Virus record (IMG/VR): IMGVR_UViG_3300025759_006801
Location: 1-38,414 of that record
Strand: one strand, 5' to 3'
Length of the DNA stretch: 38,414 nucleotides
DNA from: a virus
The position numbers were made by a program, and so were the translations under genes. Below, piece after piece: positions 1-38,414 of this stretch. Within the stretch, counting starts at the first letter, position 1, and each line of letters begins with the position of its first letter. The notes under the pieces were generated by a model. That model made no database searches and was not told the origin of the DNA. It was given only the letters and a program-made list of their open reading frames with translations.

Positions 1-693
1 AGATTGCAGCGATAATGTATAGCACTTATTATGTATATCCCAACCTCCAATAGAAAGTCCACCGCTTAAAGTTGCGAAATTATCTCTAAAATAATCATAC
101 ATACCATAAGCTGATATTTCTGTTATACCGTCTTGCGATAATCTAAGTACAGCGCCTTGATTAGAGTCTGTAAAATATTTTCTATAACCATACACCGCAA
201 AGCTTTCAGGGTTTTTTGATATACCAAATTCACCAGCATATGGCGTTATAGCTCCAATAACAACATTTGAAGCTGTTTGTATAGGTTGACCTTCTTGCGT
301 ATATATAGCGTCTTTATCTATAAGAGCTCTGTTAACTTTATTTTCTTGGAATATAATTAAATTAGTATCTTCAGCGTAAAGCTTTTGTACAGTACCTTTT
401 TGGGGGTCAACAGTTCTAGTTATTTCTTCACCAGATGGAAATTGATTGGTTTGATTCACACCTGTTCTAGAGTTTAATATACCTGAATATATTAAAGAAT
501 TACCAAGTTCTTCTTGTAAATTATCTTCAGCTCTTAAATAAGCTCTAGGTGATAAACCCGTTTGAACGTTATTATAACCACCTCTAATTCTAGCTTCTTC
601 TATGTACCAGTTGTAAATAGGTGAAACATCTCCTTGTATTATTTTTTTCAAAACAAAGGTATTGTAGTATTTTACTGGTGTTTTTACTGCCAT
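1..693 (-). CDS. Tail stabilisation/ring-type structural protein, 3' part cut off by window edge
   Basis: The minus-strand frame is open from the ATG at 691-693 to base 1 (231 codons, no stop), so the C-terminus lies outside the window. The protein begins MAVKTPVKYYNTF and continues with segments such as SPIYNWYIEEARIRGGYNN and LYAEDTNLIIFQENKVNRAL. I recognise this as the family that follows the giant tail protein in crAss-like and related marine Bacteroidota podoviruses, where the pair builds the lower tail (stabilisation or ring/muzzle). It begins about 40 bases after the stop of the 1681-aa protein and is transcribed with it. The family assignment is from memory of the N-terminal wording; the exact tail position is inferred. 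Confidence 0.72.
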   Translation of the reverse strand, partial: MAVKTPVKYYNTFVLKKIIQGDVSPIYNWYIEEARIRGGYNNVQTGLSPRAYLRAEDNLQEELGNSLIYSGILNSRTGVNQTNQFPSGEEITRTVDPQKGTVQKLYAEDTNLIIFQENKVNRALIDKDAIYTQEGQPIQTASNVVIGAITPYAGEFGISKNPESFAVYGYRKYFTDSNQGAVLRLSQDGITEISAYGMYDYFRDNFATLSGGLSIGGWDIHNKCYTLSLQS

Positions 694-734
694 ACTATAG
701 TATAATTACTTGTTTATTTTATTAATTACTTAAA

Positions 735-3700
735 TTAAGGACCAATAAATTGACCCGCAGAATCAGACATACCTATTGTTGGATATTTACTAACTTGACC
801 ATTAGAGCCAACATACATTGGAGGATCAAGAGTTACAGAGGTTAAAGACGAAGACGTTGGAGGTTGATTACCAGGATTTCCAAAATAATAAGGTGGCGAA
901 GGCATGTTTGCGTTTGTTGTATTGTTCCATACTAAATTAAAATCACCAGTAGCACCATTTGCATTTGCTCTAAAACCCATATTAACCATAGCGCAAGCTG
1001 AAAAGTCGTAAGAACCATAAGAACCACCACTAGATCTCATACCTGGTCTTAATCCTGCAGCCACTGCTAAATCAAAATTTGTTTGTGTCATTCCTCCTGA
1101 AGCAGCCGTGAAAGGTTGTAAGCCACCAACTATTATCCATTGATAAGGTCCAGCGGCATCACCTGTTGAACCTGGACCATTTGGCGGTGGTGGATAATAG
1201 TTATTGCTAAAATTACTAACAGCCGCTGGAACAGAATTACCAGTGCTTATTCCAAAGCTATTACCTTGACTGTCGGTAAAATTAGTACTATTGTCACCGT
1301 ATCTAGGATCTGAATTTGGATATAAAGGATATTGAAATGTTGATCGTTTTGTTGCGCCGTTTGTATTTCTTATTGAACAGTAAGCATATATGTACACAGG
1401 TTGATCAGTCCAGTTTTGCATTTGATAATAACCATCTTTTGTTGATGTTCCTTGAATTGTTGTTCCTGATAAAACAGGTTGGAATTCAGAATCTGAATTA
1501 CTGTATTTAGCTATTATAACTTGACCAAAGTATGTTGTAACGCCAACGCTATATGTTATTTTAGCAGCATAAGCACTGTCTACAGTTGTATTATAAGCTT
1601 GTAAACTATCTTTTAAAGACATGTTTATTTCGTAAGAATAGTTGGGTTCATTTAAAGGACCTGGATTTTGACCGTTAGAACCTAATTGACCACTTAGATT
1701 AAAACCAATCCATTCGTCAGCTCCAGATCCACCAGCTTGACCTTCTTGAAAAGTAGGCCAATCTGCTGAAGACTGATAAGTAGATACCCAATCACTTACA
1801 GAAGGTGTCGTTGCAGTTGTTACCTCAACTGTATTACCAGTTGTAGCGTTTGTTTTTGTGATGTTAACAACTTGCCAACCAGACTGAAGACTACTAGATA
1901 AAAACTCTCTACCTGTAGGATCAGAGTCATTATATGGTGCATTAAACTGTCTAGCTGAACCATTTCTTCCTCTAGGTGAATTTCCTGAGGTTACTATAGT
2001 TGTGCTCGTAGTAAGAACAGATCCAGTTCTATCTACTATAGGATTTTGAACAATAGGAACAACATTTTCTAATTGGACTATGAAAGACTGATCTACTTGT
2101 GTTCCGTCGAGTTGAGCTAAAGTTAAAGTAAATTGAAACTTACCTCTAGTTGCTACATCATAATTAGGCTCTTGAGAAGATCCAGCATAAAATCTATCGT
2201 TTGTTTTAACTATATAACTACCTGTTGAACCACCTGGCTCAATAACAAACCTGCTAGCTTGTGGAATAGTCGTGTCTAAATTGCCATTAGCATCGTGAGC
2301 AAAAACGGTGTAACTAACGAGTGTTGTATTTGCTAAGTTTACTCCATTTGCAACTGGAAATATATCACTAGTTATAGCTGTTCCAGAGGCCATTGATTCT
2401 ATAAAAGAAACTGTAAAACTATTTAAACCAGTTATATTGTTACTAGTATTCTGTATAGACAGATTCAAATCAGATATTTTATCAGACGTAGAAGACTCAT
2501 AAAATATTTCTAATGGTGATATATATGGAGCTGTTTCGTAAATAGCTAACCCCATATTTGGTGGATAAGGATAATTACCTGTAAAGTTTATATCGTCAGG
2601 TTGAGTATAAGACTGCTCACCTAATCCAACGGCTTTTTGGGTTGATATTTTAGCTAAAACAGGTTTTGTATCAAAACTATATATAGCGTATTTATTTATA
2701 AATCCTGGACCTGTATTATCGCTTAAACCAGGATATAAATCATTTATACCTCCGACTAAATTAACTTGATCAGCGGCGGATTCTGGATCAACTTGCTTAT
2801 TAAATGTTTCATAAGTAACTGTTGTTGATTCAACACCTGGTATATTTGTAACTCTAGGCCACATAGAAACATCGCTTGTAAACTGATTTTGATTTGGTCC
2901 TACATCTTCTAAATTTCTAGGAATTTTATTAATGTTGTCAGTTATTAAAACAATATTAGCAACTTCGTTTTGCTCTAAAGTTTCTTCGTCTATTGGATAA
3001 CCATTTACAATACCTGGAAGAAAAACATTATAATAGTCTTGTTGCTGTTGTTTTACAGCGGTTTTGTACACAAAAAATCCATTTGGATTAATATCATATG
3101 TAGCGTAAACATTTAAACCTGTCTTAGCAGGTAGTCCAGTTGTTGCGCTGCCTGGTGAATTGTCAAAAACATAATCTAAACTAACTTCCTCTTTTGTAAA
3201 AAACTCTACAGCTCTAACGCCATTAGCGTCACTTATAGGTGTAACACTAGTTATTTCTGTATAATCTATGTATAAGCCATTTAATTTTTTACCAGGCGCA
3301 TAATATTGAGAATAAGTAGTTGGCCAATCTGGAAATAAAGGTCTATTTGTACTTGAAGCAGCCCCAGTACTGTATTTATATCTCCTATCAGATGTGTATA
3401 ATATTTCTACTTTTACAACTTGAGGCGCAGTTATAGCCGTGTTTAGTGTAACTCTTAAATAATTAGAATTATCAGATATTGTATATTCAGTAGATTCTAT
3501 TAACTTAAAACCATTGTTATAGTCAATATATACATTAAACGTGTTGGATGAGTCAGTAGCGTCTGCGTATGTAAAATAACTATCAAATGTAGTACCAGCG
3601 TTTGTGCTTGTGAATTTAAAATATTGAGTTGAAAGAGGTATAAAAGTTGGATATAAAGCACTTGGTGGTTGTGTGGATTCAGTATCTACTTCATAATAAT

Positions 3701-5780
3701 TACCTTTGGCATAAACACCTGGATATCCTGATATACCTATGTCACCTTCTGGTATTTGTTGTAAGTAATTTAAAACTAAATTATCGCCATGCCACAGCGG
3801 TAAGTCATTTGCGAATCCAACATCTTTATAGTCATTAAAATAATTAGAGCCAGGTCTAGGATCTCCATTTTCATCTAAAACTCCATCAAAATTAGAAAGC
3901 ACTATGTCTGTTTGTCTACCATACCTATCAGCTAATATTATACCAACTTGATAATTTCTGTTTTGCTTTATATGGTGTTGAGGATATTCTATAAATTGTT
4001 GGGCAGATTTCTGATCAACACCTACGTAATAATCTAAACCATTAGGTGCACTATAACCTTCTAAATAATTTCCATATATTATTCTATTTCCAGCTGTTTC
4101 TTGTGCTAAAGCTTTAACAGGAACTTTATCAAAAACCCTAGTAGATTGCACTGCTGGAAGAGTTTTTATAGGTATAGTCGACTCGTAAGAGTATTGATAT
4201 ATATTAGTATTGTTTAAACTCGCTATAAAATTAGAATCAACCTTAACTGTCTCTATAACTTGATAAGCTTGAGTGTCTGATTGTTTAAATATTATATCTA
4301 TAGCTTTTATTTTGTAATTGTTGATTATATCTATACAAGGCAACTCTATGTTTAAAACAGCATTGTTTATAGAGTTTTGCATAAACTCAACTATGGTTGT
4401 TATAAAAGCTTCGTTTTCATCTTCGTTTACAAATTCACCTTCTTGATAAGGTATAAAAACATCTTGGCTAAAAGGTGATATTATAGAATATTCGTTGTCA
4501 TCAAATTTAAATCTATATGCAAATCTTACAAATCTTTCTGTTAAAAAATCTGGATCACCGTTCCACCCAGTATAGTTATCATTTCTTAAAACTCTAACAG
4601 AGTAACCTCTTATTGTGCTAGCGGTTAATGTTGTATCTATGGTGTTACTTGCTTGAAAATCAACAAAGGGCGCGCTACCAGCGGTAATAGCATCACTGGT
4701 CCAAAAACCTGCTCTTGCTGTCAAATCAGTAAAACCATCAGGATATGTACTAGTTCCTTGTCGCATACCGCCTGGTAATATGTTCGTACCTAATAAATTA
4801 GTACCAGCAACATAACCAGTTGTTTGGTCGTCCCACAGAAAAGGACTTTTATAAAGACTACCTGTTGTTCCTCCGGCTGAAATTATGTTATTCCAGTCTT
4901 GAACCGATGGTATTCTATGACCTATTGGTGCTAAACCTCTAGCGTCCATAACGGCCCATTTATTATAAAGAAGTCCGTAAGTAACACCGTTTCCATTATA
5001 ATTAGCATAATAACACCAAGCACCTTTTTGATCTGTATCAGCTTGTTGCCAGTCTATTAAAGTTCTAGCCTCTGTTATTTCGTCTCCATTTCTGTACTTC
5101 TTTACGGCTAAGTTGCTTTGAGATATTTTATAAGTACCAATCTCTACAACTTGTGGGTCAGCAGCGTCTGACATTGTAGATGGATATAGAGGATCTATTA
5201 AATCTACAAATCTTTGCTCTGCTTGAGCTCTTAAATTTAAAAAATGTGGAGGTGTGTAAGGTGCAAATTTAGCTACAGATATTTGATCTTCGTTAAAATA
5301 GTAACTAGGATCAGCTGTTGCTGTGTCTACGTTTATTTTTCTAGGTTGATTTCTATTGTCTGTGAAAAAAAGTTGGTTTTCTATAAGACTTATACCATGA
5401 ATTAAATGTGTTTGCGAAAAATTAAGAAAATAACCGCTAACTATAGTAGTGTCTGAGTTTGAAAGAGTATTTAAAAAACCTATAGTACATATTGCACCTG
5501 AGTTTATATTAGGTCTACTTTGTGAATTCCAATTTGTTCTAAAATAATAAAGCCTATTGTTAGCTTCGTCAGCATAAGTACCTATTATTTTATGTCCAGT
5601 TTCAGAAGATCTACCAGTAGTTCCATTACCGATAACAACCTCTAAAGCTCCAACATCACTACCTTCTGATCTAGATACAGCTACATTTAAAGCGTCTCTA
5701 TATTCGTTATTTGGAATTAATCTTTCATCTAAGTCTTTGTTCATTTTAGACTTGATGAAACTATTCTTAGCTTCTGCCAT
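735..5780 (-). CDS. Giant tail stabilisation/muzzle-like protein with an inserted FISUMP domain
   Basis: This 1681-aa protein is the largest in the window. Its start (MAEAKNSFIKSKMNKDLDER, then NNEYRDALNVAVSRSEGSDVG) is characteristic of the tail stabilisation family of crAss-like and marine podoviruses. Residues about 249-398 form a separate module with the hallmarks of the FISUMP family: LLYNKWAVMDARGLAPIG, HRIPSVQDWN, LPGGMRQG, GFWTSD and GYSVRVLRN. Directly after it the phage sequence resumes with FVRFAYRFKFDDNEYS, so the module looks like an insertion at a fixed junction. The C-terminal third is rich in Thr/Ser/Gly/Pro and probably beta-structured, ending with YYPPPPNG and Gly/Asn-rich segments that suggest exposure at the tail tip. 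It follows the 422-aa ring protein by 3 bases. Phage role is fairly sure; the function of the insert is unknown. Confidence 0.82.
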   Translation of the reverse strand: MAEAKNSFIKSKMNKDLDERLIPNNEYRDALNVAVSRSEGSDVGALEVVIGNGTTGRSSETGHKIIGTYADEANNRLYYFRTNWNSQSRPNINSGAICTIGFLNTLSNSDTTIVSGYFLNFSQTHLIHGISLIENQLFFTDNRNQPRKINVDTATADPSYYFNEDQISVAKFAPYTPPHFLNLRAQAEQRFVDLIDPLYPSTMSDAADPQVVEIGTYKISQSNLAVKKYRNGDEITEARTLIDWQQADTDQKGAWCYYANYNGNGVTYGLLYNKWAVMDARGLAPIGHRIPSVQDWNNIISAGGTTGSLYKSPFLWDDQTTGYVAGTNLLGTNILPGGMRQGTSTYPDGFTDLTARAGFWTSDAITAGSAPFVDFQASNTIDTTLTASTIRGYSVRVLRNDNYTGWNGDPDFLTERFVRFAYRFKFDDNEYSIISPFSQDVFIPYQEGEFVNEDENEAFITTIVEFMQNSINNAVLNIELPCIDIINNYKIKAIDIIFKQSDTQAYQVIETVKVDSNFIASLNNTNIYQYSYESTIPIKTLPAVQSTRVFDKVPVKALAQETAGNRIIYGNYLEGYSAPNGLDYYVGVDQKSAQQFIEYPQHHIKQNRNYQVGIILADRYGRQTDIVLSNFDGVLDENGDPRPGSNYFNDYKDVGFANDLPLWHGDNLVLNYLQQIPEGDIGISGYPGVYAKGNYYEVDTESTQPPSALYPTFIPLSTQYFKFTSTNAGTTFDSYFTYADATDSSNTFNVYIDYNNGFKLIESTEYTISDNSNYLRVTLNTAITAPQVVKVEILYTSDRRYKYSTGAASSTNRPLFPDWPTTYSQYYAPGKKLNGLYIDYTEITSVTPISDANGVRAVEFFTKEEVSLDYVFDNSPGSATTGLPAKTGLNVYATYDINPNGFFVYKTAVKQQQQDYYNVFLPGIVNGYPIDEETLEQNEVANIVLITDNINKIPRNLEDVGPNQNQFTSDVSMWPRVTNIPGVESTTVTYETFNKQVDPESAADQVNLVGGINDLYPGLSDNTGPGFINKYAIYSFDTKPVLAKISTQKAVGLGEQSYTQPDDINFTGNYPYPPNMGLAIYETAPYISPLEIFYESSTSDKISDLNLSIQNTSNNITGLNSFTVSFIESMASGTAITSDIFPVANGVNLANTTLVSYTVFAHDANGNLDTTIPQASRFVIEPGGSTGSYIVKTNDRFYAGSSQEPNYDVATRGKFQFTLTLAQLDGTQVDQSFIVQLENVVPIVQNPIVDRTGSVLTTSTTIVTSGNSPRGRNGSARQFNAPYNDSDPTGREFLSSSLQSGWQVVNITKTNATTGNTVEVTTATTPSVSDWVSTYQSSADWPTFQEGQAGGSGADEWIGFNLSGQLGSNGQNPGPLNEPNYSYEINMSLKDSLQAYNTTVDSAYAAKITYSVGVTTYFGQVIIAKYSNSDSEFQPVLSGTTIQGTSTKDGYYQMQNWTDQPVYIYAYCSIRNTNGATKRSTFQYPLYPNSDPRYGDNSTNFTDSQGNSFGISTGNSVPAAVSNFSNNYYPPPPNGPGSTGDAAGPYQWIIVGGLQPFTAASGGMTQTNFDLAVAAGLRPGMRSSGGSYGSYDFSACAMVNMGFRANANGATGDFNLVWNNTTNANMPSPPYYFGNPGNQPPTSSSLTSVTLDPPMYVGSNGQVSKYPTIGMSDSAGQFIGP

Positions 5781-5783
5781 GTA

Positions 5784-7052
5784 TTAGTTTTTTATCCATT
5801 TAGATTTACCTCTCATAACTTGCGTTATTTCGTCAAGCTTAATATTAGATAATCTTATTTTAGCATTTCTCAGTTTAGATATCTTATCTTTTCTTAGTCT
5901 TTGCACGACGTATTCTGGTTGGTTTATTCTTCCAGATATTAAAGAATATAATATAGCCGCATACATAGCGTCTTCAGCAAGCTTGGGAACTCTACTGTCT
6001 AAATCGTAAGCTAAACCATCTGATACATACTCAAATACAATTAACTTTCCTACAAGGTTACTAGAAAATGATAATTTATTTTCTCTTTCATTTATGTTAA
6101 ACCAACCGTTACCTTGTGCTGCTTGTGGCTCTAAACCATATCTTTGGCCATATCCATAACCATCTGTTATGCCCCAACCATACCCATATCCATACCAGTC
6201 ATTTGCTGTAAAATCACCTCCCATGTTAACAGCACCATCTACTAAATTGTCGTCAGCATTGTGCCATCTTTCTTGCGTTATTGAAGTTCCTTCTAGGTCG
6301 TTTCCAAAATTATCTTGAGTTGGTATGCCAGAAGAATCCTGCAACTGTGTGTAATATGGACTAATAGTAATATTGTTGGTTGGATATATAATATGCTTAA
6401 CACCTAAATCATCTATCCAAGAACATCTAACATAATTGACGTAATCCTGAGGAATAACTAATGTTAAATTGTGAGGTATTGTTAATTCAGAAGATTTAAT
6501 ACTTTTTAGTGTATCATAACTAAATTCTTGCATTGCTCTTTTTGCAAAAAATATAATATCACTTCTTTTTGCATTTGGAAGCAATTTGTCTTTACCAACA
6601 TAACCTACTTGAAAATTATTTATTATGTCATTTAGTTTTACATATTGATAACTTCCATAATTATCGTCAGTTGCTTGACCATATGCTTTTTCTGCTTCTG
6701 TTTGACCATACTTTCCTCCTGTAAGTATTTTCAACTGAACAACAACGTATGCGTTAGCGCCTGGTGCTGCTATTAGTTTTATTGTTTTATTGTCAGAACT
6801 TAACGACATATCTGTCAACCACTCTGTATAAGACCCAGCTAAACCTGTTTGACTTGTATAAACTTTAAAATTATTTAAACTATAGTTTGGATTACTAGAA
6901 TTCCAATCACCTAAATATAAGTCAGTATCAAAAGTTGTAACAAACTCTTGATTTGTTGTGTTAGTTGAATTTGCTCTAAAACCTTGTGCTCCTTGATAAT
7001 ACTGTTGAGCTGTTTCGTTTATTAATCCGTTATTTGGTGGTAATATAGCCAT
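5784..7052 (-). CDS. Tail tube/ring (head-tail connector) structural protein
   Basis: This 422-aa protein lies between the 314-aa connector protein (6-base gap) and the giant tail protein (3-base gap), within the co-directional head-tail block. Residues about 1-150 form an N-terminal module beginning PPNNGLINETAQQYYQGAQG and apparently beta-rich. The conserved family core follows, with AKRAMQEFSYDTLK, ELTIPHNLTLVIPQDYVNYV, a Tyr/Gly-rich loop (WYGYGYGWG) and a basic C-terminus (LRKDKISKLRNAKIRL, MRGKSKWIKN). I recognise it as a tail tubular/ring protein of crAss-like or marine podoviruses. The Tyr/Gly loop and N-terminal module may decorate the tail exterior; that is inference. Confidence 0.68.
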   Translation of the reverse strand: MAILPPNNGLINETAQQYYQGAQGFRANSTNTTNQEFVTTFDTDLYLGDWNSSNPNYSLNNFKVYTSQTGLAGSYTEWLTDMSLSSDNKTIKLIAAPGANAYVVVQLKILTGGKYGQTEAEKAYGQATDDNYGSYQYVKLNDIINNFQVGYVGKDKLLPNAKRSDIIFFAKRAMQEFSYDTLKSIKSSELTIPHNLTLVIPQDYVNYVRCSWIDDLGVKHIIYPTNNITISPYYTQLQDSSGIPTQDNFGNDLEGTSITQERWHNADDNLVDGAVNMGGDFTANDWYGYGYGWGITDGYGYGQRYGLEPQAAQGNGWFNINERENKLSFSSNLVGKLIVFEYVSDGLAYDLDSRVPKLAEDAMYAAILYSLISGRINQPEYVVQRLRKDKISKLRNAKIRLSNIKLDEITQVMRGKSKWIKN

Positions 7053-7058
7053 GTTCTA

Positions 7059-8003
7059 TTAAGTTCTTTCGTTTTGTTCTTCTTTTTGTATTTCCGCAGA
7101 AGCAGCTTGTATAATCATAGGATCTTTTATTACAACTCCAGCATATTTTAATATTTGTAATATAACGCTTGTTTGCTCTGTTGGATCTAATTCAAAATCA
7201 ACAGAAGTAGATGGATCCCATACATAGTAGCCTGCTGTAGAGTCAAAATTCCAAACAACATCAGCTGGTTTTCTTATATAAGTTGCTTGAACACTACTAC
7301 TTACTGTTTGAGGATATATTATTATTTGGCTGTTTTCATAAACAAAAACAGGAAAATATTCTGAAGGTTTAGTTATTGGTGATAAATTCATTAAAGCTAA
7401 CTCGTTTCTTTCAACCATTTCTACAGCCTTATCTTCTTTATACAAAACCGTGCCTAGTTTGTAAAAATCAATAGGATATAAAACTATTCTAATAGTATTA
7501 CCTGCGGCCAACGCGCCCGCTGTTAACTGTAAAGCTCCACCGGTTATTGTATAATTAGAATAAGCAACTCCAGGTGAACCTGTAGGTTGTTCCAGTGTTA
7601 CAACTACGTTACTTGTTTCTACTTGGGCTTGAGTTATTGTTGTTAAAGGATATGATGTTGCATTTAGTATAGTTGCAAAAGTTTGGGAACCTGTTGAAAC
7701 CCCTGAAGAGTTTGGTGGGGTAAAATATCCTGGTGATGTACCTACAGGCGCGGTATATCCGCATGAACCTATAGTTTTAAATTTATCTAATTTTTCTTGA
7801 ACTGTTTTGTAGCGATCACCATATTCACTGTCATTTTGAGGAACACGCATTTGCTGATTTATAGTATCAAAATAACCATCAACTATATCTAATTGAACTT
7901 GAGTTGCAAGTTTATTAAATTCATTTGGTGTTAAATAACCTCTTTGCTCTTTGTTAATGATTAACAAGACTGTTTTATAAACTTGATCTACGTTTATCGC
8001 CAT
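7059..8003 (-). CDS. Head-tail connector/ring protein
   Basis: This 314-aa protein has an alpha-helical N-terminus (MAINVDQVYKTVLLIINKEQ, then LTPNEFNKLATQVQLDIVDG) and a C-terminal half with DFYKLGTVLYKEDKAVEMVE, YPQTVSSSVQATYIRKPADV and LDPTEQTSVILQILKYAGV. This arrangement is typical of the connector that docks on the portal in crAss-like and related podoviruses. Residues about 85-175 are a Ser/Thr/Gly-rich beta-type insert between the two helical parts and look variable. The gene follows the 251-aa gene across a 69-base gap containing a hairpin, and leads directly into the next ring protein. Confidence 0.65.
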   Translation of the reverse strand: MAINVDQVYKTVLLIINKEQRGYLTPNEFNKLATQVQLDIVDGYFDTINQQMRVPQNDSEYGDRYKTVQEKLDKFKTIGSCGYTAPVGTSPGYFTPPNSSGVSTGSQTFATILNATSYPLTTITQAQVETSNVVVTLEQPTGSPGVAYSNYTITGGALQLTAGALAAGNTIRIVLYPIDFYKLGTVLYKEDKAVEMVERNELALMNLSPITKPSEYFPVFVYENSQIIIYPQTVSSSVQATYIRKPADVVWNFDSTAGYYVWDPSTSVDFELDPTEQTSVILQILKYAGVVIKDPMIIQAASAEIQKEEQNERT

Positions 8004-8033
8004 TTTTATTTTTTTATTATAATATACTAAAGC

Positions 8034-8048
8034 GCCACGATTAGTGGC
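8034..8048 (-). terminator. Hairpin between the 251-aa gene and the connector gene
   Basis: GCCAC (8034-8038) and GTGGC (8044-8048) enclose a 5-base loop. On the minus strand the hairpin lies just after the stop of the 251-aa gene and about 30 bases before the connector start. It is followed by an A/T-rich stretch without a clean U run, so it may be a partial terminator, an mRNA-stabilising hairpin or a processing site. Confidence 0.4.
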
Positions 8049-8072
8049 ACTCCAATATATTAGTATTACATG

Positions 8073-8828
8073 TTATTTAAGTTTTTTCTCTATAGACTTA
8101 AATATTTCTACTCCTTCATCTGTTTTGAAAAAAGCAGCCATTGCAGAGTAAGGATTTTCATCAAAAGGAACATTCATTAGTTTCTTTCCATTAGAAGCCC
8201 AGGTAAAATATCTTTGATCTTGAGATAGGTCTATTATATTTGCTTCTACAGCTTTAACAGCAAAGTTTCTTAATTGAACGTTTTCATCGTTAACTAATTC
8301 AATAAATAAATCTGGATTTGATCTAGCAAATATTAATAAATCTCTTTTAAGTTCTTTAGAACTCATCTTTGTAACTTTAGATCCTATTTCAACTCTCATT
8401 ATAGCTTCTGCCATATCAATGTCAATATTTCTAGCTGCATTGAGAGCATCAACTTGAAGATTTAATAAATCTAATTCATCAACAGCAACTTCAACAGGAT
8501 CAAATTCAAAAAAACTTTTACCTTTTAAAGGGTGATAAAGTGAAAGAAGCTTTTGTAAATTTTGTTTTTCTTTTGGCACCATTAAAACACCGTCTTTAAA
8601 AATAATATGACCTAAAGTAGCTTCACCTTTTTGTTCGTCTACGAAACAAGAGTCTTGATTTGTAGCGTATCTAATCTCTCTTTGTTTTCCGCTTTCTTGA
8701 TCAAAGTACAGTAAAGCGTGTTTTTTTGTGTGTTTAGAAGGTATTGTATAAGTTAATGGTTCCATTCCATTTTTTAATATATATCTTCTATCTTTTATTT
8801 CCCAATTTTTTTTATTTTCTTTTTTCAT
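8073..8828 (-). CDS. Conserved phage structural/assembly protein of unknown function
   Basis: This 251-aa protein lies between the major capsid gene and the connector, a place usually taken by head-completion or minor head proteins. The first 110 residues are basic and beta-like (WEIKDRRYILKNGMEPLTY, GKQREIRYATNQDSCFVDEQ). Residues about 115-220 are helical with acidic patches (VDELDLLNLQVDALNAARN, DLLIFARSNPDLFIELVNDE, VQLRNFAVKAVEANIID), reminiscent of short HEAT-like helical pairs. No catalytic motif is visible. It has its own A/T-rich leader behind a strong hairpin, so it may be expressed at a lower level than the capsid gene. Function unassigned. Confidence 0.6.
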   Translation of the reverse strand: MKKENKKNWEIKDRRYILKNGMEPLTYTIPSKHTKKHALLYFDQESGKQREIRYATNQDSCFVDEQKGEATLGHIIFKDGVLMVPKEKQNLQKLLSLYHPLKGKSFFEFDPVEVAVDELDLLNLQVDALNAARNIDIDMAEAIMRVEIGSKVTKMSSKELKRDLLIFARSNPDLFIELVNDENVQLRNFAVKAVEANIIDLSQDQRYFTWASNGKKLMNVPFDENPYSAMAAFFKTDEGVEIFKSIEKKLK

Positions 8829-8861
8829 AATATAATATAATTAAATAGTTAAGAGTAAGAG

Positions 8862-8888
8862 TTACCCCTGAAGATTTATCAGGGGTAA
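8862..8888 (-). terminator. Strong hairpin directly downstream of the major capsid gene
   Basis: TTACCCCTGA (8862-8871) and TCAGGGGTAA (8879-8888) form a perfect 10-bp stem with a 7-base loop, starting 14 bases past the capsid stop. A smaller hairpin (AGGAT...ATCCT) sits between it and the stop. No long U tract follows on the minus strand, so it probably works as a leaky terminator or as a 3' protecting structure that separates the abundant capsid message from the genes downstream. Confidence 0.65.
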
Positions 8889-8902
8889 AACTTACAGGAT
8901 TT

Positions 8903-10345
8903 TTACAATCCTTTAAATAATACAAAGTTGTTAGCAGCTTGTGTTACTAAACATCTTTCAGATAGGAAGTTTACTTCCATAGCATCTAAATCAGATGTAA
9001 AAGCTCCACCAGCAGAACCAGTCAACCATGACTTCATACGTCTATCATCTCCTTGAGAAGCTCTGTATCGTACGTGCAAGAATGGACGACGGATATTTGT
9101 TCCTAAGATTTGATCATAAACTGTAGATGTTCCAGCAGGAATTAAAACACCTTCAATTGAAGATGGTCCTGTAAGAGCACCACGAGTTGAAGCATCATTT
9201 AAGTATTTCCAGTCTGTTTTATAGAAATCATAAGATCCTCTACGGAAACCGCTAAATCCAAGATTTAAAGCCATATCTTCAGAGTTTTCAAATAATCCAT
9301 AAGCAGTACCGCCTTGAGCACCTCCAGAGATTGCAGATAGCATGTCATCGAAATCCAAAGCAGTTTGTCTTTGTAAAAATAACATGTTTTCTTCAATAGC
9401 ACCTTGAGTATCTAGGTTTTTAAGAATAGCGTCAAAAGAATCAATTCCAGCAGCAGCAGTAAAACCAGTGTTTACGTTACCTCTTTCTTCGATTGCAGCA
9501 AAAAGACCTTGAGTACCAGCTATGCCAGTAATAGCAGATCCTGTGGCTACTTTTTCACCTTCAACTAATGACATTTCTAGGTAATCTTCAAAACGTAGTC
9601 TTGTTTCAGACTCAGCTTTTAAGTACCATAAATATCCAGATGTTCCATCTTCAGTAGCAACTTCAACCCATCCAATTTGAGCCATATCAGAACCATTTAC
9701 AACGTATTTGTTTCTGATTATGATTGGTGAATTATTATATTGAGTAAACTGAGGATCAACACTAATATATCCATCTGTTTGGTTAGCAGCGTTGTAGTTA
9801 GGTGTAACAGATCCTTTTCCATATTCAGAACCATATACAAATACTTTTACAGTACCAGTTAGTCCTGCAGCAGCTAAAGTAGCAGCAGTGTATGGTAAAG
9901 CTGTAATCTGTCCAACACCAGCTCCACCAGGAACAGTAGTGCTAACATAACATTTTGCTTCGTTTCCAAAGTTATCTAAAACTACAACTGTTGCGCCAAC
10001 AGAAATAACGTTGATTACATCAGCAGGAGTTCCAGTAAAATTGATAACATTGCTAGCTCCATAAGCAGGAGTTAAGTCTTCATAAGCAATATGTAGTCTG
10101 TTTTGCTCAGACCATATAACTTGATCAGATGTCATTGGCATTTCAGCGCCAACCATTCTTAAAAAGCCAGATAACGTACGGTTTCCGTAACGCTCTACTT
10201 CTTGTTCATATACTTCAGGTAGATATTGTTGTGCAAAATCTACGAAGTTAGCGCCTGTTGAATCAGTCCACTGTAAGTAGTTACTGTTAAGCACTTCTTG
10301 TTTTTGAGATGGGATTAAGCTCCCAAATTGAGGTTGTAAACTCAT
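8903..10345 (-). CDS. Major capsid protein (HK97-like fold expected)
   Basis: This 480-aa protein begins MSLQPQFGSLIPSQKQEVLN and continues with YLPEVYEQEVERYGNRTLSG, FLRMVGAEMPMTSDQVIWSE and QNRLHIAYEDL. I recognise these segments from the major capsid proteins of crAss-like and marine Bacteroidota podoviruses. The length suits a capsid subunit, there is a scaffold-like gene immediately upstream, and a strong hairpin follows the stop. Base composition is somewhat richer in G+C than its neighbours, as is common for very highly expressed phage genes. Residues about 105-175 look like a beta-rich insertion domain. It should form the icosahedral shell. The HK97 fold is family knowledge, not something seen directly. 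Confidence 0.88.
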   Translation of the reverse strand: MSLQPQFGSLIPSQKQEVLNSNYLQWTDSTGANFVDFAQQYLPEVYEQEVERYGNRTLSGFLRMVGAEMPMTSDQVIWSEQNRLHIAYEDLTPAYGASNVINFTGTPADVINVISVGATVVVLDNFGNEAKCYVSTTVPGGAGVGQITALPYTAATLAAAGLTGTVKVFVYGSEYGKGSVTPNYNAANQTDGYISVDPQFTQYNNSPIIIRNKYVVNGSDMAQIGWVEVATEDGTSGYLWYLKAESETRLRFEDYLEMSLVEGEKVATGSAITGIAGTQGLFAAIEERGNVNTGFTAAAGIDSFDAILKNLDTQGAIEENMLFLQRQTALDFDDMLSAISGGAQGGTAYGLFENSEDMALNLGFSGFRRGSYDFYKTDWKYLNDASTRGALTGPSSIEGVLIPAGTSTVYDQILGTNIRRPFLHVRYRASQGDDRRMKSWLTGSAGGAFTSDLDAMEVNFLSERCLVTQAANNFVLFKGL

Positions 10346-10361
10346 AATTTTTTAAAGTTTT

Positions 10362-11570
10362 TTAGTTAAATTTTTTTCTTCTTATTTTAAGTTTTGAAGA
10401 ATCAGCACCACTTATAGCTTTAACTTTTAATCCGTTAACAAAAACATTTCCATTAGTACCTTCTTGTCTTGGTTCTGTAGTTATGTTTTTTGACTTAGCA
10501 ACGACATCTTTTACAGCATCGGCTTTGCCTTGTTCATAAAAGTGTTTAGCTATTGTATCTGCGTTTCTAGCAGCATACATGGCTTTGTGGTAACCCTTTG
10601 GATTAATTAGTTCATTATTTTCATTTAAGAACGTCTTAACAAAATCTGTAATGTCTAATTGGTTTTTAACAACATCATTAGGATTTTTAATTCCGTATCT
10701 AAAGTTTTTATCTCCTAAGTTAAAATCGAAACCTTCGAAATTTTCATTAAAAGTATCTTTAGTTACTTTTTCAAAAGCTTGACGCTGTTGAGTTACTTTT
10801 TGTTGATCTTCATTGTATCTATTAAAAAAGTCCATTGCTTTTTGTTGGTCTTCATTAACTGATGATTTCAACTTGATTTCATCATAGTATTTATTTTTCA
10901 AACCTTCTAAAAAGCTTTTGGCTTTTCCAATTTCTTCTTTATATGCTAGTTTCTTTTTTCTAACATCTTTTTCGTCATCTAGTTCTTCATCATATGAAAA
11001 ATTATCTTCTAATAAAAAATTAACTTCTTCATATTCTAAGTGTGGACGAGTATTTCTGTAATATTCTCTGAGTAAAGTGTTGTTGTCTATATTGTCATAA
11101 TTAGCGTTTAATCTAACATAATCCTCTATAGTAGCCCCTGGCATTTCTTCCATAAAAGAAACTAATTTTTCAATGTTTTCAGGTAGTTTTTTTCCTAACA
11201 CCTTTTCATCTCTTATTGCTTCTTTTACTTCTTGTTCAACTTTTTTTGTTTCTTCTTCTACTTTCTGCACTTCTTTAATAGGACTTTCAATGGGCTTTTC
11301 GTCTCCTTGTCCCACTTCTTGCAGTCCCACCTCGGGTCTTTCTTCGCGTAGCACGCTGCTCTCTGTTTCTGATTTTTGAACGGCATTTTCTTCTTGTTTT
11401 ACTTTACTCAAATCAACCTTTACTGGTTCTTCTTTTTTAGCAACAGCTGCAAAATCTATTTTTATTGTTTCTTCTGGAGCTGATAATTTTTTAGGTGTTT
11501 TTCTTTTTTGTTTTAACTTAAAGTCACCTTCCTGTTTAACAGGTTCATTTGTTTTTGTTTCTTCTGACAT
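10362..11570 (-). CDS. Capsid assembly scaffolding protein
   Basis: This 402-aa protein sits between portal and major capsid genes, the usual scaffold position. The first 130 residues are Lys/Glu/Val-rich low complexity (for example KEVQKVEEETKKVEQEVKEA), followed by a long charged, largely helical middle region. The C-terminal part has AKHFYEQGKADAVKDVVAKS, a helix of the kind that binds capsid subunits, and ends in a basic tail (LKIRRKKFN). Composition, helix content and place all fit a scaffolding protein that guides procapsid assembly and is later lost. No protease domain is visible in it. Its leader (minus strand, TAATTATATTATATT before ATG) matches that of the 251-aa gene. Confidence 0.75.
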   Translation of the reverse strand: MSEETKTNEPVKQEGDFKLKQKRKTPKKLSAPEETIKIDFAAVAKKEEPVKVDLSKVKQEENAVQKSETESSVLREERPEVGLQEVGQGDEKPIESPIKEVQKVEEETKKVEQEVKEAIRDEKVLGKKLPENIEKLVSFMEEMPGATIEDYVRLNANYDNIDNNTLLREYYRNTRPHLEYEEVNFLLEDNFSYDEELDDEKDVRKKKLAYKEEIGKAKSFLEGLKNKYYDEIKLKSSVNEDQQKAMDFFNRYNEDQQKVTQQRQAFEKVTKDTFNENFEGFDFNLGDKNFRYGIKNPNDVVKNQLDITDFVKTFLNENNELINPKGYHKAMYAARNADTIAKHFYEQGKADAVKDVVAKSKNITTEPRQEGTNGNVFVNGLKVKAISGADSSKLKIRRKKFN

Positions 11571-11603
11571 AATATAATATAATTAAAAAAATTGATAATT
11601 GTT

Positions 11604-14018
11604 TTATCTAGGATCAAATTGCTCTAATCCAAAACCTCCTAAATTGTCAAATCCTGCTGATTCAAAATCTTGAGGTAGTGTGTTGTTTTGTCTTTGATTT
11701 ATTAGCTTTGACTCTTGAGTTCCTTGCATCTTTATTCTATTGTCTTTTCTATCTTCTATCTCTTGTTCTTTAGTTGTTTCAGCTCTAGATTTTATTTGTG
11801 CAAGCTGCATGTTGTAACTAAACTCTTCAGCCATTAAACCTTTTTTTATTTCTGCTTCTTGAAGCATTTTTTGCATTTCAAGTTGCATTTTAGAAGTTTC
11901 TATTTGTATAGTTGTTTCGGCTAAAGCTTGTTGTTTTTGCATTTCTGCAGTTATAGCAGCTTCTGAAGCTTGAGCGTTAGCCTGCGCTTGAGCCTGAATA
12001 TTAGCTTGTTGATTTGCTTGATCTTGTCTAGCTTTTGCTTTTCTTTTTTGTTTTAACAGAGCGTTTGCTAGTTTTATATTTTTTACTTGTCTAATGTCTA
12101 TGGCATCATCTAAATCTATTCCACCTGACTGTAAAGCTATTTGTATGTTTTGCTCTAATTGAGCTTTAGCTTCTTCGTCTGGTTCTAATTCTAAGAATAT
12201 TCCAAAATCTTGTAGATTTTTTTCTTGCAACTCCTCTAGTGTACCAGTATTGTACGATGATATAGAATCTATTAAAGCAGCTCTAGTTAACGGATATTCT
12301 AAAGCATCAGCTATTCTTAGCGCTATGTTTTCACAAGTTCTTAAAGTTAGATATAAACCACCTTGCATAACATGTCTTAGCGCTGTGTTTGAGTTTGCTG
12401 CAGCTAATTTTTGTAAACCTACAAGCGCATCTTTACTAGGCGTGCTAGCATCAGCCGCTTCATTCAAACCTGTTACGTCGCGTATCATTTGTAAATAATA
12501 CTGATATGTTTGTATTAAACTTTGTATTTTAGCACCACCATTACTAGTTTGAAGTTCTTGAATAGGAACTTTACCTCTATTCAAATCACCATCTTGTGTC
12601 ATAGATCTTCCAACTATAGAACCAGTTTGAAAATACATATTTAAAGCTTCAGAAGCGTTGTAGTTTGTGCCATTACCAAGATCAACCTCAGCTAAACCAT
12701 CTACATCAACAAAAACCCCGTCTGGTACCATTCTAGATAGTACTTGTTGTAGTTTTAAATGAGTAAGTTGTATTATGTCCGCAAAACCTGTTATTCTACT
12801 AACTGTAGACTCTATCATTCCTTTATACATTCTAGGAGCGCATATAGAATAATTCATGTTAACTTTAGTTAGATTTGAATTTGGTCGCGTCATGTTTTCA
12901 GACATTTTCCACTCTAACATCATTTCATGTCCTAATATTTTAGCGCCAGTATATAAAACCTCTATACTTCTACCCACTCTTTCAAAGTTATCGTTTGGTT
13001 GTGGATTAAAAGTATCTGGCTTTTCTAATGCTTTTTCAAGACCTTGATCAGTTTGTTTTATTTTAAATATTTGATTACTGTAAGTTTTGTATTCAAAATA
13101 TAAAACTTGAACTTGATTATACGAATCTTGTTGCGCATAAAAGTTTCTAGTATAATTAGCGTCTCCAGGAAATTTTTCAATTTTTTCTAATTCAGCATCT
13201 GATAAACCAGGAAATTGCTTTTTTAATTCAACTAAACTTATTGATTTAACTTCTCCAGCGTAATATATATCATCAAAATTTGGATCTTCTGTATAAGAAT
13301 AAACTAAATTAGCAGGATCTACGTAGTTAACTGTAACGCCATTAGCCAAATTAAAATCAGTTTTTACAGCTCCTATTCCTATTATAGTTAAATCTTGTAT
13401 TAATCTCTTTTTTATTAAATCATATTTATTATAAGCTAAAACATTTTCAATAGCCTCTTCTTCGGCTATTTCTATTGACTGTTTGTAGCTTAATTGCATG
13501 TGTAAGTCCAACTCCTGTTGAGTTTCAGGCAAATTGTCTGTGTCATTAGTGTTAAAGAAATTCATGCCTGTGGCTTGATTTGTAGCTTCAATTATTTCTT
13601 TAGCATACATATCACGCATTATAGCGTCTGCATATTTTGTTCTTTTCTTTAATGACTCTGGATCTTGAGCAAAAGCTTTAATATCAAATATTTTTTGCGA
13701 CATTCCATTTACTATAATATCAACAAATTTTGGTATTATTGGAACAGGTTTCCAGTCTAAGTTTAAGTAAGATAAATCGCCATTGACAGCTAATTCATCT
13801 TTATATTTTTGAACAGGTTGTTCGCCTCTTGCGTAGAGTCTTAATCTGTGAAAGTTTAACCAACTATTTTGATATCTATTACCTAAACCCCCTCTATCTC
13901 CAGAAAACCACTCTCCTTCAATAGCTCTACCCACGGCGTAACCATAATCATAACTTTGCTTTTCTTCATCAGATACAACCTGACTAGGAAACGAACCTGC
14001 GTAATTAGTGTAAATCAT
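11604..14018 (-). CDS. Portal protein
   Basis: This 804-aa protein directly follows TerL with no gap. Segments such as RAIEGEWFSGDRGGLGNRYQ, NSWLNFHRLRLYARGEQPVQ, LDWKPVPIIPKFVDIIVNGM and the helical DVTGLNEAADASTPSKDALV are typical of the large portals of crAss-like and marine podoviruses. Residues about 640-760 form a long Gln/Ala/Lys-rich coiled coil (KARQDQANQQANIQAQAQAN), probably the extended barrel or crown that reaches into the capsid. The portal is the dodecameric ring at one vertex through which DNA is packaged and to which connector and tail attach. Length is at the upper end for podoviral portals but normal for this group. Confidence 0.88.
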   Translation of the reverse strand: MIYTNYAGSFPSQVVSDEEKQSYDYGYAVGRAIEGEWFSGDRGGLGNRYQNSWLNFHRLRLYARGEQPVQKYKDELAVNGDLSYLNLDWKPVPIIPKFVDIIVNGMSQKIFDIKAFAQDPESLKKRTKYADAIMRDMYAKEIIEATNQATGMNFFNTNDTDNLPETQQELDLHMQLSYKQSIEIAEEEAIENVLAYNKYDLIKKRLIQDLTIIGIGAVKTDFNLANGVTVNYVDPANLVYSYTEDPNFDDIYYAGEVKSISLVELKKQFPGLSDAELEKIEKFPGDANYTRNFYAQQDSYNQVQVLYFEYKTYSNQIFKIKQTDQGLEKALEKPDTFNPQPNDNFERVGRSIEVLYTGAKILGHEMMLEWKMSENMTRPNSNLTKVNMNYSICAPRMYKGMIESTVSRITGFADIIQLTHLKLQQVLSRMVPDGVFVDVDGLAEVDLGNGTNYNASEALNMYFQTGSIVGRSMTQDGDLNRGKVPIQELQTSNGGAKIQSLIQTYQYYLQMIRDVTGLNEAADASTPSKDALVGLQKLAAANSNTALRHVMQGGLYLTLRTCENIALRIADALEYPLTRAALIDSISSYNTGTLEELQEKNLQDFGIFLELEPDEEAKAQLEQNIQIALQSGGIDLDDAIDIRQVKNIKLANALLKQKRKAKARQDQANQQANIQAQAQANAQASEAAITAEMQKQQALAETTIQIETSKMQLEMQKMLQEAEIKKGLMAEEFSYNMQLAQIKSRAETTKEQEIEDRKDNRIKMQGTQESKLINQRQNNTLPQDFESAGFDNLGGFGLEQFDPR

Positions 14019-16229
14019 TTATCTTATTATTTTTGAACTAAATCCTTTATTATCGTATTTTTTAAAACCTAAATTTTTAACTTCTACTTTTCTTTTAAAT
14101 ACAGGTGTATATAGGTTTTTGTTGCAGGCCATTATAGCTAAACCTGAACTTATAGAAGCATCATGCTTTGTTCTATTATTTATATCAAATCTCGACCAAT
14201 CTTCTAATGTTTTTTGAAAATACATATCACCATATTTTTCCCCTAAATTACCAACATAAGTTTCTATATAAGATTCTATAGCTGCGGCGTGGGCTTGTTT
14301 TATGTCTTGGCTAGAATTAGGTATACCACCTATTTCTCTTTCTGTAACTGACAACTTCATATATACTTTATCCGGTCTATTCATAGAGTAACCTCTATAA
14401 CCTCTTCTTTTGAAATGGTATAATAATCTTGGTTTATTATTTTCAGCTAATATTGGCATACCATAAAATATACAAGCCATAAGTACATCTTCAAAAAATA
14501 TTTCAGCTGTTTGAGGTCTAGCTATATATTCTAAAAAAAACATACTATTTGGTGCATCTTCCATTGAAAATTTAGTTAAACCGTGTAGTGAACCGTTTGA
14601 ACCTCTAGAATCTACCGTACCTGATATATCATATGGGTCACAGCCAAAAGCACCAATATGCTCATTTCCTGGATATTTAATACCGTTTTTATTTATTACT
14701 ACGTTTTGTAATCTTACAGGAGGTACCCAAGATATGTTAAATCTTCCATTTTTATTAGGAACAAATAAAACTTTACTGTCTTTAATTCCATTTTGCCATT
14801 GAAAAGATCCTTTGGTAATAAGCAATTCGTTTTTAACGTCTTGATTAAAATCTATTTGCTCATATATTTTTGTTAAATTAAATAAAGACTGTTTTGCCTC
14901 ATCTCTAAAGGCGTGTTGTTCAGTTCTTGGAAACTGTCTATAAAATTCGTTTAAAGCATCTTGATCTTTTTTTAATCCATCAACTTCATTTTGCCAATAC
15001 TCTAATACACCTATTTTTATTTTTTTTCCGTGCGGACCTTGCGTATCTTTATTTGGAGTTTCGAAGACAGGTAAGCCATAAGAATCAATGTAGCCTTCGT
15101 AGTTCCATTCCATAGGTATGAACAAAGAATATAATCCTGAGCGAGTCTCTCCATTGGCGTTTCTTTCTCTGACATCTGAATCATTATATAGTTTTTTAAA
15201 ATTACTACCACCTTTATCTAAAGCATTAGATGTTGATCCCATCATGCATTTACCTATAATTCTTCCACCTAATCTTAAACAAGTTTTTGTAACTCTCCAG
15301 TTATTTAATATGTTATTAGGTTTTTCCCACTTACCACTTTCATCGTGGACAAGTAGTTTTAATTTTTCACCATCATAAGAGTTATCACCAGTATTTTTCC
15401 AATCTATTGTTGTGTCAAGCCCGTCAAGTTCTTGAACTTTTTGGTTTGTTTCAAGTTTTCTTCTTGTGTATTTTGTTGCTGGTACTCTATAGGCAAGCTC
15501 TGTTTTTGGCCTGTCCATACCGTCCTGGATGGGTTTGAAAAAGAACGGGTAGTTGACTGATATTGGTACGACTTTGTCTGTGAACATTTTCTTAGCATCG
15601 GGACCAGATTTGGACAAGATACCATACCGTGCATCTGACGTAATTGTTGCCATATTAACGGTTTCTGCTGAAGACATAAAAGAAAATCCGGAGCGTCTGT
15701 TTTTAAGATAACACATTCCATAACATCGTGAGTCTGCTTTACAAGCTTCCCAGAAAATGTAGAATAATCTATTTGATTCCCTAAAGTCTGGCTGCCCAAC
15801 GTCAATTTTGCTCCACTGCAAGTACATAAAGTGAGTACCAGTAATGTAAGTAGCCACGCTCTTATTATAGAACCAAAAGCCTTGTTCTCTTTTATTAAAT
15901 TCATTATCAATGTAATCATACCATTTTTCTTTAAAATCTAAAGGATATTGCTCCCAATCAAAAACTGATTTTATTTTTTTTAATTCTTTTGGATATTCAG
16001 TATATTCCCACGTGTTAGAATCAAAAGAATAAACATTGTTTGATTTAGGTAAAGCAATTTTTAGATTTTGTATTTCATATATTTCTCCAACAGTACCGTC
16101 TTTACTTATAACTACGACATCGTGTTCATCATTATAACCATACTCCCATTTTTTATACCTATTCATTCTTTTGAGAACTTTAGGTTTAATATGGTCTTTT
16201 AAAACTTTATACAAACTTTGCTCGTGCAT
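14019..16229 (-). CDS. terL: Terminase large subunit (packaging ATPase and nuclease)
   Basis: This 736-aa protein carries both halves of a TerL. The ATPase has a Walker A-like CYLKNRRSGFSFMSSAE near residue 180, a Walker B-like LLVHDESGKWE near residue 295 and a coupling motif GKCMMGSTSN near 335. The RNase H-type nuclease has acidic residues in GCDPYD (about 530), LAENNK (about 594) and KHDASISSGLA (about 690). It drives DNA into the procapsid through the portal, whose gene follows immediately. Its start overlaps the stop of the small gene upstream by one base (TAATG). Bases 15481-15840, coding for the Walker A region, are clearly richer in G+C than the rest of the gene. Confidence 0.93.
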   Translation of the reverse strand: MHEQSLYKVLKDHIKPKVLKRMNRYKKWEYGYNDEHDVVVISKDGTVGEIYEIQNLKIALPKSNNVYSFDSNTWEYTEYPKELKKIKSVFDWEQYPLDFKEKWYDYIDNEFNKREQGFWFYNKSVATYITGTHFMYLQWSKIDVGQPDFRESNRLFYIFWEACKADSRCYGMCYLKNRRSGFSFMSSAETVNMATITSDARYGILSKSGPDAKKMFTDKVVPISVNYPFFFKPIQDGMDRPKTELAYRVPATKYTRRKLETNQKVQELDGLDTTIDWKNTGDNSYDGEKLKLLVHDESGKWEKPNNILNNWRVTKTCLRLGGRIIGKCMMGSTSNALDKGGSNFKKLYNDSDVRERNANGETRSGLYSLFIPMEWNYEGYIDSYGLPVFETPNKDTQGPHGKKIKIGVLEYWQNEVDGLKKDQDALNEFYRQFPRTEQHAFRDEAKQSLFNLTKIYEQIDFNQDVKNELLITKGSFQWQNGIKDSKVLFVPNKNGRFNISWVPPVRLQNVVINKNGIKYPGNEHIGAFGCDPYDISGTVDSRGSNGSLHGLTKFSMEDAPNSMFFLEYIARPQTAEIFFEDVLMACIFYGMPILAENNKPRLLYHFKRRGYRGYSMNRPDKVYMKLSVTEREIGGIPNSSQDIKQAHAAAIESYIETYVGNLGEKYGDMYFQKTLEDWSRFDINNRTKHDASISSGLAIMACNKNLYTPVFKRKVEVKNLGFKKYDNKGFSSKIIR

Positions 16230-16504
16230 TACTTAGCTCTTCCTTCTGCAAAACCACTAAAAGATTTTTCTTCTTTTATTTCTTTTGGTTTTTCGTTTAA
16301 CAAGTTTTCTTCTTCTTCAATGCGACTTAAAATTTCAAAAGCATCAAATATAGCTAATTTTTTAGTTGCAGCCGCGTTTTTTAAACGATCAGCAGATATA
16401 TCATCATCTGAATCAACAATAGCTTCTTTAGCTACTTTTATTAATTCTTCAACTGCTTTTTGACCAGCTTGGATTATATTCTTCTTCGTCTCCTTTGTAT
16501 TCAT
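16229..16504 (-). CDS. Putative terminase small subunit or packaging accessory protein
   Basis: This 91-aa acidic, helical protein lies immediately before terL, the usual place of the small terminase subunit, and its stop overlaps the terL start. It reads KKNIIQAGQKAVEELIKVAK, then DSDDDISADRLKNAAATKK and a Glu-rich C-terminus. I have seen this type next to TerL in marine phages, but no helix-turn-helix is obvious, so the small-terminase call rests on position. Its start lies 56 bases inside the end of the upstream gene; there is no later Met in the frame, so the overlap seems real and may couple translation. Confidence 0.5.
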   Translation of the reverse strand: MNTKETKKNIIQAGQKAVEELIKVAKEAIVDSDDDISADRLKNAAATKKLAIFDAFEILSRIEEEENLLNEKPKEIKEEKSFSGFAEGRAK

Positions 16505-17054
16505 ATTTAATTACAATATCATTTGATTTCATGCAGTATAGTCTTTTATTTTCAACTAAAAACTCCCATTCACCGTCCGGTTTATAACCAACAAGGTCTC
16601 CTTCGTTTATTTCTAGCGATTCTAAGGACTTATTTCCGTATTTTAATATACCAATAAGCTTTCGCTCTTTATCAGTTACTAGATGGTTATTATTTTTTAT
16701 TGGTTGTATAAAACATCTTTCACCAAAAGAGTTGTAACCACTTTTATTTTTGTATAAATAAATTTGGTCTATTGAGCAGAAATATAAATCATCTTTAAAG
16801 TAAGATCTTGATTTTTTCTTTTTGCCTTTCATGTCGTAAAATGTTCTAAAAACATTTTGATGAACAATAACTGTGTCACCTTTTTTTATTGGCGTTTTAA
16901 AAGCTTTAGGTGTTTCTATTACTTCTGCAAACCTGTTCACAAACTTCCAACTTTCAATTTTACTATTTAATATTAACTTTTTTTTGTCAATATTAATTTC
17001 ATTATTGTAAGTTTCACCTATAGGTTTTACAATAAAATCATACAGACTTTTCAT
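16449..17054 (-). CDS. Small conserved protein, possibly two GroES-like barrels in tandem
   Basis: This 201-aa protein reads as two similar halves. The first has SLYDFIVKPIGETY, FAEVIETPKAF, IKKGDTVIVHQNVF and FCSIDQIYLY. The second has RCFIQPIKN, KLIGILKYGN, INEGDLVGYKPDGEWEF and MKSNDIVIKYEY. Each follows the GroES-type order: a conserved strand ending in P, a strand with V/I, a KxGD turn, then a final (S)xDI(V/I) strand. In GroES the last parts are like VKVGDIV and SESDIL. The resemblance is my own reading, so a tandem GroES-like fold is an inference. It stands in a row of tiny genes before the terminase genes; the reading frame overlaps the upstream stop by one base. Confidence 0.5.
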   Translation of the reverse strand: MKSLYDFIVKPIGETYNNEINIDKKKLILNSKIESWKFVNRFAEVIETPKAFKTPIKKGDTVIVHQNVFRTFYDMKGKKKKSRSYFKDDLYFCSIDQIYLYKNKSGYNSFGERCFIQPIKNNNHLVTDKERKLIGILKYGNKSLESLEINEGDLVGYKPDGEWEFLVENKRLYCMKSNDIVIKYEYKGDEEEYNPSWSKSS

Positions 17055-17281
17055 TAGTATTCTAAATCATACTCAACTGATATAGCCATGTTAGAATTAA
17101 ATTTCTTCCATGGCAATACCTCGTTGTTCTTTTTTATGTGTATGTTGTAAGAATTATCAAATTCATCTAATAATATATGTGATATCTCGTGACCACCATA
17201 AACTATTTGACCAACAGAATAATGCATTGCGTCATTTTTATAATCAGAACCAATGCTTATTTTTCTTATATTACTCGTCAT
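17054..17281 (-). CDS. Small conserved phage protein of unknown function
   Basis: This 75-aa protein reads IRKISIGSDYKNDAMHYSVG then GQIVYGGHEISHILLDEFD, NSYNIHIKKNNEVLPWKKFN and VEYDLEY. I recognise it as a small conserved family in phages of Bacteroidota, without known function. The pattern of short beta strands and a central turn suggests a compact barrel. The HEISH string has the HExxH spacing, but it lies on a predicted strand in a 75-aa protein, so I do not call it a metalloprotease. It overlaps its neighbours by 11 and 1 bases, so translation is probably coupled. Confidence 0.55.
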   Translation of the reverse strand: MTSNIRKISIGSDYKNDAMHYSVGQIVYGGHEISHILLDEFDNSYNIHIKKNNEVLPWKKFNSNMAISVEYDLEY

Positions 17282-17522
17282 TTTCTTTTTCTATTGGTGT
17301 TATAACGCCTGTCGATAAATCTATATTAATAGAACCATATTCATTTTCTAGTTCTTTTTTAGTAGATTCAATTTCATCACTGAGTATTTTTACTCTAGAA
17401 TGTAAATTCATTTTTTGAACATCTAAAATACCTAAACTTTTAAGCATTTCACCTATATCAGATTGCTGCTTATTTAGTAATTCTAATTGTTCTTTTTTGA
17501 GTTTTTTAACTTTTTTAGCCAT
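17271..17522 (-). CDS. Small coiled-coil phage protein
   Basis: This 83-aa protein is Lys/Glu-rich and helical for residues 1-62 (VKKLKKEQLELLNKQQSDIG, RVKILSDEIESTKKELENEY), then ends in a short strand-rich tail (GSINIDLSTGVITPIEKEND). This layout, coiled coil followed by a (G)SINxxTGxxT tail, occurs in many marine phages just before the terminase genes; the function is unknown. It has its own A/T-rich leader downstream of a hairpin, so a new transcript or processed message may start here. Confidence 0.6.
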   Translation of the reverse strand: MAKKVKKLKKEQLELLNKQQSDIGEMLKSLGILDVQKMNLHSRVKILSDEIESTKKELENEYGSINIDLSTGVITPIEKENDE

Positions 17523-17548
17523 AATTTGATTTAATTTAATTTAAAAAT

Positions 17549-17565
17549 GTATAGATTTTCTATAC
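17549..17565 (-). terminator. Terminator-like hairpin after the 103-aa structural gene
   Basis: GTATAG (17549-17554) and CTATAC (17560-17565) pair perfectly around a 5-base loop. On the minus strand the hairpin follows the stop of the 103-aa gene within two bases and is followed by ATTTTTAAATT, a short U-rich tract. It is A/T-rich and therefore weak. Confidence 0.5.
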
Positions 17566-17566
17566 T

Positions 17567-17878
17567 TTATTTTCCTGCTACAAGATCGGTTGCCGTAGTA
17601 GCGTTAGACAAGACGTAATCAACAACCACAGGAAACCACTCTCCTTGCGGTACATTTTTAAACGTAATTGCTTGAGCTAAACCAGGTAAACCAGAACCAC
17701 TAGATCCAACAGATCCAGCGGGAATTACTTGAAGGTCTTTATTAGTTCCAGTGCTCGTTCCTACATATATAATTGATCCATTTAATGAATTTGCCGCGGT
17801 TAAAGAAGCTGCAGCAACTGGTGTTACAGTTTTTATGTCGTTAGTTATAAAATCAGGTTGATTTCCGTATTGTCCCAT
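17567..17878 (-). CDS. Small conserved virion-associated protein (marine phage family)
   Basis: This 103-aa protein begins MGQYGNQPDFITNDIKTVTP and continues AAASLTAANSLNGSIIYVGT, FKNVPQGEWFPVVVDYVLS. I recognise it as a family very common in marine phages, including cyanophages, usually listed as a hypothetical structural protein. Beta-rich, Ala/Thr/Gly-rich composition and absence of Cys fit a capsid- or tail-exposed protein. It lies between the holin gene and the terminase region and is closed by a hairpin just after its stop. Precise role unknown. Confidence 0.65.
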   Translation of the reverse strand: MGQYGNQPDFITNDIKTVTPVAAASLTAANSLNGSIIYVGTSTGTNKDLQVIPAGSVGSSGSGLPGLAQAITFKNVPQGEWFPVVVDYVLSNATTATDLVAGK

Positions 17879-17881
17879 TAT

Positions 17882-18283
17882 TTAATCTTTTTTGTTTGTT
17901 ATTTTTTTTGCTTTTTCCCAAGTTCTACCCACAAAGTAAGCTCCATAGACTGTAACAAGAAGAGTTTGAAATATTGGGATATACTCTTCTGCTATTTTAA
18001 ATTCACCTATATTACCATGAAAAAAAGCACAAGCTGTAAATATTACTGTTAGGTATATTAAGACCATAGGGCGTATATTTTTAGATAGTTTACTATCTGA
18101 CGCCATGTCTGCTTGCCACCTTGCTGTAACTTGCTCTTGTGCTTCTTTGTCGGCTTTTTCTAATATTTCTGTAATAAGGCGCTGAGCTTCAAGCTTTTCC
18201 TCTTTAGTTGTTGTAAGATTATCTAAAACCTCGCCAACTTCTTTTATGACGGAACCTGTAAGCCATTGCCAAATTTTTTTCAT
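17882..18283 (-). CDS. Holin, 3TM type
   Basis: This 133-aa protein has a charged amphipathic N-terminal half (EVGEVLDNLTTTKEEKLEAQ, ARWQADMASDSKLSKNIRP) and two clear hydrophobic segments in the C-terminal half: PMVLIYLTVIFTACAFF, and FQTLLVTVYGAYFVGRTW, followed by a basic tail. The wording LTTTKEEKLEA, ARWQADM and SKNIRP together with GAYFxGR is typical of the three-TM phage holin family (PF11351 from memory). It would make the membrane lesion that releases the lysis enzyme. No endolysin is recognisable next to it. The start overlaps the stop of the secreted protein upstream by one base. Confidence 0.8.
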   Translation of the reverse strand: MKKIWQWLTGSVIKEVGEVLDNLTTTKEEKLEAQRLITEILEKADKEAQEQVTARWQADMASDSKLSKNIRPMVLIYLTVIFTACAFFHGNIGEFKIAEEYIPIFQTLLVTVYGAYFVGRTWEKAKKITNKKD

Positions 18284-18678
18284 TATATTTCTTTTCTTTT
18301 ATAATAGTATGTAAAATTATAATCTCCTTTAAAAACAACTTTTAATTTGTTTTCTTCTACTAACTCATATGTTGTTTCAAAATAAGCGCTTTCGTTTTGA
18401 TTATACCAATATAAAATAATTCCTTTTAATTTACCGTTTTCTTTACCGGTATATCTTATTGGTAAATATTTATATGATTTTGTTTTACAATTGTAATAAT
18501 CTAAGGTTTCAACTTCTTTGTATTGCCAAAAAACTAGTTTTTTTTGAGCTTTATTAAAATATATTCTAAGATTTATTTCTGATTTTTCAGTAACCCAATG
18601 ACCTTTGAATTTATTATAATCTTGAGCTTTTACACTAAAAAAACAAAATAATAATAAAATTAATAATATTTTTTTCAT
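18283..18678 (-). CDS. Small secreted protein with flavobacterial-type signal peptide
   Basis: This 131-aa protein starts with MKKILLILLLFCFFSVKAQ, a textbook signal peptide of Flavobacteriia with cleavage after KAQ (residue 19). The mature part is about 110 residues, rich in Tyr, Lys, Glu and Phe, with alternating beta-strand patterns (LVFWQYKEVETLDYYN, KLKVVFKGDYNFTYYYKRK), possibly a small barrel or lipocalin-like sheet. I do not recognise the family. The gene is placed just before the holin with a one-base overlap, so it may act at the envelope late in infection, for example in lysis or in exclusion of other phages. It may have come from the host. Function unknown. Confidence 0.62.
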   Translation of the reverse strand: MKKILLILLLFCFFSVKAQDYNKFKGHWVTEKSEINLRIYFNKAQKKLVFWQYKEVETLDYYNCKTKSYKYLPIRYTGKENGKLKGIILYWYNQNESAYFETTYELVEENKLKVVFKGDYNFTYYYKRKEI

Positions 18679-18728
18679 ATAATTATATTTAATAGTTATA
18701 TTTATATAATTACATGTTTTATAATTAT

Positions 18729-20255
18729 TTACGCAAAAGAACCAAAATCATCAGATTCAAAAAGTTTATTCATTTTTAACTCATCAAATCTAGTTTTTCC
18801 AGGATTTTTTTTATTATTAGAGGCAACTGTGTTTAAAGCATCTATTAAACTATCTTGATCAAACGTTCTATAAAACTCAGTTTGCTCTAAGTTATTTTCT
18901 TTTATTCTTTTTTCTAGCTTTTCTTTGTCAAACTGCTCTCCAGGTTCCATATTCAAAGCTCTTCTAAATTGATGAAAATTATTGTAAAGCTCTCCATATT
19001 GGGTAAAATAATCTTTTAGTTGTGTTGTTGGACCTGCTTTTAATCTTAGTTTAGATCTTAAATAAGGGTCCATAGCGTGATCTCTACCTGACTTATGTAA
19101 TATTTCATGCTCACCAACATTAACACCACTTAGTAATGCTCTATTGTATTCATCTTCACCTCCGTAATTATCGTAAGAAAGATCTCTACCTACGCCTGGT
19201 ATAAGCTGTTCATTTATTATAATATCACCAGTAGAAGAAATTGAACCACCTCCACCAAATCCACTTCTAGGGTTTAAAAGGTTTCTTAAATCACTATTTA
19301 AAACATCAGATTTAGCTTGACCGTAGTTACCCGTAGACATTACCTTTGGTTGTATTCCTAAATTGCTAACCATTCTATTTATAGATATATCCATGTCCAT
19401 TTCACTAGCTAATTCACCTGCTTTTTCTACATTTTCGCCAAACATTTGAGAGTTTAAATCGTCACCATATCTAACATTTTTTCTGTTAAAATCAACAGGT
19501 AATGAACCTAGTTTTTGAGCTTGCTGTGGATATCTTTCTCTAGTTACTGGGTGATTAGCCCAATCTAAAGCTTGTTGCGCAGATTGTATTAAATATTGAT
19601 TAGCAGGATCTTCCATGTCTAAACCACTATTTTCTAATTTATTTTGAAAATATTTTTCTTTTTCCTCTTGGCTCATTCCGTATAAAGATAATTCAATGTT
19701 TGGATCTTCGACATTAAATCTTTGATCCGTATAACCAATAGCGTATTCCATATCTGGAGACCAACTTTGATCTTGTAAATTAGAAAGTTCATAACCAGTA
19801 CTTACATATGGATTTCTTGGTTTACTTCTGTCAGAAACATAATCTTTATCTTTAGTTTCATCTTTTTTAAGACCATAGTAAGCTTGGGTAGGTGTTAAAC
19901 CAAATTGACCACTAAACGCATAAGATTCTAATTCTTCATTACTAGCATTTGGGTTTTTCTTTTTTAACTCATCTAGTATGTAGTTTCTATAATCTTCAGT
20001 CATTCTCTGCCTTTCGCTGTATCTTTTTTTTGCTTCTTCAGCTTCTGGCTTTAAACTTAATTTTTTACCTTCAACATCCCTTAAATCTTCTTTTAGAATA
20101 AACTTAGGCTTATTAACTCTAGTATTATCTACTTGAACGTTTGGTCTTCTTTTGTCTGTTGGATTGATTGGGTGTTGAGTACCATCATGAAACTTTATAG
20201 GGCTGTTGTTTACACCACCTTTTAAATTCTTAAAATAACCTTTTTTTAATCCCAT
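18729..20255 (-). CDS. Large virion-associated protein with HExxH motif, putative metallopeptidase-like
   Basis: This 508-aa protein carries GVNVGEHEILHKSGRDHAMD near residue 380, with an HExxH motif (HEILH) followed by further His and Asp residues that could complete a zinc site. The N-terminus is basic and has NSPIKFHDG, matching the SP(I/L/V)K motif seen in neighbouring proteins. The middle is polar and helix-rich, with recognisable segments SGQFGLTPTQAYYGLKKDE and WSPDMEYAIGYTDQRFNVED. It follows the smaller HExxH protein by two bases. A role as a virion-carried peptidase, acting on the envelope or on virion proteins, is inference; the alternative is a structural protein with a chance motif. 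Confidence 0.55.
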   Translation of the reverse strand: MGLKKGYFKNLKGGVNNSPIKFHDGTQHPINPTDKRRPNVQVDNTRVNKPKFILKEDLRDVEGKKLSLKPEAEEAKKRYSERQRMTEDYRNYILDELKKKNPNASNEELESYAFSGQFGLTPTQAYYGLKKDETKDKDYVSDRSKPRNPYVSTGYELSNLQDQSWSPDMEYAIGYTDQRFNVEDPNIELSLYGMSQEEKEKYFQNKLENSGLDMEDPANQYLIQSAQQALDWANHPVTRERYPQQAQKLGSLPVDFNRKNVRYGDDLNSQMFGENVEKAGELASEMDMDISINRMVSNLGIQPKVMSTGNYGQAKSDVLNSDLRNLLNPRSGFGGGGSISSTGDIIINEQLIPGVGRDLSYDNYGGEDEYNRALLSGVNVGEHEILHKSGRDHAMDPYLRSKLRLKAGPTTQLKDYFTQYGELYNNFHQFRRALNMEPGEQFDKEKLEKRIKENNLEQTEFYRTFDQDSLIDALNTVASNNKKNPGKTRFDELKMNKLFESDDFGSFA

Positions 20256-20257
20256 AA

Positions 20258-20725
20258 CTAAGCATTTTTAGTTTTATCGTAAGCTTCTTTTTCCCAAGGT
20301 AAATTTTTAGCTCCTTCGTTCATTTGAGATCTAGGATATTTTTTACCTTCCCAATAAACATTATCATCATCATAAGCAAGTCGACGATCTTTTATTTGCT
20401 TAATATGAATCATTTCATGATCTATAACGTCTTGTTTTTGCTTTAGGTCTGTTATGTCTTTGTTTATAAGTATAGTACCATTATTAGTAGCCATACCTAA
20501 AGTATCATCACCCATATCGACATGCATTATAGGTGTATTGTATTCTTCTTTAATATATGGAGACCCTTTCATTTTAAAACCCATTTTTAAAGGAGAAGTT
20601 CTTTTCTTTTTAGCTGCTTTTAATGAAGCGTCATTTCCAGTTCCAGAGCCAGATCTTTTTCTTGCTTTATTCCAGTTTTCGCTGTGCATTAAAGAACTCC
20701 AACAGTGTTTTATAGGTGAACCCAT
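20258..20725 (-). CDS. Small gluzincin-like metallopeptidase with SPxK motifs
   Basis: This 155-aa protein has DVIDHEMIHIKQIKDRRLAY with HEMIH at residues about 103-107, and later LPWEKEAYD (about 145-150), where a Glu is placed as expected for the third zinc ligand of a mini-gluzincin. The N-terminal 60 residues are basic and carry SPIK at residue 3 and SPLK near 45 (MGSPIKHCW, RTSPLKMGFKMKGSPYIK). Such small HExxH proteins occur in marine Bacteroidota phages. It probably cuts peptides or is a virion-carried peptidase. A terminator separates it from the upstream 137-aa gene; it leads straight into the larger HExxH gene. Confidence 0.6.
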   Translation of the reverse strand: MGSPIKHCWSSLMHSENWNKARKRSGSGTGNDASLKAAKKKRTSPLKMGFKMKGSPYIKEEYNTPIMHVDMGDDTLGMATNNGTILINKDITDLKQKQDVIDHEMIHIKQIKDRRLAYDDDNVYWEGKKYPRSQMNEGAKNLPWEKEAYDKTKNA

Positions 20726-20747
20726 ATATTGTTTTTTTATAAATAAA

Positions 20748-20771
20748 CCCCGCGACTATTAAGCCGCGAGG
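20748..20771 (-). terminator. Rho-independent-type terminator after the 137-aa gene
   Basis: On the minus strand CCTCGCG pairs with CGCGGGG (7 bp, one G-U) around a 10-base loop, then TTTATTTA follows. This is the most GC-rich hairpin in the late block and lies about 25 bases after the stop of the 137-aa gene and before the HExxH genes, so it should limit read-through from an abundant message. Confidence 0.7.
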
Positions 20772-20795
20772 ATATATTTAATTGTTGATTAATTT

Positions 20796-21209
20796 TTATA
20801 CGTCGTCAACAGTTCCAACGGACCAAGTTGACCAGTACATTTGCTTTGGTGTAGCAGCTTGATCTTTTCCTAATTGAGCTGTAGATACAACTCCACCTGG
20901 ATTAGCAGTCATAGCTGAAAAGATAGCTTTGTCTGGAGCGTAAGCACCGTCTGTAATAGTTGGTACTCCAGCACTTCCATCTTTTGTTGTTGTAACTGTA
21001 GCTGTTAAAACTCTTGCAGAGATACCTGCAGAAGCGGCATCTACTCCAAAACCACCAGCAGCAGCAGTTAAAACTGCAGTTACAACACCTGTTGAAGCAT
21101 TGTAAGATACATCTCCAATGTGGTCAACATTGATTAATTTTGTACCTTGAGTTAGTAAAGCAGCTGCATCAGCAGTGTTTACCACGTTAAATTTAATGAA
21201 TTTTGCCAT
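20796..21209 (-). CDS. Putative capsid-decoration or other abundant structural protein
   Basis: This 137-aa protein is Ala/Thr/Val/Gly-rich and beta-like (FIKFNVVNTADAAALLTQG, STGVVTAVLTAAAGGFGVDA, ARVLTATVTTTKDGSAGVPT), ending QMYWSTWSVGTVDDV. It has no Cys. Its base composition is richer in G+C than its neighbours and a strong terminator follows it, like the major capsid gene, which suggests high late expression. Decoration protein or tail component is an inference from these features; I do not recognise the family with certainty. Confidence 0.55.
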   Translation of the reverse strand: MAKFIKFNVVNTADAAALLTQGTKLINVDHIGDVSYNASTGVVTAVLTAAAGGFGVDAASAGISARVLTATVTTTKDGSAGVPTITDGAYAPDKAIFSAMTANPGGVVSTAQLGKDQAATPKQMYWSTWSVGTVDDV

Positions 21210-21255
21210 TTTGTTTTGTTTTGTTTTTGTTAATGATTTGTTTGACTTGGGTTTT

Positions 21256-21270
21256 ACAGTTCCCTACTGT
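21256..21270 (-). terminator. Short hairpin after the 152-aa gene
   Basis: ACAGT (21256-21260) and ACTGT (21266-21270) form a 5-bp hairpin with a 5-base loop overlapping the stop of the 152-aa gene. It is weak and has no long U tract, so it may only slow transcription before the structural gene that follows. Confidence 0.3.
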
Positions 21271-21728
21271 TATCCTTTTAATCCAAATTCAAGTCCTTTG
21301 TCAACTTTCATTTTTAAAGCGTGAATCTTTTTAAGCATGATAGGATCTCCTTTCATCATAGCTGGATCATTAGCATCACCCATTGCGTTATAAGCTCCAG
21401 ACATGTCTTTAATGTCGTCTGAATCAGCTAAGTTTTTTATAGGCATTGTTTTGCCGTCTACTTCCATTGTTGTTGCATCTGGATTTTTCTTTAATGTTTC
21501 AGCTTTTATAAAGCCTAAGTTTTTAGGAGCGTGATCCATTTTGGCAGCTGGTTCTCCGTACATTTTAGCGACGCAATGTTTTTTAGCCGGATGACTATGC
21601 TTGTCATGCTCACTGTTTTCTAAATAATGTAGTCTAGCGTTTGCAGTAAGATCTTTGTTATAAGCTTCTCTAGCATCATATTTTTGCCCCGAAGAATATC
21701 TCGGGTGATTTCCTGAATAATTTCCCAT
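21270..21728 (-). CDS. Unknown phage protein, His/Lys-rich
   Basis: This 152-aa protein begins MGNYSGNHPRYSSGQKYDAR, has a His-rich stretch LENSEHDKHSHPAKKHCVAK, then KNLGFIKAETLKKNPDATTM and a Met-rich acidic part (GDANDPAMMKGDPIMLKKIH). The His cluster could bind metal. I do not recognise the family. It lies at the end of the run of small basic SPxK proteins, separated from the 114-aa protein by about 25 bases, and is likely part of the same virion-cargo group. Confidence 0.5.
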   Translation of the reverse strand: MGNYSGNHPRYSSGQKYDAREAYNKDLTANARLHYLENSEHDKHSHPAKKHCVAKMYGEPAAKMDHAPKNLGFIKAETLKKNPDATTMEVDGKTMPIKNLADSDDIKDMSGAYNAMGDANDPAMMKGDPIMLKKIHALKMKVDKGLEFGLKG

Positions 21729-21753
21729 TTTGTTTATGTTTTGTTTTGTATTG

Positions 21754-22098
21754 TTATTGTTTGAGTTTTTCTACTGCGTTTTTTGCAATACCAAATAACC
21801 CACCAGTTGCAGCGTCTGCAAGTTTAAATTTATTTTTATTTACAAATTTTTTAGCAGTGCTAGCAAAATCGCTTACTTTTTCTCCAAAAGTTTTTGGTAT
21901 TGTATTATCATATTTCCAGTCTAATTTGTCGTAAACATCTCTTCTACCTTTACTTCCTGGAGGATTGTTTGTTAACATTTGACTTTTAATAGCGTCTACA
22001 CCTCTTTTTTGTAGATCGCTTGATGATACTTGTATTGAAGACCCATCGTCTTGCAATATATTTTTTTTGTCGTGATTATTTTTAATTGGTGATGGCAT
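21754..22098 (-). CDS. Small basic protein with N-terminal SPIK motif
   Basis: I place the start at 22096-22098, giving 114 aa that begin MPSPIKNNHDKKN. The frame is open further upstream to 22197, but that would overlap the previous gene by 89 bases, whereas this start lies 10 bases after its stop and puts SPIK at the N-terminus as in neighbouring proteins. The C-terminal part, FASTAKKFVNKNKFKLADAA then TGGLFGIAKNAVEKLKQ, looks like an amphipathic helix with a short hydrophobic patch. Family not recognised. Confidence 0.5.
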   Translation of the reverse strand: MPSPIKNNHDKKNILQDDGSSIQVSSSDLQKRGVDAIKSQMLTNNPPGSKGRRDVYDKLDWKYDNTIPKTFGEKVSDFASTAKKFVNKNKFKLADAATGGLFGIAKNAVEKLKQ

Positions 22099-22108
22099 AA
22101 TTTTTATT

Positions 22109-22414
22109 TTAACATTTCCAGCGTCTACGCGCTGCTTTACCTCTTTCGCCCGTCCAACCTTTGGATCTAGCGCAGAATGATTTTCTTCTTTTAGCATCTT
22201 TGCTGCCAGGTTTTACTTTACCTGTCACAGCTGTTTTAAGTTTACTACCAGGGTTTTTCTTTCTATATTCTTTAACGCCTTTTTCTGTCATACCAGCGCC
22301 TTCTTTAGTAGTTCTAAAATTTCTACCTTTACCCTTAGTAGTTTTTCTTGGCTCGTTTTTATGTAACGGTGATTCTATTGATGATGATTCTTTTATTCTT
22401 TTTAACCAAGTCAT
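22109..22414 (-). CDS. Small basic Cys-containing protein, DUF6321-like
   Basis: I choose the ATG at 22412-22414 (101 aa, MTWLKRIKESSSIESPLHKN), one base after the preceding stop; a longer frame to 22480 would overlap it by 65 bases. The C-terminal half reads KEGAGMTEKGVKEYRKKNPG, SKLKTAVTGKVKPGSKDAKR, RKSFCARSKGWTGERGKAA and ends RRRWKC. This EGAGMT...KRRKSFCAR...RKWKC pattern is the DUF6321-type domain known in many viruses and phages, of unknown function. Very basic (about one third Lys/Arg), so nucleic-acid binding and packaging in the virion are plausible. Also carries SPLH, a variant of the local SPxK motif. Confidence 0.62.
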   Translation of the reverse strand: MTWLKRIKESSSIESPLHKNEPRKTTKGKGRNFRTTKEGAGMTEKGVKEYRKKNPGSKLKTAVTGKVKPGSKDAKRRKSFCARSKGWTGERGKAARRRWKC

Positions 22415-22415
22415 A

Positions 22416-22787
22416 TTATTCTCCGCATTTTTTTGATGGATCATCAACTCTTCTCCAGTCTTCTTTTTCAAACCAGTCACGTAATGTAGCTCCTTTTTTA
22501 CGAGCGCCTTTTACATTAGTCTTTGATGATCTTTTATATTTACCTTTAGCACCAGCGGCTTTTTTAGAGTTAACTAGCTTTTGTCTTTGCTCTTTACTCA
22601 TGCTTCTTATTTTAGAAGCTGGTAAACAAGTTTTAGTTGTACCGCCACCTTTTTGTTTTTTCTTTTTAACTGGCGAGTTTTTTTTACAACTGCCTTTACT
22701 ATACGGATCTTTACCTTCTACTGCAGAATAACCAGACCAACATCTTTTTAAGACAGGTGAATTAAAAGGTTGCTTATATCCTTGCAT
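22416..22787 (-). CDS. Small basic Cys-containing protein, DUF5872-like C-terminus
   Basis: This 123-aa protein begins MQGYKQPFNSPVLKRCWSGY, then AVEGKDPYSKGSCKKNSPVK, with two SPV motifs. The C-terminal part has KTCLPASKIRSMSKEQRQKL, KGKYKRSSKTNVKGARKKG, ATLRDWFEKEDWRRVDDPSK and a final KKCGE. The combination CLPxxK...KYKRSS..NV and LRDWFEKEDW resembles a domain found in marine viruses (I associate it with DUF5872). Four Cys residues occur in conserved-looking places, possibly a metal site. Function unknown. Adjacent genes overlap by one base upstream and are separated by one base downstream, so this is a tight translational unit. Confidence 0.6.
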   Translation of the reverse strand: MQGYKQPFNSPVLKRCWSGYSAVEGKDPYSKGSCKKNSPVKKKKQKGGGTTKTCLPASKIRSMSKEQRQKLVNSKKAAGAKGKYKRSSKTNVKGARKKGATLRDWFEKEDWRRVDDPSKKCGE

Positions 22788-22942
22788 TATTTTTTCTTTT
22801 TACCACCAAATTTACTAGGACCTCCAGCTTTTGTGCAACGCACTCCCCAGCCAGAAGCATAAGCGCTTGGCCATACTTTAAATTTTCTTTTAGCAGCAGA
22901 TTTACAAGCTGAACTTATTTTCTTTATTGGTGAAATTGGCAT
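22787..22942 (-). CDS. Very small basic Cys-containing protein with SPIK motif
   Basis: A 51-codon frame runs from the ATG at 22940-22942 to the stop at 22787-22789. It begins MPISPIKKISSACKSAAKRK and continues FKVWPSAYASGWGVRCTKAG, ending in a Gly/Lys tail. The KFKVxPSAYAxGW...C core is a small domain I have seen in many marine phage and virus proteins, without known function. Start and stop each overlap the neighbour by one base, which strongly supports that it is a real gene despite its size. Confidence 0.6.
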   Translation of the reverse strand: MPISPIKKISSACKSAAKRKFKVWPSAYASGWGVRCTKAGGPSKFGGKKKK

Positions 22943-23148
22943 TATCCTAGTTTTGCTCTTTTAGTAATTGGCATACCAGCTCCACACTCACATGGTGCTT
23001 TTGAAACTTCAAGTCCATATATACCACTGCTTGATCCTTTACCCATTGGGAAACCTGTTTTGTCTAGAGGTCCGTCCCATATAGCGTTTTCACCAATTTG
23101 GCCGTCTAATTTTGGGTTACTTTTTATTTTTTCAATATCGTGATTCAT
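22942..23148 (-). CDS. Small protein of unknown function, CxCxxG motif
   Basis: This 68-aa protein reads MNHDIEKIKSNPKLDGQIGE, then AIWDGPLDKTGFPMGKGSSS, GIYGLEVSKAPCECGAGMPI and a basic end TKRAKLG. The PCECGAG turn with two close Cys residues could be part of a redox or metal site, although only two Cys are present. It is 5 bases after the 366-aa gene and overlaps the next small gene by one base. Family not recognised; it belongs to the same cluster of small late proteins. Confidence 0.5.
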   Translation of the reverse strand: MNHDIEKIKSNPKLDGQIGENAIWDGPLDKTGFPMGKGSSSGIYGLEVSKAPCECGAGMPITKRAKLG

Positions 23149-23153
23149 AATTT

Positions 23154-24254
23154 TTAGTTTTTACCTTTAAATATATTAATAGATCTTAAGAAATTACCAA
23201 CACCAGTACCTTGACCTGTTTGTCTGTCTTGCCAGTTATCTCTTCTTCTTGTTATTCTAGCTGCCTTGTTTAGTTGCCCTTTGTCTTTAGCATCTTTAAT
23301 TCTACTTTCGAAAGTTTGTTTATCTCTTTTAAAAGTTCCCCAAAAAGGGTCTTTGTATGGGTTTGTTACTTTAATATCTAAATTTTTATCTAAAAAAGAA
23401 TAACCGCTATTATTATTGTCATTTCCACCTGTGTTTATATTTACATTTGTTCCAGGAGATGTTGATGAAGTTCCTTTAGGGTTAGAATAACTACCACTAG
23501 TATTGCCACCAGTGTTTCTTGTTGGTAAACCCGGTAAAGATAAACTTGATCCAGTCTTACCAGTATCTCTCATATAATTAGTTTTACCACTCATATCTGA
23601 TTCACCAAGAGACATAGTGTTTTTTAATTGATCAACTGCACTATAAACTTTAGATGGATCAATATTAGTTTTTAGAGCTACTGGGCTAGGTCTATTCACA
23701 GATGCCGTTCGCTCTGCTAGATCACCATAAATATTACTAGCAGCATTTATAGCTCCCATTGAAAAAGTATTACCTTGAGGTTGTTGTGCCATAGCATTAT
23801 TAGCCATTCCAAATTGGGGATTGTTGTTTGTGTTATTTGTATTCATAGTTTCATTTGAAATTACTGGTTGACCTGCTGTTCCGTATGTTTGTAATTGTTG
23901 TTGTTGGTCTTGATATCTTTTTTTATTTTGAAATTTTAAATAATCCATACCTTGTTTGTCTCTGTCAGAAACATATCTATCATCATATCTTAAATTATCA
24001 GGCAATTGCCAACTTTCATAAGCACCAACAATATTATCACCCATGCCATTAGCCCAAACTTGTTTTTCAACAGGTTTTTCCATATCGCCAGTTCCTTTAC
24101 CTATGGCTTTTAAATAAGATTCTTTTTGCCACCATGGAGTACCATCATTGAAACCACCTGGCTCAAAAGAAGCTTTTGTTCTAGCCTCGTTTGTGTCAAC
24201 GTAGTTTTGTAGGTTCTCATTTCTGGAGTAAAGTCTGTTAGATTTAAAACTCAT
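23154..24254 (-). CDS. Putative virion structural protein, Asn/Gln/Gly-rich
   Basis: I choose the ATG at 24252-24254 (366 aa, MSFKSNRLYSRNENLQNYVD), one base after the previous stop; a start at 24281 would overlap it. Early segments GGFNDGTPWWQKESYLKA and AYESWQLPDNLRYDDRYVSD look conserved. Residues about 135-190 are Gln/Asn-rich and residues 240-300 are Gly/Asn/Ser/Thr-rich low complexity, with a basic C-terminus (ITRRRDNWQDRQTG). Such disordered, sticky composition suits a virion or internal protein. Not recognised with certainty. Confidence 0.5.
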   Translation of the reverse strand: MSFKSNRLYSRNENLQNYVDTNEARTKASFEPGGFNDGTPWWQKESYLKAIGKGTGDMEKPVEKQVWANGMGDNIVGAYESWQLPDNLRYDDRYVSDRDKQGMDYLKFQNKKRYQDQQQQLQTYGTAGQPVISNETMNTNNTNNNPQFGMANNAMAQQPQGNTFSMGAINAASNIYGDLAERTASVNRPSPVALKTNIDPSKVYSAVDQLKNTMSLGESDMSGKTNYMRDTGKTGSSLSLPGLPTRNTGGNTSGSYSNPKGTSSTSPGTNVNINTGGNDNNNSGYSFLDKNLDIKVTNPYKDPFWGTFKRDKQTFESRIKDAKDKGQLNKAARITRRRDNWQDRQTGQGTGVGNFLRSINIFKGKN

Positions 24255-24255
24255 T

Positions 24256-24702
24256 TTATCTATTTTTATCTTTATTAACATCGTATATAGACCTTGTTAA
24301 AACTTTATCTATATAACTGTTACCTTTTATGATGTTGTTTCTTCTTTTGCTAGTAGGTATATCTTCTTCCCCTAACATTATTTTATATATCCTAATTATA
24401 AGTTGTTTAAATTTAAAAGAAACTTTATATATATTATATTTTTGTGTTGTTCTGTTTCTATGCCTCCAAACAACTATCCAGTTTTCTTTTATTAATTTAT
24501 TCCACCTTCTGTTGTTCCAACTGTAAGAATATGTACCTTTTATAAAATCTTTTTTTGTAAAATAATTTACGGCGTCTAGATATATTAAAAGTTCTAATTC
24601 AGCGTCAGTTAAGCCGTTGTTTTTGCAAGCCCATTTGCGTATTATACGGTAATGTTTTAACAGATTCAATTCTTTAATATCTTCTGCGTCTAGCTTTCTC
24701 AT
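24256..24702 (-). CDS. Winged-helix (MarR-like) DNA-binding protein
   Basis: This 148-aa protein reads LLKHYRIIRKWACKNNGLT, DAELELLIYLDAVNYFTKKD, then SWNNRRWNKLIKENWIVVWR and TQKYNIYKVSFKFKQLIIRI. The order of helix, recognition helix (RRWNKLIKENWI) and beta wing (VVWRHRN...KYNIYKVS) is that of a MarR-type winged helix, and I have seen this family in phages of marine Bacteroidota. It may regulate late transcription or bind DNA in the head. It overlaps the groES stop by four bases (ATGA), which ties its expression to the chaperonin genes. Confidence 0.6.
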   Translation of the reverse strand: MRKLDAEDIKELNLLKHYRIIRKWACKNNGLTDAELELLIYLDAVNYFTKKDFIKGTYSYSWNNRRWNKLIKENWIVVWRHRNRTTQKYNIYKVSFKFKQLIIRIYKIMLGEEDIPTSKRRNNIIKGNSYIDKVLTRSIYDVNKDKNR

Positions 24703-24959
24703 ACAACAACGACCACGTCTTGTGACTTTATAACGTGATATATATTTTTTTCAAACTCTATTTTATGACCAGCGTGTCTATCAAAAAATATTTCATCATT
24801 TTCTTTAACACCATCAACTTCATTTCCAACTGATATTACTAGTGCTCTTCTGTATCTTAAATCATTTTTTTGATTTTCAGAAAGAAGTAAACCACCTTTT
24901 GTTTCTGTAGTTCCTTCTTTTTTGACTAATATTATTAAGTTTCTACCTATTGCTTTCAT
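24699..24959 (-). CDS. groES: Phage co-chaperonin GroES
   Basis: This 86-aa protein has the GroES outline: MKAIGRNLIILVKKE (first strand), a mobile-loop region TTETKGGLLLSEN, RALVISVGNEVDG, VKENDEIFFDRHAGHKIEF and a final strand NIYHVIKSQDVVVVV. The mobile loop is shorter than in E. coli (ETK then GG directly, without the extra SA). It should cap the GroEL ring and may be adapted, like T4 gp31, for folding a phage protein such as the capsid subunit. The start lies 17 bases inside the end of groEL, so the two are translationally coupled, in the order groEL-groES, opposite to the bacterial operon. Confidence 0.85.
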   Translation of the reverse strand: MKAIGRNLIILVKKEGTTETKGGLLLSENQKNDLRYRRALVISVGNEVDGVKENDEIFFDRHAGHKIEFEKNIYHVIKSQDVVVVV

Positions 24960-26499
24960 TTATTCTAACGTTATTTATTACACAATTAGTAGAAAGTATA
25001 GTAGTTGCTACAGAAGCCGCATTTTTTAATGCACTTTTAGTAACTAATAGTGGATCTATAATTCCACTTTTAATCATATTAACCATTTTTCCTGTAACCA
25101 CGTCGTAACCTTGACCCTTTTTATAAGGATAATCTAAGTTATCAACACCTGCATTAGAAAGAATAGTTCTATAAGGTGCGGTTATAGCACTTAACAACAG
25201 TCGTTCGCCTAATGAATAAGCTTTAACTTTTTGAGAAGCGTTTAGAAGCGCAATACCACCACCTGGAACAATACCTTCTTTAACAGCGGCTTTTGTAGCA
25301 CAGATAGCGTCTTCCACTCTATCCATTTTTTCTTTAAGTTCTATTTCAGAATTAGCTCCAACTTTTACTACAGATATCCTAGATGAAAGCATTGCTAATC
25401 TTTTTTCTAAACTTATTACTTGATCAGGTATTTTACAAGTTATAAGCTTTTTTTCTATATCTTTGATTATCTCAGCACATTCATGGCTTTGCTCTTTAAA
25501 CTGTAATATAGTATCTGTTTGGCTGGTTATAGACTTAAAACATGTACCTAGATGATCTATTTCTATTAAATCCATATCATCACCTAAATCTTCGTTTATT
25601 AACGTCGCTCCTGTTAGCAAAGAAAGATCATCAAACATTTGTTTTCTATTTACACCTAACACAGGTGCATCTATAACATTAACTTTTATATTTCCTTTTG
25701 TTTTATTCATTGCTAATGCTGATAAAACCTCAGGACTTAAATCTGCTATTATTAAAAGTGATTTATTGTTTTTTATAACATATTCTAAAACACTTTGTAT
25801 CTGTCTTATGTTTTCAACATTATTTTCTACTAATAAAACAAGAGGGTTGTTTAACTCTGCAGTCTTTTTAATTTTATTAGTAACAAAATGAGGACTTGTT
25901 AGACCTTTAAAATATTGAGAACCTTCTATTGTTTCTATTTCTGTTTTACCAGAATCAGATTGTTCCATTATAACTACACCTGTATTTTTTACATTTTCAA
26001 ATGCTTTACCTATTAACTCTCCTAACTCTTTATCATTGTTTGTTGATATAGTAGCTATTTGTTTTATCATTTCATCTTTAACAGGTAAAGATATTTTATT
26101 TAAATAATCAACAACTCTATTAACAGATTTATTTATATCTTCTTTTAGCTCTCTTACACTAAGTTCTGATTTAACTTTATTTGCTTCATAAAGTATTGAG
26201 TGAGCTAAAACAGTAGCTGTGGTAGTGCCATCACCCGCTTCTTTAACAGTTTTTTTTGCGGCTTGTTTTAACAAGTTGCAACCTAAATTTTCTACCGGAT
26301 CTATTAACACTACGCTTTCAGCAACTGTTACACCATCTTTTGTTATTGTTGGATTTCCATATTGATCTTCTAGCAAAACACAGCTACCACCAGCGCCGAG
26401 CGTTGAACTAACCGCGTTTGCTAACTTGTCAATACCATTAAAAACTTTATTCCTAGCATCGTCTCCAAAACTAAGATTTTTAACTATCTTGTCTGACAT
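24943..26499 (-). CDS. groEL: Phage chaperonin GroEL
   Basis: This 518-aa protein is a full-length chaperonin. It has NPTITKDGVTVAESV (nucleotide-site Asp near residue 55), AGDGTTTATVLA (about 90), TISTNNDKELGELIG, RVEDAICATKAAVKEGIVPG (catalytic Asp equivalent to E. coli D398) and GGGIALL, so ATP binding and hydrolysis residues are present. The apical domain is diverged, and the C-terminus ends ATTILSTNCVINNVRINES without the GGM repeat of bacterial GroEL, making it about 30 residues shorter. It probably folds phage structural proteins together with the GroES encoded next to it. It may assemble into one or two rings; that cannot be told here. Confidence 0.95.
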   Translation of the reverse strand: MSDKIVKNLSFGDDARNKVFNGIDKLANAVSSTLGAGGSCVLLEDQYGNPTITKDGVTVAESVVLIDPVENLGCNLLKQAAKKTVKEAGDGTTTATVLAHSILYEANKVKSELSVRELKEDINKSVNRVVDYLNKISLPVKDEMIKQIATISTNNDKELGELIGKAFENVKNTGVVIMEQSDSGKTEIETIEGSQYFKGLTSPHFVTNKIKKTAELNNPLVLLVENNVENIRQIQSVLEYVIKNNKSLLIIADLSPEVLSALAMNKTKGNIKVNVIDAPVLGVNRKQMFDDLSLLTGATLINEDLGDDMDLIEIDHLGTCFKSITSQTDTILQFKEQSHECAEIIKDIEKKLITCKIPDQVISLEKRLAMLSSRISVVKVGANSEIELKEKMDRVEDAICATKAAVKEGIVPGGGIALLNASQKVKAYSLGERLLLSAITAPYRTILSNAGVDNLDYPYKKGQGYDVVTGKMVNMIKSGIIDPLLVTKSALKNAASVATTILSTNCVINNVRINESNR

Positions 26500-26524
26500 T
26501 TTATTTAATTAAATTATATTTATT

Positions 26525-26845
26525 TTATTTAAAAGTTTTAATTACTTTTGGTCCTTTTAAAAACTCTATTTTTTTTGAATAATGATCAACAGATCCATCT
26601 ATAGCAGCTTCAGCTCCTTCTATAGTTTCTCTTCTAGTTACATCATGCCACTTTTCACAGCAAGTGTCTTTTTCTGGATTACAATCACATTCAACATCTT
26701 TGTATTCTGTTTGATAAAATCCATTTGGTAGTTGAACAATTCTCCAGTTTTTCTTTTTAGCTAAATGCTTCCAAAGTTTTATTTGGTTTTCGGATGCTTG
26801 TGGTTGACTACTCCACGTATTAGTCTTGTAATAAAAATACGTCAT
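26525..26845 (-). CDS. Small Cys-rich protein of unknown function
   Basis: This 106-aa protein reads TYFYYKTNTWSSQPQASENQ, HLAKKKNWRIVQLPNGFYQT, then a Cys-rich turn VECDCNPEKDTCCEKWHDV, RRETIEGAEAAIDGSVDHYS and a basic end. The four Cys (CxC...CC) may form a zinc or disulfide knot. The repeat-like IEGAEAAIDGSVDHY suggests one long helix. It lies 25 bases before groEL and 82 bases after the collagen-like gene, with a small hairpin in that gap. The family is not recognised. Confidence 0.5.
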   Translation of the reverse strand: MTYFYYKTNTWSSQPQASENQIKLWKHLAKKKNWRIVQLPNGFYQTEYKDVECDCNPEKDTCCEKWHDVTRRETIEGAEAAIDGSVDHYSKKIEFLKGPKVIKTFK

Positions 26846-26927
26846 TGGTATTGGTTTTAATTATTATTTGGTTGTTACTCTTTCCCGAGTAGGGTATATC
26901 TATATTATTACTTGTTTTTAGTAATTT

Positions 26928-27452
26928 TTACTTATCTGGGTTGAATCTATATGTTGCGTCTCCTATTGCTATTTCTAGTTGATTGGTTTTCCCGTTAAAT
27001 GCTATAGATTTTATATTATCTAAATGACTGTTTCCGTTAGTACCGTTTTTTCCGTCAGCTCCTGCTGGCCCTTGTGGCCCTGTGGCACCTGTTGCACCTG
27101 TTGCACCTGTTGCACCAGTATCTCCTTTTGGTCCTTGAGGTCCAGTGCTACCCGTATCTCCTTTTTCACCTTTAGAAGCAGCGCTTGAAGAGTCTTTACC
27201 AAAAGCGTCTTTTACAAACGCATGCAACTCTTCTAGATCTTGCCTCATGTTTTCTATTTCTTTTAAAAGATATATTGATTTAGAATAATTATCGTGATCA
27301 TTTAAAAGTTCTGTTATATCTGACACTGCTGATATTTCTGAGGCTACTTCAGATGGAACAACAATTTCTCCATTAGAATCTTTATAAGCTCTAGCAGTAT
27401 CTCCGCTTTTATAAAGTTTTTTAGTTCTTATATTATCGTTTATATTAGCCAT
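26928..27452 (-). CDS. Collagen-like tail fibre accessory protein
   Basis: I take the ATG at 27450-27452 (174 aa, [12 protein letters not shown]), one base after the fibre stop; a Met seven codons earlier (27473) would overlap the fibre gene by 20 bases. Residues about 1-95 form an N-terminal region with a helical coiled-coil part ([20 protein letters not shown]) that could trimerise it. About 15 Gly-X-Y triplets follow ([20 protein letters not shown] then GAT repeats), a collagen-like triple helix, then a short C-terminal domain with [19 protein letters not shown] and ATYRFNPDK. It is likely a trimeric spike or fibre extension attached to the fibres encoded directly upstream. Confidence 0.72.
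27085..27120. repeat. 9-base tandem repeat coding for collagen Gly-Ala-Thr triplets
   Basis: GCACCTGTT occurs three times perfectly and once in altered form (27085-27093, 27094-27102, 27103-27111, 27112-27120). On the minus strand it codes for Gly-Ala-Thr triplets. Such a short tandem repeat can gain or lose units by slippage and so change the length of the triple helix. Confidence 0.75.
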
Positions 27453-27453
27453 A

Positions 27454-30060
27454 TTACGTAATATTATATTCAATTATTATAGTTATAGCAATACCGCCCA
27501 TTGTTTTACTCGCGGTACCGAAAGCATCTGTTGTTTGATACAAAATACCTATTAAATCTCCGGCGCTAAAAGTGAAATCACTATTACCAAAATCACGATA
27601 TGCAGTCATACTAGTTGTCGCGGAATTAGCCACAGTAGCAGCATATACTGTTCCAGACAAAGTACCATTTATTTCTTTCTTAAAATTAACACCTGTTGCA
27701 GTTGGAGTACTACCTCCAGAGTGTCTTAAATACACTTTTTTAATTCTGCCATCGTAAGCAGCAGTCATTCTATTATAATATTCAGCAGTAGCCGCTGTAC
27801 TTGTTGAATTATATGGAATGTAATAATAATTAGTAGATTCTAATTTTTCAACAGCTATAGTAGCAACAGTTTGTTTAAGATAACCTTTATAGGCATCTGT
27901 AGTTGCTGTTGCTTTTACAGTGCCATTTACTTCTAGCTTTTCGCTTGGAGATTGATCACCTATACCTACATTACCACTTGTTGCTATAGACATTACGGTT
28001 CCAACGCCCACAATAAAGTTTAATTGCTTTGTTGCATTAGTCAAGCCCTTAGACTGTATTACATTAGCAGTGTTACCAGCTAACAAGGATAAACTTCCTT
28101 GAGATCCACTGGTTGTTCTTTCTACCCAAACACCTGCGTTACTACCACCAGCAACATGTAATTTATAGTTAGGCGTGTTTGTTCCAATACCAACAGTACC
28201 ACTTTGTCTTACTATTAAAGCGTTTGATCTTGATGATGTGCTAGTTCCATTACCTACTGAAAACAAACAATCATAACCAAAATCATTAAATTTACCAACT
28301 GTAAATTGATTAGAAGATAAAGCTGAAGTAGCGTTTGTTGGTGTTACTGTTCCTTCTCCAAATGCAAACTGATTATCTCCATTACTAGCTGTTGCTCCAG
28401 AGCCATAAGCAATACCAAATTCACTAAAGTTTTGAGATTCTTTACCACCAGTAAAACTCCAATTAGCACCAGAAGCTTGATTGTTTTGGCCAACTAGCAA
28501 AGACCAATTAGCACTGCCTGGACAAGTGTTGTTTCCGCCTCCTACTACCATTCCTTCGTTGCTAGCTAAATCATTTGTAGCGCCGCCAACTAAATTAGCA
28601 GCTCCATTAACTGTATGCTCAAAACCTCCAACTAAGTTTTCAGTTCCAGCAATATCGTGTAATCTTCCAAACCCTGCGCTATGACCTCCAGTAATATCAA
28701 CATCGGCGCCAAAAGCAAAAGCATTTGGAGCGCCAGCTAAAGTAGTAGGGCCGCCACCCGCAAAACTAGAAGCACCTGAAGCTGTAGTTTGATTTCCTAT
28801 TGCAAAACTTTCTTCACCTGAAGCCGTTGTTTCAAATCCAAATGCAGCTGATTCACCACCACTAGCTGTACTACCTCCACCAGAAGCAAATGAATTACCA
28901 CCAGAAGCAGTTGTTAATGCGCCAATAGAAAAAGATGCTCCGCCGCTAGCTAAAGTGTCATAACCAAAAGCGGCTGAGATATCACCAGTGGCTTCAGTTA
29001 AATGACCTGCTGCAAAAGATCTTTGTCCAGAAGGTGTATTTCCATCATTAGCAGCAAAAGCATAATCATTAGTACCTATAGTGTGATTTTCTCCACAATA
29101 AAAACTTTTTGTAGATGTAGCTGTAGCAACTGTGGCACCTTTATTTACAATGCTAAAATATCTATTAGCATGGTCATAGTAAAGACCATTTTCTCCATAT
29201 GTAACTGTATCATCTGTAAATATAATTCTAGAATATCCTCCACCTGTACCGTCTGTAAAAATATTAATATCAGAAGCCGGCGGATTCCCAGAAAGTTCAG
29301 ATGATGCTTTGCTTTGAACTCTTAGCACTTCAGAATCTGGAGCCGTAAAAGAAGCAGTTATACCTCCTTTCATTAGATGCAAAAGCTGTTTAGGGCTGGA
29401 GGTATTAATTCCAACCCTATTGTTTGGCTCATCTACATAAACAGTATTTGAAGCTATTGTGTTTCCATCACCAATCCATATTCTACCGGTTGGCAGGTTA
29501 GGCACGTCGTTTGATCTCAATATTGCTGAAACAACAATGTTACCATCTGATGACGTACTAACTCTACCTACTTGGCCTACGTTTTGTATTAAATTAGTAG
29601 ATCCAGTTGGTTTAGTTAAAGTAAGTCCTCCACCTGGCTTTACGTATATAGTATCGTTTTCTGTAGGTGTTGCACCGTCTATTGGTGAAGTTATTAAGTT
29701 TTTAAGTTTACCATTTACAGTTGCAGTACCTTCTCCGTTGTTGGCCAGGTCTTGAGTGAGTAAACCAACACAAGGCATTTTAGCTGAGTTGCTGGCATTA
29801 GCCAAAGCAACCTCTAGTCTATCACTAGCGCCAACGCTACCTACTATATATACTGGGTCACCTTTAGATAAAGCCGATCCGTGTACATTTTTAACAAGTA
29901 TTTCAGTTCTTTCCGCCGAACCAGAGTTCAATGTTGATTGGTCTACAAAGCTAAGCTGCCCTGCCCCGTCTGTTGTTATTATCTGATTTGCGGTACCATC
30001 TGCGCTAGGCAGTGTGTACTCGTCATTAACCGTTACATTGTTTAAAAATCTTATTGACAT
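27454..30060 (-). CDS. Tail fibre with YadA-head-like repeats
   Basis: This 868-aa protein starts [19 protein letters not shown], a typical fibre N-terminus that attaches to the tail. Residues about 330-600 consist of repeated units of 14-16 aa of the form (S/A)FAxGxxTxASGxxS (for example [39 protein letters not shown]), which resemble the left-handed beta-roll of YadA-type adhesin heads. Three VGIxxxSPxxxLxVxG elements mark module borders ([15 protein letters not shown] near 220, [16 protein letters not shown] near 620, [16 protein letters not shown] near 695). The C-terminal domain ([33 protein letters not shown]) is a likely receptor-binding sandwich. It is presumably trimeric. Confidence 0.82.
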
Positions 30061-30081
30061 TTAATTTAATTTAATTTATTA

Positions 30082-32373
30082 TTATCCTACATATGTAAGT
30101 AATACTTCGTAAGCTGAATCAGCAGGTGTTCCTACAAAAGCTATATCTAAATCAGCAGAAGATCTTGTGACGTCTGCGTATACTGTTTGACCAGCAGCAG
30201 TTATAACTTCACACTTAACATCTAAAGCTACTGCACCAGATCCAAAGACAGAAGCATTTGATACATCTAATGTAAATGTTCTTATACCACCAGCATCAGC
30301 TTTTGAGACGTAAGCTAATGCGCTATTCAACACTATTCTTTTTCCTAAAGCACCAGTATCTGTTGGTGTCACCCAAGTACCGTCACCTCGTAAGAAAGTT
30401 GTAGCAGAACCACCAGCCGGAACGTGACCTATATTGCTACCACCGTCGTATGCCATTGATTGTACTAAAACATTACCTGTAGTTGGGTTAACGACTATTG
30501 GAGTTCCTGAAGAAGTACCCGGCGTTGTTTCATCAACACTAGTTACAGCACCTGTTGTATCTGTCCATGGAACGTTAACAACAAGCTTGTCACTACTGTT
30601 AATTTGAATAGGATATGTTCTACTAGCTGTTGTTGAAGCTGTATTAGCCGCAACCGTTTGAGCAGTATAAGAAATAAGATCAGCTCTAAATATTGTTCCG
30701 TTCAGGTTAACACCTTGATCTGCTGTATAAGTTGTGTTTGTGTCTGTCCAAGGAACATTTACAAGCATTTGGTCAGAAGCATTTAGCTGAACTTTGTATG
30801 ACCTTCCAGCTGTACTTGATGCGGTATTTCCTGCTACAGTTTGAGTTGTGTCAGTTCCTAGTTTTACTAAACCTAAAACACTTGAAGTTGCCGTGCTATA
30901 TTGAGTATTTGTTGGTGTTACCCACGTTCCATCACCACGTAAGAATGTAGTTGAAGCGCCACCACTTGGGACAATACCCAATGTAGAACCACCACCGTAT
31001 ATATCAGCAGAAACAAAACCATTTGATGTAACGCTAAAATGTGCTGAGTTAAAACCAGCAACACCTTTATCTGTTGCGCCGTCTGTAGCACCTTCACCAG
31101 CAACATTAGCGTCTTGTATAACTACAGTATAATCACTAATTGCTGGATTTGAATTTGCTGCAATATCAGTATTAGCATAAATCATATCACCAGGTTCTAG
31201 CGTTTCTGTAAAGAAAGCAGTACCTGCGACTGTTACAGCAAAGAAATCACCTAAATCTAAAGCGATGTTACTTGCTCCATCTAATGAACCATTTCCAGCG
31301 CCTAAGTCTGTAGTTAAACCTGTGTTTGCGTTATAACCACCTTTGAATAAACCTACGCCTGCTATTAAGCCTTGTACTTGACCTAAGTTTACAGCATCGT
31401 TGTTAGCGGTACCATTAGCCAAGTTGTTTATTTGGCCACTAGTCATATTTAAAGTTCCATTGACTGTTGCGTCTACACTAACCGTAAGATCACCTGCTAT
31501 TGTAACGTCATCTACTAAATCAAATTCTATTGTATCGTTTGTAGAACCAGTCACTTTTACAGTTGTACTAGTTCCTTGCATGTTAACTATATCAGTACTA
31601 CTATCACTTCCAGTTAAAACAATGTCAGGATTATTACCGTTAGTTGTGGGTAATGTATAAGTTGTATTGCTTCCAGCCGGTACTAAATCAAGAATATCTT
31701 GTATTTCATATTCTTTTACAATATTATCTGTAAGATCTTCAGCTATAAATTTATCTCCTGCAACTAAAGTTGTTCCATCTGTTGCTGAGTCAATAATGTT
31801 ATTAGCGCCGGAATAATCAACAGCAACATCATTGGTGTTAACTTGTATACCAGCTCCAGCACCTATATTAAACGTAATAGTTTCATTAGATGCTTGATTT
31901 AAAGTAAAAGCGCCTCCATCAGCCAAACCACTTCCAGCGGTTAATGTAATTGTAGCATCACTAGGAGTAGCGGGTGCAGATCCAGCTGTAACAGAAATAA
32001 CATGGCCTTGTGCGTTTGTTTGTATAGAAGAAGGATAAGCATATGTACCTGCTGTTCCGTAATCGTCATGATCAATAGTTATTGTATCACCTGACATACT
32101 TCCTGTCAAAGCAGTTCCTCCGTTTATTGTTAATGTATCTCCATCACTTATAACAGAAGAACCAGTGTTACTAGCTGCTGTAAAACTATAAGAAGCTCCA
32201 ATGTCTATCCAGCCAGCCGCCGTGTATAATCTTACTACATCGGATGCGGTGTTATAATATACTCTACCTTCGTATAAACCAGAACTAGGATCTGATGCTA
32301 TATTTTCTAATCTCAGTTTTTGTGATTGAGCACCTGAGCTATACTCTACGTTGTTTACAAATAAAATTGCCAT
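30082..32373 (-). CDS. Long tail fibre with repeated FLRGDGTWVTP modules
   Basis: This 763-aa protein begins MAILFVNNVEYSSGAQSQKL, SGLYEGRVYYNTASDVVRLY, a common N-terminus of marine phage fibres. It then has many Thr/Ser/Gly/Asn-rich beta segments. The module with the core GGASTTFLRGDGTWVTPT occurs twice (residues about 475-490 and 655-670), and a motif LNASDQMLVNVPWTDTNTTY / INSSDKLVVNVPWTDTT also occurs twice, so the shaft grew by internal duplication. The C-terminal part (GKRIVLNSALAYVSKADAGG to YEVLLTYVG) may bind the receptor or another fibre subunit. The 868-aa fibre gene follows after 21 bases. Confidence 0.8.
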   Translation of the reverse strand: MAILFVNNVEYSSGAQSQKLRLENIASDPSSGLYEGRVYYNTASDVVRLYTAAGWIDIGASYSFTAASNTGSSVISDGDTLTINGGTALTGSMSGDTITIDHDDYGTAGTYAYPSSIQTNAQGHVISVTAGSAPATPSDATITLTAGSGLADGGAFTLNQASNETITFNIGAGAGIQVNTNDVAVDYSGANNIIDSATDGTTLVAGDKFIAEDLTDNIVKEYEIQDILDLVPAGSNTTYTLPTTNGNNPDIVLTGSDSSTDIVNMQGTSTTVKVTGSTNDTIEFDLVDDVTIAGDLTVSVDATVNGTLNMTSGQINNLANGTANNDAVNLGQVQGLIAGVGLFKGGYNANTGLTTDLGAGNGSLDGASNIALDLGDFFAVTVAGTAFFTETLEPGDMIYANTDIAANSNPAISDYTVVIQDANVAGEGATDGATDKGVAGFNSAHFSVTSNGFVSADIYGGGSTLGIVPSGGASTTFLRGDGTWVTPTNTQYSTATSSVLGLVKLGTDTTQTVAGNTASSTAGRSYKVQLNASDQMLVNVPWTDTNTTYTADQGVNLNGTIFRADLISYTAQTVAANTASTTASRTYPIQINSSDKLVVNVPWTDTTGAVTSVDETTPGTSSGTPIVVNPTTGNVLVQSMAYDGGSNIGHVPAGGSATTFLRGDGTWVTPTDTGALGKRIVLNSALAYVSKADAGGIRTFTLDVSNASVFGSGAVALDVKCEVITAAGQTVYADVTRSSADLDIAFVGTPADSAYEVLLTYVG

Positions 32374-32379
32374 GTTATG

Positions 32380-33069
32380 TTAGTTTAAAAATGCTTTGCC
32401 TGCAAATGCGGCTCCAAATGTTATTGTTAAGTTGTTATTATCTATATATTCTATTTGACCTCCTAATACAGAGGTGTCTCCCGTGTCTACAACTGTTGCA
32501 GAAGGGAATTTTCCTAAATTATGTTGTATTGTCCAAGTTGCTGATGGCGATCCTTGGGTAAAATTAAATGTTTTATCTCCTGTATTAGAAGATATTGTAA
32601 AAGCAGCAAAATCGTAATTTTTGTTTAAAACTACGTTACCATTACCGCCAATGTTTGTTAATACTAAATCGTAAACATTACTACCTGTTAAGGTGTAAGA
32701 GTCAATTGTATAATGCCCAAATTCATCTATTTTATTTTGTTCGCTTATTAGTATATTGTTGCTTACTAAATATTGAACAAACGCGGCTGTCTCTTGGCCG
32801 GATACATCAGTTCCAGAAATACTTAAAGTAGTAAAACTGCTTAAAGAATCTCCATTATTTGGACCTGAAAATTCTCCTGTCTGTGTAGGACCAGCTGAAA
32901 ATTTAAAAACCATTTGCCCTGATACAGATATCTTCCCTTTTATATTAAGGTATTTAGCTACTGCTTCAGCGGTAAATTGTTTAGTAAGTCTATTAGAAGA
33001 CTCAGTACCTATCCACGCATCTTTATCATCGATGTTGTTGTCATAGGTATAGGTGCTTATCCTTGCCAT
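32380..33069 (-). CDS. Tail fibre subunit with phage fibre C-terminal domain
   Basis: This 229-aa protein begins MARISTYTYDNNIDDKDAWI, GTESSNRLTKQFTAEAVAKY, an N-terminal module shared with the next upstream protein. Its last 60 residues (FTQGSPSATWTIQHNLGKFP, SATVVDTGDTSVLGGQIEYI, DNNNLTITFGAAFAGKAFL) match a widespread fibre/tail-spike tip domain with the pattern WxIxHNLGKxPxVxVxDxxG...NxVxIxF...GxAxL. It thus probably forms a fibre tip or branch. It lies 3 bases after the 160-aa gene and 6 bases before the 763-aa fibre. Confidence 0.72.
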   Translation of the reverse strand: MARISTYTYDNNIDDKDAWIGTESSNRLTKQFTAEAVAKYLNIKGKISVSGQMVFKFSAGPTQTGEFSGPNNGDSLSSFTTLSISGTDVSGQETAAFVQYLVSNNILISEQNKIDEFGHYTIDSYTLTGSNVYDLVLTNIGGNGNVVLNKNYDFAAFTISSNTGDKTFNFTQGSPSATWTIQHNLGKFPSATVVDTGDTSVLGGQIEYIDNNNLTITFGAAFAGKAFLN

Positions 33070-33072
33070 TTA

Positions 33073-33555
33073 TTATTCAAATGTTTTTATTTCTACAAAA
33101 AACTGATATTCATTAGAAGCTGCGTTGTTTACATCAAAAGACCAAAAACCTATTGTTTGATTTGTTTTTGGCGCTGCAAAAATAGTTCTTAGTGTCTGAA
33201 CCGCAGGTGGATCCCATGTGACGCGTGGTGTTACTAGTATTTGAGTTTTATTAGAATTGTACAGCACATTAGGTGATTGAGTGCTTAAATATGATAAACC
33301 TGTTACATCCATTCCAACTGTAGGTGTAAATCCTAAGTCATTATATAAAACAACCATTGTCGGAGCATTGACACCTGTTTGAGTGATTAATGCAGAAAAA
33401 GATTTATAACCTTTGCTTATTAACCTTGAAACATCTGATATTGAAAAGTTTGAAGTTATAGGTTTTTCTTCAGTATCAGGTCTAGCGGTTTTAGTTCCTA
33501 CTAACAAGTCTGAGTTTTTTGGTGTGTTTGTTGGATATGCACTTAAATTTGCCAT
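33073..33555 (-). CDS. Fibre/baseplate accessory protein
   Basis: This 160-aa protein begins MANLSAYPTNTPKNSDLLVG, TKTARPDTEEKPITSNFSIS, followed by DVSRLISKG. The N-terminal 40 residues have the same pattern as the 229-aa protein next to it: short beta strand, D-rich loop, (W/L)(I/V)GT, T..F, helix. This is a common attachment module of phage fibres. The remainder is beta-rich (TMVVLYNDLGFTPTVGMDVT, NEYQFFVEIKTFE) and probably a small jelly-roll-like domain. Likely a short fibre or adaptor. Confidence 0.6.
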   Translation of the reverse strand: MANLSAYPTNTPKNSDLLVGTKTARPDTEEKPITSNFSISDVSRLISKGYKSFSALITQTGVNAPTMVVLYNDLGFTPTVGMDVTGLSYLSTQSPNVLYNSNKTQILVTPRVTWDPPAVQTLRTIFAAPKTNQTIGFWSFDVNNAASNEYQFFVEIKTFE

Positions 33556-33558
33556 TTT

Positions 33559-33795
33559 TTATGATTTTCTTGTTCCTTTACCGTAATTACCTCTATTTTG
33601 TTTTACACTAACAAATCTCTGCTTAGTATGGTCGTAATCTTTGTCTAATAACCAGTTTTTACCATGATTTTTTTCTGCTTTTCTTCTTTTTCTTTGATTT
33701 TCAGCTTTTTTACGCTTTCTGTCGTCTGTTTTTGCGTACTCAAGATCTCTCTTGGCCTTGTCTCTTCTTGCTTTTGCGCTTAATTTTTGAGCCAT
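33559..33795 (-). CDS. Small highly basic protein, first gene of the late block
   Basis: This 78-aa protein is about 40% Lys/Arg (SAKARRDKAKRDLEYAKTDD, RKRKKAENQRKRRKAEKNHG) and ends with DYDHTKQRFVSVKQNRGNYG then KGTRKS. The C-terminal DYDHxxxxFxSVKxNRGNxGKGT pattern is a small family I know from Bacteroidota phages. It is probably nucleic-acid binding, maybe a virion DNA-condensing protein or RNA-binding regulator. As the first gene after the divergent control region it should be made first and most among the late genes. Confidence 0.6.
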   Translation of the reverse strand: MAQKLSAKARRDKAKRDLEYAKTDDRKRKKAENQRKRRKAEKNHGKNWLLDKDYDHTKQRFVSVKQNRGNYGKGTRKS

Positions 33796-34088
33796 TGTAG
33801 TTTGTTTTCGTATATTATATATACTTACATGGTTTTTAGTGTTTTTACCTGTAAATTGACTGACAATAGGTACTTACTTATATACTTAGGTACCCTTATG
33901 TCACATAAAATAAAAAAATGTCACAAATAGAGGGCTATGGTGTTACTACTAGTTTTTCAAAAAGTTTTTCGAAAAGCAAAATCGTTTCATTTTACCGGGT
34001 CCGCCCAATTTCTAGGGTTTTAGGTTTAACGTTTCAAGCCATTGTTTGATTTTCCACCAGCTTTTTAGCTTTTTTTTCAGCACCTACT

Positions 34089-34117
34089 CACGGACTTGCG
34101 AGTGATTTACATTATAG
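34089..34117 (+). promoter_or_regulatory. Partial early promoter copy (upstream box only)
   Basis: The upstream box CACGGACTTG (34089-34098) is perfect, but 15 bases later ATAGAAC replaces GATAATAT (TTATAG lies two bases earlier). It is either a weak tandem promoter or a binding site for an activator in front of the full promoter that follows. Confidence 0.45.
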
Positions 34118-34124
34118 AACCACT

Positions 34125-34162
34125 CACGGAGTTACTCGTGTGCTTAACAGATAATATATTCG
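34125..34162 (+). promoter_or_regulatory. Early promoter copy 1
   Basis: CACGGAGTTA (34125-34134), exactly 15 bases, then GATAATAT (34150-34157) extending to TATATTCG (34155-34162). If TATATTCG is read as a Bacteroidota -7 box (TAnnTTTG), the distance to the TTG-like end of the upstream box is 20 bases, as expected for that class. The 79-aa gene starts 35 bases downstream. Confidence 0.65.
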
Positions 34163-34197
34163 AAGTTTAAAACTAATATTAATTAAATTAAATTCCT

Positions 34198-34437
34198 ATG
34201 TCAAAAGTAAATCAAATTACTACAAAAAGATTTGTAATCAGAAAATCCTTAATTGGTACAAACACAGTGATTACATTCACTAACAAGAACAAAGAAGTAT
34301 GTAAGTACAATCATGACTTAGTCTACAATCAACTAAAAGAAAAGTTCGACGCTATGCCATGCTTCAACAAGTACAACAGTTATACAAACTCTAACAATCT
34401 ACCAAAGTTTGTAAGAGACCTTGAGAAAATAGTATAA
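34198..34437 (+). CDS. Small early protein of unknown function (intact copy of duplicated gene)
   Basis: This 79-aa protein begins MSKVNQITTKRFVIRKSLIG, continues NTVITFTNKNKEVCKYNHDL and ends NNLPKFVRDLEKIV. It is basic, with beta strands first and a helical C-terminus. It is the first gene of the plus-strand block, behind its own promoter, and is closed by a terminator. A second, about 85% identical copy with a frameshift lies at 34940-35178. Small, first-expressed and duplicated genes of this sort are often host-takeover factors; that is inference. Family not recognised. Confidence 0.68.
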   Translation: MSKVNQITTKRFVIRKSLIGTNTVITFTNKNKEVCKYNHDLVYNQLKEKFDAMPCFNKYNSYTNSNNLPKFVRDLEKIV

Positions 34438-34450
34438 CACTAATGACCTA

Positions 34451-34478
34451 AGCAAGTCACTAAACTGCTTTATTTTTT
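34451..34478 (+). terminator. Terminator after the first early gene
   Basis: AGC-a-AGT pairs with ACT-GCT (six pairs with one bulged A, 6-base loop), followed directly by TTTATTTTTT. It ends the transcript of the 79-aa gene just before the next promoter copy. Confidence 0.6.
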
Positions 34479-34497
34479 AATTGTTTTATTATCTACT

Positions 34498-34530
34498 CAC
34501 GGACTTGCTAGCGTATAATTTGGATAATAT
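34498..34530 (+). promoter_or_regulatory. Early promoter copy 2
   Basis: CACGGACTTG (34498-34507), exactly 15 bases, GATAATAT (34523-34530), followed by AACCA. The start of the 56-aa gene lies 33 bases downstream. Confidence 0.68.
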
Positions 34531-34562
34531 AACCAAATAATAATAATTTAAAATTTAAAACT

Positions 34563-34733
34563 ATGTTTATAATAAACAAAAACCAAATTAAATTAACAAC
34601 TAATTTATTAACAAACAAACACATCAACATCCAATTTTTAAACAACAAATTAATAATTAAATCAAATCCATCAAACACAAACATCCAAAAATTACTCGAC
34701 CGCAATTACATTACTTATAAATTAACTAAATAA
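34563..34733 (+). CDS. Very small early protein
   Basis: This 56-codon frame starts ATG at 34563 after a promoter copy and an A/T-rich leader, and reads MFIINKNQIKLTTNLLTNKH, INIQFLNNKLIIKSNPSNTN, then IQKLLDRNYITYKLTK. Codons are strongly A-rich with AAC/ATC/ACA preferred. It is rich in Asn, Lys, Leu and Ile and may be a small two-strand plus helix protein. The promoter and leader spacing, equal to those of the 79-aa gene, argue that it is expressed. Function unknown. Confidence 0.5.
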   Translation: MFIINKNQIKLTTNLLTNKHINIQFLNNKLIIKSNPSNTNIQKLLDRNYITYKLTK

Positions 34734-34800
34734 AACTAAACCCCCAAATCTACTTTAACCTACTAATACATACTAAGCATAACAAGCCTGATTTTGAAAT

Positions 34801-34852
34801 AGGATCGGAAGAGTAGACTCCGTCCTACACCATACTTATGTATTCTTTTTTT
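34801..34852 (+). terminator. Two hairpins with T run after the 56-aa gene
   Basis: AGGA-t-CGGA (34801-34809) pairs with TCCGTCCT (34819-34826), 8 bp with one bulge. A smaller ATAC/GTAT hairpin follows and then TCTTTTTTT (34844-34852). Together they look like a terminator closing the 56-aa unit before the next promoter. Confidence 0.55.
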
Positions 34853-34869
34853 GCTGCATGCCGCACTCG

Positions 34870-34902
34870 CACGGACTTGCGCGTTAAGTTGTCAGATAAT
34901 AT
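34870..34902 (+). promoter_or_regulatory. Early promoter copy 3
   Basis: CACGGACTTG (34870-34879), exactly 15 bases, GATAATAT (34895-34902), then AACTG. It lies 37 bases before the ATG of the frameshifted gene copy. Confidence 0.7.
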
Positions 34903-34939
34903 AACTGTAAGCAACGAAGCTTATATTAAACTTTATACT

Positions 34940-35178
34940 ATGCAAAAAGCACAAAAACTCACAACAAGCGATTTGTTATTCGCAAGTCATTAATTGGTAA
35001 AAATGTAGTAATTACTTTTACTAACAAAAACAAGGAAAAATGCACTTATAATCATGACCTTGTTTACGAGCAACTCAAAGAGCGATTTGAAGCTATGCCT
35101 TGCTTCGCTAAATATAGCTCTTATACTAATTCTAATAACTTACCTAAATTTGTAAGAGACTTAGATAAAATAGTCTAA
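34940..35178 (+). pseudogene. Frameshifted second copy of the 79-aa early gene
   Basis: From the ATG at 34940 the frame reads MQKAQKLTTSDLLFASH and stops. Shifting by one base after TT gives KRFVIRKSLIGKNVVITFTN, KNKEKCTYNHDLVYEQLKER and so on to NNLPKFVRDLDKIV, stop 35176-35178. About 62 of 72 residues equal the intact copy. One A appears missing where the intact gene has ACA AAA AGA and this copy has ACA AGC GA. Many silent differences between the copies show an old duplication under selection, so the break is recent, an assembly or sequencing error, or a translational frameshift. Promoter and terminator are intact. Confidence 0.7.
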
Positions 35179-35186
35179 TACTTCAT

Positions 35187-35240
35187 ACTGACATTAGCTA
35201 GTTACTTATATACTTAATTAGCTTTTGTCAGTATTTTTTT
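35187..35240 (+). terminator. Rho-independent terminator after the second gene copy
   Basis: ACTGACA (35187-35193) pairs with TGTCAGT (35226-35232); inside, AGCTA pairs with TAGCT. Seven T residues follow after one A (35234-35240). This is the clearest rho-independent terminator of the early region. Confidence 0.8.
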
Positions 35241-35258
35241 AACCGATGCAAATTCTCG

Positions 35259-35291
35259 CACGGACTTGTGTCAAAAAACTACAGATAATAT
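35259..35291 (+). promoter_or_regulatory. Early promoter copy 4
   Basis: CACGGACTTG (35259-35268), exactly 15 bases, GATAATAT (35284-35291), then ATCCG. The first gene start is about 95 bases away, leaving room for the hairpin leader described next. Confidence 0.7.
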
Positions 35292-35309
35292 ATCCGAGAT
35301 TATTATTAT

Positions 35310-35360
35310 ACTGTACTCATATAGATACAGTGCATTATACCTCAGCACTATTTTTATTTA
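35310..35360 (+). promoter_or_regulatory. Leader with two mutually exclusive hairpins (attenuator candidate)
   Basis: ACTGTA (35310-35315) can pair with TACAGT (35326-35331). Alternatively AGTGC (35329-35333) pairs with GCACT (35345-35349), followed by ATTTTTATTTA. The two stems share bases 35329-35331 and so exclude each other, and the second has a terminator shape. This may be an attenuator for the 42-aa/83-aa/56-aa unit. The stems are short. Confidence 0.45.
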
Positions 35361-35385
35361 CTAAACAAAGTAACACCTTTAAACT

Positions 35386-35514
35386 ATGCAAAGAATAGAG
35401 ATTATAGCGGCAATAGACGAGTTAAACCAATACTTAAATGGTAATGTATTTACTAGTAGTATAGTAGAGACATTAGAAAACTTAGCAGAAAAACTTAAAA
35501 ATCAAACTATATGA
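35386..35514 (+). CDS. Very small early protein
   Basis: This 42-codon frame reads MQRIEIIAAIDELNQYLNGN, VFTSSIVETLENLAEKLKNQ, TI. It is an all-helical pattern with heptad-like Leu/Ile spacing and no Cys. Its stop overlaps the start of the 83-aa gene in the ATGA manner, which supports translation as a coupled pair. The start follows an A/T-rich leader without Shine-Dalgarno. Function unknown. Confidence 0.55.
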   Translation: MQRIEIIAAIDELNQYLNGNVFTSSIVETLENLAEKLKNQTI

Positions 35515-35762
35515 GTAAAATGACTATGAAGGATCTATGCGAGTATTCTTCAAAACAAAGAAAACTTCGTGCCGCGGAGCATAGACGCGAGCACCACCAC
35601 GACGGTTTATGCAGTGGACTTACTCAGTCGGAGTATAATAGAATGACTGTAAGACAAAAGACTAGTTTCTCAAAAGCTAGAAAGTTCACTCATAACCGTA
35701 TGTGGAAAAGCACACACACTAAATTTGACTTAAAACAACTAAAACTAATAAGTAAATCTTAA
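35511..35762 (+). CDS. Small basic His-containing early protein
   Basis: This 83-aa protein reads MTMKDLCEYSSKQRKLRAAE, a His/Arg-rich stretch HRREHHHDGLCSGLTQSEYN, then RMTVRQKTSFSKARKFTHNR and KSTHTKFDLKQLKLISKS. The EHRREHHHDGLC part with Cys and His could bind zinc. The protein is strongly basic, so it may bind nucleic acid. It is coupled to the 42-aa gene upstream and is followed after two bases by a small membrane protein gene. Not recognised. Confidence 0.6.
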   Translation: MSKMTMKDLCEYSSKQRKLRAAEHRREHHHDGLCSGLTQSEYNRMTVRQKTSFSKARKFTHNRMWKSTHTKFDLKQLKLISKS

Positions 35763-35764
35763 TT

Positions 35765-35935
35765 ATGAAAAGAAAATTTATTCACTATGTAATTGCTAGA
35801 CTTACAGATATTGCTATAAAAGCATTTATAGTATCGCTAGCGACAATAGCTATAGGAGGTATAGCGTTCTTTATCTTCATGATGATAACAGGACAAGTAG
35901 ATTATGGTAACACCTCGTTTGGAATCTACGGATAA
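35765..35935 (+). CDS. Small single-span membrane protein
   Basis: This 56-codon frame reads MKRKFIHYVIARLTDIAIKA, then a hydrophobic stretch FIVSLATIAIGGIAFFIFMM of about 22 residues, and a short polar C-terminus ITGQVDYGNTSFGIYG. Positive charges before the span and none after predict the N-terminus inside. It may act at the host inner membrane early in infection, for example in superinfection exclusion; that is inference. It starts two bases after the previous stop. Confidence 0.6.
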   Translation: MKRKFIHYVIARLTDIAIKAFIVSLATIAIGGIAFFIFMMITGQVDYGNTSFGIYG

Positions 35936-35938
35936 CTA

Positions 35939-35971
35939 CACTGACTTATATATATACAGTGCAGATAATAT
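35939..35971 (+). promoter_or_regulatory. Early promoter copy 5 overlapping a hairpin
   Basis: CACTGACTTA (35939-35948, 8 of 10 bases of the box), exactly 15 bases, GATAATAT (35964-35971). CACTG (35939-35943) and CAGTG (35957-35961) form an inverted repeat over the spacer, so an operator or a small terminator may be superimposed on this promoter. The 85-aa gene starts 31 bases downstream. Confidence 0.6.
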
Positions 35972-36002
35972 ATTAAAATGTTCAACTAAATAATAAATAA
36001 CT

Positions 36003-36260
36003 ATGCAAGTAAAAACTATTAAATTCTTAAACAAGTCAACTATTCTACTTAACAAAGTAAAATACAAAGGTTATCCTGTTGGCGAGCTACCTAAAAAGTT
36101 TGCTTTTATCTACAACGAAGAAGAAGACAAAGAAGGTATTAAAGAATGGTTCAACTACAAAGGTTTAACCTATGTACAAGTAAAAGAGTCTATTTGGAGT
36201 CAAATAGCAAAAGACAACGAGCAAATGAATATAGAAATGCTATTTAAAACTATGAATTAA
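36003..36260 (+). CDS. Small early protein of unknown function
   Basis: This 85-aa protein reads MQVKTIKFLNKSTILLNKVK, then KGYPVGELPKKFAFIYNEEE, DKEGIKEWFNYKGLTYVQVK and a helical C-terminus IAKDNEQMNIEMLFKTMN. Strand-rich first half, acidic centre. It starts behind promoter copy 5 and leads, with one base between, into the 48-aa gene. Not recognised. Confidence 0.58.
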   Translation: MQVKTIKFLNKSTILLNKVKYKGYPVGELPKKFAFIYNEEEDKEGIKEWFNYKGLTYVQVKESIWSQIAKDNEQMNIEMLFKTMN

Positions 36261-36261
36261 T

Positions 36262-36408
36262 ATGAGTATAACTAAAATCTTAGATACACTAGCACAAGAG
36301 TGGTACGGCGAGTTTGGCTTTGCCACTTGCAGCTTACAAGAACAAGACGCAATAGTAAAATATGCTTATGAGCAAAGCGTTCACAGAATAAATAATACTA
36401 ATAAATAA
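36262..36408 (+). CDS. Very small early protein
   Basis: This 48-codon frame reads MSITKILDTLAQEWYGEFGF, ATCSLQEQDAIVKYAYEQSV, then HRINNTNK. Two predicted helices separated by a Gly/Phe/Cys turn. It begins one base after the previous stop (TAATATG) and ends seven bases before the 143-aa gene, the usual spacing of this operon. Function unknown. Confidence 0.52.
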   Translation: MSITKILDTLAQEWYGEFGFATCSLQEQDAIVKYAYEQSVHRINNTNK

Positions 36409-36415
36409 TATAACT

Positions 36416-36847
36416 ATGACAAACTATCAAAAAGAGCAATTTCTGCTTGAAGAACAGTTCGTAAAGCGTTTGCTTATCGACTACGGAATCAGAGAAGTAA
36501 CAACACAGAGGCAGGCTAAAAATGAAACTCGTGAGTTTGAGTTTCCTGTACCTGCATATACTAAACAAAGACTTAAGTGGCATGCTAAACGAAGCGACAT
36601 AAAAGATTTACCAAGACTACGCATCGCTTGTTTCAAATCAGGTTATGTACGCAAGCAAAACGGTGCAGACAGAGCGTATCAACTAAATCCTGTTTACGAG
36701 CAAAATTATAGATGCGTATGGCAAAGAGACAACGGTGAACTATATGTTTCATCAGGTGTAAATAAAGCTCGCGCGCTTATATATTCTCCAATAACTAGAC
36801 TAAACTTTATGCTACAATATTATCTTAGAAACTATGCAAACAATTAA
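36416..36847 (+). CDS. Early protein of unknown function, basic
   Basis: This 143-aa protein is the largest of the early block in the window. It reads KEQFLLEEQFVKRLLIDYGI, REFEFPVPAYTKQRLKWHAK, DLPRLRIACFKSGYVRKQNG, ADRAYQLNPVYEQNYRCVWQ, RDNGELYVSSGVNKARALIY. The second half has alternating strands and many Arg/Lys/Tyr, which would suit an RNA- or DNA-binding sheet. No catalytic motif is visible. It is within the promoter copy 5 operon. Confidence 0.58.
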   Translation: MTNYQKEQFLLEEQFVKRLLIDYGIREVTTQRQAKNETREFEFPVPAYTKQRLKWHAKRSDIKDLPRLRIACFKSGYVRKQNGADRAYQLNPVYEQNYRCVWQRDNGELYVSSGVNKARALIYSPITRLNFMLQYYLRNYANN

Positions 36848-36857
36848 AACTAAAAAT

Positions 36858-36992
36858 ATGAGAACACTTAAATTAACAGAAAACGATTGCACGTTTGTAC
36901 ACTATGTACTACGCATGTATGCTCAACAAACACCTGGATTAGATCAAGAAGACAAAGAAGAAATATACGAAGTTGCAGCTAAATTTAAATAA
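36858..36992 (+). CDS. Very small early protein
   Basis: This 44-codon frame reads MRTLKLTENDCTFVHYVLRM, YAQQTPGLDQEDKEEIYEVA, AKFK. The pattern (TLKLTEND...V...LRxY...LDQEDKEEIYEVAxK) is a helical hairpin that I have seen in small phage proteins next to others of this sort; function unknown. It ends one base before the next gene (TAATATG). Confidence 0.52.
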   Translation: MRTLKLTENDCTFVHYVLRMYAQQTPGLDQEDKEEIYEVAAKFK

Positions 36993-36993
36993 T

Positions 36994-37146
36994 ATGAGTA
37001 AAGAAAAATATAGAATAATATACAGAAACACTTATTACGGTGATGAAGAGATAGATACAGCAGAAACTAAAGTAGAAGCTATTTGTTTAACTGGTGAATA
37101 CAGAAAAGCTTTTCGCTCAGGTAATGTATACTTTAAAAGAATATGA
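36994..37146 (+). CDS. Very small early protein
   Basis: This 50-codon frame reads MSKEKYRIIYRNTYYGDEEI, DTAETKVEAICLTGEYRKAF, RSGNVYFKRI. It appears to be a compact beta-alpha-beta protein. Its stop overlaps the next start as ATGA, so the two are translated together. Function unknown. Confidence 0.52.
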   Translation: MSKEKYRIIYRNTYYGDEEIDTAETKVEAICLTGEYRKAFRSGNVYFKRI

Positions 37147-37367
37147 CTATTAATATAGAATATAACGACCACAATTACGAAGTTTACTTTGATGTAATAC
37201 TTGGGTCTCACGGTGATTATTTTAATCCACCTGAACCACCTGAAATACATATACACTCTGTTGTAGATGAAGATGGTAATGAAGTTCAAGATTATAGCGT
37301 AATAAACTATGCTGACGAAGAAATATATTATAAGTTAAGTGATGGCTATTTTGACTACACGGACTAA
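37143..37367 (+). CDS. Small acidic early protein
   Basis: This 74-aa protein is very acidic: MTINIEYNDHNYEVYFDVIL, DYFNPPEPPEIHIHSVVDED, GNEVQDYSVINYADEEIYYK, ending DGYFDYTD. Strand-rich with a Pro-rich loop. A high negative charge in a small early phage protein can mean DNA mimicry, but there is no direct sign beyond composition. The stop codon TAA (37365-37367) is also the end of the upstream box of the next promoter. Confidence 0.58.
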   Translation: MTINIEYNDHNYEVYFDVILGSHGDYFNPPEPPEIHIHSVVDEDGNEVQDYSVINYADEEIYYKLSDGYFDYTD

Positions 37368-37390
37368 ATATAAATCACTACAGATAATAT
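37358..37390 (+). promoter_or_regulatory. Early promoter copy 6, overlapping a stop codon
   Basis: CACGGACTAA (37358-37367, 8 of 10 bases), exactly 15 bases, GATAATAT (37383-37390), then ATGTG. The box is inside the end of the previous coding sequence and includes its stop. The 64-aa gene starts 24 bases downstream. Confidence 0.65.
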
Positions 37391-37414
37391 ATGTGAATAA
37401 CAAAAAAACAAACT

Positions 37415-37609
37415 ATGTATTGTAAATGTAAACCAAATACTAAAATACCCGAAGCTCGAGTAGCTTTAGGTTATAAGACATGTGTTGATTGTTCTACTGC
37501 TGAGCAATATAGTTATGTACCAATAATCAACCATAAAACTGGCAATACTATTCAAATAGTAAGTCAATCACTCTCCGCCGCGGTGCATAGGTCGTGGCGG
37601 CGTAAATAG
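37415..37609 (+). CDS. Small zinc-ribbon-like protein
   Basis: This 64-aa protein reads MYCKCKPNTKIPEARVALGY, KTCVDCSTAEQYSYVPIINH, KTGNTIQIVSQSLSAAVHRS, WRRK. CKC and CVDC (Cys 3, 5, 23 and 26) would bind one zinc ion. I recognise it as a small phage family with the pattern CKC...IPExRxxLGYKTCVDCS...HKTGNTxQ; function unknown. Zinc ribbons of this size often bind nucleic acids or RNA polymerase. It is the last gene before the RNA region. Confidence 0.65.
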   Translation: MYCKCKPNTKIPEARVALGYKTCVDCSTAEQYSYVPIINHKTGNTIQIVSQSLSAAVHRSWRRK

Positions 37610-37612
37610 ATA

Positions 37613-37741
37613 ATCTAGAAGCTTAAGACATAGCTAGATATCTACAGCTAGACGAGTAGCTTAATTAGGTGTGTATGTGGCGACGACTATCGACGGATAT
37701 ATGTGATCATACGGAAGTGTATTACACACACATAAGTGAAT
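37613..37741 (+). other. Non-coding stretch with hairpins before the tRNA-like RNAs
   Basis: No gene is convincing here. TAGCT...AGCTA (about 37631-37650) encloses the palindromic AGATATCT, and GTGTGTA (37669-37675) pairs perfectly with TACACAC (37723-37729). These may be part of a longer structured RNA that includes the tRNA-like elements that follow. Both pairings are short relative to the distances spanned. Confidence 0.4.
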
Positions 37742-37839
37742 AGCTAGCGGCAACTAGGTATGGATGCAACAGGAGTTATTAAATTAACCAGAGTTCATTA
37801 CTACTGACGAGTATGAGGGTTCGATTCCCTCGCTAGTTA
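37742..37839 (+). ncRNA. tRNA-like structure 1
   Basis: A canonical T arm GAGGG-TTCGATT-CCCTC (37815-37831) is followed by a 7-base acceptor strand GCTAGTT and A. The 5' strand may be AGCTAGC at 37742-37748 (7 pairs, one G-U; 98 nt in all) or AACTAGG at 37752-37758 (6 of 7; 88 nt). In the second version an 11-base linker TATGGATGCAA replaces the D arm. CAGGAGTTAT and ATTACTACTG then form an 8-of-10 stem in the anticodon-arm position. The TGGATGCAACAGG stretch is close to the tmRNA 5' consensus I remember (TGGATTCGACAGG). No standard anticodon loop is found and CCA is not encoded. The T arm is certain; identity is open. Confidence 0.5.
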
Positions 37840-37842
37840 CAA

Positions 37843-37924
37843 AGCAGCAGGCCGGTATGCTGCTCCCTTACAGGAAACATGTGCTATAAAGCACCAAGCC
37901 TTTTAGGTTGAAAACAAGTAAGGG
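37843..37924 (+). ncRNA. Two adjoining stems between the tRNA-like RNAs
   Basis: AGCAGC (37843-37848) pairs with GCTGCT (37859-37864). Directly next, CCCTTAC (37865-37871) pairs with GTAAGGG (37918-37924), a 7-bp stem that encloses GTGC-GCAC and CAA-CC/GG-TTG hairpins. Stems abut with no or few free bases, as in one large folded RNA or a precursor cut into several small RNAs. Confidence 0.45.
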
Positions 37925-37929
37925 AATAT

Positions 37930-38036
37930 GGGCGTGAAATGGTTAGACTACAAAATAGGTGGGCGAATGCCGTAAAGATACCGCGAGGAGCGGTACCTAA
38001 ATTGTAGTAACGCAGGTTCGATTCCTGCCACGTCCA
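37930..38036 (+). ncRNA. tRNA-like structure 2, resembling the tRNA-like domain of tmRNA
   Basis: GGGCGTG (37930-37936) pairs over 7 bp with CACGTCC (38029-38035), followed by A. The third pair is G-U, which with A73 equals the alanine identity set shared by tRNA-Ala and tmRNA. The T arm GCAGG-TTCGATT-CCTGC (38012-38028) is canonical. An 11-base linker AAATGGTTAGA stands where the D arm should be. CTACAAAATAGG and CCTAAATTGTAG (37948-37959, 37996-38007) make a 12-position stem with a 2x2 mismatch; inside are GGC/GCC and TACCGC/GCGGTA hairpins. The total of 107 nt is too long for a tRNA and too short for a complete tmRNA. CCA is not encoded. Confidence 0.55.
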
Positions 38037-38056
38037 CTAATTTTAAATAAACAACT

Positions 38057-38218
38057 ATGAAATACCTTTATGAACAACTAGACGAATTGTTAAACACTAT
38101 TAAGTATGCAGAAGCATCGGGAAATGAAGACGCAGATTACTTAAAAAACGATTACTTTATAGACGTTTTAGAAGCATGTAGAGAAATTGTAGAATACACA
38201 TCAGAAGAAAAAGAATAA
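38057..38218 (+). CDS. Very small acidic early protein
   Basis: This 53-codon frame reads MKYLYEQLDELLNTIKYAEA, SGNEDADYLKNDYFIDVLEA, CREIVEYTSEEKE. It is acidic and helical with an evenly spaced Leu/Ile/Tyr face. It starts about 20 bases after the second tRNA-like RNA, in an ACTATG context equal to most starts of this block, and ends three bases before the next start. Function unknown. Confidence 0.55.
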   Translation: MKYLYEQLDELLNTIKYAEASGNEDADYLKNDYFIDVLEACREIVEYTSEEKE

Positions 38219-38221
38219 ATT

Positions 38222-38414
38222 ATGCCAAACATGAGTTACTGCCGGTTTGAAAACACGGTAATGGATATGAGAGATTGTATAAACGCTATAGAAGATGGCG
38301 AGTGCGATTCACTAAGCAGCTACGAAGTAAGAGCTCTTAAACAATTTAAGGAAATGGGCGAAGAAATTAGTCGCCTTGATATAGACATTGATTTAATACT
38401 TGAAAGATATGTAT
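38222..38414 (+). CDS. Small conserved phage protein (MSYCRFENT family), cut off by window end
   Basis: The frame opens with MPNMSYCRFENTVMDMRDCI, continues NAIEDGECDSLSSYEVRALK, QFKEMGEEISRLDIDIDLIL and runs past the last base (64 codons seen). The N-terminal MSYCRFENTxxDxxDC pattern is a widespread small phage family, mostly 70-90 aa, of unknown function. The start could also be the fourth codon (MSYC). The invariant Cys and the helical rest suggest a small enzyme-like or binding fold, but nothing certain is known to me. Confidence 0.65.
   Translation, partial: MPNMSYCRFENTVMDMRDCINAIEDGECDSLSSYEVRALKQFKEMGEEISRLDIDIDLILERYV

Follow-up and report, generated by a model that had tools for sequence, protein, structure and literature searches.

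The rescue of stalled ribosomes by tmRNA and SmpB is near-universal in bacteria. In mycobacteriophage DS6A, the ssrA gene has been described as 'TLD only' (TLD, tRNA-like domain), and such a molecule reportedly acts as a strong inhibitor of tmRNA whether or not it can be charged (PMC4131195; PMC11915505); the inhibition, recorded for E. coli tmRNA, is perhaps due to titration of SmpB (PMC4131195 and PMC11915505, both citing Mao et al. 2009). Mitochondrial tmRNAs without an mRNA-like region (jakobids, oomycetes; RF02544) have likewise kept the TLD and lost the message, and the CDS-less plastid tmRNAs of Mallomonadaceae, of about 65 bp, are TLD-like genes without a tag frame (PMC11915505). Phage-encoded tmRNAs with a tag frame are also known, e.g., the two-piece tmRNA of Melnitz (PMC9004378). 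Among the 97,179 sequences of the 2025 tmRNA database, 9 are listed as 'standard, no CDS' (PMC11915505). No description of a broad viral TLD-only class or of exchangeable arms was found in the literature searched, which did not cover most subscription papers or any bioRxiv preprint.

The window, i.e. the whole 38,414-nt stretch of viral DNA analysed here (IMG/VR virus record IMGVR_UViG_3300025759_006801), carries an RNA of this kind (Table 1). The initial annotation had proposed a 107-nt RNA with a 7-bp acceptor containing G3-U70 and A73, a T arm, no D stem and a long interrupted arm; its coordinates, sequence and all of these parts held on direct reading. The G3·U70 and A73 acceptor, the T arm and the P2-like helix of tmRNA are all present, and the interrupted long arm stands in the place of an anticodon arm. 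The D stem is absent, and the conserved GG-UU-GAC linker of tmRNA is present but one base shorter than the consensus, the sequence AAAUGGUUAG being tmRNA GGUUUCGAC less one base; this linker is almost invariant within the window's subfamily. CCA is not encoded after A73, where CTA comes next. The minimum free energy was -42.1 kcal/mol, compared with -28.2 +/- 3.6 in dinucleotide shuffles (z -3.8), none of 200 being equally stable.

In comparison with bacterial tmRNA (RF00023), the window RNA shares the acceptor identity, the loss of the D stem, the linker, the T arm and the P2-like helix, but it is without pseudoknots, resume codon and tag frame, and is 107 nt long against a model length of 374. 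It has G3·U70, A73 and the T arm in common with tRNA-Ala but neither a D stem nor an anticodon arm. The likeness to DS6A (Lau & Williams 2014, PMC4131195) lies in a phage genome that encodes an uninterrupted TLD with no message; the differences are the long exchangeable arms and the missing encoded CCA, although no direct sequence comparison was made, and DS6A is one mycobacteriophage whereas many viral contigs, including those of probable flavobacterial phages, are involved here. The mitochondrial RNAs differ in being organellar and mitochondrion-encoded, with a nuclear SmpB and a usually permuted gene, the Mallomonadaceae RNAs in being plastid RNAs that are shorter and have no reported exchangeable arm, and phage tmRNAs of the Melnitz kind in encoding a tag. 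One feature that defines tmRNA, the tag frame, was looked for and is lacking, so the window RNA is a message-less tmRNA (TLD RNA) and not a tmRNA in the full sense. The kind is already known from DS6A.

Table 1. Positions of the TLD-only RNA, its parts and neighbouring structured RNAs in the window, and of TLD-only RNAs in phage isolates and bacterial-genome contigs
Feature	Position	Strand	Remarks
TLD-only tmRNA-like RNA gene	37930..38036	+	107 nt, last base A73; Rfam tmRNA, model R1, folding z
Acceptor stem, 5' strand GGGCGUG	37930..37936	+	7/7 paired with 38029-38035, including G3·U70
D-loop-like linker AAAUGGUUAG	37937..37946	+	aligns with both the Rfam tmRNA and the R1 model
P2-like arm, outer helix 5' strand ACUACAA	37947..37953	+	paired with 38002-38008
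Arm module M1 (UAGGUGGGCGAAUGCCGUAAAGAUACCGCGAGGAGCGGUACCUA), exchangeable cassette	37956..37999	+	also found in scaffold S1 and free-standing
P2-like arm, outer helix 3' strand UUGUAGU	38002..38008	+	partner of ACUACAA
T arm GCAGG-UUCGAUU-CCUGC	38012..38028	+	direct reading, Rfam tmRNA and R1 alignments
Acceptor 3' strand CACGUCC (38029-38035) and discriminator A73 (38036)	38029..38036	+	
Structured RNA S1 (GCUAGACGAGUAGCUUAAUUAGG...ACAUAAGUGAAUAGCUAGC)	37647..37748	+	separate RNA; conserved ends, variable middle swapped in related phages
Structured RNA S2	37752..37839	+	own T arm 37815-37831, variable arm
Hairpin module M5	37865..37924	+	ends 5 nt before TLD; also in L024
TLD-only RNA, LuckySocke (L211)	3001-3078		isolate
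TLD-only RNA, pSt2308 (L254)	1501-1578		isolate
TLD-only RNA, L256	450-524	minus	bacterial-genome contig
TLD-only RNA, L257	1501-1575	plus	bacterial-genome contig

The Rfam tmRNA model (RF00023) matched positions 37930-38039 end to end at an E-value threshold (E 2.7e-13, 37.7 bits), with 40 arm bases replacing 304 message columns of the model. Since 37.7 bits falls under the gathering score of 47 bits, default Rfam annotation misses the RNA, and the scan at curated cut-offs did not report it. ARAGORN called 0 genes in the window. The check with Infernal/Rfam and ARAGORN that the initial annotation had proposed therefore gave a sub-threshold tmRNA match and nothing, respectively, and no better match to a tRNA or to another RNA family was found. 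A covariance model (R1) was then built from a 23-sequence alignment of the RNAs of other phages, the window's subfamily being excluded. R1 matched 37930-38036 at 46.9 bits (E 2.2e-9) and scored 38-48 bits for other members of the subfamily. This match tests independently whether the RNA belongs to the TLD-only class, with the caveat that all of these RNAs were first gathered by related patterns. An ordinary tRNA, with or without an intron, was rejected given the lack of an ARAGORN call, of a tRNA-family match and of D and anticodon arms, the best Rfam family being tmRNA and not tRNA. A piece of a permuted two-piece tmRNA was also rejected, the acceptor strands lying in normal order inside one 107-nt unit; the permuted tmRNA model gave only 16.4 bits.

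A frame starting with Ala-Asn (GCG AAT GCC...TAG, 37963-38007; translation ANAVKIPRGAVPKL), which had been regarded as possibly due to chance, does exist, but it starts inside M1, consists mostly of M1 sequence and is unconserved among TLD-only RNAs, i.e. it is a by-product of one module, and a tag-coding mini-tmRNA was rejected. No conserved tag-like frame was found among 87 distinct TLDs, and only one of them (L092) has a frame with a tag-like end. A phage-encoded SmpB partner was rejected as well: no smpB was detected in 30 phage records with positive controls, the records being possibly fragments in part and several being complete phage genomes. Since no smpB was found, the RNA, if TLD-like in action, must rely on the SmpB of the host.

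The exact 19-mer at the 5' end of the window RNA, GGGCGTGAAATGGTTAGAC, was present in 14 other viral-contig stretches from 13 contigs, one of which gave two stretches (L006 and L009). In these relatives, both ends and the architecture are as in the window RNA, and the arm differs in sequence and length and is mostly self-complementary; RNA length is 75-107 nt in this set and 123 nt in L207. The recurrence of the 19-mer with common ends and variable arms indicates that the window RNA is not due to chance. Over 15 distinct arms, 5.53 of the 7 positions of the outer arm helix were paired, compared with 3.88 +/- 0.31 when arms were re-dealt; L014 and the L201-type arms lie outside the fixed register of this test. 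In L201, L203 and L205, which were recovered through the arm module and not through the ends, the acceptor is GGGAGUG/CACUUCC, so that pair 4-69 has changed from C-G to A-U with G3·U70 kept. The gene is retained at the same locus in related phages, and in L204 and L210 a common-type TLD replaces the window's subfamily at this locus, suggesting that both types are equivalent in function.

Outside this subfamily, a class pattern for a TLD lacking a message (3'-terminal UCCA, a T loop, the GAC linker and an arm of 12-42) matched at least 120 viral-contig stretches. Pattern scan and earlier finds together gave at least 119 viral loci with a TLD-only RNA carrying G3·U70. Several records contain two or three R1 matches, most TLD-only RNAs outside the window's group have a short plain arm, and such RNAs are mostly unannotated in viral sequences. 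In the 23-sequence alignment, 96.5% of cells were paired, both-side changes were observed in 153 cells compared with 49.5 after shuffling, and the covariation score was 0.807 compared with 0.10-0.14 when the partner strand was slid. Covariation in homologues, which had been named as a check of the proposal, is thus present: the acceptor, the arm and the T stem all show compensatory changes.

Pairs G1-C72, G2-C71, G3·U70 and G7-C66 were found in all 87 strictly paired distinct TLD sequences, while pairs 4-69, 5-68 and 6-67 vary in a compensatory manner with three to four Watson-Crick types each. Because G3·U70 stays constant while these three pairs vary, alanine charging looks selected, and the alanine identity is probably under selection, although this is inferred from sequence alone and no charging data are available. 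The class pattern itself fixed U70, C71, C72 and A73, so that most of the 87 sequences test only whether position 3 is G and not A. U70 was also kept in finds not constrained in this way, i.e. the 19-mer relatives, L201/L203/L205, and L204/L210 recovered via M1, and later covariance-model finds are likewise free of the U70 constraint. As separate observations, two different TLD-only RNAs, both encoding CCA, lie on the minus strand of the 17.9-kb viral contig L026 (1562-1638 and 5108-5183), and a tRNA-Gly-like gene having a CUUCCAA loop and only a very short D region was seen in L022 (2244-2290) and L023 (12039-12085); these tRNA-Gly-like genes fit the TLD pattern but carry G3-C70.

TLD-only RNAs were also observed in isolates. 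The RNAs of Streptomyces phages LuckySocke and pSt2308 scored 71.4 and 69.8 bits with R1 and 57-61 bits with the Rfam tmRNA model, above its cut-off, and are unannotated, lying between tRNA genes. A similar BLAST match in GiJojo lies beneath a gene annotated as hypothetical, and the 89-90-nt candidates of Microbacterium phages Quenya, Gack and Armstrong (31-38 bits) are weaker and less certain. Five matches found by T-arm similarity (GMA2, CcrPW, QDWS595, S-CRM01 and Tunturi_4) were rejected as TLD-only RNAs, being complete or permuted tmRNAs instead. Gordonia phage GMA2 (L213) carries an unannotated full tmRNA (2133-2544, 94.6 bits) and a Pistol ribozyme (2854-2910) among tRNAs, together with a sub-threshold YrlA match at 2569-2678 (43 bits against a cut-off of 69). 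Unannotated permuted tmRNAs are present in Caulobacter phage CcrPW (L217), Alcaligenes phage QDWS595 (L220) and Synechococcus phage S-CRM01 (L214). In Tunturiibacter phage Tunturi_4 (L218), an annotated RF-1 domain release factor (1618-1965) is followed by an unannotated permuted tmRNA (1970-2379), possibly two adjoining ribosome-rescue functions.

Across 200 genomes from a single bacterial family, to which Arenibacter G027 (the genome of L083) belongs, the top R1 match was 36.2 bits, and the 13 matches comprised 11 tRNA-Ala, one tRNA-Arg and the 3' end of one real tmRNA. In 395 genomes of the same phylum, three R1 matches (G560 with two, G500 with one) exceeded 42 bits; two of these three places were fetched (L256 and L257) and hold TLD-only RNAs with GGGCAUG/CAUGUCC and G3·U70, both missed by ARAGORN, and a further eight loci, with 39-42 bits, lie within true tmRNA genes, matches below that range being left out. 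These matches indicate that, in these samples, neither tRNAs nor true tmRNAs attain R1 scores at the level of the window RNA, and that TLD-only RNAs are uncommon among the bacterial genomes searched. A search of plasmids with one common-type TLD gave no match.

No close isolate relative was found for window positions 37400-38200. By terminase, the nearest isolates are Flavobacterium elemo phages and Cellulophaga phages, the best isolate showing about 45% identity and an environmental genome 63%. Since the terminase relatives are phages of these genera, the host is likely a member of the Bacteroidota, probably a flavobacterium. No R1 match was found in elemoA_13-1A, and ctfjg026 gave a doubtful one (18.7 bits).

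The locus next to the TLD contains further structured RNAs, between the ORF at 37415-37609 and the TLD, and positions 37613-37929 form a modular locus (S1, S2, hairpins and M5; modules M1-M7) in which related phages keep the scaffold ends and swap the middles. S2 has a short acceptor-like AACUAG/CUAGUU helix and, before its T arm, a UACC-GACG-GGUA hairpin (UACU...AGUA in the window). M1, the arm of the window RNA, occurs within S1 in L005, L204 and L206-L210 and free-standing in L011, and M2, M3 and M7 lie inside the TLD arm in one phage and outside the TLD in another, so that four modules are shared between TLD arms and other contexts, with the arm helices adjusted to fit. The sequence motifs of M1 are kept across scaffolds, with some compensatory change in its terminal hairpin, albeit in few and related sequences. 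No module had an Rfam match in the loci scanned. The arm is therefore a hypervariable, exchangeable cassette; it lies where P2 leaves the TLD in tmRNA, a position at which variation may for that reason be tolerated, and this would account for modules being inserted there. A bolder reading, which we consider unlikely, is that a constant, alanine-chargeable TLD chassis takes cassettes that are also used in at least one other scaffold at the locus. The exchangeable cassette, the modular locus and the wide occurrence of TLD-only RNAs in viral contigs go beyond the initial annotation.

The function of the RNA is inferred, without expression or binding data. On balance we favour, with moderate confidence, a tagless tmRNA mimic, charged with alanine, that diverts trans-translation with the help of host SmpB and EF-Tu. 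In this reading, a closed hairpin arm replaces P2, the pseudoknots and the tag frame of tmRNA; processing, CCA addition and alanylation through G3·U70 and A73 would be carried out by host enzymes; host SmpB and EF-Tu would bind the charged RNA, which would compete against host tmRNA for SmpB and stalled ribosomes and could accept a nascent chain without providing a tag frame; and tagging and degradation of unfinished proteins as well as recycling of the rescue machinery would be diverted during infection. The TLD structure, missing message, conserved alanine identity, lack of a detected smpB and wide viral distribution are shown by sequence, whereas it is only inferred that the RNA is transcribed, charged and bound by SmpB and the ribosome, that it inhibits trans-translation and that the phage benefits. 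The tagless mimic had already been put forward in the initial annotation, and it is supported by the independent covariance-model match, the compensatory changes, the kept G3·U70 and the absence of a message or conserved tag frame. Conserved alanine identity without a message suggests that charging matters, and hence that the RNA does more than sequester SmpB, entering the ribosome together with EF-Tu and SmpB.

The main rival is productive tagless rescue, in which charged TLD·SmpB·EF-Tu would enter stalled ribosomes, take the chain and help to free the ribosomes untagged, the phage gaining ribosomes and untagged proteins, as suggested likewise for messageless mitochondrial tmRNAs. This remains possible: the strict alanine identity is not needed by a pure SmpB sponge, and mitochondrial tmRNAs without tag frame are conserved together with SmpB (PMC11915505). 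However, no termination route is known without a message and stop codon, and the single tested phage TLD-only RNA reportedly inhibits tmRNA (PMC4131195, PMC11915505). Diversion is favoured over productive rescue because this sole reported experiment shows inhibition; the evidence obtained here does not separate the two. Against diversion stand the linker, one base short of the tmRNA consensus (GGUUAGAC for GGUUUCGAC), and the hypervariable, module-bearing arm, which has no role in that model beyond closing the helix; moreover, titration of SmpB alone needs no charging, so that the strict G3·U70 may favour productive rescue.

Another rival is a delivery handle, i.e. a constant TLD chassis bringing working arm modules to the ribosome or to SmpB/EF-Tu; in its favour, M1, M2, M3 and M7 are found in TLD arms and elsewhere with helices fitted, and the motifs of M1 are kept across scaffolds. 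This is nevertheless improbable, as the arm is short and plain in most TLD-only RNAs elsewhere, no module target is known, and the loci scanned gave no Rfam match for the modules. A simple SmpB sponge, for which charging would be irrelevant, agrees with the inhibition reported to be independent of chargeability (PMC4131195) but hardly with a G3·U70 that no distinct sequence has lost although the pairs next to it vary, and is regarded as very unlikely. Also very unlikely is a relic or non-RNA role, i.e. a leftover ssrA integration site, recombination target or pseudogene; prophages do integrate at ssrA (PMC9004378), but neither acceptor strand is truncated, covariation is seen in the acceptor, the arm and the T stem, and the gene recurs at this locus in related phages.

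A broad class of phage RNAs having the tRNA-like half of tmRNA, an alanine identity apparently under selection and no message would imply that interference with ribosome rescue, or its re-use, is common among phages. Default annotation overlooks the class (ARAGORN does so, as does the Rfam cut-off for more diverged members), a TLD model allows it to be surveyed, and the Streptomyces isolates LuckySocke and pSt2308 open it to experiment. Modular phage RNAs are a separate, new question that arises from the exchangeable arms; were the bolder chassis reading true, a single chassis would deliver a range of cassettes to SmpB or stalled ribosomes as a modular system. Elsewhere in the window, positions 34125-34474 and 34870-35219 are about 70% alike and likely represent a duplicated gene pair, and the minus strand at 24943-26499 encodes a GroEL-like chaperonin (Pfam Cpn60_TCP1, E 8e-56; PHROG groEL).
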